Below the pieces are notes generated by a model. That model was not told the DNA's origin, did no database searches, and saw only the letters and a program-made list of their open reading frames with translations. A stretch of DNA of 58,039 bases from a virus: the IMG/VR virus record IMGVR_UViG_3300042923_000383, positions 1 through 58,039 of that record; one strand, 5' to 3'. The position numbers were made by a program, and so were the translations under genes. Position 1 is the first letter of the stretch, and every line of letters begins with the position of its first letter. Below, one piece after another: positions 1 through 58,039 of this stretch.

Positions 1-1
1 T

Positions 2-1000
2 GATGAAGCTGAACGGTTGACTACTGGTATTGCTGAAAAAGTTGAATCAATTGAAACGGCAACCGAAAATAATAAATCACAAATTAAAATCAAATTCACA
101 GAGCAACGGCAAGACTTGAAAGATATTATCGAATTATCAAAAGGTAAAATTACTGCATCTCAAAATATTATTGCATCCGCAGAAGATAAACTTAATTTAA
201 AAGATGCTGAATTAGACAAACAAATGAAACAGGAAATTGCAGATATAAAGAAAAAGTACGAAGAATTGTTTTACCTTGAAAAAATAAATATGGATAAAAA
301 TGTTGAAGAACAGGCGAAATTAATCAACCTTCAAAATCAAAAGATTGCCGCAAAAGAGCAGGAAATAACTTCGCTGGCTGACCTTGAAAAACAAGAGTTG
401 AAAGCCGAAGATACCAAGAAGGAATCAGCTATTGAAAAAGAAAAATTAAGAGCTGGCAAAGCTACTGAATATTTAAAATCACATGTTAAAACCGATACTC
501 AGCCATTACAAACCGAAGCCGATAAAGTGGCTAACATGCAAAGTTATCTTCGTGAATGGGATAGAATGCTTGATATTCGCGATGGTAAACTGGCTACTAA
601 AAAAGCATATTCTGATAGCTTAACAAACATCGTCACAACCGCTAGAAACAAACCTGCTGAACTTTTAAAACAACATAAATTGCCGATTGATGGTATTTCG
701 GTTGATGAAAATAGCATGATTCGGATTAATGGTACTTTACTCGATGGTCTATCCGATGGTGAAAAATTAGAAGCAGCTTTTAAAATTGCATTACAGCGTA
801 TTGGGGAATTACGCATCATGTGCCTCGATGGTTTTGAAAAACTCAATGAATCTGAACAAAATAAGATTATCAAAATTTGCGAAGATAACGATATTCAAGC
901 GTTTGTCACTATTACTAAAGATATGGAAAATGGTAGCTTTAATATTGTTAATGGAACTTGGAATAAAGATCATTATGGAGTTAAGGGGTGCTTAGAATAA
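2..1000 (+). CDS. SMC/Rad50-like ATPase, C-terminal part (5' end outside window)
   Basis: The reading frame is open to the left edge, so the N-terminus with Walker A lies outside the window. The visible 330 or so residues begin with a long Lys/Glu-rich coiled coil (roughly residues 1-200) and end with an ABC-type head: signature LSDGEK near residue 245 and a Walker B strand RIMCLDGF near 268-275, then a strand resembling the D-loop/switch region. This order is that of SMC, RecN and Rad50-family ATPases that tether or process DNA ends. Downstream genes encode a nuclease and its probable annealing partner, so a role in phage recombination is likely (inference). The stop overlaps the next ATG (TAATG). 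Confidence 0.75.
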   Translation, partial: DEAERLTTGIAEKVESIETATENNKSQIKIKFTEQRQDLKDIIELSKGKITASQNIIASAEDKLNLKDAELDKQMKQEIADIKKKYEELFYLEKINMDKNVEEQAKLINLQNQKIAAKEQEITSLADLEKQELKAEDTKKESAIEKEKLRAGKATEYLKSHVKTDTQPLQTEADKVANMQSYLREWDRMLDIRDGKLATKKAYSDSLTNIVTTARNKPAELLKQHKLPIDGISVDENSMIRINGTLLDGLSDGEKLEAAFKIALQRIGELRIMCLDGFEKLNESEQNKIIKICEDNDIQAFVTITKDMENGSFNIVNGTWNKDHYGVKGCLE

Positions 1001-1188
1001 TGCCAAATCATATACCAGCCGAAATAGTAAACAGTACAGACATTGAAGTTTTAGAGAAACAATTTAAAGAGCAAATCAAAATGCGTGATAATATGTGCGG
1101 TTCTATGTATTGGAATATCGTAAATGACGACTGCATTTGGTTGAAAAATAGAATTAATTATTTAAAAGGACGTGCTAACAATGAATAA
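1000..1188 (+). CDS. small hypothetical protein
   Basis: A 62-residue ORF starting at the ATG that overlaps the upstream stop codon (TAATG), with the purine-rich AAGGGG about 10 bases upstream as ribosome site. A GTG at 988 is also in frame but would lack a ribosome site. The protein is charged and helical, with two Cys and no recognisable domain. It ends inside the start region of the next gene, so it is translationally coupled in the early recombination operon. Function unknown. Confidence 0.7.
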   Translation: MPNHIPAEIVNSTDIEVLEKQFKEQIKMRDNMCGSMYWNIVNDDCIWLKNRINYLKGRANNE

Positions 1189-2038
1189 TGTAACAACTTT
1201 AGACCAACAACCTACTTTTAATACTGGCAACGCTATTAAACCAGTAAATACAGAAGCGGTTATAAGTCGTCAAGCACAGGAAGTACAGGCGGCTATGGTA
1301 GTAGCTAAACGATTCCCACGTGATGAAAATGAAGCGTATGCACGCATAATGCAGTCTTGTAAAAGAAAATCATTAGCTGAACAGGCTGAATATGAATTCC
1401 CTAGAGGCGGTCAAAAGGTTATCGGTCCATCAATCAGACTAGCGGAAACATTAGCTAGAAATTGGGGCAACTTGGATTATGGAATCGTTGAATTAGAACA
1501 GCGAAACGGCGAAAGTACAATGATGGCTTACGCTTGGGATTTGGAAACTAATACACGGCAAACTAAAGTATTTGCAGTACGCCACGAACGCAAAGCGAAA
1601 GGTAAAATTAATTCACTTGATGACCCTAGAGATATTTATGAATTAGTCGCAAATAACGGTTCTAGGCGTGTAAGGGCTTGCATCTTAGGAATTATCCCGG
1701 GTGATATTGTAGATGCTGCGGTTGACCAGTGCCGTTCTACATTAAGAAATGGTAATAGCGAACCGCTAAACGATCGTATTCGGAAAATGATTGTTGCTTT
1801 TGATGAAAAGTTCCAAGTATCTAAAGAAATGTTAGAAAAATATATTGGTTGTGAAGATACAGCATTTAGCGAAAATGATGTGTTGAGACTTGGAAAGGTT
1901 TTCAATTCTCTAAAAGATGGGATGGCAAAACGTGAAGATGTTTTTAATATCGCTAAACCAAAAACTGAAAGAGAAGTGCCAGACTTGAAACTAAGCAATG
2001 AAGTATCTCATTTTGATGCGAAAGACGGTGAAAAATAA
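1181..2038 (+). CDS. conserved phage protein, possible recombination partner of the downstream nuclease
   Basis: This 285-residue protein starts at ATG 1181, nine bases after AAAGGA. Its core (about residues 45-190) carries conserved stretches seen in many Firmicutes-phage proteins, such as AKRFPRDENEAYARI and GPSIRLAETLARNWGN, followed by a beta-rich segment. I do not know an assigned biochemical function for the family. It sits one small gene upstream of a RecE-like DUF3799 nuclease, the position where RecT-like single-strand annealing proteins usually occur. By context it may be the annealing protein of a two-component recombinase, but its sequence is not classical RecT, Erf or Sak. Structure prediction would be the quickest test. 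Confidence 0.6.
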   Translation: MNNVTTLDQQPTFNTGNAIKPVNTEAVISRQAQEVQAAMVVAKRFPRDENEAYARIMQSCKRKSLAEQAEYEFPRGGQKVIGPSIRLAETLARNWGNLDYGIVELEQRNGESTMMAYAWDLETNTRQTKVFAVRHERKAKGKINSLDDPRDIYELVANNGSRRVRACILGIIPGDIVDAAVDQCRSTLRNGNSEPLNDRIRKMIVAFDEKFQVSKEMLEKYIGCEDTAFSENDVLRLGKVFNSLKDGMAKREDVFNIAKPKTEREVPDLKLSNEVSHFDAKDGEK

Positions 2039-2289
2039 TGGCGTTTGGAAAGATAAATACTTTAGTTGTTTTCCACTCTAATAGAAGTGATATTTTTAAG
2101 GTTGGTCAATTGGTTGGCGCAACAGAAAAAGCTAGACAAATCGCTGAAATAAAAGATATCGGTGCGGAATTTGAAAGTAGTATTTTTACTGGCTATGATT
2201 TGTTTGACGAAAACGGCAATGCAATTGCAAGATTTAAAAACGGAACATATGCAACTTGGTTTGATGAACCAGAAAAAGGTGAAAAATAA
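2038..2289 (+). CDS. hypothetical protein between recombination genes
   Basis: An 83-residue ORF coupled on both sides by TAATG overlaps, so it is an integral part of the operon. The sequence is mixed alpha/beta with a central acidic segment (EIKDIGAEFESS) and ends in ATWFDEPEKGEK. No domain recognised. Its tight placement between the putative annealing protein and the DUF3799 nuclease suggests an accessory role in the same pathway, but nothing in the sequence shows one. Confidence 0.7.
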   Translation: MAFGKINTLVVFHSNRSDIFKVGQLVGATEKARQIAEIKDIGAEFESSIFTGYDLFDENGNAIARFKNGTYATWFDEPEKGEK

Positions 2290-3221
2290 TGTCTAACCCA
2301 TTTGTTTTAACACGAGATAATTACTTTTCACCAGAAGCCGAAGCATTATTTCTAGGGTCATCAAGTTTTAAGGCATGGGATAAAGAACATGGAGCTACAG
2401 AAGTATTTGGTCATACAGTCGCCGGAGGATGTGAAGCTAGGGAAGTAGCTAAACGTAAAGGAGAATGGCAAGATAAAGAAAAATTAGCTTTCTTGGTTGG
2501 TAATTATATTCATACATGGTCTAGTTCCGAAGAGGATTTTAAAAATTTCTGCCAAGAAAATTCTAGTGCAATATATAAACCAAAAGGTGGAATGTATGCT
2601 GATTTTGTTAAAGCAGATAAAATGATTGCTTGCTTAAAAGACGATCCCGCAATAGAAAAAATGAGAGAAGGGAAAAAAGAGCAGATATTCGTTGGTAAAA
2701 TTTTCGGTGTAGATTTTAAAATTCAAGTTGATATTTTAAATGTTTTAGAGTGTAGATTTTGCGATATTAAAACTACTGAAAACATAAGCAAAACACATTA
2801 CAATCCACAAACTCAAGAAAGAGAAACTTTCATTCAGAAATTCGATTATTTGTTGCAATTCTCAATTTACGCTGAAATTTTACGGCAGAATTACAAGCAA
2901 ATTTTAGAAGATGCATTGAATATTTATACCGAAAAGCAGCTAGAAAAATTCATTAAATTAGTTAAAGATAATCGTTATCTTGATTGCTATATTTTGGCGG
3001 TAGACAAGCAAGAAATCCCTGACCATGAAATAATTTTTATGGACTTGGACGGATTCATAAAAGAAAAGCTACAGGAAATTGAATTTAAATTACCGCATAT
3101 TGTGGCAGTAAGAAACGGAGAAATAGAACCTATGCGGTGCGAACGGTGCGAATATTGCCGTTCAACCAAGAAGATTACTAAGCCCATTCACTGGCTTGAC
3201 TTGGGGAGTGAGTTAAGATGA
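2289..3221 (+). CDS. PD-(D/E)XK exonuclease, DUF3799/RecE-like
   Basis: A 310-residue protein of the DUF3799 PD-(D/E)XK family common in Firmicutes phages. The N-terminus has the conserved FLGSSSFKAW opening and GNYIHTWSS. The catalytic block lies near residues 145-165, with the acidic D of KIQVDIL, then the (E/D)xK motif in CDIKTTENI. A C-terminal cluster CERCEYC resembles the cysteine clamp (possible Fe-S site) of Cas4/AddB-type nucleases. Family members are thought to be RecE-like exonucleases that resect double-strand ends for phage recombination. The upstream ORFs and the SMC-like ATPase fit that role. The last codons overlap the HD-domain gene. Confidence 0.82.
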   Translation: MSNPFVLTRDNYFSPEAEALFLGSSSFKAWDKEHGATEVFGHTVAGGCEAREVAKRKGEWQDKEKLAFLVGNYIHTWSSSEEDFKNFCQENSSAIYKPKGGMYADFVKADKMIACLKDDPAIEKMREGKKEQIFVGKIFGVDFKIQVDILNVLECRFCDIKTTENISKTHYNPQTQERETFIQKFDYLLQFSIYAEILRQNYKQILEDALNIYTEKQLEKFIKLVKDNRYLDCYILAVDKQEIPDHEIIFMDLDGFIKEKLQEIEFKLPHIVAVRNGEIEPMRCERCEYCRSTKKITKPIHWLDLGSELR

Positions 3222-3781
3222 AACAACGGTTTTTAGAACTTCTTTTATCGGTTGTTCGAAGAGGGATTCCAAAACTTCCAAATTACATAGAAAACGAAAC
3301 AGACTTTTTTACCGCACCAGCTTCAAGCCAATATCACGGTGCATATGCAGGCGGCTTAGTTGAGCATAGTTTGGCAGTTTACGAAAACTTAGTTAAGGTT
3401 TGTAGCACATTTAATATTGAGGTTGACAATGATTCGTTAATCATTTGCGGATTACTTCACGACCTTTGTAAAGCGAATTTTTATACAGTTGATTTCCGTA
3501 ATAAGAAAAATGAGTTTGGCGTATGGGAGAAGGTTCCTTTTTATAAAATTGACGATCAACTACCTTTTGGGCATGGCGAAAAATCAGTAATGATTATTCA
3601 AAAGTTTATTCAATTAAAAGATGAAGAAATAGCAGCTATTCGTTGGCATATGGGAAGTTATGATGATGCAGCAAAAAGTTATGGTGGTGGACAATCTTTA
3701 AGTGCAGCAATGGGTAAATGGAAACTTGTCCTAGCTCTACAAATGGCAGATATGGCAGCTTGCTATTTTGACAATAAGTAA
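3218..3781 (+). CDS. HD-domain phosphohydrolase
   Basis: A 187-residue HD-superfamily protein. The metal ligands are visible: the H of VEHSLAV (about residue 49), the HD pair in GLLHDLCKANF (about 88-89), a His in FGHGEKS and another in IRWHMGS. The spacing is typical of small HD nucleotidases or phosphodiesterases. Substrate cannot be read from the sequence; a dNMP, (p)ppGpp or cyclic-nucleotide substrate are all possible. It overlaps the nuclease gene by four bases (ATGA), so it is cotranslated with the early operon, and it is followed by a hairpin. Nucleotide-pool remodelling or removal of a host signalling nucleotide are both plausible. Confidence 0.8.
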   Translation: MKQRFLELLLSVVRRGIPKLPNYIENETDFFTAPASSQYHGAYAGGLVEHSLAVYENLVKVCSTFNIEVDNDSLIICGLLHDLCKANFYTVDFRNKKNEFGVWEKVPFYKIDDQLPFGHGEKSVMIIQKFIQLKDEEIAAIRWHMGSYDDAAKSYGGGQSLSAAMGKWKLVLALQMADMAACYFDNK

Positions 3782-3787
3782 TTTATA

Positions 3788-3805
3788 GGCTAGTTAATTC
3801 TAGCC
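3788..3805 (+). terminator. hairpin after HD gene, weak terminator or processing site
   Basis: GGCTAG-TTAATT-CTAGCC gives a perfect 6-bp stem with a 6-base loop a few bases after the HD-protein stop. It is followed by TTCCC rather than a U-run, so termination would be weak; RNA processing is an alternative. Confidence 0.35.
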
Positions 3806-3840
3806 TTCCCACAAAAATAAATTTTATACGGAGTGATTAC

Positions 3841-4038
3841 ATGAAGCCAACCGTAAAATACAACAACTCACTCAAAAAGATGGACAATTTTACAGCGTAC
3901 ACAATTGCACGAAACGCATTGATCGAAAGCGGCAACCAGAAAGAATTAGAGAAAATGTTGGAGCATATGAAAACATCGAAAAGTCAAGCAGAAACCTTGA
4001 AAATTATACAGATGTATGTAACGTTTGAGAGGAATTGA
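3841..4038 (+). CDS. small hypothetical protein
   Basis: A 65-residue, mostly helical and basic protein starting at ATG 3841 after the ribosome site ACGGAGTGAT. No domain recognised. It is the first gene after the 3788-3805 hairpin and precedes a zinc-finger protein and the replication genes. Confidence 0.65.
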   Translation: MKPTVKYNNSLKKMDNFTAYTIARNALIESGNQKELEKMLEHMKTSKSQAETLKIIQMYVTFERN

Positions 4039-4050
4039 GAAGGTGAATAA

Positions 4051-4365
4051 ATGAAACGCTTAATCGCCATCAAAAAGCATAAAAACGGCTGTGATGAATG
4101 CGGTAAACAGATTATAAAAGGTGATGTTTATTACACTAAGCGCAAAGTATTCACGGAAGACGATAAGGTTTATGCGTGGCAATATAAAGTATGCGCCAAA
4201 TGTAATTATTACGGCAATCACCATAGTGAACGGTATGTAAAATTTACAGATAAGTGTATACATCCAGAAAAGTTTATTGATACTGAATGGCGTTACATAC
4301 CCGGTGAATGCGTAAAAGAACCCGATTATGATTATTGCAGATTGTGCGGTGCAGTATTATTTTAA
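4051..4365 (+). CDS. zinc-ribbon protein
   Basis: A 104-residue protein with paired CxxC knuckles: CDECG near residue 15 and CAKC near 51, plus CRLCG near 98. This suggests one treble-clef or zinc-ribbon fold plus an extra knuckle. The middle is basic and aromatic. Such small zinc proteins are common in phage early regions; a DNA or RNA contact or interference with a host factor is possible, but no specific family was recognised. AAGGTGAAT precedes the start. Confidence 0.7.
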   Translation: MKRLIAIKKHKNGCDECGKQIIKGDVYYTKRKVFTEDDKVYAWQYKVCAKCNYYGNHHSERYVKFTDKCIHPEKFIDTEWRYIPGECVKEPDYDYCRLCGAVLF

Positions 4366-4394
4366 AAACACAAGTTTGAAAGCGTGGTGATAAC

Positions 4395-5255
4395 TTGGCA
4401 CAAGTAACATGGATAAAAATGAATACGGATATGTTTGATAACGCAAAAATTAAGTATATTCGTAATTTGCCGCAAGGAAATGACATATTGCTTATATGGA
4501 TAATGGTATTGGTCAAAGCTGGTCGCTGTAATGCTAATGGGTTTATCTTCTTGACTGAAAATGTTCCTTACGAATGTCAAACCTTTGCTAATGAATTTGG
4601 ACTACAACCGAGCATAGTTGACCTTGCTTTTAAAACTTTTGAATATTTAAAAATGATAGAAGTTGATGGACAAGGGTTTATATGTGTTATCGGTTGGGAA
4701 GAACACCAAAACGCTGCAAAGCTAGAAGAAATAAGGGAACATAACCGATTAGCAAAGAAAAAATCAAGAGAAAAACAACGCCTTTTATCCTCTAAAAACG
4801 TCAATGACAAGTCAGGACAAGTCTTTGACAGTCACGACACAGATATAGATAAAGATATAGAGATAGAAAAAGAAGAAGATAAAGAGATATATATACCGTT
4901 CCGTGAAATTATCGACCATCTAAATCAAGTGTGTGGAACGAACTATAAACACACAGCAGAAAGCCATAAAAAACATATTCGTGCTAGATGGAATGAAAAG
5001 TATACGCTTGATGATTTTAAAATGGTTATTGATAAAAAGGCTACGGAATGGCTAAACACAGAACAAGCTAAATTTTTAAGACCAGAAACACTGTTTGGTA
5101 ATAAATTTGATGGATACCTTAATCAACTAGCCAGCAATAAGCCCAATAATAAGCCCCAAAGCCAGCTAGATATGATTAAAAATCTGTTAGGAGAAGATGA
5201 TGGAGCAGAAACAAACATTAAAGATACTAGCACCATTGATACTAGCTTTTTCTAG
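4395..5255 (+). CDS. phage replisome organizer / replication initiator
   Basis: A 286-residue protein starting at TTG 4395 behind GGTGATAAC. Residues 1-125 match the phage replisome-organizer N-terminal domain (Phage_rep_org_N), with the WIKMNTDMFDN opening and a winged-helix pattern ending ICVIGWEEHQN, followed by a basic linker. Residues about 165-260 match the phage 2220-type C-terminal domain with NQVCGTNYK and FLRPETLFG. Members bind the phage origin and recruit the helicase loader. The acidic run between the domains (IEIEKEEDKE) is a flexible linker. The next gene, which overlaps, is the likely loader, as in other Firmicutes phages. The origin often lies inside this gene's linker region (family knowledge). 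Confidence 0.88.
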   Translation: MAQVTWIKMNTDMFDNAKIKYIRNLPQGNDILLIWIMVLVKAGRCNANGFIFLTENVPYECQTFANEFGLQPSIVDLAFKTFEYLKMIEVDGQGFICVIGWEEHQNAAKLEEIREHNRLAKKKSREKQRLLSSKNVNDKSGQVFDSHDTDIDKDIEIEKEEDKEIYIPFREIIDHLNQVCGTNYKHTAESHKKHIRARWNEKYTLDDFKMVIDKKATEWLNTEQAKFLRPETLFGNKFDGYLNQLASNKPNNKPQSQLDMIKNLLGEDDGAETNIKDTSTIDTSFF

Positions 5256-5742
5256 ATCGGGAATGAATGAGGATAACATGAACCTGTACGCAACGGTTTT
5301 GTCGGAGTTATCGGAACATGAGCTAAAAGCTGGCGTTTTAAAGTGTATGCGTACATGTAAATTCTTCCCTAGTATTGCTGAAATCATGGAAGTATCTAAT
5401 GAAATGGTACAAGTTGCCACAAAAACAAAAGTTAAATCACCGGATGAAGCATGGAATGAAGTCCAGAAGCAGATGCAAGAAGCATTCGTCTATAAAGAAC
5501 CTAAATTTTCAACACAAGAGATTAAAACGGCAGCTTTAGCAATGGGATGGATTGGACTATGTGAAACTCCTACTGACCAAATAGGAACGGCTAGAGCACA
5601 GTTTTTACGAATGTATGAAAGCGTATGCAAGCGTAAAAAAGAAGATCGTATAAATAACAACGTCATTCAGATAATGGGCGGTAAAAATAAAACGGCAGAG
5701 TTGGTTGGTAATGTAACTAAAAAGATTGGAGGAATAAAGTAA
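5197..5742 (+). CDS. helicase loader / G39P-like replication protein
   Basis: A 181-residue protein whose N-terminal 70 residues (LNLYATVLSELSEHEL..., ALKCMRTCKFFPSIAEI region) resemble the SPP1 G39P and DnaI-associated small helical fold that regulates or loads the replicative helicase. The C-terminal half is basic and disordered-looking. The start overlaps the replisome organizer by 59 bases, which is the usual gene pair. No DnaB-type helicase is visible in the window, so the phage either encodes it upstream or recruits the host one. ATG codons at 5197 and 5200 are both possible starts. Confidence 0.65.
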   Translation: MMEQKQTLKILAPLILAFSRSGMNEDNMNLYATVLSELSEHELKAGVLKCMRTCKFFPSIAEIMEVSNEMVQVATKTKVKSPDEAWNEVQKQMQEAFVYKEPKFSTQEIKTAALAMGWIGLCETPTDQIGTARAQFLRMYESVCKRKKEDRINNNVIQIMGGKNKTAELVGNVTKKIGGIK

Positions 5743-6159
5743 ATGAATACCTATGAAATAGTATTTAACTATGATGGTCACACGAGGAATGTTAGTGCTG
5801 AAACAGCTGGTAAAGCTAAATATAATTTATTTTTAGAACTGTCAGATTGTTTTAATTGCACATTTAAAGAATTCTTAGGATTTATAAAATGTAAAGCATT
5901 AGGTAAATTCAAACCAAAAGATTTATTTGGCGATAAAGAACAATTTGACAGGATGAAAGGAATGCGTGATATACCTTTTGCTTACATGGGAATGAAAATT
6001 GAAGTTTGCGGTAAGATGGGGACTATTGTTGGTAGTAATAGAGGGCTAAACCTTAATGTAGTTAAGGACGGAACATGTTATATAGACAATTGCCACCCAT
6101 GGTATAAAACAAAATATTTTGATAGCAAAGGAAATGTTATTAGAGAATATGGAGCATAA
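5743..6159 (+). CDS. conserved phage hypothetical protein
   Basis: A 138-residue protein of a type often found beside phage replication genes: an N-terminal beta-alpha segment, then MGMKIEVCGKMGTIVG, which looks like a small SH3/KOW-like barrel, and a C-terminal signature CHPWYKTKYFDSKG. No biochemical role is known to me. It follows the helicase-loader-like gene directly. Confidence 0.7.
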   Translation: MNTYEIVFNYDGHTRNVSAETAGKAKYNLFLELSDCFNCTFKEFLGFIKCKALGKFKPKDLFGDKEQFDRMKGMRDIPFAYMGMKIEVCGKMGTIVGSNRGLNLNVVKDGTCYIDNCHPWYKTKYFDSKGNVIREYGA

Positions 6160-6184
6160 TTGCTTACTAAGGCGGTGATAAAAA

Positions 6185-6637
6185 TTGAAATACCTAAACT
6201 CACAAGGCATAAATGACTTAGGCGTAATGGGATATATGTGCGGCAATCTAAAAGAAATGCGGTCCAGAATCGACAAGGATTGGTCGGCAGAAACCAAACG
6301 ATCTGTAAGTATGGCAGTAACCTATACCGACAAGGCGTACATATCAATTTGCAGTGAACTTGATAAGAAACAGGGTAAATTGCTAGTTAATAGATTAAAT
6401 TCGTGGAAAACTGCAAAGATGCACATCATCAGAAAAGGTGAAGTTAGAAACGATGTGCGAACGGTAGAAGTGGAACGAGACGATTTTTATAAACTAGTTG
6501 AATATTATGTGCAAGAATGTTGCAAAGGTTGCCGACAGCCAGATAAATGTAGTTTGCGAGACATGTTTATAAAGTATGATGTGCCGATCAGTGAGGATGG
6601 CGGTAAATGCCCATATTGGAATGAGGGAGGTAAATAA
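6185..6637 (+). CDS. DUF5651-like Cys-rich protein
   Basis: A 150-residue protein starting at TTG 6185 behind AAGGCGGTGAT. It has helical N-terminal two thirds and a Cys-rich C-terminus (CCKGCRQPDKC then CPYW), a likely zinc or Fe-S knot. The pattern recalls the DUF5651 phage family, but I assign this only tentatively. The Cys cluster pattern CCxGC..CxxC also occurs in several phage proteins of unknown function. Confidence 0.6.
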   Translation: MKYLNSQGINDLGVMGYMCGNLKEMRSRIDKDWSAETKRSVSMAVTYTDKAYISICSELDKKQGKLLVNRLNSWKTAKMHIIRKGEVRNDVRTVEVERDDFYKLVEYYVQECCKGCRQPDKCSLRDMFIKYDVPISEDGGKCPYWNEGGK

Positions 6638-6638
6638 A

Positions 6639-6941
6639 ATGAAAATAATTACATTATGCGGTTCCACAAAATTTAAAAAAGAATTTGAAGATGCAAACAG
6701 AAAATTAACTTTACAGGGAAATATGGTTTTATCAGTTGGATTATTTGGACATGCAGATAACATTGAATTAACTACAGAAACAAAAGAAATGCTAGATAAG
6801 TTACATATAGAAAAAATAAAATGTTCAGATGAAATATTTGTTATTAATGTTGGTGGATACATTGGTGAAAGTACGATGAATGAAATTAATTATGCTAAAT
6901 CAATAGATAGGGTTGTAAATTATTTGGAGGTAAATAAATGA
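6639..6941 (+). CDS. nucleoside 2-deoxyribosyltransferase-like protein
   Basis: A 100-residue protein starting at ATG 6639, eight bases after GGGAGG; the longer in-frame ORF from 6576 overlaps the upstream gene and lacks a ribosome site. The opening ITLCGSTKFKKEFEDA is the nucleoside-binding strand-loop-helix of the deoxyribosyltransferase/DUF4406 fold. The later DEIFVINVGGYIGESTMNEINYA contains the acidic residue and Gly-rich turn of the family's active site. Members exchange or hydrolyse nucleosides or handle nucleotide-derived signals. It sits directly before a MazG-like gene, so a nucleotide salvage or sanitation pair is likely. Confidence 0.8.
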   Translation: MKIITLCGSTKFKKEFEDANRKLTLQGNMVLSVGLFGHADNIELTTETKEMLDKLHIEKIKCSDEIFVINVGGYIGESTMNEINYAKSIDRVVNYLEVNK

Positions 6942-7225
6942 TCGATAAAGACCTAAAAACAATAGCAAATCATTTTAAATATGATAATCAAAAGTCAAAG
7001 ACAATAGAAGAAGCAGAAGAATTTTTGGAAGCTTTAGAAGAATATCATAACAATAAAAATGTTAAAAATTTAGAACATTTAACAGAAGAAATAGCAGATT
7101 TAGAAATATGTTTATCACAACTTAAATATTTAATTGGAATTAATCAATATGTTGAAGAAGTTAAGCAACAAAAAATCCAGCGAACTCTAGAAAGAATAGA
7201 AACAGGGTACTACAGTAAACCATAA
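6938..7225 (+). CDS. MazG-like nucleotide pyrophosphohydrolase
   Basis: A 95-residue all-helical protein with the EExxE motif (IEEAEEFLEAL, about residues 23-33) and a second acidic helix EEIADLEI (about 49-56), the magnesium-binding pattern of the MazG / phosphoribosyl-ATP pyrophosphohydrolase fold. It would cleave NTPs or dNTPs to the monophosphate and pyrophosphate. The start overlaps the deoxyribosyltransferase-like gene by four bases, which supports a joint role in the nucleotide pool. Phage MazG proteins are also thought to lower host alarmone responses (family knowledge). Confidence 0.75.
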   Translation: MIDKDLKTIANHFKYDNQKSKTIEEAEEFLEALEEYHNNKNVKNLEHLTEEIADLEICLSQLKYLIGINQYVEEVKQQKIQRTLERIETGYYSKP

Positions 7226-7338
7226 AATAAAACATACCCCACCTAGTTTCCCCAACATCAAACAAAATATGCACGACTAGCATACTTATATGGACGAGCA
7301 TAAAATAAGTGATTTAAAACTAATTTGAGGTGAAACAA
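7226..7338 (+). other. short intergenic gap
   Basis: About 110 bases without a gene. It holds a loose direct repeat, CGACTAGCATA and CGAGCATA, 17 bases apart, and ends in the ribosome site TTTGAGGTG of the next gene. No convincing promoter or terminator was seen. Confidence 0.4.
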
Positions 7339-7866
7339 ATGAGTGAATTACAACCTAAAAGTAATGATATAAAAATATGGAGATATTACCTACCTAACAC
7401 TGAAAGGAAAGGTTGGGGAATATTCATTATCGATGAAAAAGGATATTTCTCGGCGGTTACGGACTACGGTAATTATGCTTTTATGTGGAGTAGTTTTGGC
7501 AGTGATGATTTTAGAGAATTTGTAATTGAAATATCAAATAATCCCGGTTATGTACTAGGAAAAGTCGCGAAAAAAGAATATGACGGAGAGCAAACATGCA
7601 AAGACATAAAAGAATTAATTATTGAATTACGTAGGGATGGTAGCTTTGCAAAAGAAGAAGCACGTAGAGAATGGGACTTGCTAAAAGATAACGAATGGCT
7701 TGAAACAGATGTAAATTTCACAAGATTTTATGATGAAACGGAAATTGATGATGTTTGTGAATTTTATCGTAAATCATACGGATTAGATGAAATGGAATTT
7801 GCTAAAGAATTATTACCTAGATTAGCGGAAGAAATAAAGAAACAACTTCAAAGCGAGGTTAAATGA
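7339..7866 (+). CDS. conserved phage hypothetical protein
   Basis: A 175-residue protein; ATG 7339 is placed eight bases after GAGGTG and is preferred to the GTG at 7330 that lies inside that ribosome site. The N-terminal half is beta-rich and aromatic (GWGIFIIDEKGYFSAVTDYGNYAFMW cut here for length), and the C-terminal half is acidic and helical. This protein type recurs in Firmicutes phages, but no function is known to me. It opens a run of small overlapping genes. Confidence 0.65.
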   Translation: MSELQPKSNDIKIWRYYLPNTERKGWGIFIIDEKGYFSAVTDYGNYAFMWSSFGSDDFREFVIEISNNPGYVLGKVAKKEYDGEQTCKDIKELIIELRRDGSFAKEEARREWDLLKDNEWLETDVNFTRFYDETEIDDVCEFYRKSYGLDEMEFAKELLPRLAEEIKKQLQSEVK

Positions 7867-8066
7867 TGAAAGATTGGAAATGTGTAGCTTGCGGTTGCGA
7901 AATAAAAGTAGAAGATGATTATGAACCAGAATATTGCTGTAGTGGTAAAGATTGCGGCTGTATGGGCAGACCGATCAATCCAGAATTTTGTAATGAATGT
8001 GAAATAAAAATATTTGGAGAACAAGCAATAAAGGAACGTGATAATAATGAATTACACAATACCTAA
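7863..8066 (+). CDS. small Cys-rich zinc-binding protein
   Basis: A 66-67-residue acidic protein with CVACGC, CCSGKDCGC and CNEC, enough cysteines for two zinc sites. The start (ATG 7863 or 7866) overlaps the upstream stop. No family recognised. Confidence 0.65.
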   Translation: MMKDWKCVACGCEIKVEDDYEPEYCCSGKDCGCMGRPINPEFCNECEIKIFGEQAIKERDNNELHNT

Positions 8067-8316
8067 ATCAAGACAACAAGTGATAGAAATATATAACGAT
8101 TTAATGAGCAGACCTATTATATATTACACTAAGTATGACATGTTTATCGGTGCGTTGTGTGAATGTAGCGATAAAGAGTTTAAAGAATATAATGCCAATG
8201 ATAAAGATGACCGGAATAATTGCAATATATGTGATAGTTTTTATTTTGATTGTGATAACTTTGCCGATTGTAAAGACGTTTACTATGAAATATTTAGCAA
8301 GCGTTGGAATGAATAG
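8047..8316 (+). CDS. small acidic Cys-containing hypothetical protein
   Basis: An 89-residue protein; ATG 8047 lies eleven bases after AAGGA, whereas the GTG at 8038 would be too close to it. Five Cys include CNICDSFYFDCDNFADC, possibly a metal site. It overlaps the preceding gene. Function unknown. Confidence 0.6.
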   Translation: MNYTIPKSRQQVIEIYNDLMSRPIIYYTKYDMFIGALCECSDKEFKEYNANDKDDRNNCNICDSFYFDCDNFADCKDVYYEIFSKRWNE

Positions 8317-8327
8317 GAGCTGATTAA

Positions 8328-8576
8328 ATGAGCGAAATACAAACTGCAATAAACTACATAAAAATTCAGATAAAAAACAATGAAGATAAATTGATGGATT
8401 CTAGCATTAAGCAAGCGTATAAAACTATATTATTAGCGTTAAAAAAACAAGTAGCGGTGAAAGTAATTAAAAGAAAACACTCACTATCTGGTTGTATTTG
8501 TACAATTTGCTTAGCTGAACTAAATGGGGATGAAAAATATTGTAAATTTTGCGGTCAAAAAATTGATTGGAGCTGA
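8328..8576 (+). CDS. helical protein with C-terminal zinc ribbon
   Basis: An 82-residue protein with a helical N-terminus and a C-terminal zinc ribbon, CICTICLAELNGDEKYCKFCG. AGGAGCTGATTAA precedes the ATG; the same ribosome-site block is repeated before the next gene at 8572-8580, suggesting local duplication of the leader. Confidence 0.65.
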   Translation: MSEIQTAINYIKIQIKNNEDKLMDSSIKQAYKTILLALKKQVAVKVIKRKHSLSGCICTICLAELNGDEKYCKFCGQKIDWS

Positions 8577-8580
8577 TTAA

Positions 8581-8742
8581 ATGAAATACAGTGATAAATT
8601 AGTAGACCAGTTGATTGAAACAATTGCCAATGATGAAGATATCCCACTTTGTCCAAATGATGCTGGAATAGAAAAACAAGGCGAATGTGATGGAGACTGT
8701 AAAGAGTGTTGGCAAAAATCATTGGCAGGTGAGGATGAATGA
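8581..8742 (+). CDS. small acidic Cys-rich protein
   Basis: A 53-residue ORF starting MKYSDKLVDQ and ending with CDGDCKECWQKS, four cysteines in a possible zinc knuckle. The ribosome site GGAGCTGATTAA is right upstream, and the stop overlaps the next ATG (ATGA). Function unknown. Confidence 0.55.
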   Translation: MKYSDKLVDQLIETIANDEDIPLCPNDAGIEKQGECDGDCKECWQKSLAGEDE

Positions 8743-8989
8743 CAGTAGATGAAAGAAAAGATTTATTATATGCATTAGCATCAAACTATATAATTGAAAG
8801 CGAAAAAACGAAGTATATAACAGAGAAAACGCAACTAGCTATACATATGCAAAAGGTGTATTAGTTGGGGCATGTATGGCATTTGAATTAGATATGAAAG
8901 AAGATGACGATAGTTTAATTATAATCAGCGATAAAAAGAAAAAGGTTATATGTAAATTTCGCAAAGGAGATCATTTTGATGATAGATGA
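8739..8989 (+). pseudogene. small gene with a -1 frame break
   Basis: The first frame (8739-8864) gives 41 residues starting MTVDERKDLL. From about 8807 a second frame continues without interruption as AKGVLVGACMAFELD... to a TGA at 8987-8989, and reads much more like protein than the end of the first frame. The break falls in a run of six A at 8803-8808. Adding one A, or a -1 slip on the Lys codon, would join the frames into about 83 residues. The phase (GAA AAA ACG) is not the canonical slippery heptamer, so mutation or an indel in a homopolymer is more likely than programmed frameshifting. Confidence 0.5.
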
Positions 8990-9149
8990 ATTATTAACCG
9001 TGTTTTTAACAGCAATTAAAATACTAACAACAGTAATATTCCTAGCGTACATTTATTGCAAATTTGGCGAGTATCAAGAGCGTAAAAAGTACAAAAAGTT
9101 TGGCAGTGAAACGAAGGATAGGATCATGAGAACGATTGTGAAGAGGTGA
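8979..9149 (+). CDS. small single-pass membrane protein
   Basis: A 56-residue ORF with an N-terminal hydrophobic segment (LTAIKILTTVIFLAYIY) and a basic C-terminus. AAAGGAGATC precedes the ATG. It overlaps the end of the broken gene upstream. Function unknown. Confidence 0.55.
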   Translation: MIDELLTVFLTAIKILTTVIFLAYIYCKFGEYQERKKYKKFGSETKDRIMRTIVKR

Positions 9150-9154
9150 GGTAA

Positions 9155-9304
9155 TTGGAAATTCCGGATATAGAAAGATTTAAGAATATGACTATTGATG
9201 AAATGGGTAGGATTGGTGCAGAACAATGTATCAATGAATTGATTGAGTACATAGAGCAATTAGAAAAACGTGAAAAAGCACTAAAAAGATTATTAAGTAT
9301 TTAA
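9155..9304 (+). CDS. small hypothetical protein
   Basis: A 49-residue ORF from TTG 9155 behind AGGTGAGG. It is acidic then basic and fully helical, ending in a heptad-like IEQLEKREKALKRLL, probably a short coiled coil. Function unknown. Confidence 0.5.
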   Translation: MEIPDIERFKNMTIDEMGRIGAEQCINELIEYIEQLEKREKALKRLLSI

Positions 9305-9321
9305 AATAGTAGGTGAAATAA

Positions 9322-9477
9322 ATGCTAAGAGATCATGATTTGAAAAATATGATTTACAACCTAGAAGAACGAAAAAACATAGACGTAGTACAATTTTCTA
9401 AAAATGCAGTAGCAGAGATATTGTCATATTTAAATGAGTTGCAAGACATTAGAAAGAAAGTGATCGGTAATGATTAA
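9322..9477 (+). CDS. small hypothetical protein
   Basis: A 51-residue helical ORF (MLRDHDLKNM start) behind AGGTGAAATAA. It overlaps the next gene by eight bases. No domain recognised. Confidence 0.5.
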   Translation: MLRDHDLKNMIYNLEERKNIDVVQFSKNAVAEILSYLNELQDIRKKVIGND

Positions 9478-9643
9478 CCAGTCAGCAATAGAAGCACAAG
9501 CAGAAAAGTTAAAGATAGAGACAAACATGGAAATAATCGCAGTTTACACAGAGTTTGGCAGTGTTCAATATTTCCCAGCAAGCACGAAGTTAGCGGAAGG
9601 TTTTGAATTGCTATATGCGACGAAAGAAAGTGAGGACAAATAA
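9470..9643 (+). CDS. small hypothetical protein
   Basis: A 57-residue ORF starting within the end of the previous gene (GTAATGATTAA). Helical N-terminus and a beta-like C-terminal half (VYTEFGSVQYFP). It abuts the following ATG directly. Function unknown. Confidence 0.5.
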   Translation: MINQSAIEAQAEKLKIETNMEIIAVYTEFGSVQYFPASTKLAEGFELLYATKESEDK

Positions 9644-10039
9644 ATGGAAAATCAATGGACATTTAACAGCCAAGAAGAGGGTATGTGGGGTTATGATGAA
9701 TTTAGTACAAAAAAAGAAGCGATTAAAGCAGGCATAGAATACGCTAAGGATGAAAAATGGGGAAATTTATATGTAGGTCAAATAAAGCAAGAACCAGTAC
9801 CTTGCTGTATTGATATAGACGGCATAATTGAATCGGTTGGCGAGTCTATAGACGAAATAGATAGTGGCGACTCTGGATATTCAGAAAATTTTTTCAACAG
9901 TTTAACCAATGAACAAGAGATAGATTTAGAACTAATGCTAGAAGAAACATTTAACAAATGGGTTGAAAAGCACAATATCAAATCACAGGCTTTTACAATT
10001 AAAAATGTTACAAAAATAAACTTATTGGAGGAAAAATAA
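9644..10039 (+). CDS. conserved acidic phage protein upstream of SSB
   Basis: A 131-residue acidic protein with the WGYDEFSTKKEAIKAGIEYAKDEKW block that is frequent in phage proteins of unknown function, in which a small alpha/beta domain carries a KEAI helix. A very acidic Ser-rich middle (SIDEIDSGDSGYSE) follows. It lies two bases upstream of ssb and likely shares its transcript. No biochemical role can be read. Confidence 0.65.
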   Translation: MENQWTFNSQEEGMWGYDEFSTKKEAIKAGIEYAKDEKWGNLYVGQIKQEPVPCCIDIDGIIESVGESIDEIDSGDSGYSENFFNSLTNEQEIDLELMLEETFNKWVEKHNIKSQAFTIKNVTKINLLEEK

Positions 10040-10041
10040 TT

Positions 10042-10437
10042 ATGAATAAAGTAATCCTAGTTGGTCGTCTAGCACGTGATCCAGAAGTACGCTATACACA
10101 ATCAGGCAAAGCAAATGCTACTTTTACATTAGCGGTAACCCGTTATGGTAAAAATAATGAAGCTGACTTTATAAATTGTGTAGCGTGGGAAAAATTGGCT
10201 GAAATTGTTGGCAATAATCTGCTAAAAGGCAGCCAAATCTTAGTTGAAGGTCGCATTCAAGTTCGTAATTATGAAACACAAGACGGTCAAAAACGTTATG
10301 TGACAGAGGTAATCGCTCAAAATATTGAGTTTATGGGCAGTAAACAATCAAAACCGAGTGATGGACAAGCAGATAATAGTGGGGCAAATTCGTTCGGTAG
10401 TGAAATTATTCCAGACGATACCGATATACCTTTTTGA
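10042..10437 (+). CDS. ssb: single-stranded DNA-binding protein
   Basis: A 131-residue SSB with the full OB-fold in residues 1-105: MNKVILVGRLARDPEVRYT, FTLAV, then FINCVAWEKLAE and GSQILVEGRIQVRNYE. The C-terminal tail is acidic and ends DDTDIPF, the tip that docks partner proteins. Length is somewhat short of bacterial SSB (about 165), as is usual in phages because of a short linker. It coats single-stranded DNA during phage replication and recombination. GGAGG upstream is a strong ribosome site. Confidence 0.97.
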   Translation: MNKVILVGRLARDPEVRYTQSGKANATFTLAVTRYGKNNEADFINCVAWEKLAEIVGNNLLKGSQILVEGRIQVRNYETQDGQKRYVTEVIAQNIEFMGSKQSKPSDGQADNSGANSFGSEIIPDDTDIPF

Positions 10438-10464
10438 TCTATAAAATTTAAGGAGAGATTTAAG

Positions 10465-10668
10465 ATGGCAACATATTTAGAAATAGATAAATTTTTAGAA
10501 GATAATAAATTAACAAGAGATGAATTTGATAAAATTGTAAGTCAAGTTCGTAAAGTTAATTGGAAATTAGATAAAATCCTAAAAGACTCAGGAAAGCATT
10601 GGAGCGAATTAAACTCACATCTTTTGCCACAAATTATTGATTTCTATATAGAAACTAGTGCATGTTAG
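10465..10668 (+). CDS. small hypothetical protein
   Basis: A 67-residue helical, lysine-rich protein after AAGGAGAG. The segment SQVRKVNWKLDKILK suggests amphipathic helices. No family recognised; location after ssb suggests expression with the replication genes. Confidence 0.65.
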   Translation: MATYLEIDKFLEDNKLTRDEFDKIVSQVRKVNWKLDKILKDSGKHWSELNSHLLPQIIDFYIETSAC

Positions 10669-10679
10669 GTAATTAAACT

Positions 10680-11258
10680 ATGAAAACACAGCAAACTTTA
10701 GAACTTGAAAAATTAATCTATAGCCATACGGTGAAAATGGGGACGTTCGGCTGCTTTGAAGTGTCAATTGGATGGTTTGGAAACGGTGGACGTGTAGACT
10801 ATATGACTTATGATACGAAAAATGTTATTAGGTGCTATGAAATTAAAGTTTCTAAGTCAGATTTTCATAGCAAAAACGGTCATAATTTCGTTGGTGATTT
10901 TAATTATTATGTTATGCCAATAGAGTTGTACGAGCAGGTAAAAGACGAAATACCAAAGGAAATAGGCGTATACACAAAACGAAGATCAGAATATGGATTT
11001 GATGATTTTGTGTGTATAAAAAAACCAAAACGTAATAAAGAGGTTGACAAGGAAAATTTAAAATCATACATGATACGGTCGTTATCACGCGATGTAGAAA
11101 AAGCAATAAATAGTCAAGATGTTGATTTATTGACTAGGCAAAGAACTCGTATTTCTAGACTAGAAAGAGATTTAACAACCGAAAAGAGTCGTCATAGTGA
11201 ATTTAGGAATAAGGTTTATTGCAAGTATGGGCGTGAAGCTTATAGAGAATTAGCATAA
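10680..11258 (+). CDS. MmcB-like PD-(D/E)XK DNA repair protein
   Basis: A 192-residue protein of the MmcB / restriction-endonuclease-like fold. The core shows GGRVDYMTYD, then CYEIKVSKSDF (the E-x-K catalytic pair near residue 60), and DFNYYVMP, typical of this family. The C-terminal third is basic and helical. MmcB-like proteins are linked to DNA damage repair in bacteria; phage copies sit in replication/recombination clusters as here. No ribosome site is obvious directly upstream of ATG 10680, so coupling from upstream is possible. Confidence 0.75.
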   Translation: MKTQQTLELEKLIYSHTVKMGTFGCFEVSIGWFGNGGRVDYMTYDTKNVIRCYEIKVSKSDFHSKNGHNFVGDFNYYVMPIELYEQVKDEIPKEIGVYTKRRSEYGFDDFVCIKKPKRNKEVDKENLKSYMIRSLSRDVEKAINSQDVDLLTRQRTRISRLERDLTTEKSRHSEFRNKVYCKYGREAYRELA

Positions 11259-11271
11259 GGAGTGATTTAAA

Positions 11272-11526
11272 ATGATTAAAACAGAAGAAGAATACTGGAA
11301 TGAACGGTATAACCAAGAAGAGTTCCAAATGAAAATTTATTATCAAGATATCGGCTATCAAGCAACAAGACCAAGCACAATTTACAAACCAAATTTAACA
11401 ATTGACGGCAATATGTGGTGCGCGTTGTACGGTGACAATTTACAAGAAGGTGTCGCAGGATTCGGAAAATCACCAAGTAAGGCATATGAAGATTTTGATA
11501 AAAATTGGAATGAAGAATTGAAATAA
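11272..11526 (+). CDS. conserved phage hypothetical protein
   Basis: An 84-residue protein whose C-terminal half matches a motif frequent in phage small proteins: TIDGNMWCALYGDNLQEGVA, GFGKSP and a final acidic/aromatic DFDKNW. The fold is probably a small beta-hairpin domain. Function unknown. AAGGAGTGAT precedes it. Confidence 0.7.
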   Translation: MIKTEEEYWNERYNQEEFQMKIYYQDIGYQATRPSTIYKPNLTIDGNMWCALYGDNLQEGVAGFGKSPSKAYEDFDKNWNEELK

Positions 11527-11534
11527 ATAAAAAC

Positions 11535-11552
11535 GCAGGGGACATTCCCTGC
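11535..11552 (+). terminator. hairpin between hypothetical gene and resolvase
   Basis: GCAGGG-GACATT-CCCTGC, 6 perfect pairs, between the stop at 11526 and the ribosome site AAAGGTGG. No U-run follows, so it may limit translation or protect RNA ends rather than terminate. Confidence 0.35.
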
Positions 11553-11567
11553 AAAGGTGGCAATTAA

Positions 11568-11930
11568 ATGAGTAAAATTAATAGCAAGAACAAAGGCAAG
11601 CGGGGAGAATTATTGCTTGTAAAGGCATTAAAAGAACATGGATTCGATTGCAGACGTACACAGCAGTTTTGCGGTAAGGGTGGAGAATCAGCGGATGTGA
11701 TCGGATTGCCAAAAATACACATTGAATGTAAATTTGTTGAAAAGTTAAATATTTATGATGCGGTAAATCAAGCTAAAAGCGATTGTAGTACAGGTAATTT
11801 GCCAGCAGTATTCCATAAGCGGAGCAATTGCGAATGGCTTGTAACAATGCCGTTAGAATTTTGGATTGAGTTATATCGTGAGTATTATAGCGGATTATTA
11901 AATAACACAACATCGACAAAGGCGGTGTAA
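11568..11930 (+). CDS. Holliday junction resolvase-like nuclease (Hjc type)
   Basis: A 120-residue PD-(D/E)XK protein. The layout is that of Hjc-like resolvases: basic start, KRGELLLVKALKEHGF with the first acidic residue, SADVIGLP with the catalytic D near residue 45, then HIECKFVEK with the E-x-K pair near 53-55. It would cut four-way junctions in replicating or recombining phage DNA before packaging. The rest (WLVTMPLEFW) completes the fold. The early cluster thus holds several different nucleases of this superfamily. Confidence 0.82.
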   Translation: MSKINSKNKGKRGELLLVKALKEHGFDCRRTQQFCGKGGESADVIGLPKIHIECKFVEKLNIYDAVNQAKSDCSTGNLPAVFHKRSNCEWLVTMPLEFWIELYREYYSGLLNNTTSTKAV

Positions 11931-11932
11931 CC

Positions 11933-12868
11933 ATGGATTTCATGATAGTTGTTGGGTTAGTGCTATATTTTAGCTTTACGGTTGGAACAATAGCTAATTT
12001 TGTTATCAATCACAAAATAAAAAATATTAAACTTTTATATGCTTTTATTGCTCCGTTATGGGTGTTTTCTAGATATCCATATTGGATTGATATCATGGGG
12101 AGGAAATTAAAAAAAATGAATAACAAACTGCTAGAACAATTTAAAAAAGGTGAAGTAATATTATATACACCTACATTCGAAGATTTTAAGGCATTGATGG
12201 AATGGTGCGATACACAAAATATCAAATGGTGTGATGGTGATAAAGCAATGTATAATATGTCGATAATATTTGAAGCAAATAAAGATTTTACGCAAGGTGT
12301 AGAAAACAATACAGATGGAATGGTTTTTATCTCATCGAGTTATATTAGATTTAATAAAGCTACTTTTACAGCAAGCGACCTACAACAAGACAAACCAACA
12401 TTTACAAAAGACGATTTAAGGGTTGGGATGATTGTTGAAATGAGAGATGGCGATAAAGGTGTAGTACAAAAACAAATAATCGCAAGTATCGAGCAAGGAC
12501 ATTGTTATCAAATCAATAGTTATGACGTTAACTTGATACACCAATCGTTAACCGAAGATATGGACATAGCAAAAATCTACACAACCAACAACCTAATCGA
12601 AGTGCTGAACGGTAATTATGATTCGCTTGAGTTAGTGTGGGAACGTGATGCTTTTGATTGGAGTAAAGTCGAAGCAGATTCAAAAATATTAGTTAGTATG
12701 GACAATATAAAATGGGAAAGAAGGCATTTTGCAAAATATGAAAATGGTTTAATATATGCATGGCATAATGGATATACATCATTCACAGCACCTTTAGAAA
12801 ATTATTATGATTTTTTTAGTGCGTGGAAGTTCGCTAAACTCTACAAAGGAGACAACACTAGCATATGA
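11933..12868 (+). CDS. membrane-anchored hypothetical protein, possible fusion of two genes
   Basis: The full frame gives 311 residues: an N-terminal hydrophobic segment (MIVVGLVLYFSFTVGTIANFV) with a second weaker one near residue 38, then a soluble alpha/beta part. An internal in-frame ATG at 12116 follows GGGGAGGAAATT, an excellent ribosome site, so a separate 250-residue soluble protein may be made instead of or besides the anchored form. The soluble part contains FTKDDLRVGMIVEMRDGDKG, a motif repeated in phage proteins. Function unknown. In-frame fusion of a membrane peptide gene with a soluble phage protein gene would explain the arrangement. Confidence 0.55.
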   Translation: MDFMIVVGLVLYFSFTVGTIANFVINHKIKNIKLLYAFIAPLWVFSRYPYWIDIMGRKLKKMNNKLLEQFKKGEVILYTPTFEDFKALMEWCDTQNIKWCDGDKAMYNMSIIFEANKDFTQGVENNTDGMVFISSSYIRFNKATFTASDLQQDKPTFTKDDLRVGMIVEMRDGDKGVVQKQIIASIEQGHCYQINSYDVNLIHQSLTEDMDIAKIYTTNNLIEVLNGNYDSLELVWERDAFDWSKVEADSKILVSMDNIKWERRHFAKYENGLIYAWHNGYTSFTAPLENYYDFFSAWKFAKLYKGDNTSI

Positions 12869-13023
12869 AAAATAAACTAATATTATGCAAATCATGTGGC
12901 AACTGCAAATATCAAAATATATGTACAGAGGGCAAAGTAAGTAACGGTCAAACCTATAATAAGTTTGAATATTGCGATAAGTTTGCGGTAAAACGTGGGG
13001 AAATTGGGAAATTCGATTATTGA
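12865..13023 (+). CDS. small Cys-rich protein
   Basis: A 52-residue ORF overlapping the upstream stop (ATGA). Cysteines in CKSCGNC, one in QNICTEG and one in EYCDKF form a likely metal site. Function unknown. Confidence 0.55.
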   Translation: MKNKLILCKSCGNCKYQNICTEGKVSNGQTYNKFEYCDKFAVKRGEIGKFDY

Positions 13024-13032
13024 GGTGGTTGA

Positions 13033-13281
13033 ATGGATAATTTTACATTATTTTTAATAACAGCGATTGTACTACAATTCATTCTTATTTGGTATAAAAA
13101 TGGTGTTATAAAAACATTATCAACTGAAATAGATGAAAATAAAATTGAAATTAAAGAACAAATAAAAGAAAAACAATATTATTACAAATTAGCTAAGTAC
13201 CTATGGGATGAATATAGACCATATGAAATATTCCCTTCCAAATTTGCTAGAAATATTGATGAAATGAGTAAATGGAGCTGA
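13033..13281 (+). CDS. single-pass membrane protein with coiled coil
   Basis: An 82-residue protein: hydrophobic residues 5-20 (LFLITAIVLQFILIWY), then a charged coiled coil (IDENKIEIKEQIKEKQ) and a compact C-terminus. It could anchor in the inner membrane with the coil in the cytoplasm. It lies directly before the sigma-like regulator. Function unknown. Confidence 0.6.
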   Translation: MDNFTLFLITAIVLQFILIWYKNGVIKTLSTEIDENKIEIKEQIKEKQYYYKLAKYLWDEYRPYEIFPSKFARNIDEMSKWS

Positions 13282-13285
13282 TCGA

Positions 13286-13738
13286 ATGGCAATAAAAAAA
13301 GAGATAAAAGCATATGTTGAGTGTGAATTGCGTGATTATTTGCAGACAATACGCGATTTAGGCGAAGAACGGCAACAAATTATTTATAACTCACCTGCAT
13401 TTGATGATAGTGGTATTCGAGGTACAGATATTAGTAGGACGTGCGAGAAAAAGGCATTACAGTTAATTACTAGTAAGCGAATTAAACAAATAGAACGGAC
13501 AATAGCTGCTATACAATCGGTACTTAACGAACTAACAGAAGAGCAGTACAAGTTAGTAGTATTAAAATACTGGACTAAGCCACAAACCAGAACTGATGAA
13601 GGAATAGCCAAGGAATTAAACATTGATAAGAGAACCATGTATAGATGGACAAATGTGATTATATTGGCTGTCAGTATTGAATTAGGATTAGTTGATAATT
13701 TAGAATGTCAAAAACATGTCACTTTTAGGGGTGCGTAA
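13286..13738 (+). CDS. ArpU/RinA-like phage transcription regulator (sigma region 4 type)
   Basis: A 150-residue protein of the ArpU / DUF1492-like group. The N-terminal half is a long helical region; residues about 95-130 (EEQYKLVVLKYW..., DEGIAKELNIDKRTMYRW) form a sigma-70 region-4-like helix-turn-helix. Family members switch on phage late or packaging genes. Here the gene's last codons overlap a pair of ATGTCA repeats and are followed at once by the large structured RNA rather than by packaging genes. A second protein of this kind at 30464 precedes the large terminase. It may therefore drive the RNA (inference). Confidence 0.8.
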   Translation: MAIKKEIKAYVECELRDYLQTIRDLGEERQQIIYNSPAFDDSGIRGTDISRTCEKKALQLITSKRIKQIERTIAAIQSVLNELTEEQYKLVVLKYWTKPQTRTDEGIAKELNIDKRTMYRWTNVIILAVSIELGLVDNLECQKHVTFRGA

Positions 13739-13749
13739 TGTAATAAAAT
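13705..13749 (+). promoter_or_regulatory. possible promoter of the ornate RNA, with ATGTCA tandem repeat
   Basis: ATGTCA occurs twice, 11 bases apart (13705-13710 and 13716-13721), on one face of the helix, with AT-rich candidate -10 elements at 13736-13741 (TAATGT) and 13744-13749. It overlaps the end of the ArpU-like gene. A comparable tandem arrangement precedes the late operon at 30961. Assignment is by analogy with ArpU/RinA-type activation and is not proven. Confidence 0.35.
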
Positions 13750-14518
13750 GATAGTGTGAAGAGTTGTAGAAATACACTTTTAATACATTTGGACATGCCA
13801 AGGCGTACCGGCAGAGTAGCATCTCATTAAAAAGCGGTTGGGCATGACAACGTTTTGCGCGTGTGGGGCAAACGTAATAATAGATTGGTTAAGCAGACAA
13901 TAACGAGGGTTAGAGAAGTAATCTGAACGTAAGTAGCTAAAAGCATTTACGAAGTGCAAAATACGAAATATAGGATGAAAATCCTGCCTAACCAATCTAA
14001 AATACAATATATCATTTATTATCAGACTTGAAGGGTAAGAGGCAACCGAAGGTAACGAGCGCGTGGCTCACGATTACCGCCTAAATGATATGGTTGCCTG
14101 CCGTGTACCAATGGAGTGCTCAGAGCTGAAAGGGTGGGGAAACGGCATAAAGAGAGACTTAGTAATAAGGTGGCTCAATTGAGAGACTGATTTACGGGTG
14201 GCTCAGATGCTTGGCGGTGATGCTTAAACCGCCAACTAAATAACGTTCTTATACTTGATAGGCATAAGGATAATAGGGTGTGGCGTGAATAGGTAGACGC
14301 TAAATAATGGTCAAGGGATGGCTAACGCTCAAGCCTATGCTGGAAGACAGGTCGGGTAAATAGCCGGAAGATAGGGTTAGCCAATAAATTGCGTGAAAAT
14401 CATAAAACCATTTATCCTCTGTAAAGAGTGCCGACTAACGCGCAAATAATCTCATGTAAGGTGCAAATCCTTACCACTCTAACAACACAAAAATCCGAAG
14501 CTAATAACTTCGGCTTTT
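13741..14518 (+). ncRNA. large structured non-coding RNA, GOLLD/ROOL-like candidate
   Basis: No credible ORF runs through this 780-base stretch on either strand, but it is packed with long complementary pairs. Pairs include 13741-13753 with 14010-14021 (one bulge), 13794-13799 with 13841-13846, 13850-13858 with 13868-13875, 13882-13896 with 13984-13998 (14 pairs, one mismatch), 14040-14047 with 14092-14099, 14100-14104 with 14142-14146, 14211-14218 with 14228-14235, 14274-14280 with 14475-14481, 14319-14326 with 14376-14383, and 14389-14393 with 14441-14445. GTAA (GNRA) tetraloops close stems at 14158-14169 and 14417-14428. A terminator ends it. Size, phage setting, and a tRNA-like neighbour fit the ornate large RNAs GOLLD and ROOL. 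Family membership needs a covariance search. Confidence 0.7.
14495..14518 (+). terminator. intrinsic terminator of the structured RNA
   Basis: CCGAAG-CTAATAA-CTTCGG followed by CTTTT: a 6-bp GC-containing stem, 7-base loop and short U-run directly after the last helices of the RNA. It defines the RNA 3' end near 14518. Confidence 0.7.
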
Positions 14519-14526
14519 AAAAAATA

Positions 14527-14622
14527 TGCAAGTGGCTGCACTGTGGGAAGTGCCAGGAACAAATTCCGAATTTAAACTATTTGGTGGAAACAGGAAAATT
14601 GGTTCGATTCCAACCGCTTGCA
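14527..14622 (+). tRNA. tRNA-like element, anticodon not assignable
   Basis: Termini TGCAAGTG (14527-14534) and CGCTTGCA (14615-14622) form an 8-bp acceptor-like stem. A D-arm-like hairpin GCACT-GTGGGA-AGTGC lies at 14538-14553, and a T-arm TTGG-TTCGATT-CCAA at 14599-14613 has the classic TTCGATT loop. The 44 bases between are too long and irregular for a standard tRNA. The only clean 5-bp/7-base hairpin (loop TTAAACT) would give anticodon AAA with C at position 37, which is unlikely to decode. It may be a degenerate tRNA, a class II or Sec-like odd form, or a tRNA mimic belonging to the upstream RNA. Confidence 0.45.
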
Positions 14623-14686
14623 TCAAAACAAAAACATGTATGTTTGGATACATATAAATATAAATAAATTAAAGGATGTGCTTAAC

Positions 14687-14857
14687 GTGAATACAGAAGA
14701 ATACAAACAAAAAGCAGAAGAACTGCAAAAAGCGTCTTTACCATTGCTAGGATTTTTAAATAAATATTATCATCCTCATGCTTACGCAATAGTAACAGAG
14801 GGTAGAGTTGAAATAATTAGCGGTGAAATGTCGACTGGTTTGCAGGTTTGTGATTAA
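14687..14857 (+). CDS. conserved small phage protein
   Basis: A 56-residue protein from GTG 14687 behind AAAGGATGTG. It matches a short phage family with LPLLGFLNKYYHPHAYAIV near residues 17-35, then VEIISGEM. The fold is probably one helix and a beta hairpin; no function known to me. A strong terminator follows. Confidence 0.75.
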   Translation: MNTEEYKQKAEELQKASLPLLGFLNKYYHPHAYAIVTEGRVEIISGEMSTGLQVCD

Positions 14858-14873
14858 ATAATAGAACAAACAA

Positions 14874-14905
14874 AAAGCACCCTATAATAGGGTGCTTTAA
14901 CTTTT
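14874..14905 (+). terminator. intrinsic terminator
   Basis: AAAGCACCCTA-TAA-TAGGGTGC with U-rich tail CTTTAACTTTT; a stem of eight or more pairs. It closes the transcript of the small gene at 14687. Confidence 0.8.
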
Positions 14906-14917
14906 AGGAGGATGAAA

Positions 14918-15388
14918 ATGTTAATAGCATTATGTATTTTGATATTGATGTACAACGTCAAGTATCTAGTAAACGGCATAGGGTTGTATAGAACATGCAA
15001 AGAGTACTTAATAAAGGCTACTGAGTTTAATATCGATAAAATAAATGGCGATTTTATGGGTAGAGAAGAAGAACAGAAAAACAGCGTAGATTTAGTAGTG
15101 ATTTTTATCTATTCGTTTACAATGATGGTTATCGAAACTGTATTGTTTACATATCTGTTTGATTATGATTTTTATAAATACCCGACAATCATATGCATCA
15201 TACTGACTTGGTTACCATTATTTAAAAAGTCGATAGCGCCAAAAAACAATGATCTGGATGGGCTGATTGTTTATAAGGCGAAACTAACATCAACGCTTAA
15301 TGACAAGCGTACTAAATACGGTACAATGTCAGCCGTAATACATACTGCTTACTATATTTATATATTGCAATTAATTAGCACCTTTTGA
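14918..15388 (+). CDS. multi-pass membrane protein
   Basis: A 156-residue protein; ATG 14918 sits six bases after GGAGG, while the ATG at 14912 would abut it. Hydrophobic segments lie near residues 1-16, 60-82 (IFIYSFTMMVIETVLFTYLF), 89-101 and 136-153. A loop of about 40 charged residues separates the first two. No family recognised. The gene is set between two intrinsic terminators, so it may be a single-gene unit; a role at the host membrane such as superinfection exclusion is possible but not shown. Confidence 0.65.
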   Translation: MLIALCILILMYNVKYLVNGIGLYRTCKEYLIKATEFNIDKINGDFMGREEEQKNSVDLVVIFIYSFTMMVIETVLFTYLFDYDFYKYPTIICIILTWLPLFKKSIAPKNNDLDGLIVYKAKLTSTLNDKRTKYGTMSAVIHTAYYIYILQLISTF

Positions 15389-15401
15389 TAGGTGCTTTTT
15401 A
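15376..15401 (+). terminator. intrinsic terminator overlapping stop codon
   Basis: GCACC-TTTTGATA-GGTGC followed by TTTTT; the TGA stop of the membrane protein lies in the loop. Confidence 0.75.
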
Positions 15402-15424
15402 AATGCGTAGAAAGGAGACAAGTA

Positions 15425-15586
15425 ATGCAACACAGACAATGCAATGAATGCTTTCATTATGACAGCAAAAACGATAGATGCAAAAGCCAGTCGCCTTGCT
15501 TAAGATGCTCTGGATTTGACCCAATTAATGTATGCCATAGCGAGTTTAGTAAGCATGGTAAAAAAGAGATTGTTGGCAAGGTTTAG
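15425..15586 (+). CDS. small Cys-rich protein
   Basis: A 53-residue protein from ATG 15425 behind AAAGGAGAC. Cysteines in QCNECFHY, DRCKSQSPCLRC and VCHSEF suggest one or two zinc sites. The FDP...CHSEF ending resembles several phage and host small zinc proteins. Function unknown. Confidence 0.6.
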   Translation: MQHRQCNECFHYDSKNDRCKSQSPCLRCSGFDPINVCHSEFSKHGKKEIVGKV

Positions 15587-15593
15587 GGTAAAG

Positions 15594-15615
15594 AAAAAGC
15601 CCCTATTAAGGACTT
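15594..15615 (-). terminator. terminator of the 15.6-16.1 kb reverse unit
   Basis: Read on the minus strand: AAGTCC-TTAATA-GGGGCTT followed by TTTTC. It lies downstream of the two reverse-strand genes that end at 15666. Confidence 0.55.
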
Positions 15616-15665
15616 AATCGTAGAAATGTATTTAATTCAGCATTTTGTTGGCGTTAACAATATGG

Positions 15666-15866
15666 TTACATAGGATTATATGGGCATTTAGTAGGTCTTG
15701 GAACACATCTATCAATGGGGTTAATGAAGTAATCTGTTTGTTCGTTAGTTATAGTACAAAAACTTATTCCAAGCCTTAATTGCAATTCATTTCCACCATC
15801 AAAATAAATGCAATCAGCGCATGTTTTTGGCACATTTTTACGAATTGCTCCACGTTTAACACTCAT
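15666..15866 (-). CDS. small Cys-rich protein, reverse strand
   Basis: A 66-residue protein with CADC near residue 16, a Cys in SFCTITN, and C...KCPYNP at the end, again suggesting metal binding. Its start overlaps the stop of the upstream reverse gene (ATGA), so both are one transcriptional unit from the divergent promoter at 16.13 kb. Function unknown. Confidence 0.6.
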   Translation of the reverse strand: MSVKRGAIRKNVPKTCADCIYFDGGNELQLRLGISFCTITNEQTDYFINPIDRCVPRPTKCPYNPM

Positions 15867-16096
15867 ATTATAAAACCTTCTTTTGTTAGTTTTGTAAAGA
15901 TGACATTTAAAGAAAAAGCAGGGTATGTTTTAGAATTAATAGGATACTTTTTATATAAATTGTACCAGTATCTAGGTAGTGTATTAACGGTTTGCATATC
16001 TCCCAAATCCCATTGTTTCCCTTTTGATTCCATTTCTTGTTTACATTTATTTGCCATACCTTCAGCACATTTAGTGAGAATTTCTTGTTTAGTCAT
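15863..16096 (-). CDS. hypothetical protein, reverse strand
   Basis: A 77-residue protein (MTKQEILTKC start) with a basic helical N-terminus and an aromatic middle (TLPRYWYNLYKKYP). GGAGCGAT precedes the start on the minus strand. It is first in a two-gene unit divergent from an XRE regulator, a layout seen for small regulated accessory units and toxin-antitoxin-like pairs. No toxin family was recognised. Confidence 0.6.
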   Translation of the reverse strand: MTKQEILTKCAEGMANKCKQEMESKGKQWDLGDMQTVNTLPRYWYNLYKKYPINSKTYPAFSLNVIFTKLTKEGFII

Positions 16097-16129
16097 CTTG
16101 ATCGCTCCTTTAATTTACCTGTTAAATAT

Positions 16130-16195
16130 ATTATATACAATTAACACGTATTTGTAAACATAAATATTGTAATAAGTGCAAATTAGTTGTATAAT
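16130..16195. promoter_or_regulatory. back-to-back promoters between reverse unit and XRE gene
   Basis: Plus strand: TTGTAA at 16167-16172, 17 bases, TATAAT at 16190-16195, followed by the ribosome site of the XRE gene. Minus strand: TTTACA (plus positions 16153-16158), 17 bases, TATAAT (16130-16135). Imperfect inverted sequences (ACAATTAACAC at 16137 and its near complement ending GTTGT at 16190) lie between them and could be operators for the XRE protein. Confidence 0.75.
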
Positions 16196-16216
16196 ATATT
16201 TAAGGATGGTGATTGA

Positions 16217-16426
16217 ATGATAAAGATAAAATTATCCGACTTATTAGGAAAGAATAAAATGACTCAAAGAAAGTTATCGAAAGACACAGGCATACATCCA
16301 AGTATTATTGGTGCGTATTACCACGAAACAGTTTTACGCATGGATAAACGGCATATAGATGCGTTTTGCAAGGTGTTTAAGTGCGAGGTTGAGGATTTGA
16401 TTGAGCATAGGGAGGATGAGGAGTAA
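16217..16426 (+). CDS. XRE-family (HTH_26-like) regulator
   Basis: A 69-residue helix-turn-helix protein, almost the whole chain being the DNA-binding domain: KNKMTQRKLSKDTGIHPSII (helices 2-3) and MDKRHIDAFCKVFKCEVEDL, typical of Cro/HTH_26 proteins. It faces the two-gene reverse unit across paired promoters and is likely to repress one or both. It is distinct from the immunity repressor at 28669. AAGGATGGTGATTG precedes the ATG. Confidence 0.82.
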   Translation: MIKIKLSDLLGKNKMTQRKLSKDTGIHPSIIGAYYHETVLRMDKRHIDAFCKVFKCEVEDLIEHREDEE

Positions 16427-16596
16427 TGGCAAAGTATAAGTTTTATGCATCGACTGGTTATGTAGGTGCTGAAAGAGAAGATATTGTAGAGTTACCAGAT
16501 GATTATACGGAAGAAGATATCCAAGAAGAATTTGATGCATGGTTAGGCAATAATGTTGAATTAACTTGGTATAAAATGGAGGGTAAAGAAGATTGA
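16426..16596 (+). CDS. small acidic hypothetical protein
   Basis: A 56-residue protein coupled to the XRE gene by a TAATG overlap. The YVGAEREDIVELPDDYTEEDI stretch is shared by a group of phage proteins with an acidic helix after a beta strand. Function unknown. Confidence 0.6.
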   Translation: MAKYKFYASTGYVGAEREDIVELPDDYTEEDIQEEFDAWLGNNVELTWYKMEGKED

Positions 16597-16760
16597 CTAA
16601 AATATATAGAGAAGGTCAACCGTGTGAACATATAGGTTGCTTGTCACACAGAACTCATCCATGCGAAGGTTGCGGCAGAACTGAGGGAAGAGGAAATGTT
16701 ATTATAGATGATGCAGGGAACGTTAAACGGATGATAAACGATTACTGGAAGGTGAAATAA
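16593..16760 (+). CDS. small zinc-finger-like protein
   Basis: A 55-residue protein starting at TTG 16593 (overlapping the previous TGA), behind GGAGGG. CEHIGCLSH and HPCEGCGR give a CxxxxC/CxxC metal site; the rest is basic. Function unknown. Confidence 0.55.
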   Translation: MTKIYREGQPCEHIGCLSHRTHPCEGCGRTEGRGNVIIDDAGNVKRMINDYWKVK

Positions 16761-16761
16761 A

Positions 16762-17118
16762 ATGACTAATAATGAAATCATGAATATTCCGGCAGGGCGT
16801 GAACTTGACAGGGTGATTGCTGAAAAAGTATTTGGATATGAAACGCAAGAAGGCGGCAATTGGTGTAAATGCAAAGATAAAGAAGGTATCATTGAGTTAT
16901 TAAATTACAGCACAGATATGAACGATGCGATGGAATTAGCTAGACATTTTATAATACAAGGCAAGTTTATATTAAACTATCTTAAAAGTGCAGATCGTGG
17001 CAAAGGTTGGCACTGCAATATAAACGATCATCATGTACATGGATGCCAAACACCAGCAGGAGCGATTTGCAGAGCTGCGTTAGTTGCGGTGATGGGGGAT
17101 AGTGAACAACATGTCTAA
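16762..17118 (+). CDS. phage ABA-sandwich domain protein
   Basis: A 118-residue protein. The opening NIPAGRELDRVIAEKVFGY and the later NYSTDMNDAMELA and CRAALVAVM are hallmarks of the phage ABA-sandwich domain found widely in phage accessory regions. Biochemical function is unknown. A central WHCNINDHHVHGC adds His/Cys residues not always present, perhaps a metal site. GGAAGGTG precedes the start. Confidence 0.8.
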   Translation: MTNNEIMNIPAGRELDRVIAEKVFGYETQEGGNWCKCKDKEGIIELLNYSTDMNDAMELARHFIIQGKFILNYLKSADRGKGWHCNINDHHVHGCQTPAGAICRAALVAVMGDSEQHV

Positions 17119-17284
17119 ATATTTTACATTTAAAGTTAAAGCCGAGGGTACTGTTATGCTGGGTATATATGCCGAGAATGAAGAAGATGCAAGAAATAAA
17201 ATTAATGATGGTAGCTGGACTAAAGAATTTGGCGAAGATATATCTTATGACACCGAAGGTGGCGAATTGATAAATATAGAATAG
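17111..17284 (+). CDS. small hypothetical protein
   Basis: A 57-residue protein (MSKYFTFKVK start) overlapping the ABA-sandwich gene by eight bases. It looks like a single beta-alpha-beta unit with ENEEDARNKIN as the helix, a type of small phage domain seen in many variants. A terminator follows the stop. Confidence 0.6.
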   Translation: MSKYFTFKVKAEGTVMLGIYAENEEDARNKINDGSWTKEFGEDISYDTEGGELINIE

Positions 17285-17287
17285 TTA

Positions 17288-17315
17288 ACTAAGTCACCTT
17301 AATGGTGGCTTTTTT
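17288..17315 (+). terminator. intrinsic terminator
   Basis: AAGTCACC-TTAAT-GGTGGCTT followed by TTTTATTT; eight pairs with one G-U, right after the stop at 17284. Confidence 0.75.
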
Positions 17316-17335
17316 ATTTGGAAGAAGGTGAATAT

Positions 17336-17545
17336 ATGCGTATCGGAACTAAAAAGTTTGCACTTAATATAGATATAAGAAAACATCCTGTTAAGTGGCA
17401 TGATGGAAAATATACGGTAATGATATGGCTAGATAGGTCAAACTGTATGCAATGGTGGACGTTTATACCGAGTAGTAAGCCGTATATGGGGTGGATGTGC
17501 TTTATTCGGAGAGAGTGGAGAAATTTAAGGTTGTTGGTTAGGTAA
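17336..17545 (+). CDS. small Trp-rich hypothetical protein
   Basis: A 69-residue basic, Trp-rich protein from ATG 17336 behind GAAGGTG (an upstream in-frame ATG-like start at 17318 overlaps no ribosome site). Pattern WHDGKYTVMIWLD and MQWWTFIPSS suggests a small beta barrel. Function unknown. Confidence 0.5.
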   Translation: MRIGTKKFALNIDIRKHPVKWHDGKYTVMIWLDRSNCMQWWTFIPSSKPYMGWMCFIRREWRNLRLLVR

Positions 17546-17568
17546 ATAAAAAGAAAGAAGGTTGCTAT

Positions 17569-17751
17569 ATGCGTAATCAGCAAGAATGTAATATCATGAC
17601 GATTATACAAAAACATAGAGATAGAGGAGATTCGTTTGTTGAAGAAATTAGAGAGTTATTTGCAGATGAGGATAGAGACAACATTCAAAAGTTAGAAAGT
17701 AAAAGGGATATACTTAAATTAAAAATTGAAATAGCCGAACTAGAAAAATAA
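17569..17751 (+). CDS. small coiled-coil protein
   Basis: A 60-residue acidic then basic helical protein ending LKLKIEIAELEK, probably a short coiled coil. GAAGG lies upstream. It is the last plus-strand gene before a reverse-strand island. Function unknown. Confidence 0.5.
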   Translation: MRNQQECNIMTIIQKHRDRGDSFVEEIRELFADEDRDNIQKLESKRDILKLKIEIAELEK

Positions 17752-17758
17752 TTAGGTA

Positions 17759-17786
17759 AATAAAAAGAGCTACTTTGCGGTAGCCC
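17759..17786 (-). terminator. terminator of the AP2 reverse island
   Basis: On the minus strand GCTAC-CGCAAA-GTAGC followed by TCTTTTTATTT. The TAG stop of the last reverse gene lies in the 3' arm. Confidence 0.65.
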
Positions 17787-17991
17787 TTAGGTGTTGGATG
17801 TATTCTTTGATTTTTAAATCCTCTTCGGGAGTTACATAGTAATTATGTTTGCTTCTGCCAGTAGATTTGCGACCTTGCCCTCTACCAGCACCACCTTGAC
17901 CAACAGGGTTGTTTCGGCAATCTAAGCCGTAGTTAACGAGTGAGCAGGTTTCGCAATCACCGTTGTTTTGAGTGCAATATTGCTTAATCAT
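17770..17991 (-). CDS. small protein with Cys-rich N-terminus and basic HTH-like C-terminus
   Basis: A 73-residue protein. The N-terminus has CTQNNGDCETC and one more Cys; a Gly/Arg-rich linker (GQGGAGRGQGRKSTGR) follows; the C-terminus HNYYVTPEEDLKIKEYIQHLR looks like the ribbon-plus-helix or helix-turn-helix end seen in small phage DNA-binding proteins. It overlaps the AP2 gene by eight bases, so the two are made together. A nucleic-acid-binding partner is plausible. Confidence 0.6.
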   Translation of the reverse strand: MIKQYCTQNNGDCETCSLVNYGLDCRNNPVGQGGAGRGQGRKSTGRSKHNYYVTPEEDLKIKEYIQHLRATAK

Positions 17992-18988
17992 TGCTTGTTT
18001 CCTCCGCGTATTTTTCTATTATTGGTTTAAAGTACTTTTCTTCGGCTTTTTCGCGCGCTTTTATTGCATCATCAACAAAATCATGAAGACCTAAACTTTT
18101 CATTTTACCTTGAAACGTTATATACGCATACCATTTATTAGATTTATTACTCCAAGATACGCCTTTATGTCCGCTTGTATTATTTATCCTAAGATTGGCA
18201 TTTAGACTACTTATTTTTGTATCTTCAATAAGATCGCTTGTTACATTTTTTATACATTGTTTTTTATGTTCGCATCCACAACTTGTTGTGTCTCCACGCA
18301 ATAAGTTTATTGCAGTTGTTATAAAAACATTGCCACAGCCACAAATACAAATCCATTCCAAATTACTGCCTTTTTTAGTGCCATTCATTGCTATAGCGAT
18401 AGATTTGCCAAAAGTTTGTCCTGTTATATTTCTATGTTTTGCACCTCTATAATTACCTACTGGCATCATTTCTACAACTCTTTTTTGAGCTTCGATATAT
18501 AATTCCGTTATTCTTTGCCTGATTGCTATAGCATCCTCTTGCTTGTTGTAAAACCCTAAATAAATATTAGTTTTATTAACACTTATTTCTGCTCTGTAGC
18601 CATCTCCTTTAATGTTCTTATATACCCCTGCACATTCTTTGCCTTTATTAGCTTTCCCCACCCTTGACATACAGCTGCATGAGGTACGCCTAAAAAATAC
18701 ATGGTTATAAATAACTTCTTCTTTTCCACAAACGCATCTACTTAGTACATGGCTATCGTCAATTATTTTAATAGCTTTTTGGTATCCAGAAATTTGCCCA
18801 ATTTTTACACTGTACCTAAGTTGTTTAGGGGGCAGACCGTTTTTCCTCCTTTGAACGATTTCTTGGGTTTTTTTGTATTTTTCTTTTTTTCTGCACACTT
18901 CGCATCGCGTAGCGCTTCTTCCGCCGATGAAAGTTTCGCTACAATCAATACAAGTTTTTTCTTTTTTTATTGTCCGTTCATCCGTCAT
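17984..18988 (-). CDS. protein with two AP2-like DNA-binding domains and zinc modules
   Basis: A 334-residue protein with repeated parts. Zinc modules: CIDCSETF...CEVCRK (N-terminus), CVCGKEEV...CSC (about residues 85-105), and ICICGCGNVF...TSCGC (about 210-240). Two AP2/ERF-like segments: GVYKNIKGDGYRAEISVN with YLGFYNKQEDA (about 120-165) and HKGVSWSNKSNKWYAYI with SLGLHDFVDDA (about 270-320). Phage AP2 domains usually accompany HNH homing endonucleases, but no HNH or GIY-YIG catalytic motif is visible here. It may be a DNA-binding regulator derived from a homing nuclease. It lies in a reverse-strand island of three genes with its own promoter. Confidence 0.78.
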   Translation of the reverse strand: MTDERTIKKEKTCIDCSETFIGGRSATRCEVCRKKEKYKKTQEIVQRRKNGLPPKQLRYSVKIGQISGYQKAIKIIDDSHVLSRCVCGKEEVIYNHVFFRRTSCSCMSRVGKANKGKECAGVYKNIKGDGYRAEISVNKTNIYLGFYNKQEDAIAIRQRITELYIEAQKRVVEMMPVGNYRGAKHRNITGQTFGKSIAIAMNGTKKGSNLEWICICGCGNVFITTAINLLRGDTTSCGCEHKKQCIKNVTSDLIEDTKISSLNANLRINNTSGHKGVSWSNKSNKWYAYITFQGKMKSLGLHDFVDDAIKAREKAEEKYFKPIIEKYAEETSND

Positions 18989-18989
18989 T

Positions 18990-19301
18990 TTACGATTTTA
19001 AACTCCTTAATAATTGGTTTAAGTATTTAATCTCGTCATCAAAATCACGCCCACTAGCTTCTTTTTGCAATTCAATTAATTTATCTTCCGATAATTCAGT
19101 GGATAATTCTTCGTTTTCCTCCATGATTGCCAAGAGTTCTTTCCACCATTCAAAAGTTTCTGTATCCATTACGTATTCTTGTAAATTCTCATCATAATTT
19201 AAATCGCCCATATTCCCGATAATATCATTGGCGCAGTCACAACCAGATTTTAAATCAACCATTCTTAATTCTTTTAATTCTCCAGTTACTAATACTTTCA
19301 T
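18990..19301 (-). CDS. small acidic phage protein, first in AP2 island
   Basis: A 103-residue acidic protein (MKVLVTGELKELRMVDLKSG start) with an aromatic centre (TETFEWWKELLAIMEE) and a heptad-like C-terminus. GGAGAAAATAAA precedes the start on the minus strand. It is transcribed from the promoter at 19.38 kb together with the AP2 protein. No domain recognised. Confidence 0.65.
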   Translation of the reverse strand: MKVLVTGELKELRMVDLKSGCDCANDIIGNMGDLNYDENLQEYVMDTETFEWWKELLAIMEENEELSTELSEDKLIELQKEASGRDFDDEIKYLNQLLRSLKS

Positions 19302-19366
19302 TTTATTTTCTCCTTATCAGCCGAAACCTTGTTGTTTCTGTCACTGTATCTCTTAACCTTGATTTA

Positions 19367-19395
19367 AGTATACCATAATCATTATTGATTTACAA
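19367..19395 (-). promoter_or_regulatory. promoter of the AP2 reverse island
   Basis: On the minus strand TTGTAA (plus 19390-19395), 17 bases, TATACT (plus 19367-19372), about 65 bases before the 18990-19301 gene. Good match to a vegetative sigma-70 promoter. Confidence 0.7.
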
Positions 19396-19449
19396 CCCCC
19401 AAAATCAAAATAAATATATTAATTTAAATAAATATTTGGAGGTGATTTT

Positions 19450-19611
19450 GTGAGTAACGAATGTAAAAGATGTAATGGAACAGGGCTAGTGCAGATGGTA
19501 AACGCATTTGGGATACGGGCTAAAGGATTAGAGATATGCCCAGTTTGTAATGGCAAGAATGCGGATAAGATACCGACAGCTAAGTTGCCGGATATTAATA
19601 TAGGTAGGTGA
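19450..19611 (+). CDS. small DnaJ-type zinc-finger protein
   Basis: A 53-residue protein from GTG 19450 behind GGAGGTGATTTT. It contains CKRCNGTG and CPVCNGKN, two CxxCxGxG-like knuckles as in the DnaJ central zinc domain, 25 residues apart. Such minimal DnaJ zinc fingers are frequent in phages and may help protein folding or interactions. It overlaps no neighbour but precedes the phosphatase by four bases. Confidence 0.7.
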   Translation: MSNECKRCNGTGLVQMVNAFGIRAKGLEICPVCNGKNADKIPTAKLPDINIGR

Positions 19612-19615
19612 TAAC

Positions 19616-20269
19616 GTGAACAGAATAATCGCAATAGGTGACATTCATGGTGAGTATGAAGCGTTTATCAAATTACTTCATGATGTTAAATACGATTACA
19701 AGAATGATAAACTAATATTACTTGGCGACTATATAGATAGAGGGAAACAATCTAAAGAAGTCTTAGACAAGGTAATGAGTTTAGTAAGTAACGGTGCAAT
19801 TGCTTTGCTTGGCAATCACGAAGATATGATGATCGATTCCTTTATTAATGACAATTATCACTTGTGGCATAGCAACGGAGGGGATAAAACACATAAACAG
19901 TTAAACGATAAAATCGTATACAAGTATCTGCATTTTATTAAAAGTCTTCCGATTAGCTATGAATTGGACGGCTTTTTCTTTTGTCATGCCGGAGTTGATT
20001 TTAGCAAACCAATAAAGCAACAATCAAAAGACGATTTGCTTTGGATTAGAGATGAATACATATTCAATAAAAACACTACTGATAAGGTTGTTGTGTCAGG
20101 GCATACACCAGTACAGATGATTAAACAAGCATTAAGCATTAAACCAGAGTCGACACCGATATATGGTGAAGATAAGATATTCTTAGATACAGGTGTTGCT
20201 TATGGCGGTAGGTTGACAGCTATGGATGTGCTGACTAAACAATATTGGCAAGTGGAGATAAAGAGGTGA
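19616..20269 (+). CDS. metallophosphoesterase, lambda-phosphatase-like
   Basis: A 217-residue PPP-type phosphatase from GTG 19616. All signature blocks are present in order: GDIHGEYEAF (about residues 8-17), GDYIDRGKQS (about 41-50), LGNHEDMM (about 71-78), and later CHAGVDF and SGHTPV for the metal ligands. Lambda phosphatase (221 aa) has the same size and order. It removes phosphate from Ser/Thr (and other) residues; in temperate phages its role is unclear, perhaps countering host kinases. Other phosphomonoesters are possible substrates. Confidence 0.92.
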   Translation: MNRIIAIGDIHGEYEAFIKLLHDVKYDYKNDKLILLGDYIDRGKQSKEVLDKVMSLVSNGAIALLGNHEDMMIDSFINDNYHLWHSNGGDKTHKQLNDKIVYKYLHFIKSLPISYELDGFFFCHAGVDFSKPIKQQSKDDLLWIRDEYIFNKNTTDKVVVSGHTPVQMIKQALSIKPESTPIYGEDKIFLDTGVAYGGRLTAMDVLTKQYWQVEIKR

Positions 20270-20273
20270 CAAC

Positions 20274-20522
20274 ATGGCATTGAAATGTAAGTGTGGAGGA
20301 GTCTTAAAAAGAATAGCAATTGATTGTTATCAGTGTGAAATATGTGGGATAAAACAAGCTATTGGCTTTCTAAGTATAGATAATAATCCAATAAATAAGC
20401 TTGAAAAAATAAAGCCTAACACAAACAATCAGTACGATGATTTTATTAAAGACATGAATAAGCGAATAACAGAGAACTTAATGATACGAGGTGATTTATT
20501 TGGCACTAGATATAGACAATAA
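20274..20522 (+). CDS. small zinc-ribbon protein
   Basis: An 82-residue protein with CKCGGVL and CYQCEICG at the N-terminus (zinc ribbon) and a long helical tail. It ends inside the start of the small terminase gene, so the two are translationally coupled. Function unknown. Confidence 0.65.
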   Translation: MALKCKCGGVLKRIAIDCYQCEICGIKQAIGFLSIDNNPINKLEKIKPNTNNQYDDFIKDMNKRITENLMIRGDLFGTRYRQ

Positions 20523-21417
20523 AACCAAATCTAAACAATATTACAAAGCATACATTGACTACCAGATAGGTAACTATACATACGAGCAGTTAGCTAAAAA
20601 GTACAAAGTTAGTCCGGCAAGTGTGAATAGTTGGAGGACTAGATATTGGTCTAAATGGGATGCAATGCAAAACGAGCAAACAGACAATGCGACAATGCAA
20701 AACACTGGCGATATAATGCAAGGCAATGCGGATGTTACGCAAGAGCATGGCGTTAGGCTAGATATATCAAGGACTAAAGAGATGTATGTACCTATCGTTA
20801 CTAAGCAGATCAATGATACTAATCCAGCATTGGTATATGAGAGTTATAGCCGTGATAATCTACCAGAGATAAGTGATAGAGAAGCACGGTTTGTTGAAGA
20901 GTTCTTAATAGACTTAAACAAGCAGGATGCAGCTATTAGAGCAGGCTATAGTGTACAGAGCGCAGCAAGTCTTGGCAGTAGGTTATATGATAGACCAGAT
21001 GTTAACGCTCACATACAAGTTGCACTGGCAGAGAGACGCAAGAGAAGCGGTATAAATGCTGATACAACACTAAGAGAACTAGGTAGAATTGCATTAGCTA
21101 ATCCTGCTCGTATAGTGGGAAAAGATGGAAGTATATTAGAGAGTGCGAGTGATGATGACCTCGCGGCAATCCAATCAATTAAAGTAAAAGTAACGCCATG
21201 TAAGGGCGGTGGAGAGATAACTGAGCGCGAAGTAAAGTTCCACGATAAGACCAAAGCCATTGAACTATACATGAAAGCAAGTGGAATGTTAGTTGATAAG
21301 AAAGAGATTAACATCACGAACAAGGTTGAACTAATGTCAGATGAAGATAGACGTAACCGCATAAAGCAGCTACAAGAAGAAATGGAAATTGATGCCAGCT
21401 ATACGGAGATTGATTAG
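20500..21417 (+). CDS. terminase small subunit (Terminase_2)
   Basis: A 305-residue protein from TTG 20500 behind ACGAGGTGAT. Residues 10-50 form a resolvase-like helix-turn-helix (YEQLAKKYKVSPASVNSW). Residues about 125-260 match Terminase_2: SDREARFVEEFLIDLNKQDAA, then AGYSVQSAASLGSRLYDRPDV and KTKAIELYMKASGML. It recognises phage DNA and brings it to the large subunit. Unusually, the large subunit begins almost 10 kb downstream (31108), with recombination and lysogeny genes in between. The flanking 390 bases on its 3' side lack genes and could hold the packaging site. Confidence 0.9.
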   Translation: MALDIDNKTKSKQYYKAYIDYQIGNYTYEQLAKKYKVSPASVNSWRTRYWSKWDAMQNEQTDNATMQNTGDIMQGNADVTQEHGVRLDISRTKEMYVPIVTKQINDTNPALVYESYSRDNLPEISDREARFVEEFLIDLNKQDAAIRAGYSVQSAASLGSRLYDRPDVNAHIQVALAERRKRSGINADTTLRELGRIALANPARIVGKDGSILESASDDDLAAIQSIKVKVTPCKGGGEITEREVKFHDKTKAIELYMKASGMLVDKKEINITNKVELMSDEDRRNRIKQLQEEMEIDASYTEID

Positions 21418-21804
21418 TTAGTTTTGTACACTAGTAATGGACTATTGCTGCATTGTTAGTAGTACATGCCAACAACCGTTGATATTACTGTATTTATCTA
21501 GTTAACTTTTATGTAATAGTTAATCTAAAGCATAGATGTAGTGATATTATTGCCATATGCTTACATATACGCCCCGTCATAAATTGTGAGAGATTGCAAT
21601 GCGTTGCGTGCTTCTTTACGATCTGAGTAACTACAAAAACTACTCACGCACAAAACTTTTTCAATCTGATAAACTTTTATAGTAATTCTTTCGTTTTTGT
21701 CGCCGCTTGTCACAGACATACTAAACCAAGTTTTCTATATATAAATAAAATTTTCAAAAAATATACACGTGTGAAGAAATTTTAGAACAAAAGGAAGTTA
21801 ATAA
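21418..21804 (+). other. gene-free region after the small terminase
   Basis: About 390 bases with no ORF. It holds GTTAAC-N12-GTTAATCTAAA near 21502-21530 (the same motif recurs before the integrase at 26708), short hairpins (TGAGTA...TACTCA near 21626-21648), and T-rich stretches. Phage pac or cos sites often lie next to terS, so this is a candidate packaging site. No promoter is convincing. Confidence 0.4.
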
Positions 21805-21957
21805 ATGTTTGATTCATTATCATTAATATATATTATCATTGCTGTTGTTTGGTATTTTTCTTTAAAAATAAGCTACTATTTTGGCAAGGCAAAAGGATAT
21901 AAAGATGGTCATTTTGATGGTACTAGGAATTATTACGATTTTAATCATGATGAATAA
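21805..21957 (+). CDS. small single-pass membrane protein
   Basis: A 50-residue ORF with hydrophobic residues 6-25 (LIYIIIAVVWYFSL...) and a hydrophilic C-terminus GKAKGYKDGHFDG that resembles the GxxxGxxDG tails of phage small membrane proteins. AAGGAAG precedes it. Function unknown. Confidence 0.55.
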   Translation: MFDSLSLIYIIIAVVWYFSLKISYYFGKAKGYKDGHFDGTRNYYDFNHDE

Positions 21958-22068
21958 CCACCGTCATTTACTTAAATTCCACAAACTTTTCTCAAAAACA
22001 ACATTCAAAATTTTATTTTTAAAAATTACTACGCATGAAGCGAATTTACAAATAAAGGAATGATTAAT

Positions 22069-22386
22069 ATGTCAGATAACAAAATCAATTATTATTCATT
22101 TAAATATGAAGATAAGGATAGCCTATTTACGTATGTGATAGTAACTTTAGAAAAAGATATATTATACTTTGACCTATTTAAGCATAAAGGAGACAAGCAG
22201 TTGTCAAAAACATTAAAGTTTAACTACGAATATTTTAAGCATAAATTTAAAAATGGTTACTGCCAACATTGCATGTTTAAATTCGGTGAGATTTTACCGC
22301 AAAGTATAAAAGAATGCTATGTGGGTGGTAATGTTTATCCTGTACGTGTTTACAAGACATGCCCTCACAATCATGTTATTGGATAA
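22069..22386 (+). CDS. hypothetical protein with CxxC and C-terminal Cys
   Basis: A 105-residue protein; ATG 22069 is nine bases after AAAGGAA, whereas ATG 22060 abuts it. Beta-rich N-terminus, then CQHCMFKFG and a final TCPHNH: a possible metal site. No family recognised. Confidence 0.6.
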   Translation: MSDNKINYYSFKYEDKDSLFTYVIVTLEKDILYFDLFKHKGDKQLSKTLKFNYEYFKHKFKNGYCQHCMFKFGEILPQSIKECYVGGNVYPVRVYKTCPHNHVIG

Positions 22387-22398
22387 GGGGTGATTTAT

Positions 22399-22563
22399 TT
22401 GTCTAGTGAAAAATGGATTAAATGCGAAATATGCCAAGATGAAGATATGGAAGAAAACATGTTTAAGTGTGAGGTTTGCGGTAGAATAATTTGTGATTGC
22501 TGCTATTTCAGTACTGGTGAATGCAAAGACTGCTTCAATAAGAGATGGGAAAACATTAATTAG
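22399..22563 (+). CDS. small RING/FYVE-like zinc protein
   Basis: A 54-residue protein from TTG 22399 behind AAGGGGTGAT. It holds eight cysteines in four pairs (CEICQ, CEVCG, CDCC, CKDC), the spacing of a two-zinc cross-brace fold. Function unknown, but it is the clearest cross-brace candidate of the many Cys-rich small ORFs here. Confidence 0.6.
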   Translation: MSSEKWIKCEICQDEDMEENMFKCEVCGRIICDCCYFSTGECKDCFNKRWENIN

Positions 22564-22659
22564 AGCGATAGCGAAAGATAGAACTTAGGTATTAAGAAAG
22601 CGTTTACAAGGGAAAATACTTACGAAACCATACGGTATATGGTTTGATTGATGTTTTTA

Positions 22660-22681
22660 CACTCCCTGATAATCAGGGAGA
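22660..22681 (+). promoter_or_regulatory. perfect hairpin upstream of winged-helix gene
   Basis: CTCCCTGA-TAA-TCAGGGAG: eight perfect pairs, 3-base loop, ten bases before the ribosome site of the gene at 22697, with no U-run on either strand. It is more likely an operator or an RNA control element than a terminator. A weaker hairpin (ACCATA...TATGGT) lies just upstream near 22628-22645. Confidence 0.45.
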
Positions 22682-22696
22682 CTATTGAGGTCGAAA

Positions 22697-23197
22697 ATGG
22701 ATAAAAATTTATTAGCTTTTTTAAATAAAGAGATAAATGTTATTAAAACAGAGGTGATTATATCAAGAGAACCAACAAATAAAGGAACTGAGTTAATTCA
22801 CTTCTCTGTCGGAGAAAAAGAACTATATCAAGTCTGGAAAAACTCCAATGATAATAACGTTAAACCTAAAAGTACAGGAGGTAAAAAGCCTTACATAATG
22901 CTTATGGTACAAGAAGTAATTAAACTAAAGAAAACTAGTATTGAAAATATCGAAGAAGTTATTGGTTTTCTTGTACTGTTAGCTGAAAATATAGAATGGA
23001 ATACAGGAAAGTTAATCAATAAGCGCAGTAAAAAGCCGCTTAAATATGTTGATTTACAAAAAACATATAGTGGTAGCAAATATAAGTTTGAAAAGACAAT
23101 GAAAATACTGAAAAACAACGACCTTCTGACACATACGCCGGAAGGTTATTTTATTTCCAGCAAACTGATTAAAAAAGGGAAAATGAGCAAGGAGTGA
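22697..23197 (+). CDS. winged-helix-like phage protein
   Basis: A 166-residue basic protein from ATG 22697 (AGG nine bases upstream). The middle (about residues 60-150) has the helical and wing pattern of RepL/MarR-like initiator or regulator domains: GFLVLLAENIEWNTGKLI, DLQKTYSGSKYKFEKTMKIL, then GYFISSKLIKKG. It may bind DNA, and the perfect hairpin ahead of it could be its operator. Replication initiator or regulator are both possible. Confidence 0.55.
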   Translation: MDKNLLAFLNKEINVIKTEVIISREPTNKGTELIHFSVGEKELYQVWKNSNDNNVKPKSTGGKKPYIMLMVQEVIKLKKTSIENIEEVIGFLVLLAENIEWNTGKLINKRSKKPLKYVDLQKTYSGSKYKFEKTMKILKNNDLLTHTPEGYFISSKLIKKGKMSKE

Positions 23198-23202
23198 TAT
23201 TT

Positions 23203-23349
23203 ATGTTTGATTTAATAAATGCGATATGTTCTGTTATTGTTGCGTTTTGTGCTTTTAACGTCAATACAGACCGTGCGATTGTTTGTTTGCTTGTTATGAT
23301 TTTAGCTACATTGTTACGGATAAATTTAAAAATTAAAGATAAGGAATGA
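23203..23349 (+). CDS. small membrane protein
   Basis: A 48-residue ORF, mostly hydrophobic, with two possible helices (LINAICSVIVAFCAF and AIVCLLVMILATLL) and a basic tail. AAGGAGTGAT precedes it. Function unknown. Confidence 0.55.
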   Translation: MFDLINAICSVIVAFCAFNVNTDRAIVCLLVMILATLLRINLKIKDKE

Positions 23350-23353
23350 TACC

Positions 23354-23608
23354 ATGCCTAAATTTGCAATTTATCCACCACTGGAAACTGGGTATTTTAT
23401 TTTAAGTGCAAAATCAAGAGAAGATGCTGTCAAGGTAGTCATGTATGATTATGACTATAATTATTTTCAAATCCAAGAAGTAACCCCTAATATGGTTCCG
23501 TTAAACGAAAAGCATTTCGATAATGGCACAATGTATACAGAACAACAGGACGGAACTTATAAAGAGTTATGCACAATATCTGGTTGCGTTATTACATTTA
23601 AAAATTAA
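23354..23608 (+). CDS. hypothetical protein
   Basis: An 84-residue aromatic protein with a beta-alpha-beta start (KFAIYPPLETGYFILSAKSRE). The SREDAVKVVMYD helix is typical of small phage domains with an FxxxAxSxEEA motif. Function unknown. AAGGAATGATACC precedes it. Confidence 0.6.
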   Translation: MPKFAIYPPLETGYFILSAKSREDAVKVVMYDYDYNYFQIQEVTPNMVPLNEKHFDNGTMYTEQQDGTYKELCTISGCVITFKN

Positions 23609-23619
23609 GGAGTGATACT

Positions 23620-23901
23620 ATGATTAATTTTGACAACGGCTGTTTTTGTACAGTAGATGCCGATGGAAAACAAACAAAAATCGGAATTGCTAACGATATA
23701 AAAATTAGTGATAATGTTATTGGTTCTGATAATGGCAAACGTCCGATACTCACTAAAAAAGTTCGTGGAACGTTTAAGAATGTAAAAGTTAACAACGATT
23801 TTTTCTTATGGCTACAAATTGAGCATAGCCGTATGCTTAGACATATGTACGAGTTTATGGAATCGGTAAAAGCACTGAGGAAAGGGAGTTATCAATCATG
23901 A
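23620..23901 (+). CDS. hypothetical protein
   Basis: A 93-residue basic protein with alternating strands and loops (DNGCFCTVDADGKQ, NGKRPILTKKVRG) and a helical C-terminus. AAGGAGTGATAC is the same leader as upstream genes, suggesting a common operon. It overlaps the next gene by four bases. Confidence 0.55.
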   Translation: MINFDNGCFCTVDADGKQTKIGIANDIKISDNVIGSDNGKRPILTKKVRGTFKNVKVNNDFFLWLQIEHSRMLRHMYEFMESVKALRKGSYQS

Positions 23902-24167
23902 TTAAAAAGACAATGTTCGCAGCTTCACCACTTGGCAAGGAAAAAGATTTTTGCGAAGCTATTGCTAAAGATATAGACGAAATTAAAAATGCAGGTTTAG
24001 AAGTAGAAATACACTATCAAGCAAGCACAGCAGGTTATTCAGCGATAATACTTGGTAAAGAAAAAATTGAACGCATACTAAATACCGCAAATAAAATAAC
24101 TGATTCGTGGATAAAAACGGCATTAGAGAATAAAAACTCAGGAGGTAAGGGAGCTATAGACGAATAA
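23898..24167 (+). CDS. hypothetical protein upstream of XPF-like nuclease
   Basis: An 89-residue protein coupled on both sides by stop/start overlaps. It contains LEVEIHYQASTAGYSAIILG, which looks like a strand-turn-strand. Coupling to the nuclease gene suggests a related role. Function unknown. Confidence 0.6.
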   Translation: MIKKTMFAASPLGKEKDFCEAIAKDIDEIKNAGLEVEIHYQASTAGYSAIILGKEKIERILNTANKITDSWIKTALENKNSGGKGAIDE

Positions 24168-24709
24168 TGATCTATTCATACACCGAAACCGAGCTAAAAA
24201 CACTACTAAAATCTCTTACTATCATCGTAGATACACGTGAGCAAGCCAATAATCACGTAATTGACTACTTTACCAAGAAGAAAATACCATACATAACAAA
24301 AAAATTAGATTACGGTGACTACTGTTGCTATATTGGAGCTAATCCAGAGTTGGGAATAATGAGAGATATGTATTTTACCGATACTGTCGTAATTGAAAGG
24401 AAAAATTCTCTAACAGAGCTATCAAACAACCTATCGAATGACCGTGAACGCTTTGTTAACGAGCTAATCCGCAAAGGAAATACAAAACTATTCTTAATGA
24501 TCGAAAACACGCCAAACGGATACGGAGACATTCTGACACATAATTACCGTAGCCAGTACAATGAAAAATCTTTTATTGGCACATTAAAAAGTATGGAATC
24601 ACAATACGATATACATATTAACTTTTTGTCGGACAATGAATTGTCTGGCTTTTTTATTTGGTCAACTTTATATTATGGAATTCGCAACTACTTGTTAGGG
24701 AGAGGATGA
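24167..24709 (+). CDS. ERCC4/XPF-type nuclease
   Basis: A 180-residue ERCC4-domain endonuclease. The core is clear: IIVDTREQANNHV (about residues 20-32), KLDYGDYCCYI (about 47-57), VVIERKNSLTEL (about 76-87; the ERK catalytic triad), then NDRERFVNELIR. These proteins cut branched or 3'-flap DNA; the XPF and Mus81 families use the same motifs. The phage protein lacks the tandem HhH end of XPF/Mus81, so DNA targeting must come from elsewhere. It is followed by a small membrane gene and the Mre11-like enzyme. Confidence 0.87.
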   Translation: MIYSYTETELKTLLKSLTIIVDTREQANNHVIDYFTKKKIPYITKKLDYGDYCCYIGANPELGIMRDMYFTDTVVIERKNSLTELSNNLSNDRERFVNELIRKGNTKLFLMIENTPNGYGDILTHNYRSQYNEKSFIGTLKSMESQYDIHINFLSDNELSGFFIWSTLYYGIRNYLLGRG

Positions 24710-24712
24710 ACT

Positions 24713-24874
24713 ATGAAAAATCTTATTAATTGGGTTGTTAAAATAGTAGCAATTCTTGTTGTGTTATACGCAATTGACGTTTGGGCGTATATATTTAACA
24801 ACCAACCGCCTACGTTCGGAGAATCAGCTATAATAATTTTACTTTTACAACTTATTTTGGATAAAAAGGAGTGA
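24713..24874 (+). CDS. small membrane protein
   Basis: A 53-residue protein with two hydrophobic stretches (VVKIVAILVVLYAI and AIIILLLQLIL). AGAGGATGAACT precedes the ATG. Function unknown. Confidence 0.55.
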   Translation: MKNLINWVVKIVAILVVLYAIDVWAYIFNNQPPTFGESAIIILLLQLILDKKE

Positions 24875-24878
24875 CAAC

Positions 24879-25964
24879 ATGGACTGGAAACAACTAGTAC
24901 TATCAAAACATGAAGTTATCGGCAACAAATGGGAGAAAATTTCATCTGAAATAGAAAAAGAAACAGGCGAGATTGTTAAACCATCCGCAATAAGGGGATT
25001 TATCAGAAATGAAAAAATGAAAGCAACTAAACCTGTCATAGAATCAAGTGATTTGCTTAAATTACTGGACAAGCCCCATGCAATAGACGAGTTGGTCAAT
25101 AAAAGCGGATTGAGCAAACGCATTATATTGGCTCAGATTGAAGATTACAAAGATGCAGGATACAACATAGAAGAAATTGACGGTACATATCAATTATCTA
25201 AATATATTGTGCCAAAAGACAATGAATATTCTGCTGATTGGAACGGAAATAAAATTATAAAGTTTGGCGTCGTGTCAGATACGCATTTATGCTCAAACGA
25301 TCAACAGTTAACGCATTTAAACTCATTCTATGACTTGCTTGTAAAAGAAGGTATTAGCGAATGCTACCATGCTGGAGATATTAGCGAAGGTGTTAACATG
25401 CGACAAGGACACCAATACGAGGTTTTTAAACAGGGGGTAGATCAACAGGCTAGATACATTATAGAAAATTATCCTGAAAGAGCAGAAATAAAAACATATT
25501 ATATTACTGGGAACCATGACCATAGTGGAATTAAATCCGCAGGGGTAGATATTGGGCGGATGATAAACAATGAAAGAGAAGATCTGATTTATCTAGGTAA
25601 ACAATCAGCACGTGTAATGCTTACGCCTAATTGTTCAATGGATTTAGTGCATCCTCTCGATGGAGCGTCATACGCAATTTCATATTCAACACAGAAATAC
25701 ATAGATTCTTTAAGTGGTGGCAGTAAAAGTTCAATTTTAATAATCGGACATCATCATAAATCGTTTATGCTACCTGTTTATCGTAATATTGCAGCATTTG
25801 AAGCAGGTACATTCCAAAAACAGACTAAATGGATGCAAGGGAAAAGGTTGGCCGCTAACGTGGGCGGGTGGATTTTAGAGGTTGAAGTTGATTCAGAAGG
25901 AACTATTAAACGCTGTAAGGGCGAATTTATTCCATATTACAAATTTATAGAGAACGATTATTAA
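24879..25964 (+). CDS. Mre11/SbcD-like metallophosphoesterase with N-terminal HTH
   Basis: A 361-residue protein. Residues 1-115 hold two helix-turn-helix-like segments (IEKETGEIVKPSAIRGFIRNE region and NKSGLSKRIILAQIEDYKDAGY). Residues about 125-340 form a calcineurin-like phosphoesterase with GVVSDTHL, HAGDISEG, TGNHDHSG and the final GHHHKS metal motifs. Similar phage proteins are annotated as Mre11/DNA-polymerase-II-small-subunit-like exonucleases. A nuclease or nucleotide-directed phosphodiesterase role on phage DNA ends is likely, with the HTH part binding DNA. AAGGAGTGAC precedes the start. Confidence 0.8.
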   Translation: MDWKQLVLSKHEVIGNKWEKISSEIEKETGEIVKPSAIRGFIRNEKMKATKPVIESSDLLKLLDKPHAIDELVNKSGLSKRIILAQIEDYKDAGYNIEEIDGTYQLSKYIVPKDNEYSADWNGNKIIKFGVVSDTHLCSNDQQLTHLNSFYDLLVKEGISECYHAGDISEGVNMRQGHQYEVFKQGVDQQARYIIENYPERAEIKTYYITGNHDHSGIKSAGVDIGRMINNEREDLIYLGKQSARVMLTPNCSMDLVHPLDGASYAISYSTQKYIDSLSGGSKSSILIIGHHHKSFMLPVYRNIAAFEAGTFQKQTKWMQGKRLAANVGGWILEVEVDSEGTIKRCKGEFIPYYKFIENDY

Positions 25965-25975
25965 GGCGGTGTAGC

Positions 25976-26347
25976 ATGAAGCATAAAGTAATTTGTGTAG
26001 ATTTCGACAACACTATAGCAAAAGTGACCAATTACCCTATAGTTGATGGATTGATACAAGAATCAAAAGAAATATTAACAAAATACCACGCTAAAGGTGG
26101 TCAAATAGTGATTTGGACATGCCGTACTGGAATTCACCTTCAAGATGCGGTTATTTTTTTGCGTGAAAATAATATACCTTTTGATTCGGTAAACAGATAT
26201 TTACCTTGGCAAATTGAAGAATATAGAAATTCATTTCCAGACGTAGAACCAGACGGACGTAAAATATGTGCTGATATGTACATTGATGATAAAAACCCCG
26301 GCGGAATTGATTGGAATCTAATTAAAAATTTATTGGAGGTTGAATAA
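25976..26347 (+). CDS. HAD-superfamily hydrolase
   Basis: A 123-residue HAD-like phosphatase with motif I CVDFDNTIAKV (nucleophile D near residue 9), motif II IVIWTCRTG, and motif IV MYIDDKNPGG (acidic pair near residue 101). Short HAD proteins of this kind in phages may dephosphorylate nucleotides or sugar phosphates or act in DNA-end repair. Substrate not determined. AAGGCGGTGTAGC precedes the ATG. Confidence 0.82.
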   Translation: MKHKVICVDFDNTIAKVTNYPIVDGLIQESKEILTKYHAKGGQIVIWTCRTGIHLQDAVIFLRENNIPFDSVNRYLPWQIEEYRNSFPDVEPDGRKICADMYIDDKNPGGIDWNLIKNLLEVE

Positions 26348-26348
26348 C

Positions 26349-26672
26349 GTGGAAGAAATAAAGGGAGTATCGCCAGAAGCCGAAATAATTACTAATGAAA
26401 ACGGTGGTATGCAATCAAAGACTGAATATGCTTTTCACTTATGCGACCCAATGGCACTTTTAAAACTTGCCGAAGTAATGCAAATAGGAGCAGATAGATA
26501 CGAAAGAGATAATTGGAAAAAGATCGATGCTGAAAGTCATTGGAATCACCTAATAATTCATTTGATGGCATGGAAAACTGGAGATAAACAGGACGATCAT
26601 TTAGGACATGCAATGGCAAGAATGATGATGCTGTTTACTATGGCTAACGAAGAAGAAAATAAAAATAAATAA
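26349..26672 (+). CDS. DUF5664 dATP/dGTP diphosphohydrolase-like protein
   Basis: A 107-residue protein from GTG 26349 after GGAGGTTGAATAAC. It matches the DUF5664 pattern: FHLCDPMALLKLAEVMQIGA, RYERDNWKKI, then SHWNHLIIHLMAWKTGD and LGHAMARMMML, with His and acidic residues placed as in MazG-type active sites. Members are predicted dATP/dGTP pyrophosphohydrolases. It probably adjusts the dNTP pool, in line with the MazG-like protein at 6938. Confidence 0.8.
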   Translation: MEEIKGVSPEAEIITNENGGMQSKTEYAFHLCDPMALLKLAEVMQIGADRYERDNWKKIDAESHWNHLIIHLMAWKTGDKQDDHLGHAMARMMMLFTMANEEENKNK

Positions 26673-26707
26673 ATTTTTAAAACTACTTGATTTTACTAGA
26701 TTCTTCT

Positions 26708-26740
26708 GTTAACATTACAGTATAAAAGTTAATCTAAAAA
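26708..26740 (+). repeat. GTTAAC...GTTAATCTAAA motif before integrase
   Basis: GTTAAC-N14-GTTAATCTAAA precedes the integrase gene; a close copy with N12 lies at about 21502-21530 after terS. Spaced direct repeats beside a recombinase could be integrase arm sites or binding sites of a shared regulator. Confidence 0.4.
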
Positions 26741-26752
26741 GGAATGGTAAAT

Positions 26753-27328
26753 ATGAATCCAAAAGGTAATGTCGCTACAGCAAATGCAATAAAAGATATC
26801 AACAAACTTAACGACATGAAAGATTGGCTACTCAAGCATAATGAGCGAGATTATCTTTTATTTGTACTTGGTATCAATAGCGGATTACGGATAACTGACC
26901 TGCTTAAATTAACGGTTGAAGATGTCAAAGACGGTTCAGTAATAATCAGGGAGCAGAAAACACATAAGACGAAACAGTTTGCATTGTCGGATACTTGTAT
27001 AAGGGCTATTAATCAATATTTAGAAAACACAGGAATAAAGACAGGTACACTTTTCCCTAGTGCCAGCTGCAGAACAAGGGGAAAGCCGATCACAAGAGAG
27101 TATGCGTGGTCAATATTTAAAAAGGCTGCTAATTATGTTGGTATTACTGAAAACATTGGTACTCACTCTATGAGAAAAAGCTTCGCATATTGGGCATTAA
27201 GGAATGGCGTAGACATAGCTTTTATCATGGAGGCATTAAACCATTCAGACCTAGTTCACACAAAGCGATATATTGGCATCACTGCTGACGAATTAAACAA
27301 CGTTCTGTATAAGAATATGAATCTATAG
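26753..27328 (+). CDS. minimal tyrosine recombinase / integrase
   Basis: A 191-residue protein from ATG 26753. It is nearly all catalytic domain: GLRITDLLKL with the first Arg (about residue 45), QKTHKTK with the catalytic Lys, HSMRKSFA (H-x-x-R, about 140-143), LNHSDLVHTKRYIG with the second His and the Tyr nucleophile. The usual SAM-like core-binding and AP2-like arm domains are missing; typical phage integrases are 350-400 residues. It may act as the integrase, with a host helper, or as a resolvase. It lies next to the immunity genes. Confidence 0.85.
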   Translation: MNPKGNVATANAIKDINKLNDMKDWLLKHNERDYLLFVLGINSGLRITDLLKLTVEDVKDGSVIIREQKTHKTKQFALSDTCIRAINQYLENTGIKTGTLFPSASCRTRGKPITREYAWSIFKKAANYVGITENIGTHSMRKSFAYWALRNGVDIAFIMEALNHSDLVHTKRYIGITADELNNVLYKNMNL

Positions 27329-27341
27329 GGAGTTGATTACC

Positions 27342-27488
27342 ATGGTATTAATACTAGCTATAATCCTACTGGTAATACTAAACATGTTAGGTGTTAAAGA
27401 TGCGCCACATAGAGGGGCTAGATCGGGACAATTGAGAGCTAGAGGTTCTTTAAGAAAAATCACAGGTAATCGGAAGATGTGGCGATAA
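27342..27488 (+). CDS. small membrane protein
   Basis: A 48-residue ORF: hydrophobic residues 1-16 (MVLILAIILLVILNML) followed by a basic Arg-rich tail. GGGAGTTGATTACC precedes the ATG. A bidirectional terminator follows. Function unknown. Confidence 0.55.
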   Translation: MVLILAIILLVILNMLGVKDAPHRGARSGQLRARGSLRKITGNRKMWR

Positions 27489-27489
27489 A

Positions 27490-27525
27490 ATAAAAAAGAG
27501 AGCGAAATTAATCGCCCTCCCAAAA
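27490..27525. terminator. bidirectional terminator between converging genes
   Basis: GAGAGCGA-AATTAA-TCGCCCTC (one mismatch) between A-rich and T-rich flanks separates the plus-strand gene ending 27488 from the minus-strand gene ending 27536. Confidence 0.6.
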
Positions 27526-27535
27526 TACAAATATT

Positions 27536-27805
27536 TTATTTTAATGCAGCTTGCAAAACTAACTTTATACCAGCGGCAAAACCATCATTAAATCCTCTTT
27601 GTTCGAAAAACGCAGCCATTTTATTAGCAGCTATATCAAGATCAGCCACAATATTCTTGTCGTGTGATGTTTCTTTTAACTTCTCAAATAAATCATAAGT
27701 AGTTTGTACACTATCCGAGACGATTTCGTCAATAGTCGCATCTTCTTTCGCCGGTTGAAAATCAACCAAGTTTTCTGTTATTGATTCTAATAAATTTCTA
27801 GCCAT
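27536..27805 (-). CDS. small helical phage protein, DUF6809-like
   Basis: An 89-residue acidic helical protein ending RGFNDGFAAGIKLVLQAAL, which resembles the C-terminal FxxGFxxGxxL helix of DUF6809-like phage proteins (tentative). It lies downstream of the antirepressor and is probably transcribed with it. Confidence 0.6.
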   Translation of the reverse strand: MARNLLESITENLVDFQPAKEDATIDEIVSDSVQTTYDLFEKLKETSHDKNIVADLDIAANKMAAFFEQRGFNDGFAAGIKLVLQAALK

Positions 27806-27835
27806 TATAAAATCTCTCCCTTAAATTTATATTAA

Positions 27836-28573
27836 TTATTGTAAAACGCTTAATACTGATTCATTCCATTGAACTTGATAACCACTATGACCATTACGGG
27901 TATAAGGAATTTCTTCCCCATAGCTTTTCCCTTCATCGGTTAAACGCCAAGTATTATCTATCTTAGCTTGCAAGCCTTTATCAACTAGTAAAGCATTTGC
28001 CTTAATTGCAGATAAATTAATACGTTTGCCAATCTCAGTAGCGTTTAGGAATCCAGTATCGTGTTCGGCAGGTGGTAATAACTTCTTGATTGGTTCTAAT
28101 TCTAAGCCAGTAGTTTTCTCCACCATAGCGATACACACTGATTGAGCAATTCCAATTTTGATACCTAGTTTCTTAGTAAGATATTCAGCGGTATCAAGTG
28201 CATCTTTTATCGCAGGCTTGATTCGTGGTATAATTTGTTTAGAACGTATTTGTTTAACACCGTTTGTGATATTGGAAAATTGCTTTTCAATCTCAATAAA
28301 GTAATTTCTAGCTTGTTCACCCCGTTCTGATTTTGAAACCATACAGAGCTTTTTAGCAAAGTCAATCGATAAGTAATGGTTAATTGATGCTTGTCCACCG
28401 CATTCTTCATTTATGAGGAATGGAAAATAATCAGATTCTTCAATTGCAAATTGGTTATCAGTAATATTGCTTTTGCACCATCTAGAATAATTTTTAGAAT
28501 CAAGCCCTAAAAACTCATATAACTCTCTAGATGTGGTTTTACCTGCTTCGTTTACATTTATTAAACTATTCAA
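27836..28573 (-). CDS. AntA/AntB-family antirepressor
   Basis: A 245-residue protein. Residues 8-95 match the AntA/AntB N-terminal domain: SRELYEFLGLDSKNYSRWC, SDYFPFLINEE, SIDFAKKLCMVSKSERGEQARNYFIE. The C-terminal part has an ANT-type wing/helix segment (TEIGKRINLSAIKANALLVD). These proteins bind and inactivate phage repressors. The gene faces the XRE repressor gene across a 95-base region with a consensus promoter and two operators, so repressor and antirepressor form a switch. ATG 28573 with GGAGTTG upstream on the minus strand. Confidence 0.88.
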   Translation of the reverse strand: MNSLINVNEAGKTTSRELYEFLGLDSKNYSRWCKSNITDNQFAIEESDYFPFLINEECGGQASINHYLSIDFAKKLCMVSKSERGEQARNYFIEIEKQFSNITNGVKQIRSKQIIPRIKPAIKDALDTAEYLTKKLGIKIGIAQSVCIAMVEKTTGLELEPIKKLLPPAEHDTGFLNATEIGKRINLSAIKANALLVDKGLQAKIDNTWRLTDEGKSYGEEIPYTRNGHSGYQVQWNESVLSVLQ

Positions 28574-28592
28574 TATAACAACTCCTTTGTTT

Positions 28593-28607
28593 GGTACTCA
28601 ATGTACC
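28593..28607. promoter_or_regulatory. operator O1, GGTAC-N5-GTACC
   Basis: GGTAC-TCAAT-GTACC inverted repeat, 36 bp centre to centre from O2, within the leader of the antirepressor transcript. Likely binding site of the 28669 repressor. Confidence 0.75.
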
Positions 28608-28620
28608 TCTTTTGATTTAG

Positions 28621-28649
28621 ATTATATAGGTACGATATGTACCTGTCAA
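28621..28649 (-). promoter_or_regulatory. consensus promoter of the antirepressor with operator in the spacer
   Basis: On the minus strand TTGACA (plus 28644-28649), 17 bases, TATAAT (plus 28621-28626): both hexamers are perfect consensus. The 17-base spacer contains operator O2. Confidence 0.85.
28629..28643. promoter_or_regulatory. operator O2, GGTAC-N5-GTACC
   Basis: GGTAC-GATAT-GTACC, same half-sites as O1, sitting exactly in the promoter spacer. A bound dimer would exclude RNA polymerase from the antirepressor promoter. Confidence 0.8.
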
Positions 28650-28668
28650 TATTTTTTTGGAGGAAATT

Positions 28669-28887
28669 ATGAATTTATCATATAGACTTAGAGAAATTCG
28701 CAAAAAAAATAATATAAGTCAACAGGAGATATCTGCATTAATAAATGTTACTCCTAGAGCTTGGAGGTTTTATGAAACAGGGGATAGAGAACCATCAATT
28801 AAAGCATTAGTTATTTTAGCTGACCATTTTAATGTTTCGGTTGATTATCTAGTAGGCATGACAGACGATTCAACGCCATATAAATAA
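28669..28887 (+). CDS. XRE-family phage repressor
   Basis: A 72-residue repressor from ATG 28669 behind GGAGGAAATT. The helix-turn-helix spans LREIRKKNNISQQEISALINV and RAWRFYETGDREPS, followed by KALVILADHFNVSVDYLVG, the end typical of SinR/C1-type domains. There is no long dimerisation or RecA-dependent cleavage domain, so induction would come through the AntA/B protein rather than self-cleavage (inference). Its operators are the GGTAC sites upstream. Confidence 0.87.
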   Translation: MNLSYRLREIRKKNNISQQEISALINVTPRAWRFYETGDREPSIKALVILADHFNVSVDYLVGMTDDSTPYK

Positions 28888-28908
28888 TAAACGAAAGAAG
28901 ATGAACGC

Positions 28909-29607
28909 ATGCACGACTTGTGGGCAACATTATTTTTATTTTCTTTTATAGGACTGATAATAGGGCTATTTAAACCTAAAATTATGTTTTTAGGCAATAA
29001 AGATAAAACGCGAAAGCATGTTTTGAATTTATATGGAACTTTGACGTTAATATTTTTAATCTTTGATTCGTATACAATGCCACCGATTAATCATGACAGT
29101 ACGATTAAACAGTCAAATGTAAGCAATAATGTTGCATCAATAACGACAAATAAACCTGTTAATAATTCCAAACAGGAATTTGATGCTTTTTATAATAATT
29201 TTAAAAAATATCATGATGGATTAGGAGACGCTTTTAGTAAACTACAAAACTCAATGGATATGATGGATAAAGGTGGGATAAATCCTACTGATTTTTACAA
29301 TTATTTAAAAGCCACCGAAAATTTACTTTTGATTGCATGGTCTGATACTGATAAAATGGAAGTTCCTAAAGGATTAGATGATAGCCAAAGTAAAGAAGTA
29401 GAACAATGTATAAAATATTTGTCGCTTTCCGCATTGACAGGTAAAGAAGCTGTCGGTTCGTTAATGAATGTTATGAATAATAAAAATTACATGGAAAACA
29501 AAATGAATTTTGAAAATAATATTAAACAAGCATTGGCGGCACATAAAAACGCTGGTGAAAATATTGAAAAAGTTAAAAATGAGATATACAAACAAACCGC
29601 AAAATAA
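28909..29607 (+). CDS. membrane protein downstream of repressor, possible exclusion factor
   Basis: A 232-residue protein with two N-terminal transmembrane segments (TLFLFSFIGLIIGLF and LYGTLTLIFLIFDSY), then a long soluble, helical domain (NSKQEFDAFYNNFKKYHDG and later EVEQCIKYLSLSALTG). It follows the repressor in the same direction, 20 bases away, which is where temperate phages keep genes expressed in the lysogen. A superinfection-exclusion or defence role is plausible but not shown. No family recognised. Confidence 0.6.
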   Translation: MHDLWATLFLFSFIGLIIGLFKPKIMFLGNKDKTRKHVLNLYGTLTLIFLIFDSYTMPPINHDSTIKQSNVSNNVASITTNKPVNNSKQEFDAFYNNFKKYHDGLGDAFSKLQNSMDMMDKGGINPTDFYNYLKATENLLLIAWSDTDKMEVPKGLDDSQSKEVEQCIKYLSLSALTGKEAVGSLMNVMNNKNYMENKMNFENNIKQALAAHKNAGENIEKVKNEIYKQTAK

Positions 29608-29684
29608 ATAATTAAGCGGTTAAAGCAGGAATATATTGGCTTTTGTAGAAATATTATATAAAAATATCAAAGGATGTGTGTTGA

Positions 29685-30020
29685 ATGAAAGTAGAAAGAG
29701 GTTATTTTGCAGTTGAAATATTATCTGGATTATATAAAGTTTTAGCCGTCATAGTATTGCTTATAGGGTTATTTGCTGGATTTACTGGTCATGGTATGGA
29801 GTCTTTTACAGGCTTATTTGGCGGTACAATTGGAGCTATGAGTATATACGCTGTCGGGCAATTGTTGACCATATTTATACATATTGAGGAAAACACTAGG
29901 CGTACAGCTAATTTACTAGATAATACGGAAGAAGAACCAGTCAAAAAAGAAAGCGATTATAGAGAAGGTTTTGGCGATAACGTTAAAAGCACAGATGAAA
30001 CAAATGAGAAAGCCGTCTGA
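29685..30020 (+). CDS. two-pass membrane protein
   Basis: A 111-residue protein with hydrophobic segments about residues 18-34 (YKVLAVIVLLIGLFAGF) and 45-66 (LFGGTIGAMSIYAVGQLLTIFI), then an acidic tail. AAAGGATGTGTGTTGA precedes the ATG. Likely expressed with the repressor unit. The fold recalls small phage and bacterial DUF membrane proteins; function unknown. Confidence 0.6.
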   Translation: MKVERGYFAVEILSGLYKVLAVIVLLIGLFAGFTGHGMESFTGLFGGTIGAMSIYAVGQLLTIFIHIEENTRRTANLLDNTEEEPVKKESDYREGFGDNVKSTDETNEKAV

Positions 30021-30039
30021 ATAAGGAGCTAAATTAAAA

Positions 30040-30177
30040 ATGAAAATCAAACAGCTAATCGAGAGATTACAAGCAATAAAAGATAAAGAACAAGTTGTAA
30101 TAGTTCGAGATTGTGAAGGTTATACAGAAGCAACCGAGGTAGATATTGATAGCGAAGGTCAAGTTTACATTGAATAA
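30040..30177 (+). CDS. small hypothetical protein
   Basis: A 45-residue ORF (MKIKQLIERL start) with a helix and a beta hairpin ending VDIDSEGQVYIE, a common type of mini-domain in phages. AAGGAGCTAAATTAAAA precedes the start. Followed by a terminator. Confidence 0.5.
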   Translation: MKIKQLIERLQAIKDKEQVVIVRDCEGYTEATEVDIDSEGQVYIE

Positions 30178-30194
30178 TTACATATATTGATTAA

Positions 30195-30225
30195 GGCTAA
30201 GAATTAAATTTCTTGGTCTTTTTTT
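30195..30225 (+). terminator. intrinsic terminator
   Basis: GGCTAAGAA-TTAAAT-TTCTTGGTC (nine pairs, two G-U) followed by seven T. It closes the lysogeny-side transcript before the late regulator. Confidence 0.75.
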
Positions 30226-30260
30226 ATACCTAAAATTAATAATTTGGAGCGTGATTACAA

Positions 30261-30437
30261 ATGAAAGTATATGTTGTTACGAAAAATTGGGAATGTGAAT
30301 GTGGCTCTCCACAAGCTGTATTTGGTAATAATAAAAAAGCCGAAGCGTATAAGAAAACAGAAGAATTAGATAATCCACAGGAGTACTGTAAAGATGGTTG
30401 TGTGTGGCTTAATATAGATGAATTTGAAGTACAGTAA
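30261..30437 (+). CDS. small Cys-containing protein
   Basis: A 58-residue protein (MKVYVVTKNWECECG start) with CECG and CKDGC, possibly metal-binding, and a beta-alpha-beta outline. GGAGCGTGATTACAA precedes it; almost the same leader precedes the next gene. Function unknown. Confidence 0.55.
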   Translation: MKVYVVTKNWECECGSPQAVFGNNKKAEAYKKTEELDNPQEYCKDGCVWLNIDEFEVQ

Positions 30438-30463
30438 TATAAAAATAATTGGAGCGTGATTAT

Positions 30464-30943
30464 ATGATTATAGATATTGATAAACAAAACAAAACTGCAA
30501 TGAAATGGATTTTAAACTATTACGAATTTAAACAAGCGTATGCTGAACGATCAGCCCAATTTAGCACTCTAGGAGCGACAAATTATGACGGTATGCCACA
30601 TGGAACGAGCGTTGGAAATCCGTGTGCGAATAAAACTATGACATTACTAGACTTAGAAGAATCTCGTAAATGGATTATGGTTATTGAGAAAGCAGAGCAA
30701 ACATTATCAGAGAAAAGTAGAAAATATCTTGAAATCAGAAGGGATGCTGCAAGTCAAATTAGCAACGGCAAAACAATGGGCAGACCGGGTTGGGTTGATT
30801 ATACCCAAGTTAAGTATGTTGAGTGGTTTAAATATCGTTATGGCAGAGAAATTGATGCACCGACCAAAGGCACAATGACCGAGTGGATGCGTAAAATAAT
30901 GGACGTTACGATCAGAATTGCAATTAAAGATGGTGCGCTATAA
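30464..30943 (+). CDS. ArpU/RinA-like late transcription regulator
   Basis: A 159-residue protein from ATG 30464 behind GGAGCGTGATT. The conserved GATNYDGMPHGTSVGNPCANK, LLDLEESRKWI and LSEKSRKYLEIRRDA segments place it among the sigma-like DUF1492/ArpU phage regulators, although the end (DAPTKGTMTEWMRKIM) is less typical. It lies immediately before the late promoter-like sequence and the large terminase. It is the second such gene of the window, and the likely late activator. Confidence 0.78.
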   Translation: MIIDIDKQNKTAMKWILNYYEFKQAYAERSAQFSTLGATNYDGMPHGTSVGNPCANKTMTLLDLEESRKWIMVIEKAEQTLSEKSRKYLEIRRDAASQISNGKTMGRPGWVDYTQVKYVEWFKYRYGREIDAPTKGTMTEWMRKIMDVTIRIAIKDGAL

Positions 30944-30960
30944 AAAAATACTTTAGCACT

Positions 30961-30991
30961 GTGCCAAAGTAGGCGAAAAACAGGATATAAT
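30961..30991 (+). promoter_or_regulatory. late promoter candidate
   Basis: A tandem purine-rich repeat (GTGCCAAAGT then AGGCGAAAAA, period 10) precedes TATAAT at 30986-30991, with no normal -35 box. That is the form expected for an activator-dependent promoter used by an ArpU-type protein. Confidence 0.5.
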
Positions 30992-31004
30992 AGGATTATC
31001 GAAA

Positions 31005-31033
31005 GTGTGTCAAACAGGACACGCTATTTTTAT
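31005..31033 (+). terminator. leader terminator 1 of late operon
   Basis: GTGTGTC-AAACAG-GACACGC (seven pairs) then TATTTTTAT, starting only about 15 bases after the candidate late -10 box. Confidence 0.7.
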
Positions 31034-31053
31034 ATATAAAATTATAAGTTTTG

Positions 31054-31083
31054 GGCGTTGTACTGAACAACGTCTATTTTTTA
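31054..31083 (+). terminator. leader terminator 2 of late operon
   Basis: GGCGTTGT-ACTGA-ACAACGTC (eight pairs) then TATTTTTTAT, in the untranslated leader of the large terminase. Confidence 0.7.
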
Positions 31084-31107
31084 TGTCGTTTTATAGGTGG
31101 TGGTTTT

Positions 31108-32541
31108 GTGGCGTTAACTAAAGAGCAGGAAATTGAATACTTGTTGCTTTTAGAAGCAGAAGCGAAGAAAAAAGAGATTGATAAGAACTTTAAGCCACAA
31201 CAGGGACCACAAACAGCATTTCTAAATAGTCAAGCTGATATTACAATATTCGGGGGAGCAGCCGGAGGTGGTAAAACCTATGCGTTGCTTTTACGTAGTA
31301 TGCTTAATATTAACGTAAAGGGTTTTACTGCCACTATATTCCGTAGAAATTCAACTCAGATAATGAACGAAGGCGGATTATGGTCAGATGCTTTAAAATT
31401 AATGCCGTTAAAAGGTGCTATTCCTGTAGTTAGCCCAAAGCCAACGATGAAATTTCCTAGTGGAGCACGAATAACTTTCCAACATCTTCAACTGGATAAT
31501 ACTGTATATGATTTTCAAGGTGCCGCTATTGCACTTATAGCATTTGATGAAATGACGCATTTCACCAAGGCTCAGATAATGTATATGCTTTCGAGAAATC
31601 GTAGCGTATGCGGCGTAGTTCCGAAAGTAATTGGCACGTGCAATCCAGACCCTAACAGCTTTGTAGCTGAATTAATTGAGTGGTATATTGACGATGATGG
31701 TTTTCCTGTAAAAGAAAAAAGTGGGATTTTGCGCTACTTTTTAGTTATTGATGATGAATTTAAATGGGGAGATAGCCGTGAAGAATTATCTATTAAATAT
31801 AATACAGACCCTAAACTTATAAAATCGTTTACGTTTATTGCTAGTTCGATATTTGATAATAAAATACTATTAGAGCAAAATCCTGAGTATTTAGCTAACT
31901 TGAATGCACTAAATACAGTAGAAAAAGGACGATTGCTGTATGGAAATTGGCGTGTAAAAGAAAGTGCAGGGATGTATCTTCCTAAAGCCAAGATTGAAAT
32001 AGTTAACCAGATACCCGGTAAAATAAGAAAATTTTGCAGAGCATACGATTTAGCCGCTACAATCCCCACACCAAGTCGACCATCACCAGATGCAACAGCA
32101 GGCCCATTAATGGGTAAATTAGATGATGGTAGATATATAATACTAGATTTATTACATGGAAGATGGACTTCGAATGACGTAAAAAAGAAAGTCCTTGAAA
32201 CCGCTAAGTTTGATAAGAATAAATTCAATAGAGTTATAAATTTCATACCTCAAGATCCAGGCGCTGCTGGTAAGAGCGTCCGCGACGACTTCATTAAGCT
32301 CTTGTCTGGGTATATTGTCCGTTCAAGAAGAATGACGGGAGATAAGGTTACAAGATGTTTACCACTAAGTAGCCAGTGGCAGGCTGGCAATATATTAATG
32401 CTTGCTGGTGACTGGAACGAAATATTGTTAAATGAATGTGATTCATTCCCAGAAGGGAAACATGATGATATAGTCGATGGTCTTAGTGACTGCTTTGAAG
32501 AATTGCAAACAGGCAAGAGCTGGTCAGGATTAATTAGTTAG
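31108..32541 (+). CDS. terminase large subunit
   Basis: A 477-residue protein from GTG 31108 behind TAGGTGGTGG; the longer frame from 31051 runs through a terminator hairpin and is rejected. ATPase: Walker A in FGGAAGGGKTYALLL (about residues 48-62), Walker B in LIAFDEMTH (about 155-163), coupling motif in GTCNPDP. RNase H-like nuclease: ARAYDLAAT, then D residues in ILDLLHGRW and the final HDDIVDGLSD. It packages and cuts concatemeric DNA with the small subunit at 20500. Similar to Terminase_6C proteins of DUF1073 phages. Confidence 0.96.
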   Translation: MALTKEQEIEYLLLLEAEAKKKEIDKNFKPQQGPQTAFLNSQADITIFGGAAGGGKTYALLLRSMLNINVKGFTATIFRRNSTQIMNEGGLWSDALKLMPLKGAIPVVSPKPTMKFPSGARITFQHLQLDNTVYDFQGAAIALIAFDEMTHFTKAQIMYMLSRNRSVCGVVPKVIGTCNPDPNSFVAELIEWYIDDDGFPVKEKSGILRYFLVIDDEFKWGDSREELSIKYNTDPKLIKSFTFIASSIFDNKILLEQNPEYLANLNALNTVEKGRLLYGNWRVKESAGMYLPKAKIEIVNQIPGKIRKFCRAYDLAATIPTPSRPSPDATAGPLMGKLDDGRYIILDLLHGRWTSNDVKKKVLETAKFDKNKFNRVINFIPQDPGAAGKSVRDDFIKLLSGYIVRSRRMTGDKVTRCLPLSSQWQAGNILMLAGDWNEILLNECDSFPEGKHDDIVDGLSDCFEELQTGKSWSGLIS

Positions 32542-32566
32542 ACACTTAAACGGTGTCTATTTTTCA
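32540..32566 (+). terminator. terminator after large terminase
   Basis: AGACAC-TTAAACG-GTGTCT followed by ATTTTTC, overlapping the terminase stop codon. Confidence 0.65.
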
Positions 32567-32590
32567 TTGGCAACAAAGGCAGGTGATAAT

Positions 32591-34003
32591 TTGAAACGAT
32601 ACAAACAAAAGATGAAAACAGACTCAATTCAACAACCAAAATCAACACCAAATAGAATAAGGCAAGACGGATTCGCGAATTCAGTTATTGGGCATCAAAC
32701 AAAGCATGACCCATATTCTAATTTTCTTTTTATGCCATCTATGCGTATGAATGACCATATGTTACAGAATATTTTCATAGATTGTTCCTTGGCTAATAGA
32801 ACAATATCATTACCGGCAGATGAAGCGGTAAAAAATTGGGTGAAAATTCCGCAAGATAAAAACGATAATGCTTTAAGTATGCTTGAAGATTTAAATGCAG
32901 AAATACACTTTGCTGATGCTGTTAGATGGTCAAGACTATTTGGTGGTAGTGGAATATTAATGCTTGTAAATGATGGTCGTATGCTTGATGAACCAATAGA
33001 TGAAACTAATATAAGTAATATTGAGGAACTTCGAGTTTTTGATAAGACACAAATTTGGTGGAACGATGCTGTATTATATGAAGACCCTAGCAATGTAAAG
33101 TACGGAAAACCACAATATTATCAAATAAACCCTATGGATGGATTGCCGTTTATGGTGCATGAAAGCAGGTTATTACTATTTACTGGCGACCCTGTACCGG
33201 ATTATTGGCGATTATCCAATAACGGTTGGGGTAAAAGTTCATTGCAAGGGCTTATCGAAGAATTAACTAATAACCAACACAGTATGAAGCTTGCAATCAC
33301 AGTAATGGAGCGCAAAGGACAAGCCATTCTTAAACTATCGGGACTTACAGATGTTCTTGACCTTGGCGAAGACGGGGATAAAGCAGTAAAAACAAGACTG
33401 GACTTAATAGATATGGCAAGATCAATACTTAATACTATAGCCATTGATGCTGATGATGAGTTCAAAATTGAAAACTTGTCTATCTCTGGTATGGCTGACT
33501 TAATAGATCGTTTTGGCTTTGCATATAGCGCAGTAAGCAATATACCGTTTGTAATTTTATTTGGACATAATCCAAAAGGTTCAGGGCTTGCACAGTCCGG
33601 CGGTACTGATTTAGAAAACTGGTATAACTATGTTAGCCAAATTCAAAAACGCCATATAAAAAATCCATTATCAAGACTTATTCGCCTTTGTATGCTTGCT
33701 AAAAACGGCTTATTTAAAGGTAAACCTATTGAAAATTGGACACTTAAATTTAATCCATTATGGAGCCCTAGTGATAAAGAAGTTGCAGAAGCAAACCAAT
33801 TAGATGCAGATGCTAATTTCAAAAACGCACAAGCTGATTCATTGATGATTACAAACAAAGTTGTCAGCGTAGCAGAGTGCCAACGTAAGGCTGGTTATAC
33901 ACCAGACGAGATAGTTGGTATTAATAAAGAAATTTCAGAGCAACCAGAGCCAACTATAAACAAACCAGATAACAATATTCCTAGCGAAACGGTGATAACT
34001 TGA
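32591..34003 (+). CDS. portal protein, DUF1073 family
   Basis: A 470-residue portal from TTG 32591 behind GGCAGGTGATAAT. The DUF1073 signatures are clear: LANRTISLPADEAVKNWVKI, VRWSRLFGGSGILML, a loop with DPVPDYWRLSN, and NIPFVILFGHNPKGSGLAQSGG, then a charged helical C-terminus. Twelve copies form the ring through which DNA enters the head. An in-frame upstream TTG at 32567 lacks a ribosome site. The stop overlaps a tiny membrane ORF. Confidence 0.95.
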   Translation: MKRYKQKMKTDSIQQPKSTPNRIRQDGFANSVIGHQTKHDPYSNFLFMPSMRMNDHMLQNIFIDCSLANRTISLPADEAVKNWVKIPQDKNDNALSMLEDLNAEIHFADAVRWSRLFGGSGILMLVNDGRMLDEPIDETNISNIEELRVFDKTQIWWNDAVLYEDPSNVKYGKPQYYQINPMDGLPFMVHESRLLLFTGDPVPDYWRLSNNGWGKSSLQGLIEELTNNQHSMKLAITVMERKGQAILKLSGLTDVLDLGEDGDKAVKTRLDLIDMARSILNTIAIDADDEFKIENLSISGMADLIDRFGFAYSAVSNIPFVILFGHNPKGSGLAQSGGTDLENWYNYVSQIQKRHIKNPLSRLIRLCMLAKNGLFKGKPIENWTLKFNPLWSPSDKEVAEANQLDADANFKNAQADSLMITNKVVSVAECQRKAGYTPDEIVGINKEISEQPEPTINKPDNNIPSETVIT

Positions 34004-34092
34004 CCACCGTTGAGTTAACTTCTTGTACTATCCCGATATTGTTATTATTTATCTGGTTGTTATTCTTAGAAAAAGTTTTAGGAAAACGTTAG
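34000..34092 (+). CDS. 30-residue membrane peptide
   Basis: TTG 34000 overlaps the portal stop and follows GGTGATAAC, the same leader as the functional TTG start at 4395. The peptide is polar at first (MTTVELTSCT) and then hydrophobic (IPILLLFIWLLFLEKV) with a basic end: one membrane helix. It fills most of an otherwise empty gap between portal and protease genes. Confidence 0.45.
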   Translation: MTTVELTSCTIPILLLFIWLLFLEKVLGKR

Positions 34093-34143
34093 CCTAGTAC
34101 CATTTTGTTAACTTCAACAATATGGTCGACTAGGTATTTTTTA
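34093..34143 (+). terminator. terminator before the protease/scaffold gene
   Basis: A long imperfect hairpin, CCTAGT with ACTAGG, CCAT with ATGG and TTGTT with AACAA, 15 pairs in all, followed by TATTTTTT. Confidence 0.75.
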
Positions 34144-34169
34144 TGCCCTGTTAGGAGGGAGGTGATAAA

Positions 34170-35309
34170 TTGCAAAGATTTGATACAGTAGAAATTAAAG
34201 CAGTAAAAACAGCCGAAGGATTTATTGAGGATTCACCAATTATAGGGCGTGTTGGAATACTTAAATATACGAATGCAGACGGTAGTGTAAGAAATGAATT
34301 TAGACCACCAGAAGAAGCATTTAAACCAGAATCACTTGCTACTATAAGGGGGAAACCCGTTACTGTTGGTCATCCTGGTTTAGTTAGTGCTAAAAACGTA
34401 ACTAAAGTAAAACCGATTGGCACGGTATTAACCGAAGGTAAACAAGATGGCGATAACATCCGCGCTGATGTGGTGATATATAATCTTGATACCAAAGGCA
34501 GGGAATTGTCATGCGGTTATAATGTTGACCTTGACGAAACCCCGGGTATATATAACGGTATGCCTTATGATGCTGTACAAAGAAATATACGATACAACCA
34601 TCTTGCTGTAGTACCGCGCGGTCGTGCTGGTGATATGGCAAGGCTAAATATGGATGGTGAACAATCAATAGAAGATACAAAACAAGACGAGGGGGAACCA
34701 AGAAAGATGGCAAAATTAAAACTAAAAAATGGAATTGATTACGAAGTACCTGCCGAAGTTGCGGCGGAATTCGATTCTATGTCTAAAGATGCAAAATGTA
34801 ATACAGACAAAATTACAAAAATGGAATCTGCCGCAGTAGAAAAAGATGCCGAAAATGCGAAAAAAATGGATGCTTTAGAGGCTGAACGAGACGGATTGAA
34901 AGACGAAAAAGCAAAGTTTGACGAACAATTAAAAGCGAAAGACAAAGAACACGCCGACAGCATAGATAAGCTGGTAAAAGGACGTGTTTCTTTATTATCT
35001 GTAGCTTCTACTCACAAGGTAGAAAAAGCAGATGAAATGACAGATAAGGATATTAAACTTGCTGTAATTAAAGTGGTTCGCGGTGATTCCGCTGATCTTA
35101 CCGAAAAATCAGATGCTTATATCGATGCAGCTTTTGACTTCTGCAAAGAAGATACTATCCGTAATGATTCTATGGCAGAACAAAGAAAAACGGTAAATAA
35201 TAAAAAAACTAAAGAAAATCGTCAAGATGAAAAAGAAATGACATCACAAGAACGCAGGGATGCAATGGCTGAACGTCTTAAAAATGCTTACAAGGAGGAA
35301 ACGAAATAA
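34170..35309 (+). CDS. DUF2213 head maturation protease fused to scaffold
   Basis: A 379-residue protein from TTG 34170 behind GGAGGTGATAAA. Residues 1-165 are the DUF2213 domain: [35 protein letters not shown] (probable nucleophile Ser/Cys and His region) and [19 protein letters not shown]. The rest is charged coiled coil typical of an assembly scaffold. An internal in-frame ATG at 34707 with GAGGGGG eleven bases upstream could give a separate scaffold protein of 200 residues, as in lambda C/Nu3. It acts in capsid assembly before the DUF2184 capsid gene. Confidence 0.9.
34707..35309 (+). CDS. possible internal-start scaffold protein
   Basis: In-frame internal start of the DUF2213 gene: ATG 34707 preceded by GAGGGGG. 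The product would begin [14 protein letters not shown] and consist of the coiled-coil scaffold part only. Inferred by analogy with protease/scaffold nested genes. Confidence 0.5.
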
Positions 35310-35782
35310 TGCAATTATCTTATGGAATGAACATGAATCCTGCAATTGCAGGTACACTGTACGATATTTCACCACGTACTATTGATTCTTATGTTGCAGA
35401 GGGAACTATTGGACTTGGATTTGGTCTTATTGTTGGAACAGACCCACAAGTACAAGCTAAAGTACCAGCGGCTACATTTTCTACCGGATTTAAAGGAATT
35501 GCTTTAAACCAAGCTAAAGAACAGGCGGCAGATGGAACTGTAACTTATGTAACGAAAGATACTGTTCCTGTACTTCGCAAGGGTCGTGCTTGGGTTCCTT
35601 TTATTAGCGGACAGGCAATAACTGCTGAAACTGCTGCTTATTTAGTATTTTCCGGTGCTGATGCTGGTAAATGGACTAATGCAGCTGGTGCAAGTACAAC
35701 AGCGGTTGCCGTAACTGATGCAAAATTTATCACTTCAAATACATCTACAACTGGCGGCATTGTTGCTGTTGAGTTATCATAA
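35309..35782 (+). CDS. capsid decoration / cement-like structural protein
   Basis: A 157-residue beta-rich protein with Ala/Thr/Gly-rich composition (GTDPQVQAKVPAATFSTGFKGIAL, KGRAWVPFISGQAIT, AKFITSNTSTTGGIVAVEL). Its position between scaffold and capsid genes and its trimer-like beta pattern match DUF2190-type decoration (cement) proteins. It overlaps the scaffold stop by one base (TAATG). Confidence 0.8.
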   Translation: MQLSYGMNMNPAIAGTLYDISPRTIDSYVAEGTIGLGFGLIVGTDPQVQAKVPAATFSTGFKGIALNQAKEQAADGTVTYVTKDTVPVLRKGRAWVPFISGQAITAETAAYLVFSGADAGKWTNAAGASTTAVAVTDAKFITSNTSTTGGIVAVELS

Positions 35783-35797
35783 GGAGGAATCGTATAA

Positions 35798-36787
35798 ATG
35801 CCCGAAGAATTAAGATATGACGAAAAAGATTATAACGCAATTATTTCGACTGGTCGCTTTGATGCGAATGAGTCGATTTTTTTTGCACGTGAACTAGAAA
35901 AAATTAAAGCTAAATCCTATGATGTTTTGTATCCGGAATTTACAGCAATTCAAATTATTCCTGTTTCTACAGATGCTGGTGCTGGTGCTGAAACAATAAC
36001 GTATTATCAATATGATGTAGTGGGGTTCGCTGATATTATCAGTAATTATGCTACAGACTTACCACGTGTTGATTTAGTAGGAAAACCATTTTCTAGCAAG
36101 GTTAAATCAATTGGTACAAGTTATGGTTATTCTATCCAAGACATTCGTGCTGCTCAAATGGCAGGCAAACCACTTGAACAACGTAAAGCCAATGCTGCAC
36201 GTAGAGCCAACGACCAAAAAGTAAATAACATTGCTTATTCTGGCGATGCCGCAAATGGATTAAATGGATTGTTTACGCATCCTAATATTACTAGTTATAC
36301 ATTACCTACCGATGGCACACTAAATGGTGTAACTGCCGGAACTGCTGCTGCTGCAAAATTTATTAATAAAACTCCTGATCAAGTTTTACGTGATTTAACT
36401 GGCATGGTTAATACTGTAATAACTATTACTAAGAAAGTTGAACGTCCAGATACATTAGTTTTACCACATAATGTACACGGTGATATTTCAAGTCGCGCAC
36501 GTACCACTGGAACAGATACGACTATTCTTGAATTTTTCCTTAAAACTAATCCATACATTAAAAACGTTGAAGTCGTACCAGAAGCACAAGGAGCTGGAAC
36601 TGGTGGCGTTGATTTGTGTTTGGTTTATAAAAAAGACCCAGATAAATTAACTCTTGAAATTCCGCAACCATTCGAACAATTCCCTCCACAACCAGAAGGA
36701 TTAGAGTTTGTTACTGCTTGTCATTCTCGTTGCGGCGGTGTAATTATCTATTATCCACTTTCTATCTGCAAATCAGAAGGGTGCTAA
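35798..36787 (+). CDS. major capsid protein, DUF2184
   Basis: A 329-residue HK97-fold capsid of the DUF2184 type: an N-terminal helix with FFARELEKIKAKSYDVLYPE, DAGAGAETITYYQYD, GYSIQDIRAAQMAGKPLEQRKANAA (spine helix), AYSGDAANGLNGLF and the final PQPEGLEFVTACHSRCGGVIIYYP. No separate delta domain stands out, so the scaffold gene supplies it. AAGGAGGAATC is a strong ribosome site; a terminator follows. Confidence 0.95.
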   Translation: MPEELRYDEKDYNAIISTGRFDANESIFFARELEKIKAKSYDVLYPEFTAIQIIPVSTDAGAGAETITYYQYDVVGFADIISNYATDLPRVDLVGKPFSSKVKSIGTSYGYSIQDIRAAQMAGKPLEQRKANAARRANDQKVNNIAYSGDAANGLNGLFTHPNITSYTLPTDGTLNGVTAGTAAAAKFINKTPDQVLRDLTGMVNTVITITKKVERPDTLVLPHNVHGDISSRARTTGTDTTILEFFLKTNPYIKNVEVVPEAQGAGTGGVDLCLVYKKDPDKLTLEIPQPFEQFPPQPEGLEFVTACHSRCGGVIIYYPLSICKSEGC

Positions 36788-36794
36788 TAAAAAC

Positions 36795-36834
36795 AATGGC
36801 TTGTCTTAACCAGCAAGCCATTTTCTATTTTAAT
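36795..36834 (+). terminator. terminator after capsid gene
   Basis: AATGGCTTG-N10-CAAGCCATT, nine perfect pairs, followed by TTCTATTTT. It would lower read-through into connector genes relative to capsid. Confidence 0.8.
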
Positions 36835-36851
36835 TTGAAAGGATTGATATA

Positions 36852-37154
36852 ATGGCTAAATTTGAAAATAAAACTGAGCGAGTTTTAGCTTTTGGAGAAA
36901 AATTCAGCATTCCCGGAGCTGAACCGATTGAATTAACTGATGCAGAGATTAAAATATATTCAGTTGATGCATTGGTTGAGGCAAAACGCTTATCTAAAAT
37001 CATAGAAGAAGTAGTTGTTGATAAAATTGACGTTGATAATATGACCGTTGTACAGCTTAAAGAATATGCCACAACTAATGGTATTGATATTGGAGATGCA
37101 ACCAAAAAAGAAGATATTCTTGCAGTGATTAAAACAGCCGAAGCTACTAAATAA
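36852..37154 (+). CDS. head protein with C-terminal HeH/LEM-like domain
   Basis: A 100-residue protein. Residues 1-55 are a beta-rich start common in head-proximal proteins (FENKTERVLAFGEKFSIPG). Residues 62-98 (MTVVQLKEYATTNGIDIGDATKKEDILAVIK) form a helix-extended-loop-helix (HeH/LEM/SAP-like) domain often found just after phage capsid genes. It may contact DNA or the capsid vertex. Confidence 0.72.
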   Translation: MAKFENKTERVLAFGEKFSIPGAEPIELTDAEIKIYSVDALVEAKRLSKIIEEVVVDKIDVDNMTVVQLKEYATTNGIDIGDATKKEDILAVIKTAEATK

Positions 37155-37165
37155 GGCGGTTAATT

Positions 37166-37438
37166 ATGATAACTGAAAACGATAAAGTTGAATTAAAAGC
37201 GGTAATATCTACGGTTGGAACAGATAATTTTGATATTTCAATTACCGAAATTCTTGTTGATACTAAGTGGCAAAAGCTTAAAGTAGCAAAACCATTAAAT
37301 ATTTTACTTGCCGATTATGATACAACCGTACTAACAGATGAAGAAAAAGCACTAGCTAAGACAGTAATTGCAAAAGTTCTTTCAAGCCTTACTGGTGACG
37401 ATCTTGTCACCGCTACTTCATTAAACTCTAAATTGTAG
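37166..37438 (+). CDS. small structural-region protein
   Basis: A 90-residue acidic protein (MITENDKVELKAV start) ending LSSLTGDDLVTATSLNSKL. It sits between the HeH protein and a connector, so it is probably a minor head or neck component. No family recognised. Confidence 0.55.
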   Translation: MITENDKVELKAVISTVGTDNFDISITEILVDTKWQKLKVAKPLNILLADYDTTVLTDEEKALAKTVIAKVLSSLTGDDLVTATSLNSKL

Positions 37439-37449
37439 GCGGTGATGAT

Positions 37450-37788
37450 ATGACAGAATCAGAAGCATTAATCGCCATAAAAACAGAATGCAAAATTTTA
37501 TCTGATGCGTTAACTGATACTGAATTATTATATTTTTTAAATAAAAACAGTAAAAGCGTTGGTAGCGCATTGGAAAACGATAAGTTGTACAACATGAACC
37601 GTGCTATTTATGAAGCATTATCAAGTGCTATAACCGCGCTGCCTAAAACTTTTAGTCGTGGTGGTGTGTCTAGCACGTTAGCTGATTTAACCGATACGAT
37701 TAAAGATTATAAAGCAAAAGCTAGAATCGGCAATAGTGATTTCCCCGGTGTTGGGATTGGGGTGATTATTCGTGATATTTCCAATTAA
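37450..37788 (+). CDS. head-tail connector-like protein
   Basis: A 112-residue helical protein with the outline of gp6-like head-tail adaptors: four helices, SVGSALENDKLYN loop, and a Gly-rich C-terminus (GVGIGVI). Position after capsid genes and before the stopper-like ORF supports this. It overlaps the next gene by 17 bases. Confidence 0.65.
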   Translation: MTESEALIAIKTECKILSDALTDTELLYFLNKNSKSVGSALENDKLYNMNRAIYEALSSAITALPKTFSRGGVSSTLADLTDTIKDYKAKARIGNSDFPGVGIGVIIRDISN

Positions 37789-38374
37789 TTTTTCAGAAGA
37801 ACGAGACTTGATACTGCAAAAAGTAGTTAATCGCGCATGGGTTGATGTTGATACGATAAAAGGTGAATTGTTACCTTTAAAAAAATCTTCAAGCACTAAC
37901 TCTGACGGTATAGGTTTGCCGTATAAAAATTCAGCACAGTTATTTACTAAGCGCACTCTTGGTTTTAATATGCGGATTGTTGACGGTACAAGCAAATACT
38001 TAATATCTGACCCTCAAAATTGGGGTACACATTGGCAAGCATTTCTTGCGTTAGTATTAATGGATGATTCGGTAAAAGTAACCAGAAAACAAAGCGGTGG
38101 TAAGTCTCCAAGTGGTGCTAATTTACCAGCTATTGATAAAGCAATCGTTGATTCTTTGCCTTGCTATTTAATCCCAGACAAAGGGAATATAGTTGTCGTT
38201 ACTTCTGGTCAAACATCAATAACTTACATGAAAATGTATTGTGATATGACGGATATTAAACAGAATGATATTATTGATGACTTGAACAGCGAAGTTAAAT
38301 ACAAGGTGATTAATGTTAAGCAATTAACACAAGTTGCTTATACTTATTGCTACTTACAAGGCGGTGTTATCTGA
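37772..38374 (+). CDS. neck / head-closure protein candidate
   Basis: A 200-residue protein from GTG 37772 (GGGGTGATTATTC upstream). Beta-rich with a C-terminal segment QNDIIDDLNSEVKYKVINVKQLTQVAYTY typical of head-closure (stopper) or tail-completion beta barrels. Between adaptor and HK97 gp10-like genes, that assignment is likely. It overlaps the next gene by one base. Confidence 0.65.
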   Translation: MIFPINFSEERDLILQKVVNRAWVDVDTIKGELLPLKKSSSTNSDGIGLPYKNSAQLFTKRTLGFNMRIVDGTSKYLISDPQNWGTHWQAFLALVLMDDSVKVTRKQSGGKSPSGANLPAIDKAIVDSLPCYLIPDKGNIVVVTSGQTSITYMKMYCDMTDIKQNDIIDDLNSEVKYKVINVKQLTQVAYTYCYLQGGVI

Positions 38375-38820
38375 TGTCAGCTAAAGTCGAAGGACTTTCA
38401 AACGTCCTGCAAAACATCCGCAACATAACCCCAATTGAAGCCGCTAAAATGAATGCTAAGTTATCAATCGCTGGCAATGTATTAGAATCTGGCGTAAAGG
38501 AACATGCTTCACTTACCGACCATACGCTCAAAGATTTAGCTGATATGGGGCATCCATATTCTAAAAGATATGGTGTTGATTCGGGACCGCATTCAGATGA
38601 CATTGTTCACCGCCAATCTGGTTTACTTTTTGACAATATCGAAAAGCATGAAAACTTAAATATGATTCATTCCACTGTAGAGGTCGGAGTAGATGAAAGC
38701 AAAGTACCATACATTGGTGATTTGATTGCAGGAAATGGTAGACAACGCCCTAGAAATTTCTTAGGTGGCGCATACAAAGATAAAGTTGACGAAGTTATTG
38801 CCATTACGCAGGGCAGGTGA
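38374..38820 (+). CDS. HK97 gp10-like tail completion protein
   Basis: A 148-residue protein from ATG 38374 behind GGCGGTGTTATC. Opening SAKVEGLSNVLQNIRNI and the central CxHxSLTDHTLKDLA region are typical of the HK97 gp10 family, as is YIGDLIAGNGRQRPRNFL near the end. It joins the head to the tail. Confidence 0.8.
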   Translation: MSAKVEGLSNVLQNIRNITPIEAAKMNAKLSIAGNVLESGVKEHASLTDHTLKDLADMGHPYSKRYGVDSGPHSDDIVHRQSGLLFDNIEKHENLNMIHSTVEVGVDESKVPYIGDLIAGNGRQRPRNFLGGAYKDKVDEVIAITQGR

Positions 38821-39284
38821 TTAATATTCCTATAAAAGCATACGACCCCATAATCGAAATATTAAGAAACCACTTACTATCAAATAGTGAGCTGGCTTCT
38901 TTTGTTACTTATACAGATAGTGATGGTAATCCAGATCAAGCTATTTACCCATCATATATGGATGAGGTAGAAAATCCGGTTTATCCGTCAATTACAATTT
39001 GTATGGATAATGGTAAAACATTAAAAAACCGCACTGGCTATGAGGAAAAATGGTACTACATACATGGATGGTCAAAAAATAGTCCTGACGAAGTTGCATA
39101 TTTAAAAAACTTAGTTATTGATATATTGGATTACGACCCAATACGAGGTAATAAAGTACCAGAATTTGCAATGATTCGCAATGTATCGCCCACTAAATGC
39201 CCTCTATATGACGGTACGGTAAGAACACACTATATGATAACATCTTGGTTAATACACGCCAAGAAATCACTTATAAACACTTAA
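38817..39284 (+). CDS. tail terminator-like protein
   Basis: A 155-residue protein from GTG 38817, coupled by overlap to the gp10-like gene. A helix-beta outline with DPIIEILRNHLLSNSELA, NPVYPSITI and a central WYYIHGWSKN strand resembles tail terminators (lambda gpU-like / DUF3168-like). It would cap the tail tube. A terminator covers its stop. Confidence 0.72.
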   Translation: MINIPIKAYDPIIEILRNHLLSNSELASFVTYTDSDGNPDQAIYPSYMDEVENPVYPSITICMDNGKTLKNRTGYEEKWYYIHGWSKNSPDEVAYLKNLVIDILDYDPIRGNKVPEFAMIRNVSPTKCPLYDGTVRTHYMITSWLIHAKKSLINT

Positions 39285-39321
39285 TTAGCTCGAATTCGAG
39301 AAAATTAGGTGTTTTTTTTAT
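39276..39321 (+). terminator. terminator before the tail tube gene
   Basis: AACAC with GTGTT, TAATT with AATTA and CTCG with CGAG stack into a 14-pair hairpin around a palindromic GAATTC-like loop, followed by eight T. Confidence 0.82.
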
Positions 39322-39346
39322 TTCCAAAAATAAAGGAGGAATTAAT

Positions 39347-40417
39347 TTGTATGAATTTGGTATAGGTTCAATGTTTGCAGTTCAAAATGATGGGACAAGC
39401 ATTGAATTTGGAACATTACAAAATAGTACGTTTGGGTTTAGTTTTGATAAAAAGGAACTCTACGGACGTAAACAAATGCCTGTACATGTAGCACGTGGCA
39501 AAGGTAAGGCAGAAGGTAAAGCGGAATGGGCTGATATTAAAGCGTCTTCTGTTAATTTAATTTTAAATGGTACTGAAACTACTGGACAACGTATCGTTGC
39601 CGAACCGATTAATGCGGTAGTGCCAGATAGTTCACCATATACCGTTACAATTGGGACTATTCCTAATAGCGGTACTTTTAATGCATTACGTGTTGTATAT
39701 GATGTAAGTGGCGATACTAAAAAGCCTATGACCTTAGTAACTGGAACTCCTTTAACTGGTCAATATGCTTTTGCAACTGTAGCGGCTGTAGCAGGAGCTA
39801 GAACGTATACTGTAACAACTAATTTTGTTGCTGACGATACCATTGCGGTTGGCGGTGTAACTTTAACAGCTAAAACAAGTGGCGCAACTGGATTACAGTT
39901 TAATATTGGTGCAACAATCGCCGATTCAGTTACTAACATCCAAACGATATTAGATGCAAATTCAACGGTAAACGCCATTTATACAGTAACTAAGCTTAGC
40001 GATACTTTTACGTTAACGGAAACAGTAGCAGGTGTAGGCAATACCCCAAGTACGGCTATTGTCGTAGGTACTGGTGTTGTATCTAGTGGCACAGCAACTA
40101 CTAGCACTGCATCAACTAAGACTTTGACTTTTGCAGTGGCTGATATTAATAAAAAAGTACAATATCAGTATGATTATAACGTAACCACTGGTAAAACAAT
40201 CACACTTACTAATAATATGATGGGTACTGCACCAACTTTCGAAGTTGAACTTTATACAGTACTTGACGGTCATAATATTACGCTTGTGTTGAATAAATGT
40301 ACGACCGACAAATTAGACCTAAACTTCAAAAACGAAGATTATTTAATCCCATCGTTTAGCTTTAGTGCTATGTCTGATAGTTCCGACGTTATAGGAATGC
40401 TTTATCTCGACGAATGA
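39347..40417 (+). CDS. major tail (tube) protein with inserted beta domain
   Basis: A 356-residue protein from TTG 39347 behind AAAGGAGGAATTAA; upstream in-frame starts run through the terminator. Residues 1-115 and 290-356 make the tube fold (FGFSFDKKELYGRKQMPVHVARGKG and the end LDLNFKNEDYLIPSFSFSAMSD). Residues about 130-280 are an Ala/Thr-rich beta-sandwich-like insert (TYTVTTNFVADDTIAVGGVTL...), probably on the outer face of the tube as in Ig-like tail decorations. Confidence 0.88.
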   Translation: MYEFGIGSMFAVQNDGTSIEFGTLQNSTFGFSFDKKELYGRKQMPVHVARGKGKAEGKAEWADIKASSVNLILNGTETTGQRIVAEPINAVVPDSSPYTVTIGTIPNSGTFNALRVVYDVSGDTKKPMTLVTGTPLTGQYAFATVAAVAGARTYTVTTNFVADDTIAVGGVTLTAKTSGATGLQFNIGATIADSVTNIQTILDANSTVNAIYTVTKLSDTFTLTETVAGVGNTPSTAIVVGTGVVSSGTATTSTASTKTLTFAVADINKKVQYQYDYNVTTGKTITLTNNMMGTAPTFEVELYTVLDGHNITLVLNKCTTDKLDLNFKNEDYLIPSFSFSAMSDSSDVIGMLYLDE

Positions 40418-40448
40418 CAACAATACACTATTTAGTTAAATAAACTCT

Positions 40449-40482
40449 AAGCCCTGCCTTAATTGGTGGGGCTTTATTAATT
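40449..40482 (+). terminator. terminator after tail tube gene
   Basis: AAGCCC-TGCC...GGT-GGGGCTT hairpin followed by TATTAATTT. It sets off the abundant tube message from the chaperone genes. Confidence 0.7.
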
Positions 40483-40505
40483 TGAAAATAAGGGAGATTT
40501 TACAC

Positions 40506-40916
40506 ATGGAAACTCTTAAATATAAAGGGCAAGAAGTAGAATTTGGCGATAAAAAATATGTAATGCCAGACTTACCATATGTAGCATATGAAGAATTTGA
40601 TGCATTTGAAAAAATTGCAAAGACAGTAATGTCCGTGGCTGAAATGGAAAGCGCTCCATTTTTAAAACCACTTAAAAAAGAAGTGTTTGCGAATATAAGA
40701 GAATTGTTGTACTTAGCAATTCGCCGTAACTATCCAGAATTAACCGAAGAAGAATTTAAAGATCAAATTAATCCCGGTAATGGACTTGCCGCTTTTAAGA
40801 AACTTGTTGACCGAGAAATAGAAATCCAAGGAATTATTAAACAGGTGACTGAAAAAAACGAGGAAACGCAGACGGAACAAGCAGACAAGAAGAAGAACCA
40901 GACCATCCAGAAATAA
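40506..40916 (+). CDS. tail assembly chaperone (G)
   Basis: A 136-residue protein from ATG 40506. Helical and acidic, with MPDLPYVAYEEFDAFEKIA and FANIRELLYLAIRRNYPELTEEEF, as in lambda-G-like chaperones before tape measure genes. Near its end, GAA AAA AAC contains the slippery heptamer A AAA AAC in the right phase. Normal reading ends at 40916; a -1 slip yields the longer G-T product. Confidence 0.85.
   Translation: METLKYKGQEVEFGDKKYVMPDLPYVAYEEFDAFEKIAKTVMSVAEMESAPFLKPLKKEVFANIRELLYLAIRRNYPELTEEEFKDQINPGNGLAAFKKLVDREIEIQGIIKQVTEKNEETQTEQADKKKNQTIQK
40853..40859 (+). promoter_or_regulatory. -1 frameshift site A AAA AAC
   Basis: The heptamer starts at the third base of a GAA codon, followed by AAA and AAC, which is the canonical X XXY YYZ phase. 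The -1 frame is open from here to 41272. Confidence 0.82.
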
Positions 40917-41272
40917 AAAAAATAAAACTTTTTGCTGAACTATCTGCGAACTTTGGATATACAAGAGATTACGTTAAATGGGAAATGTCTATCGTTGATG
41001 TTTATGGTTGTATTGACTATTTAGCCGACAATCCTCCTGCTGGTAAAATGCTAAAGCTATTCATGGAAGCACTTGGCAGTAGTGACGAAAAAAAATCTGT
41101 TAAGCAAACGAAAAAACCAACATTTAAAACCGAAGAAGAACGGCTGATGTGGGAAAAGAAACAACTTCGCAATTTAGTTTCTGACTTTGGTTGCGATTTA
41201 AGCAATCTTCCTAAGAAGCCAAAAAGAAAGATGGCTGACCTTTCTAAATTAGCTAAGAAAGGAGGTATATAA
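40859..41272 (+). CDS. T extension of frameshifted chaperone G-T
   Basis: Reading shifts to the -1 frame at the slippery site and continues for 137 residues (RGNADGTSRQ, later FAELSANFGYTRDYVKWEMS) to a TAA at 41270-41272. The internal ATG 40985 lacks a ribosome site, so this part is best seen as the C-terminal half of a G-T fusion of about 255 residues. The G and G-T ratio controls tail tube assembly on the tape measure. The stop overlaps the tape measure ATG. Confidence 0.82.
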   Translation, partial: RGNADGTSRQEEEPDHPEIKKIKLFAELSANFGYTRDYVKWEMSIVDVYGCIDYLADNPPAGKMLKLFMEALGSSDEKKSVKQTKKPTFKTEEERLMWEKKQLRNLVSDFGCDLSNLPKKPKRKMADLSKLAKKGGI

Positions 41273-43320
41273 TGGCTGATAATACAAACCTTGGCGAATA
41301 TCGTGTAGTCGTCTCGGCTGATTTTGCGGGTTTAATTTCATCAATAAATAGTATTACGAATTCAGTCCAACAATCTGCTGACAAAATAGCCGCAACTATG
41401 AATACTATGACCGAAACGTCTACAAAAGGCTATAGCGGTATTGTTGCTAGTATGAAATCAATGGTTGACCAATCAAACCAATTGGCTGCTGTAAGTAATG
41501 CTACGAGCAATACAGGCAAATCTGCTGACGAAGCAAAAGAAAAGTATAAGTCATTACAAGCACAAGTAACGTTAGCTGCAAAAGAAGCAGATAAAGCTTG
41601 GCAGGGTGGCACTGGATTTACAGAAGCTAAAGGTAATTTTAACGATGCATTAAATTCTCTTGTTTCTTTTAAAAAGGAGCTAGGAACTCTTTCTGTAGGT
41701 TCGGAAAAAGGAATTTATTCTGGTTTAGCACGTGGAGTAGATGAAGGTAGCGCATCATTTAAGGTATTGACCGATAGAATTAAAGAACTAAATGCAGAAC
41801 AACAACGGTTTAAAGAATCGACAACAATACCGAAAGTATCTAATGCGCCAACCACTGTTAGTGATGTTTCACCAGATCGTGAAAGAGCATTACAGGAAGA
41901 ACAAAAGTTACGCCGTGCTATAGATCAACAACAACTTAAATCATATAACGACTATATTTCCGCAGAACAAAAATTACAAAATTCTATGACAGAACGAGAA
42001 CGTTCGACAGAATTAGCCAACACAAAAGCGTATGAAGCAAATGCGGTTCAACGTGAGAAAGCTTTACAGCAAGAGCAAAAAATCCGCATGGCTATTGACA
42101 ATATGCAACAAAAAAGCTATGCGAAATATCTTACTGACGAGCAAAAACTACAGTCGTTAATGACAAACCGTGAACGTGTTACTGAACTGTCTCAATCTAA
42201 ACAATATGAAAGTTATGTTGCAACTAAAACCAAACAATTTCAACAGGAACAAGCTGAAATTCAGCGGCTTAATACATCATATGATAATCTTTATCGCCGT
42301 GTAGCTAGTTATGTTGATACTAATACAAAACTTTCAGCACAATCATTCACAAAAATGAAGTCCGATATGGATACGGTTACTGCTCAAATGGGAGCAAAAG
42401 GGGCAACACCTACTAAGGCAAGCCCGCTTTCTGGATTTTCTAATTATGGTGAATATGTTGCTGGTTTTGAAAACATTGATAAGTCAATTAAAAAAGCTAG
42501 TAATAGCGCACAATCATTTACTAATATTCTAGAAAAAATGAAAAGCCATGTATCGTGGATGGCAACCGCTGGACTTGTTGGTGCTGCTATTGCTATTCCA
42601 ATGGAATCAGTAAGAGTTATAGCCGATATTGAACAGCAAATGGCTGGTATGATACAAACTTTACCCCAACTACATAATAATCAATCTGCTGTAAATGATG
42701 TTTCTAGGCAATTTATTGGCATAGCACAGCAATATGGTATGGAAGTAGATAAGATTATTGAAGCTGGAAAATTATGGTCGAGAGGATACAAAGAAATCGG
42801 AGATGTAATGTCTCTTACTGGATTATCTGCAAAATTGGCGATCGCTGATATGATGGATGTAACACTAGCAAACAGAGCTGTAGAATCAATTATCAATTCA
42901 TACGGCAAGCAATCTGATGCAGTTAGTTTCGCTACTCATACCGTTGATTCATTTACCAACGTTGCACATAATGCACAATCAAGCGCAACCGATTTAGCCG
43001 AAGCATTAATGCGTAGTGGTGCTGCTGCTCATGTTGTCGGTGTATCTTTTGATACTACTACAGCTTTAGCAAGTACAATGATTAAGACTACAGGGCAAAG
43101 TGGTTCTATTGTTGGTAATGCTTTAAAATCTATTTTTTCTAGCATTCATTCTGATAAATCAATTCAAGATTTACAAAACCTTGGGATAGCTGTATATGAC
43201 TTTGATAAAAGCGGTACTGCTCATTTTAGGGATGTTTCGAGCGTTATCACTGATTTAATGCTAACCGTACATGAGACAAGCCAAGATATGCAACAAGATT
43301 TAGAACATATAGCTGGCGGT
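41272..43320 (+). CDS. tape measure protein, exon 1
   Basis: The first 683 residues. A Gln/Lys-rich coiled coil (about 60-370, with repeats around QQLKSYNDYISAEQKLQ and QQKSYAKYLTDEQKLQ) is followed by the TP901-type core (about 440-683), with the transmembrane-like SWMATAGLVGAAIAIPM. At 43320 the frame runs into the intron: family alignment predicts AGGKFQWGRAAAM, but the sequence continues AGGRPKLAA-stop. Spliced length would be 1722 residues. By the usual rule of about 0.15 nm per residue, the tail would be near 250 nm (estimate). Confidence 0.92.
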
Positions 43321-44536
43321 AGACCTAAACTTGCCGCCTAGTACAGCGATGTACTACAAGAACAGGGTTTTATAACGGTTAAAAGCCTGAGGAGGTCAAG
43401 ACCGTGGGAAATTATTATGCAAAATCAACCTTAAATATGATATAATATTGATATAGGCTAGACCGACGGGTCGAAAAGAGGTGCTCTCACCTCCTGCCTA
43501 TATTATTATTGAGAGTATCATTGGAGAGGATGATAAATATGGCACAAAAGATTTGTCCTACTTGTGGAGTTGTCTTTGAAAGAAAGTACAATAGACAAGT
43601 ATACTGTTCTATTGATTGCAAACCTAAAAAACGTTTAATTATTGGAGATAAAAAATGTTTAGTTTGCGGTAAAGAATTTGAAATAGCTTCTTCTAATCCA
43701 GATAAAAAGTTTTGTGGATTAGAATGCCGAAGAAATGGCAGACCATATAAAAAGACTTGCATTATATGTGAGAAAGTTTTTATGGCTAATAATTCTTTAG
43801 CGCAGTATTGTTCAAAGGATTGCAGTCGTTATAATCCAAAAGATATTAAGTTCTGTAAATATTGCGGTAATAAATTTTATAACCGGAAAGATAAGGATAC
43901 TGAATATTGCAGTTTGGATTGTAGGAATCACGATGCAACAGTAGAAACAGAAATAGGGCATTGCCAATATTGTGGTAAAGAAATGAAAATTTATCCCCAT
44001 CACAAAACACATCATAGAGGTAAATACTGTAGTGTAAAATGCCAAATTATTGGCGGTTCAAGCAATACTGATATTGAATTAATGGTTAAAGAATGGCTAG
44101 ACCTTCATAATGTTAAATATATTTTTCAATATAATTTTGGTAAATATTATCCAGACTTTTATATTGTTGATGCAAATATATTCCTTGAGGTACAAGGAGA
44201 TTATTGGCACGGTAATCCAGAAATATATAAACTAGAAGATTTAAATAGCCAACAGATTGACCACATGAACCGAGATAAAAGAAAGTTTGGATACTACAAA
44301 AAATACCGAATGAAGTTTTACGAATTATGGGGGAAAGATATAAAGAATGATTTAAATTCTTTAATGACTACAATTAAAGAACTTGCATAATAAACCCCGA
44401 GAGACTGACATAACCCCCTCTCACGTAGAGGAAGATACAGTCCGAACTATCGCATAACCTAATAATAAACGATAGAGCACGGCAGAAATGACCGTGCCTT
44501 TTCTATGCCCAAAAACATAGAAAAAGTAACAATATG
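43321..44536 (+). ncRNA. group I intron in the tape measure gene
   Basis: Boundaries follow from sequence. The 5' exon end GGCGGT pairs with GCCGCC at 43333-43338 (P1 with the U-G at the splice site). The 3' end is the G at 44536, and joining 43320 to 44537 restores AGGKFQWGRAAAM in frame. P2-like hairpin GTACAGCGATGTAC lies at 43342-43355. Core elements near the 3' end are GACTG (44403-44407) pairing with CAGTC (44438-44442) as P7, in the standard AAGATACAGTCC context, and a P8 CCTCT...AGAGG hairpin between. P9-type hairpins GCACGG...CCGTGC and CTATG...CATAG follow. Length is 1216 bases with an internal endonuclease ORF. Confidence 0.9.
43539..44390 (+). CDS. Vsr-like (EDxHD-type) homing endonuclease with zinc ribbons
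   Basis: A 283-residue intron-encoded protein; ATG 43539 follows GGAGAGGATGAT. Residues 1-180 carry a series of CxxC zinc-ribbon modules (CPTCGVVF, CLVCGKEF, CIICEKVF, CKYCGNKF, CQYCGKEM and their paired C..C). Residues about 185-275 form the nuclease: a strand ending YYPDFYIVD, then FLEVQGDYWHGNPE, and a helical C-terminus. Those D, E, D and H positions recall the EDxHD enzymes such as I-Bth0305I. It would cut intronless tape measure genes to spread the intron. Confidence 0.86.
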   Translation: MAQKICPTCGVVFERKYNRQVYCSIDCKPKKRLIIGDKKCLVCGKEFEIASSNPDKKFCGLECRRNGRPYKKTCIICEKVFMANNSLAQYCSKDCSRYNPKDIKFCKYCGNKFYNRKDKDTEYCSLDCRNHDATVETEIGHCQYCGKEMKIYPHHKTHHRGKYCSVKCQIIGGSSNTDIELMVKEWLDLHNVKYIFQYNFGKYYPDFYIVDANIFLEVQGDYWHGNPEIYKLEDLNSQQIDHMNRDKRKFGYYKKYRMKFYELWGKDIKNDLNSLMTTIKELA

Positions 44537-47500
44537 AAGTTCCAATGGGGTCGTGCCGCTGCCATGTTCGGTTCATATGCTGACTTTATTAAATCATACA
44601 ATCTATCTATTAATTCTGGCGGTATGGCTGAGACACAAGTCGCAGCACAACTTGATACAATCAACCGTAAAATAGAACAAGTTAAGGCTAGCATGGAAGG
44701 TCTTTTAGTCAATACAGGCAATTCTGGTTTAGCTACAGGTATTAAAGGAATGCTTGATGTTATAAACGACTTCTTGAAAGGGTTACAAAAAATACCTGCT
44801 AGTGCTTATCAGATTGCAGGAGTTACCGCGATTGCTGGCACAGGTTTCTTAGTTTTATCTAAAACATTATCTTTTTTAAATGCTGGATTGATTGGATTAA
44901 GCACAGCATTAAAAACCACCGCAGTAGTCGAAACCGAAGGAACAGTTGCTAGTGGTGTAAAAAGCGCAGCTTTAGGCGTAGAAACAGTAGCTACTAATGC
45001 AGCCACTACAGCTACTGGTAGATTAGGTATAGCTGCAACCGTTGCAACAGGCGGATTAAACTTAATAATAGGTGCTTTAATTGCCGCCGCTGCTGGTGGT
45101 GCTGTATACGCTACAGCATTAGGTTCGTCTGATACTGCAGCAGAAAATACTATACAAAAGAATAACGATTTAATTGCCGCTAAAAAACAAGAAATTGAAA
45201 TGAACCAAAAGCAAGTTGAATTCATTGGTACTCTTGGACAATCATATATTAAGCTTCAACAAAATTTAAAAGATGTCGGTAACGATGAATCTAAAGCGAC
45301 TCAAATCAAAAAAGATTTAGGCGCAACGGAAGATGAGCTCGCAAAAATTGTAGGACAAGATGGGCTTGAAAGGATTACAACATCTGACAATATCCAAGAA
45401 TCTATTAAATTAGAACAAGAAGCTCATAGTAAAAAAAGTTCTTCAATTCAAGGGGAAATAAAAGATCTTATAAATCAACAAGTACAATATACTAACAACC
45501 AAATTCAATTAACACAAGATAGAATAGATGCTTTAAAATCAGAAACATCCGCATGGGGTTTATTAGCGCAAGCACAACAATTAGCTATGAATACATACGC
45601 TGGTTTTGTACAAGGCGAGATTGATTTTAATAATGCTGCATCAAATATTGTCGGTAAAGATAACTATCAAGCGTTGGTCGGAAAAGCTAGCGATAACGAA
45701 GCATTACAAGCGGAGTTAGATAGATTAGCTAAATGGAAACCTTCTTCCGTAACAGAGGAAATAGATGCTTTAACGCAAAAAATGACTGATTTAAAGATGC
45801 AAGCTAATAAAACGGAATTATCTGGATATGGTTCTGGAAGCGAAAATAGAATCGGCGGTAACGAAACTACACCATACGAACCTAAAGGCAAAAAAGGTCG
45901 CAAAGAAGGTACAGGAGAAACCGCATACCAACAAGCTAAAAAAGCATATGAAGAAGCTGTTGCAGCGGCTAAATACCAATCAGAAGCAGTAGATGGCAAG
46001 AAGTTTACTTCAAACGATCAATTATATCTATATAGTTCCATGCTTGGCGATGTTCCTAAAACAGACAATAAAAATCACCAAGAAACGTTAGACTTCCAAA
46101 AAGGTCAATATGAGTTGATGACCAAAAAACAAAAGGAACAATTAGATTTACAAAAAGCGCAACTTGAAACAGCTATTGCAGAAGAAAAAATTACTAAACG
46201 TGATGCTTTTGATAAAGAAATTGAAATGCTTACTACTATTCGCGATAAAGCACTTCTTAACTCTACAGAACGCGAACAAGCTGAACAAAATCTTTACAAA
46301 AAGATCAAAGAGCGTAATGATTACGAAATGTCAATCGCTAAAAAACGAGCCGAAATAAACAAGCAATACATTACTGATATTCAAGCATTGATTGACAAGC
46401 AGATTGAGTATAACGAAAAAGTAGGACTTATTAGTAAATCACAGGCAATTGCTTACAAAGTTCAGCAAAATGAGTCTACTTACAGTCAAAAGAGTGCTGA
46501 AAATGAAAAAGCTATAGGTGGGATGGTTAACCCTAAAGAGGGCAATGCTGATGATATGATTGCCGCCTATCGTGCTTACATTAATGCAAAAACAGATTTA
46601 GATCGTGCTGATACTGAAAAGCAAATAGAAGAATTATCAAAAGATTTTATCAAAACACAAGAATTCTTGGCTAAAGGCGAACAGATACAAGCTGAATACG
46701 AAAAGAAAAAGCGGGACTTAAGTCAAGAAACTTTTGAGTATGTTAATCGTTATGAAATTGCGGCATTGACATCTTATAAGTCTGGACTTGAACAATCTCT
46801 AAATGGGATATTGAATAAAACAATGTCTTGGGCGCAAGCGATGAAAAATATTTTTAGTAGCATGTGGAAAGGTGTAGCTAGTCAATTTTCTACTGATTTT
46901 ACGCAAAAGATGACTAAAAACTTAACTCAGCTTGTTTATGGTAAAAAAGATACAAAAGACAACAAGCAAGGTTCTGGCGCAAAAAATAATCAAGTAGCAC
47001 AAGAAAAAGCAGTACAGAACCAGCTTACTTCCGTTGTTCAACAAGGCGTAACGCAACGAGCATCTTTAAAAACTACTCAAAATGCTACTGAAATTGCAAC
47101 AGACCAAGTTAAAAACACAACAGAAATTACAGCAAATGCTACTAAAAATGCCGCAGTGACAGCTAGTGACCAAGAAGCAAATGCAAATGCAGTCAAAGGG
47201 ACTCAATTAGCAATGATGCAAATGCTTGAAATGATGGCGATAATGTGGGCGATATCAGCATTGTTTGGCGGTGGCGGTTCTTCTACTTCTGAAAGTACAA
47301 GCTCTGTAAGCCTTGGAAGAAGTCCGAATAGCTACTATCAAACTCCTACCCCTGTATCGCAAATTACCGTTCCTAGTTTTGATATAGGGGCGCAACAATT
47401 ACCAGAAGATACATTGGCTATGGTTCACAAAAATGAAATGATTTTAACACCAGACCTAGCGGATAATATTCGTAGTCTTGGTAGTGGTAATTCTAGTAGT

Positions 47501-47656
47501 GGCAATAGTCGTACGCGTACAGGAAATACAACATTTAATGTAAATGCTTCTGCTATTGATGGTCGAGGCATGAAGCATGCCTTAAATAATTCAAGTCGCG
47601 ATATGGCAACAGTAATAAATAAAGAATATAGAAATTTTAACCGTCCTAATAAATAG
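44537..47656 (+). CDS. tape measure protein, exon 2
   Basis: Residues 684-1722 of the spliced protein. It begins with KFQWGRAAAMFGSYADF, the conserved end of the TP901 core, then hydrophobic segments (VTAIAGTGFLVLSKTLSFLNAG and LNLIIGALIAAAAGGAVYATAL, split here) that may cross the host membrane at infection, long coiled coils rich in Lys/Gln, and a C-terminal hydrophobic stretch near MMAIMWAISALFGGGG. The ATG at 44534 is the intron end, not a true start. A terminator follows. Confidence 0.93.
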   Translation, partial: KFQWGRAAAMFGSYADFIKSYNLSINSGGMAETQVAAQLDTINRKIEQVKASMEGLLVNTGNSGLATGIKGMLDVINDFLKGLQKIPASAYQIAGVTAIAGTGFLVLSKTLSFLNAGLIGLSTALKTTAVVETEGTVASGVKSAALGVETVATNAATTATGRLGIAATVATGGLNLIIGALIAAAAGGAVYATALGSSDTAAENTIQKNNDLIAAKKQEIEMNQKQVEFIGTLGQSYIKLQQNLKDVGNDESKATQIKKDLGATEDELAKIVGQDGLERITTSDNIQESIKLEQEAHSKKSSSIQGEIKDLINQQVQYTNNQIQLTQDRIDALKSETSAWGLLAQAQQLAMNTYAGFVQGEIDFNNAASNIVGKDNYQALVGKASDNEALQAELDRLAKWKPSSVTEEIDALTQKMTDLKMQANKTELSGYGSGSENRIGGNETTPYEPKGKKGRKEGTGETAYQQAKKAYEEAVAAAKYQSEAVDGKKFTSNDQLYLYSSMLGDVPKTDNKNHQETLDFQKGQYELMTKKQKEQLDLQKAQLETAIAEEKITKRDAFDKEIEMLTTIRDKALLNSTEREQAEQNLYKKIKERNDYEMSIAKKRAEINKQYITDIQALIDKQIEYNEKVGLISKSQAIAYKVQQNESTYSQKSAENEKAIGGMVNPKEGNADDMIAAYRAYINAKTDLDRADTEKQIEELSKDFIKTQEFLAKGEQIQAEYEKKKRDLSQETFEYVNRYEIAALTSYKSGLEQSLNGILNKTMSWAQAMKNIFSSMWKGVASQFSTDFTQKMTKNLTQLVYGKKDTKDNKQGSGAKNNQVAQEKAVQNQLTSVVQQGVTQRASLKTTQNATEIATDQVKNTTEITANATKNAAVTASDQEANANAVKGTQLAMMQMLEMMAIMWAISALFGGGGSSTSESTSSVSLGRSPNSYYQTPTPVSQITVPSFDIGAQQLPEDTLAMVHKNEMILTPDLADNIRSLGSGNSSSGNSRTRTGNTTFNVNASAIDGRGMKHALNNSSRDMATVINKEYRNFNRPNK

Positions 47657-47674
47657 GGCGGTTTTCCCTTTTAA
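47639..47674 (+). terminator. terminator after tape measure gene
   Basis: AACCGTCCTA-ATAAA-TAGGGCGGTT, ten pairs with one G-U, then TTTCCCTTTT. The TAG stop is in the 3' arm. Confidence 0.8.
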
Positions 47675-47685
47675 GGGGGTTAATT

Positions 47686-48285
47686 ATGAGTGATTTAGTT
47701 TTACCAATATTCCGCGGCCTGACATATCCAATAATAAAAACTAATAATTGGAGCACTATTCAGCAAAAAGGAATGACAGGTATTCCAAAGTTTTTACAAC
47801 TTTATACATATCCATTTTATAGTTTGAAATTACAATTTGAATATTTAGAGGATAGTAACGACCAAAACGATGATATACATTCGTTGATGGGATTTTATAA
47901 TCGCGTTGGCGGCTCAGGACAAGACTTCTTATTTGCCGATCCGTTATTCGAAGATAATACGGCAACTAATCAAGTTTTTGGCGTGGGGGATGGGCAAAGT
48001 ACTAGTTTTCGCTTAGCTCGCACTTATGGAGGTTTCACCGAACCTGTTTTTGGCATTACGGCTAAACCAATTATTACGATTGCCGGAGTAGCAACAACTG
48101 ATTTTACTTGGGATACTACTGCATTAATAACTTTCCCTAGCATTGTCACTTCTGGCGCAGAATTAGCATGGTCTGGTCAATGGTATTATCGTTGCCATTT
48201 CAAAAACGATACTAGCGAATTTCAACAAATATTTTATGGCGGTTGGTCACTGGAAGAGTTGGAATTAGAAACGGTGAAGCTATGA
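47686..48285 (+). CDS. distal tail protein, DUF2460 (GTA gp12-like)
   Basis: A 199-residue protein with DUF2460 features: FRGLTYPIIKTNNWSTI, QFEYLED then GFYNRVGGSGQDFLFADP, a later FTWDTTALITF and the CHFKNDTSEFQQIFYGGW end. It forms the junction between tube and tail tip. Similar proteins occur in the Rhodobacter gene transfer agent. It overlaps the next gene (ATGA). Confidence 0.88.
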   Translation: MSDLVLPIFRGLTYPIIKTNNWSTIQQKGMTGIPKFLQLYTYPFYSLKLQFEYLEDSNDQNDDIHSLMGFYNRVGGSGQDFLFADPLFEDNTATNQVFGVGDGQSTSFRLARTYGGFTEPVFGITAKPIITIAGVATTDFTWDTTALITFPSIVTSGAELAWSGQWYYRCHFKNDTSEFQQIFYGGWSLEELELETVKL

Positions 48286-49166
48286 AAACAGCATCTACAG
48301 CTCTTCAAAATTTATTTACAGAATATATGTTGGGTAAGCGGCGTACTTGGTATATTGCAGAATTGTATATGTTTAAATTAAGTAGCGGACAAACGTTATT
48401 ATATACAGGGCATGATACAACATTAAGTATTGGCGGTAATATTTACGAACATTGGCCCATTGATCATGGCGATATAACTGAAGAACGAGGAATAAAGGTT
48501 TCCGATACAACAATTGATATATATTTTAATCCTTTCGATAAAATTACAGGGCTTGGCGTAACTTGGTATCAAGCATTACAAAGTGGTGCTTTCGATGATT
48601 GTACAGTTAGCATTGACCGTTTGTATTCTCCTGACCCTTGGAGTTATATCATGCCTAATATTTCAAGCAACTATGTTTTAAAAGGGCGTTTTGTTGGACG
48701 GATGGATACCGATGAATTACGTTTTACTTCCGCAACATTAACGGTAAAATCGGCACTTGAATTATTAAATACGCAATTGCCTAGAAACTTAATGTCACCG
48801 TCTTGTTTAAACACATTTGGTGATTTTATGTGTGGCATCAATAAGGAAAATCTTGGCGTAACATTTACCGCACAGGCAGGCAGTTCGAAAACTAGTATTG
48901 TTTCTACTTCTACTGGTAGCGGTTATTATACACAAGGAACAATCGTTGGTATTACTGGTGCAAATATAGGCGTTACAAGGACAGTCAAAGTCTTTACTTC
49001 CGGTGTTGCTTCTTTGTTTCATCCTTTTAATCTAGCTGTCAGTGTTGGTGATACTTTTAGGATTTATCCCGGATGTAGTAAAACAATTACAGCATGCCAA
49101 GGATTTAACAACTTAGCTAGATTTAGAGGAATGCCATTTATCCCAGTTCCAGAAACTTTATTATAG
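48282..49166 (+). CDS. tail tip hub protein, DUF2163 / BR0599 (GTA gp13-like)
   Basis: A 294-residue protein from ATG 48282. The N-terminal DUF2163 half shows YIAELYMFKLSSGQ, YTGHDTTLS and KVSDTTIDIYFNP; the C-terminal half has the Cys-containing BR0599 region (LMSPSCLNTFGDFMCGINK, then PGCSKTITACQGFNNLARFRG), with four Cys that may hold an iron-sulphur cluster as reported for the GTA protein. Part of the hub complex with neighbours. Confidence 0.9.
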   Translation: MKTASTALQNLFTEYMLGKRRTWYIAELYMFKLSSGQTLLYTGHDTTLSIGGNIYEHWPIDHGDITEERGIKVSDTTIDIYFNPFDKITGLGVTWYQALQSGAFDDCTVSIDRLYSPDPWSYIMPNISSNYVLKGRFVGRMDTDELRFTSATLTVKSALELLNTQLPRNLMSPSCLNTFGDFMCGINKENLGVTFTAQAGSSKTSIVSTSTGSGYYTQGTIVGITGANIGVTRTVKVFTSGVASLFHPFNLAVSVGDTFRIYPGCSKTITACQGFNNLARFRGMPFIPVPETLL

Positions 49167-49179
49167 GTGGCGATATTAT

Positions 49180-49626
49180 ATGACAGGACAAGAAAAGTTA
49201 GAACGTGAAAATTTAATAAAAGAATTGTTAACGTGGGAAAACACGCAATACCATCCAGAAGCTAGAGTAAAACAGGGTGGTTGCGATTGTGGTACATTAA
49301 TTCTACAGTCATTTGAAAACGTTGGATTAATAGAACATATTGATTTACCTCATTATGCCCAAGATGTGGCATGTCATTGTGCTGTACCTACTTATTTAAT
49401 GAAGATTAAAGAGTATTGTCGAGAAGTAGAAAGCGAACCGATTAAAGGTGATATTATTGTTTATCACTTTAAAGGAGCTAAAGTACCTCACCATGCGGCT
49501 GTGTGTATTGACAATGAGTTTATAATTCACAGTTATACAAGACAAGGTGTGATTCGTTCTAACCGTAGAGGGTACAAACAATATGAAGTTGGAATTTATC
49601 GTTTTAATAAATGGGCTGGTGAGTAA
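49180..49626 (+). CDS. NlpC/P60 tail tip peptidase (GTA gp14-like)
   Basis: A 148-residue NlpC/P60 enzyme. The catalytic Cys is in QGGCDCGT (about residue 32), the His in PHHAAVCID (about 106). It would cut peptidoglycan crosslinks during DNA entry. GGTGGCGATATT precedes the ATG. Its stop abuts the hub gene. Confidence 0.92.
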   Translation: MTGQEKLERENLIKELLTWENTQYHPEARVKQGGCDCGTLILQSFENVGLIEHIDLPHYAQDVACHCAVPTYLMKIKEYCREVESEPIKGDIIVYHFKGAKVPHHAAVCIDNEFIIHSYTRQGVIRSNRRGYKQYEVGIYRFNKWAGE

Positions 49627-52600
49627 ATGGGTAGTTTATTTGGCGGTAGTAGTAGTGTAAGTACAACTGCATCTAGGGTGTCAACATTTAATGTAACTGA
49701 ATCTTCGTATGGAAAGCCAATTAGCCTTTTGTTTGGAACTAACCGTGTTTCTGGCGGAATGCTTGATTGGTCTGATTTTGTCGCAATTGCTCATACTACA
49801 ACCACTGAATCTGGCGGCAAGGGTGGTGGTGGCGTAACATCATCAAATACAACCTATACTTACACTGTAGCCGTAGATATTTGTTTAGGTGAAGGGCAAT
49901 GTACTAACGTAGGTAAGATATGGAAAAGCAAAAGTGTAACAACTTTGGGAGCAGAAGGGCTGACATTTTTCAATGGTTCAGTAGGTCAATCTCCTTGGGG
50001 GTACATGGTATCCAAACATCCAGAAAAAGCACTAGGGTATTCTGGAATATCTTACGTTGCTGGCGTAGTAGACCTAGGCGATAGTGCTAGTTTAGCTAAT
50101 TATAATTTTGAAGTATATGGATTATGCCAAGATCAATATGGTACACCATCCAATGAATTGACTTATCAATATGCATACCAACAAGAAATTGAAGTAAGCA
50201 ACTTTGTTGCTAATATCGCCGTATATGAGTATTCATATCCTAATAGTTATATAGAACTTGACAGCCGATATTATACTATTACACAAAAAAAAGATAGTTA
50301 TGGTAATAATATTGAAAATGTTTATATTTATAAGTTTAATTTTGACGATAGGGACGATGGGTACGATAGAGAAGATCCATTAGCTATAAAAATCAGTTAT
50401 AAAGCCGTTTCTAACTCTGTTCAATATACTCCAAGAGATGCAAATCCACGAGATGTAATCTACGAATTAGTAGCTAACCAAGTATTTGGTTGTCAGTTTC
50501 CTACTGACTATATTCCTGATTGGTCAGACTATAGTAATTATTGTAAAAATAATTCGCTCCTATTGTCACCTTCCATCACTTCACAAACACAAGCTAGTGA
50601 TATTATCACTGCAGCTTTAGAAGCTACAAATTCCGATGCTGTATGGTCGCAAGGAAAGCTTAAACTCATACCTTATTACGACAGCTTAAATCCAATATAT
50701 GACATAATAGACGATAATATTATAGGACAAGAAGACAATACTATTGTTATTACTCGTAGCCGACAAGCAGATGCTTACAATATTCAACCACTTGAATTTT
50801 CGGATAGAAACAACGATTATAATACCGATACTGTCTATGCAACCGATCAAGGACATATTGACCAATATGGTATAAGACAAGCTAGCACGAGCTCACATAA
50901 AGAAATTACTTCTAAGGCAGTAGCACAAGCAGTAGCACAAAACATTTTACAAAAACAGCTTTATGTTCGTAATCAATATGTGCAAAAATTAGGGCAAGAG
51001 TTTGTATTGCTTGACCCTATGGATGCAGTAACAACAGCTTGTAAACTTGCAGGACTTGACGAAACCGCAGTAAGAGTTGTTTCCATTAAAGAATCAAAAG
51101 AAGATTACACTTTAGAAATTACTTTCGAAGATAATCCTAGCGGTACTCATTCAGCTCCAACTTATGCTACCCAAGACGCAACAAGAGCAAATGTTGATTA
51201 TAACGCCGACCCGGGCAATGCAAACGACCCTATTATTTTCGAGCCACCTGCACAAATTGCCAATACAATGACTTTGTGCTTGGCTACCGCTGGAGGTTTT
51301 ATTTGGGGTGGATGTAGCGTTTGGGCATCTTATGACGACAAAACTTATAAAAGAATTGGGCGAGTAACAGCACCGTCACGTCATGGGGTATTAACCAAAG
51401 CGATTAATCAAGGATATTCTAATGATATAGTCAATACTTTGAGTGTGAATTTATCCATTTCTCGTGGCGAATTACTTACATCGTCAGAAGCTGATGCCGA
51501 AAGTAATAATACTCTTTGTTGGGTTGATGGTGAAATTATAGGTTATCAAAATGCTACATTAACCGCAACTAATCAATATGATTTAAGTAAGTTGACACGT
51601 GGCGTTTACGGTTCAGATATCGAATCACATTTGGCAGGTTCAAGGTTTGTTCGACTTGACGATGCTATATTTAGATATACTTACAAAACAGAGGACATAG
51701 GGAAAAAGCTTTATATAAAACTAACTAGTTTCAATGTGTTTAATTCGGCTGAACAGTTACTTTCAGACGTTGAACCTTACACATATACGATAGAAGGTAC
51801 TGACGCAATAGATGCGCCTAGTTTTACGGTAACACAAGATGGCGAAAATCTTATTGCTAAACTTGATTCTAGTATCAGTAACCAATACTATACTTACGAA
51901 TTAAGAATCGGTAACACTTGGGGAACTTCTTCGCTCGTTGGAAGGTTCACATCAAATTCATATACGTTTGCAGCTCCATCCGAAGGGACGCTTACTTTTT
52001 GGCTGAAAGCAATAGATGGTAAAAATAACTATTCAAAAACGGCAGGTAGAGCAATTGTAAATGTAGTTAATTTGCCAGTAAAAAACATTATCTACGAACG
52101 CACCGAAGATATGAGTACATGGGTAACACAGGGGATGTACTTGAATTTAGATAATACGTACTGTTTAAATACAACGGATATTCTTGGCGATTATGACATA
52201 TTTGCTGATATATTTGAACATCCTTTTTATTTTGTTGCTGGTGCATCAATAACATTCCCAACTATTGATTTAGGTGAAAATATTATTGATGATAGTTGCT
52301 ACTATATATCGCATGATGGAACATTGAAACTTTTAAGCACTGATACGCTTGGAGATTATGAACTATTCGCTGATATATTTAGCGGTAAACCATATGAATA
52401 TATGACACCATCTTATGCTAAAGACACTTTTGTTGGCGTAAATGTAGATTATACATACACTGGAAATGCTTATATTGATATTGAATATAGAGTGTCTCTT
52501 GATGGGGTTGCTTGGAGTGATTGGATATCTATAAGCAATAAACAATTCTCTGGAAGGTATGTGCAAATTAAATTGTTGCCAACTAGCTCAGATGGAATGG

Positions 52601-52881
52601 GACAGGTATTTATTACAGGCGCAAGTGTGGGTATTGATGTTCCAGATATTGAAGAAGTTATTGAAAATAAAACTATTGCTGCTGAAATTACTCGATTTAC
52701 TTACGTTAAGAAATTTACAGAAGTACGCTCAATTGCACCATATACGCAAGATATATCTGGTGTTCAAGCAACTTGTTATATTGTCAATCAAACCAATGAG
52801 TATTTCGATATGTGTATATTAGATGCAAACGGTGCAATGATCACAGGTAAATTACAGAAAGCAATAATTAGGGGGTATTAA
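49627..52881 (+). CDS. tail hub / baseplate protein (GTA gp15-like, Phage-tail_3)
   Basis: A 1084-residue protein. Opening FNVTESSYGKPISLLFGTNRVSGGM with a Gly-rich loop is typical of gp15-like hubs, followed by the Phage-tail_3 region (FGCQFPTDYIPDWSDYSNYC..., about 285-460) and fibronectin-like beta domains in the C-terminal half, with an internal near-repeat of ...GDYDIFADIF and ...GDYELFADIF (about residues 855 and 915). It closes the tail and docks fibres. Confidence 0.9.
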   Translation: MGSLFGGSSSVSTTASRVSTFNVTESSYGKPISLLFGTNRVSGGMLDWSDFVAIAHTTTTESGGKGGGGVTSSNTTYTYTVAVDICLGEGQCTNVGKIWKSKSVTTLGAEGLTFFNGSVGQSPWGYMVSKHPEKALGYSGISYVAGVVDLGDSASLANYNFEVYGLCQDQYGTPSNELTYQYAYQQEIEVSNFVANIAVYEYSYPNSYIELDSRYYTITQKKDSYGNNIENVYIYKFNFDDRDDGYDREDPLAIKISYKAVSNSVQYTPRDANPRDVIYELVANQVFGCQFPTDYIPDWSDYSNYCKNNSLLLSPSITSQTQASDIITAALEATNSDAVWSQGKLKLIPYYDSLNPIYDIIDDNIIGQEDNTIVITRSRQADAYNIQPLEFSDRNNDYNTDTVYATDQGHIDQYGIRQASTSSHKEITSKAVAQAVAQNILQKQLYVRNQYVQKLGQEFVLLDPMDAVTTACKLAGLDETAVRVVSIKESKEDYTLEITFEDNPSGTHSAPTYATQDATRANVDYNADPGNANDPIIFEPPAQIANTMTLCLATAGGFIWGGCSVWASYDDKTYKRIGRVTAPSRHGVLTKAINQGYSNDIVNTLSVNLSISRGELLTSSEADAESNNTLCWVDGEIIGYQNATLTATNQYDLSKLTRGVYGSDIESHLAGSRFVRLDDAIFRYTYKTEDIGKKLYIKLTSFNVFNSAEQLLSDVEPYTYTIEGTDAIDAPSFTVTQDGENLIAKLDSSISNQYYTYELRIGNTWGTSSLVGRFTSNSYTFAAPSEGTLTFWLKAIDGKNNYSKTAGRAIVNVVNLPVKNIIYERTEDMSTWVTQGMYLNLDNTYCLNTTDILGDYDIFADIFEHPFYFVAGASITFPTIDLGENIIDDSCYYISHDGTLKLLSTDTLGDYELFADIFSGKPYEYMTPSYAKDTFVGVNVDYTYTGNAYIDIEYRVSLDGVAWSDWISISNKQFSGRYVQIKLLPTSSDGMGQVFITGASVGIDVPDIEEVIENKTIAAEITRFTYVKKFTEVRSIAPYTQDISGVQATCYIVNQTNEYFDMCILDANGAMITGKLQKAIIRGY

Positions 52882-52884
52882 AGA

Positions 52885-55101
52885 ATGGCAATTACACCAC
52901 TTACAGACGGAACAAAAAGAAATGTTGCAATTGAAAATTTAAACGCACATAACCATACCGAAGGACTTGGGGCGCAAATACCAACGGCAGGGATAGAAGA
53001 TAGTGCAGTAGTAGAAACAAAACTAGCTGTTTTATCGGTGTCAACAGGGAAAATACAAGATAATGCAGTAACATTGCCTAAACTGTCAGCAAGTTTGCAA
53101 GAAACAATTACGGCTGGCGGTAATGGGGTTAGATTAGGCATTGGTGATTTTATATCTAGTGGCTTAGATGTTGATTCAATTTCCGGTCTTAATATGACGG
53201 TTAATAGTGGTTATGCAAGAATTAACGAAACAACATACCAATTAGCTAGTAATTCTACGATAACATTGCCAGCGAGAAGCACATCATTAGTATGCTTAAA
53301 TGCAGGCACAACACCAACAGTAACATCAACACTAGCGACAATACCAACATCATATATTGACAATAATACAGTAGCTTTTTGGGTGTTTAATCAAACTACT
53401 AGTGGCGCAGTTATTCCTAATAGTGCGGTAGGAATATCAAGTATAGCAGTGGCAAACGACTTAACGCCAAATGGTGGTATTTCTAGTGTTGATGGATGGA
53501 CTGATTACGCATTAAAGCCAGATGGTAGCACGGGATACTTTGTAAGTAACAATTATACAAATATTCCAATAGGTGCTTCAACACGTCAAATTGATATTGC
53601 TTTTCTTGCGGTTACAAACAGTACCACACAAACTCTTTGTAGCATGGGCGGTACTACTTCAACTTATACTACAGTTAGAATAAATCCCAGTAATAACATT
53701 GAAATAATTGTAAACTCAACTTTATGTGATACTAAATATACGGTAACTACTGGTAGTTTTTATTTAATATCTATGTTATATAATGGTACAACACTTTATG
53801 TATATGTAAACGGAATGCTAGTGTATTCATTGGCTATCACTTGGGCTTCAACAGCATCAAATGTTTACATACATAGAGCATCAATAGGAACAACATATTT
53901 TTCCGCAAGTACAATAGATTATGTAGAAATTCGCAATGCTATTCGGACAGCTCAACAAATTGCACAAATATCAAACAAACTTATGTTACCTTGTTTTTAC
54001 AATAAAAATAGTGCAGTAGCCCCAACAGTTCCTAGTACATTTGCTTCGACTTATCATGAATATTTATTTAGTGAGTCAAGTGGTACAAGCGTTGCGGATA
54101 GCAATACGACAAGCCCACTCAATGGCGCAGCTACAGGATCAACGATTGTTGACTCTGAAATAGGTTTGACAAAATCGAGGAAATTTGCAGGAGCAGGAAA
54201 TATTTCTGTCGGTAATTTTGCTTGTGCTTCAGTATTTAGTTATATTGGAGTAGTTAATATCCCCTCATATGGTACAGCCCAATGCTTGTGGAGTAATCGC
54301 CCTAGTGCTAGTGGAGCAGGAAACATGTTATGGGTGAATACTAGTGGATATTTATGTTTATATAATGCTAGTACAAATTATGTATTAACAAGTACCCCTA
54401 TAACTACAGGAACACCAACTTTTGTAGCTGTAGCAATCAATGGGACTACTGCAAAGGTGTATATAGGTTCACCGCAATCTCCAACAGTTAGTACAATTAC
54501 AACACTAAATACTACAAGTAATACAGCTTATTTAGGATATGATGCTCCTGGAAATTATTTTACTGGGATACTTGAATACGCTATGTTTGGCAACTTTGAA
54601 CTAACACAAGCAGAAGTAGCACGATATTACACTGCGCTCATGGCAACAGGACGTAGATCAATTATTGATGATGTGCTACCAACTAATTCCGTTGCACTAG
54701 CTTTCGCAAGAACAAATAGCAGTGAAATTATTGAGTATAACGATGCTGATTACTGGACAGGTAGACGCGAAAAAGCTGTAGGCGGTAATCGTGAGAAGTT
54801 TTTAGGATGGCAGTCGTTTAGTGGAGCAGTAACTTTAGATTGGGAAAGTGTAAATCCATTCAAGGGAACTAGAAACATTAATTTTGATAGTTATTGGTCA
54901 CAGGATGCTATAGGTACAAATAAAGGAAAAACAATAGAGTTCTTTAATAATGGCACAACTAGCTATGGATGTTTACAGGACCCTAGCCCGAACACCGTTT
55001 TGCGATTAAACGTAATGCCTGGGGGCGCTGGTCGTATGTATGGTGCATATCAAACATCTGGTTACATTGGATGTTATGCAGAAGTCTTGGAGGATGATTA
55101 A
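52885..55101 (+). CDS. tail fibre with LamG-like receptor-binding domains
   Basis: A 738-residue protein. The N-terminus (residues 1-110) binds the hub and carries a short helix repeat (GIEDSAVVETKLAVLS and GKIQDNAVTLPKLSA). Two concanavalin A/LamG-like domains follow: about 200-360 (SDTKYTVTTGSFYLISMLYNG, VYVNGMLVYS) and about 390-590 (GTPTFVAVAINGTTAKVYIG). Such domains bind sugars. The C-terminus may fold as a receptor tip with GGNREKFLGWQSF. AAGAATGG context and a stop overlap place it directly after the hub. Confidence 0.88.
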   Translation: MAITPLTDGTKRNVAIENLNAHNHTEGLGAQIPTAGIEDSAVVETKLAVLSVSTGKIQDNAVTLPKLSASLQETITAGGNGVRLGIGDFISSGLDVDSISGLNMTVNSGYARINETTYQLASNSTITLPARSTSLVCLNAGTTPTVTSTLATIPTSYIDNNTVAFWVFNQTTSGAVIPNSAVGISSIAVANDLTPNGGISSVDGWTDYALKPDGSTGYFVSNNYTNIPIGASTRQIDIAFLAVTNSTTQTLCSMGGTTSTYTTVRINPSNNIEIIVNSTLCDTKYTVTTGSFYLISMLYNGTTLYVYVNGMLVYSLAITWASTASNVYIHRASIGTTYFSASTIDYVEIRNAIRTAQQIAQISNKLMLPCFYNKNSAVAPTVPSTFASTYHEYLFSESSGTSVADSNTTSPLNGAATGSTIVDSEIGLTKSRKFAGAGNISVGNFACASVFSYIGVVNIPSYGTAQCLWSNRPSASGAGNMLWVNTSGYLCLYNASTNYVLTSTPITTGTPTFVAVAINGTTAKVYIGSPQSPTVSTITTLNTTSNTAYLGYDAPGNYFTGILEYAMFGNFELTQAEVARYYTALMATGRRSIIDDVLPTNSVALAFARTNSSEIIEYNDADYWTGRREKAVGGNREKFLGWQSFSGAVTLDWESVNPFKGTRNINFDSYWSQDAIGTNKGKTIEFFNNGTTSYGCLQDPSPNTVLRLNVMPGGAGRMYGAYQTSGYIGCYAEVLEDD

Positions 55102-55470
55102 ATGAGTCAATATTACAATACAAACACAAATACATTGCAAACTATGCCACCTTGGGGAAATGGTTGGGTAAATAATGATACTAAACAAACCTACTACGAT
55201 AATGGTTGGGAATTAAAAGATAATTATTTTACGCCACCACAACCGCCAGACAATACATATACTTGGGATGCAACAACAAAAGCTTATGTACTAGACAAAC
55301 ATTTAGCTAGGATAGCCCTTGATACTGAATACGATGCTTATAACGTTCAAAATATGAAAGCATATATGGGAGCGTTAAAACGTGGAGATACAGCTATGGC
55401 TGCTACAATATTAGCCGAAGGGTCAGCTTTAAATACAGAATATTATACAAAGAAAGAGGCGTTAGTATGA
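55102..55470 (+). CDS. tail fibre accessory / chaperone-like protein
   Basis: A 122-residue protein (MSQYYNTNTNTLQ start) with a Trp/Pro-rich N-terminal half and a helical C-terminus. Proteins of this size and layout after fibre genes are often fibre chaperones (tfa-like). It abuts the fibre stop. Confidence 0.65.
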   Translation: MSQYYNTNTNTLQTMPPWGNGWVNNDTKQTYYDNGWELKDNYFTPPQPPDNTYTWDATTKAYVLDKHLARIALDTEYDAYNVQNMKAYMGALKRGDTAMAATILAEGSALNTEYYTKKEALV

Positions 55471-55598
55471 GTGATGCTGTTTCATATACTCCAAGATGTG
55501 ATTTTTGTGGATATCCAAAAGATGCAAACGGAATATGCACAAACCCTACTTGCGGTAAAAGTATAGTTTCGGAAGATACTACAAAAACGGAGGGTTAA
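55467..55598 (+). CDS. small zinc-ribbon protein in lysis region
   Basis: A 43-residue ORF overlapping the upstream stop, with CDFCGYP and CTNPTCG (CxxC...CxxxxC). Function unknown. Confidence 0.55.
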   Translation: MSDAVSYTPRCDFCGYPKDANGICTNPTCGKSIVSEDTTKTEG

Positions 55599-55599
55599 T

Positions 55600-55851
55600 A
55601 TGTACGTATCAAGAACAATCGTATATCTTGCAATACTAATTATCTCAATAGCATTATCGTATCGGATTATCAAACCAGTGGTTAAAAGTTATGTACCTAT
55701 AGTTATCAATGTGCTTTTTGGTGACATATCAACTGAAATTTATCCAGCGTTAACTAAAGCAGGGATAACAATGAGTGAGTCGCAAAAGAGAGTTTTTGAA
55801 GATGAATTAAAACATAATCACAACGCACTTGGCTTTAAAAGGAAGGAATGA
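55600..55851 (+). CDS. small membrane protein before holin
   Basis: An 83-residue protein with one N-terminal membrane helix (TIVYLAILIISIALSYRII) and a soluble charged C-terminus. GGAGGGTTAAT precedes it; the stop overlaps the next ATG. It could be a holin partner or a spanin-like component. Confidence 0.6.
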   Translation: MYVSRTIVYLAILIISIALSYRIIKPVVKSYVPIVINVLFGDISTEIYPALTKAGITMSESQKRVFEDELKHNHNALGFKRKE

Positions 55852-56249
55852 ATTATGTGACATATGAAAATGCATTACCACTAATTGATAAAGCGATAAG
55901 TACGCCAATCACAATTTTAATTTGCCTTTCATTTATTGGATTGGCTATTTATTTTGCAAAAAAATTACCACCTATATTATCAACACAAAACGTACTTATT
56001 GCGAACAATACAAAAGCTACAGAATCAATGAGTAAATCAGTAGATATGTTAGGTAATGTCCTGCAAAATATGGTAACTAATTATGCTGTGCATGATGAAG
56101 GTCAAAAAGCATTACGAAACGATGTAAATGCAATTCAATCTAATGTATCTGATTTAATTGAGAACTCAGTAACTAAAAATGAATTGCTTAATCTACAAAA
56201 TAATATGCAGAATCGTTTTGATACCGTGATTACCAATATGCGAAGGTAG
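55848..56249 (+). CDS. holin-like membrane protein with coiled coil
   Basis: A 133-residue protein: one membrane helix (about 20-36, ITILICLSFIGLAIYFA) followed by a long coiled coil (KATESMSKSVDMLGNVLQNM and later KNELLNLQNNMQNRF). This matches the XhlA/BhlA-like holin pattern, upstream of the amidase. Its stop lies inside a 14-pair terminator. Confidence 0.7.
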   Translation: MNYVTYENALPLIDKAISTPITILICLSFIGLAIYFAKKLPPILSTQNVLIANNTKATESMSKSVDMLGNVLQNMVTNYAVHDEGQKALRNDVNAIQSNVSDLIENSVTKNELLNLQNNMQNRFDTVITNMRR

Positions 56250-56265
56250 TCGCGGTATTTTAATT
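56221..56265 (+). terminator. strong terminator overlapping holin-like stop
   Basis: ATACCGTGATTACC with GGTAGTCGCGGTAT, 14 pairs including two G-U, 10-base loop, then TTTAATTT. Confidence 0.8.
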
Positions 56266-56288
56266 TAAGAAAATGGAGGAAAATATAG

Positions 56289-56822
56289 ATGTTAATTGTA
56301 ATTAATCCCGGTCATTGCCCCGGTGAAGATTCTGGCGCAGTTAACCAAAATACAGGCTTACAAGAAGCTGACGTTGTTCTAAATATCGGCAATTTGCTTG
56401 CTGGATATCTTGAAAATGTTGACTATGAAACAAAGATCGTACAACTAAATGATTTAAATGAAATCTGTGACGTGGCTAATGGCTGTGGAGCAGATTTATT
56501 TATTTCCCTACATTGTAATGGTGCAGAATCAACACAAGCTAACGGCACAGAAACTTGGTACTATGACCAATCAGAAGAAGGGGAAAGCCTAGCGTATTGT
56601 ATTCAAGAACAAATCATCAATTCATTAGGCACAACTGATAGAGGTATTAAATCAGCAGTACCACACAAAAATGGTTTGTATGTTTTGACTAATACGAATA
56701 TGACAGGCGTTTTAGTCGAAACTGCATTTATTACAAATGATTCTGATGAACAATTGCTCGCTGACCGTCAAGATGATTTTGCCAGAGCTATTGCAAGAGG
56801 AATTACCGATTATATCAAATGA
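56289..56822 (+). CDS. N-acetylmuramoyl-L-alanine amidase (endolysin)
   Basis: A 177-residue Amidase_3 enzyme, all catalytic domain: VINPGHCPGEDSG (zinc His), VVLNIGNLLAGYL with the Glu just before (LQEADV), SLHCNGAE (second His), and VLVETAFITND (catalytic Glu). It cleaves the amide between MurNAc and L-Ala. No cell-wall-binding domain, as in phages of thin-walled diderm hosts. GGAGGAAAATATAG precedes it. Confidence 0.95.
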   Translation: MLIVINPGHCPGEDSGAVNQNTGLQEADVVLNIGNLLAGYLENVDYETKIVQLNDLNEICDVANGCGADLFISLHCNGAESTQANGTETWYYDQSEEGESLAYCIQEQIINSLGTTDRGIKSAVPHKNGLYVLTNTNMTGVLVETAFITNDSDEQLLADRQDDFARAIARGITDYIK

Positions 56823-56837
56823 AAGGCAGGTGATTAG

Positions 56838-57359
56838 ATGGACAAATTAGTCTTAGGCTTTGTTGGTGGCGATACAAATATAGATCGTGCAATTAAGTTC
56901 TTTTCTGACTCTGAATACTATGACATAACGCATAGTTTTGGAATCTTATTTAATTCCACGCTAGAAAGTACAGGCTGTAAAGAAGAAAGCGACCCTTATG
57001 CTGGCGTTTGGTTGCATGACCCCGAAAAGTATATAAACAACTCTCATGCAAGATTTATAGAAATAGAGATACCTAACATGAAAGCATTAGAAAAAGATGC
57101 TAGAAAAATGTTAGGTTCTTTTTATTCTATCGGTTCTTGTATTGCCTACTTCTTGAAAAAGATTGCCAATATTGACCTTCCAGACTTCATGCGTACTTGT
57201 GATTGCTCAGAGTTGTGGACTCAATTAGTACGATCTGGTGGTAGAACTGTTTTAAGAAAGTATAAGCAGAATCAAGTATCACCGCTAATGCTTTTCAAAT
57301 GGTCAATGCAAAATGGCGGTAAAGATGTAACACCAAGATATAGAAAGGTGGTGGCTTAA
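56838..57359 (+). CDS. permuted NlpC/P60 (YiiX-like) cysteine hydrolase
   Basis: A 173-residue protein with a circularly permuted papain-like outline: early His in ITHSFGILF (about residue 34), then later the Cys in CDCSELW (about 118). It may cut peptidoglycan or an amide of a lipid or host protein. Paired with an amidase in the lysis block, it could be a second lytic enzyme. Confidence 0.68.
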   Translation: MDKLVLGFVGGDTNIDRAIKFFSDSEYYDITHSFGILFNSTLESTGCKEESDPYAGVWLHDPEKYINNSHARFIEIEIPNMKALEKDARKMLGSFYSIGSCIAYFLKKIANIDLPDFMRTCDCSELWTQLVRSGGRTVLRKYKQNQVSPLMLFKWSMQNGGKDVTPRYRKVVA

Positions 57360-57361
57360 TT

Positions 57362-57469
57362 ATGAACTGGCTAAAATCAGCATGGGTAAAAATTCGTGAT
57401 GCAACGTATAACGCAGGAGCGGCTGCAATTGGAGCTAGTATTGTGAATGCGATAAAAAAGAAGGGGTAA
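57362..57469 (+). CDS. small amphipathic peptide
   Basis: A 35-residue ORF (MNWLKSAWVKIRD start), an amphipathic then Ala/Gly-rich helix with a basic end. It could be a membrane-active lysis peptide. Starts two bases after the previous stop. Confidence 0.45.
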   Translation: MNWLKSAWVKIRDATYNAGAAAIGASIVNAIKKKG

Positions 57470-57470
57470 T

Positions 57471-57857
57471 ATGCAATACATAACACCTTATATAACACCA
57501 GTTTTAAAATGGTTATTGCCATATTTTCTAAAACTAGCTGACAAGTATTTGCCGGAACTTTTAGAAGATATCATAAATAAAATTAAAAATAATAAAAAGA
57601 AGGATGATGTTAAAATGTCAGAAGAAAACACAACTACAGCAACAACAGTAACTAGCGAGGTAGCTGCAACGGTAGCACCTGTAGTCATTGATGCGGTCGA
57701 AGAAAAGAAAGATGAATTACTTGCAAAATTAAAAGCAGAAATTACAACCACATCTAGCTCATATGTAAAATTTAGGAATACAATGTATATTGCGTTGCTA
57801 AATGGTGCAGACGATTATTTAGTTGAAAAGTTAATGGAAAAACTAGCTAAACTATAG
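57471..57857 (+). CDS. two-part protein: membrane segment and helical domain
   Basis: A 128-residue protein. Residues 1-30 are hydrophobic (YITPYITPVLKWLLPYFL), then basic. An in-frame ATG at 57615 after AAGGATGATG could give a separate 80-residue soluble helical protein (MSEENTTTATT start). Both forms may exist. Probably part of the lysis block; function unknown. Confidence 0.5.
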   Translation: MQYITPYITPVLKWLLPYFLKLADKYLPELLEDIINKIKNNKKKDDVKMSEENTTTATTVTSEVAATVAPVVIDAVEEKKDELLAKLKAEITTTSSSYVKFRNTMYIALLNGADDYLVEKLMEKLAKL

Positions 57858-57859
57858 TA

Positions 57860-57898
57860 AAAATCCCCAGCCTATTAATTTAGGTTGGGGATTTTTTT
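57860..57898 (+). terminator. strong terminator at end of late operon
   Basis: AAATCCCCAGCCTA-TTAATT-TAGGTTGGGGATTT (14 pairs with one G-U) followed by TTTTATTTT. It ends the late transcript. Confidence 0.88.
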
Positions 57899-57979
57899 AT
57901 TTTAGAAGGAATAATCAATGTTTTGCAGAAATAAACTACAATGTTTTAATAATATTAGTACTAAAAGGAGCTGTGTCAT

Positions 57980-58039
57980 ATGAGAGTAAATTGTTTTTTA
58001 TGCGGTAAACCACAAAATGCACCAGAAACCGATACTTTG
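57980..58039 (+). CDS. small zinc-ribbon protein, truncated by window end
   Basis: ATG 57980 behind AAAAGGAGC; visible residues MRVNCFLCGKPQ... contain a CxxC knuckle. The frame is open at the right edge. Probably the first gene of the next transcript. Confidence 0.5.
   Translation, partial: MRVNCFLCGKPQNAPETDTL

Follow-up and report, generated by a model that had tools for sequence, protein, structure and literature searches.

A modular RNA locus with tRNA-like domains behind the RinA-like gene of a small group of Negativicutes phages

The gene-free region behind the RinA-like gene of a 58,039-nucleotide phage sequence (IMG/VR record IMGVR_UViG_3300042923_000383; the whole of this stretch is hereafter called the window) probably specifies a large, ornate and functional noncoding RNA, as judged by its conservation, covariation, G+C content and folding. 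The original prediction was a large ornate RNA of the GOLLD/ROOL type; the former part was supported by our analysis, whereas the GOLLD/ROOL identity was not. We read the locus as a new, lineage-restricted modular phage RNA that is nearest in kind to GOLLD and ROOL without being a member of either. Its domains are gained and lost as blocks with their order kept, and two of them have, by sequence and covariation, the outer shape of a tRNA with no sign of decoding.

The window sequence was also present in a Massilibacillus sp. metagenome genome (Negativicutes) and was identical over the compared region. The gene in front of the RNA locus, formerly described as sigma-like, instead encodes a RinA-like phage transcriptional activator (Table 1). 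Small phage genes lie downstream of the locus, followed further downstream by the terminase genes. The gene-free stretch after the regulator proved real, and the possibility that it encodes protein found no support, as no + strand ORF of at least 40 amino acids was present between the regulator stop (13738) and 14525. The G+C content was 38-46% inside the locus compared with ~30-33% in the flanks. Moreover, the predicted fold of 13741-14525 (-206.6 kcal/mol) was more stable than those of dinucleotide shuffles (-189.9 kcal/mol, sd 5.0; z -3.3), with 0 of 40 shuffles as low, and a longer fold of 13741-14640 (900 bases) gave a z of -1.95 against shuffles. The extent of ~780 bases given previously was correct as to the absence of genes but not as to the end point, because the conserved structured RNA continues to ~14625 and thus occupies 13754-14625, or ~870 gene-free bases. 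The -10-like box ahead of it is the putative transcript start.

Three relatives (L001, L002 and L003), which are IMG/VR contigs from two other metagenomes, were found via a search with the regulator protein. They carry structured sequence directly behind the same RinA-like gene, the anchor common to all four phages, and the length of the RNA was ~360 nt in L001, ~915 nt in L002 and ~575 nt in L003, compared with ~870 nt in the window. The final codons of the RinA-like gene (TTTTAGGGGTGC; 13718-13738) were identical at the DNA level in the four phages, and the preceding codons varied; this invariant gene end possibly overlaps a promoter or operator. Exact patterns for six module motifs and two protein scans of IMG/VR returned only the L001-L003 contigs among the matches listed, and 50,697 phage records gave no match when searched by blastn with the regions from the window, L002 and L003. 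In 380 host-class genomes, searches with the DNA of the window and L003 RNAs and with the RNA model R1 yielded a true copy in no genome other than the window's own. Two further candidates (L016 and L017) were discarded as relatives, since their matches were short and chance-like, and prophages L022-L029, which are more distant and have a related regulator, gave no match to the models of M8 and of M0+M1.

Alignment and all-against-all blastn of the four phages showed that the modules (M0 to M11) are wholly present or absent as blocks and that their order is never permuted. M0 occurs in all four phages; M1, M4 and M8 in the window, L001 and L002; M3 and M6 in the window and L002; M5 in the window and L003; M9 and M10 in L002 and L003; M11 in L001 and L003; and M2 and M7 in the window alone among the four. 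The gene next downstream also differs between the phages, L002 having an extra gene and L001 another. Searches of the rest of these phages, and of the host genome outside the window's own contig, gave no further module copies. The only candidate for long-range pairing between common modules was one of 4 pairs, from an M0 flank to the 3' end. A mobile repeat was rejected because the modules are single-copy in phage and host, and an attP within a host tRNA was rejected because there was no long identity to the host genome.

Table 1. Features of the RNA locus and its surroundings (window positions, unless a relative is named)
Feature	Position	Strand	Remarks
RinA-like late transcriptional activator gene	13286..13738	+	PHROG transcription regulator families; RinA-annotated phage homologues
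Putative -10-like box TAAAAT	13744..13749	+	TAWAAT in all four phages, alignment on M0
M0, 5' hairpin	13754..13786	+	In all four phages
M1, variable-tip stem CATGCCAA/TTGGGCATG followed by hairpin ACGTTTTGC/GCAAACGT	13787..13877	+	Compensatory pairs
M2, long stem-closed domain	13882..13999	+	14-pair helix; z -5.7
M3, domain closed by AGGCAACC/GGTTGCCT	14003..14147	+	Compensatory change in closing helix
M4, compact hairpin domain	14148..14204	+	88-96% identity among window, L001 and L002
M5, hairpin TTGGCGG..CCGCCAA	14204..14239	+	97% identity over 36 nt, window and L003
M6, tRNA-Leu-like, branched domain replacing anticodon region	14274..14481	+	Covariation; tRNA-Leu similarity of 5' half
M6 acceptor	14274-14280/14475-14481	+	7-bp stem
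M6 D arm	14283-14300	+	
M6 T arm	14456-14474	+	
M7, terminator-like hairpin, weak U tract	14495..14513	+	Window only
M8, 8-bp acceptor, D arm, T arm	14527..14625	+	Weak tRNA-Sec model match in window, L001 and L002
23S rRNA-like segment	L002 5870-5909; L003 5502-5530		Within RNA locus

Between the window and L002, identity was 73% in the regulator gene, 88% in M4, 93% in M6 and 96% in M8, indicating that the modules are conserved above the adjacent gene. In the substitution test, the structure was predicted from one sequence, and the substitutions of the other sequence were compared with the same substitutions randomly placed. With the window as the reference, M6 had 3 two-sided compensatory changes (0.21 expected, P 0.0005) and 1 broken pair (4.0 expected). 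M0+M1 had 1 broken pair (6.4-6.6 expected, P 0.0005 or less) with the same reference, a result that depends on which sequence supplies the structure and was weaker with the relatives as reference. Most of the other modules pointed in the same direction, none of them significantly alone. Covariation is limited by the number of sequences, two to four per module.

Several individual elements had been predicted as well. The M2 helix 13882-13896/13984-13998 (AGATTGGTTAAGCAG/CTGCCTAACCAATCT) was recovered exactly as described, with 14 pairs and one A.C mismatch, and the M3 helix 14040-14047/14092-14099 was confirmed, being perfectly paired in the window and changed in a compensatory manner to AGACAACC/GGTTGTCT in L002. 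As for the two GNRA tetraloops, a clear one (AGGAT-GAAA-ATCCT, 13971-13984) was present, but it lies within M2, a module found only in the window phage. M2 (13882-13999) has terminal inverted repeats and is flanked by short AATA repeats, resembling a small insertion, but a search of the host genome gave no further copy. The M7 hairpin, which had been taken for a terminator, has only a short U tract (CTTTTA) as its tail on the + strand; the terminator scan picks it up on the minus strand only, and the relatives lack it.

M6 agrees with tRNA-Leu in its 5' half, T arm and 7-bp acceptor and has no anticodon stem and loop. Specifically, U8, G9 and the GCG/CGC D stem are placed as in tRNA-Leu, and 21 of the first 25 bases were identical to a Negativicutes tRNA-Leu, a similarity reached by 1 of 300 shuffles; the tRNA similarity of the 3' half alone was not above shuffles. 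Between the D and T arms, the place of the anticodon stem-loop is taken by a branched structure of ~155 nt closed by GGGAT/ATCTC. The acceptor TAGGGTG/CACTCTA of the window is TGGGGTG/CGCCCCA in L002, the T stem GTAAGG/CCTTAC is GTGAGG/CCTCAC, and the consensus fold retains all 57 pairs, 3 of them compensatory. Neither a tmRNA model match nor a tag reading frame was found in M6, and a short frame in the window copy is interrupted by a stop in L002.

The sole standout of the relaxed Rfam scan was a tRNA-Sec match in M8 (14528-14621, 26.4 bits, E 0.012), with full-length, sub-threshold counterparts in L001 (26.5 bits) and L002 (22.9 bits). Matches of 30-44 bits to the tRNA-Sec model are abundant in host-class genomes and were ordinary tRNAs where checked, so M8, which scores below them, is tRNA-like in general and not specifically Sec-like. 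It has the acceptor, D arm (GCACT-GTGGGA-AGTGC) and T arm of a tRNA with their loop motifs (T loop TTCGATT), and the stems are retained. In the hairpin at the anticodon position, pairing is kept by compensation (A-U to G-C). The loop of this hairpin differs in both sequence and length between copies, with no conserved 7-nt anticodon loop, and thus does not look like a decoding loop. A tRNA-like element had indeed been predicted here, but as a separate neighbour; it lies within the conserved extent of the RNA.

The M9 module of the sister phages contains a fragment of 23S rRNA. In L002, the 20 bases AAGCGAAAGCGAGTCTTAAG match a 23S rRNA segment exactly, and 38 of 42 positions were identical over the extended match; in L003, the figure was 26 of 27. 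Similar matches were obtained from more than 20 host-class genomes, and the rRNA location was checked in fetched operons. Since one shuffle also reached the L002 score in a lenient gapped test, the rRNA assignment depends on the exact run of 20 bases together with its location in rRNA. M9 had also been considered as a group II intron, which was dropped because the segment is 23S rRNA. The window phage has neither M9 nor its rRNA segment, and none of the window's own modules exceeded shuffles against an rRNA operon.

All 4227 families of Rfam 15 were scanned at gathering scores and then at E up to 5 (window) or 10 (relatives). No family reached its gathering score in the RNA locus, and therefore the RNA is not a recognisable GOLLD, ROOL or OLE. 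Even at these relaxed E-values, neither the GOLLD nor the ROOL model matched the window or a relative, so membership in these families was not borne out. The alternative of a new class survives the scan and has gained an anatomy, namely interchangeable modules, two of them tRNA-like. In addition, no model match in the RNA locus was found for OLE, HEARO, raiA and the other large RNAs of Rfam, nor for the group I and group II intron covariance models in the window and relatives, and ARAGORN called no tRNA or tmRNA gene in any of these sequences.

Elsewhere in the window, the tape measure gene (41272-43341, resuming from 44534) is interrupted by ~1.2 kb (43342-44533) holding an ORF that is endonuclease-like (43509-44390) and an int-alpA RNA (43451-43516) that scored 52.2 bits. 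We take the GAAGATACAGTCC stretch near 44430 to recall group I introns; intron models gave no match in this interruption. A gene of the HNH endonuclease family (PHROG; 17984-18988, minus strand) is oriented opposite to most genes and is probably a homing endonuclease.

GOLLD, a large (often >800 nt) and elaborate RNA of phages and prophages, has a part that varies and often lies close to tRNA islands, and ROOL is a large multi-helix phage and prophage RNA with no known protein partner (PMC12286853). In staphylococcal phage K, two long noncoding RNAs that are abundant and lie close to tRNA genes were loosely likened to GOLLD/ROOL (PMC9241854). The window RNA resembles GOLLD in being large, elaborate and phage-borne with a variable part. 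However, it has no covariance-model match and no genuine tRNA gene nearby (ARAGORN), it swaps domains as blocks, and its tRNA-like modules belong to the RNA itself. With ROOL it shares size, many helices and a phage or prophage origin, but it has no match to that model either, and its length varies ~2.5-fold between close relatives. In plan, M6 resembles tmRNA: next to a tRNA-like acceptor and T arm, a different domain stands where the anticodon region would be. Unlike tmRNA, it has a D stem and does not encode the CCA, and it gave no tmRNA call and shows no conserved tag frame. The tRNA-like structures of plant RNA viruses also use the tRNA shape outside decoding. The comparison is one of shape, with no homology claimed, and the window differs in that it is a DNA phage whose modules lie inside a noncoding RNA and at its 3' end.

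The interpretation that we prefer, with roughly even confidence, is that a small group of Negativicutes phages makes one long, modular, structured noncoding RNA whose tRNA-like domains recruit host factors in a mimic or scaffold role. Transcription would most likely start at the -10-like box behind the RinA-like gene, the RNA would be made together with the late genes, and a single ~870-nt transcript would end in the tRNA-like 3' element. Its tRNA-like domains may recruit host tRNA-handling factors such as RNase P and end-trimming enzymes, which would serve maturation and stability, and perhaps EF-Tu or synthetases. Judging from the anatomy, the whole RNA might then engage translation or RNA-processing factors in late infection, either by mimicry or as a scaffold. 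A further reading, possible though rather doubtful, is that of a phage RNA class that evolves by domain shuffling, with some domains captured from host translation RNAs, and that acts as a composite mimic in late infection. The captured parts would be the tRNA-Leu body with its swapped anticodon region, the tRNA-like 3' end and, in the sister phages, the 23S rRNA hairpin.

A new ornate class that works like GOLLD/ROOL, as an abundant single fold forming RNA-only multimers with optional peripheral domains, would fit the constant module order and the likeness to GOLLD/ROOL (PMC12286853) in size, occurrence in phages, number of helices and variability of the 5' and linker parts. We nevertheless regard it as unlikely: there is no Rfam match, the common core is predicted to contain few pairs between modules, and a quaternary assembly of fixed form is hard to reconcile with a length of ~360 to 915 nt in close relatives and with the absence of M1, M4 and M8 from L003. 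The region could also be a leader that acts in cis on the late operon and controls read-through or stability of the transcript of downstream genes under the RinA-like regulator; it follows the activator gene directly, more + strand genes come after it, and a -10-like box lies at the RNA 5' end. Such a leader is rather unlikely, however, because the module content changes freely, the next downstream gene differs between phages, a leader would not need tRNA-like modules, and prophages with a related regulator manage without the RNA.

The modules fold independently and come and go singly, two of them are tRNA-like, and a terminator-like hairpin precedes M8 in the window phage, all of which would suit a remodelled tRNA island, in which individual small RNAs and degenerate tRNAs are lined up and processed into independently acting pieces. 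Such an array is distinctly improbable given the single -10-like box at the 5' end, the near absence of spacers between modules, their constant order in four phages and the absence of any ARAGORN tRNA. Junk or decaying DNA, a set of mobile repeats or an overlooked protein-coding stretch would account for the blockwise presence and absence and for the terminal inverted repeats of M2. Nevertheless, this explanation is very improbable and is largely refuted by the conservation above the neighbouring gene; the pair-preserving changes, the single-copy modules in phage and host and the lack of a + strand ORF likewise speak against it.

To our knowledge, only a few large structured RNAs have been described from phages, none with an established function. 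The window RNA is new to Rfam and brings whole-domain variation from ~360 to 915 nt and tRNA shapes without decoding parts. This variation makes the minimal (L001) and full versions directly comparable with regard to the importance of individual domains. Should the mimicry reading hold, the locus would show a phage building a large RNA from host parts.
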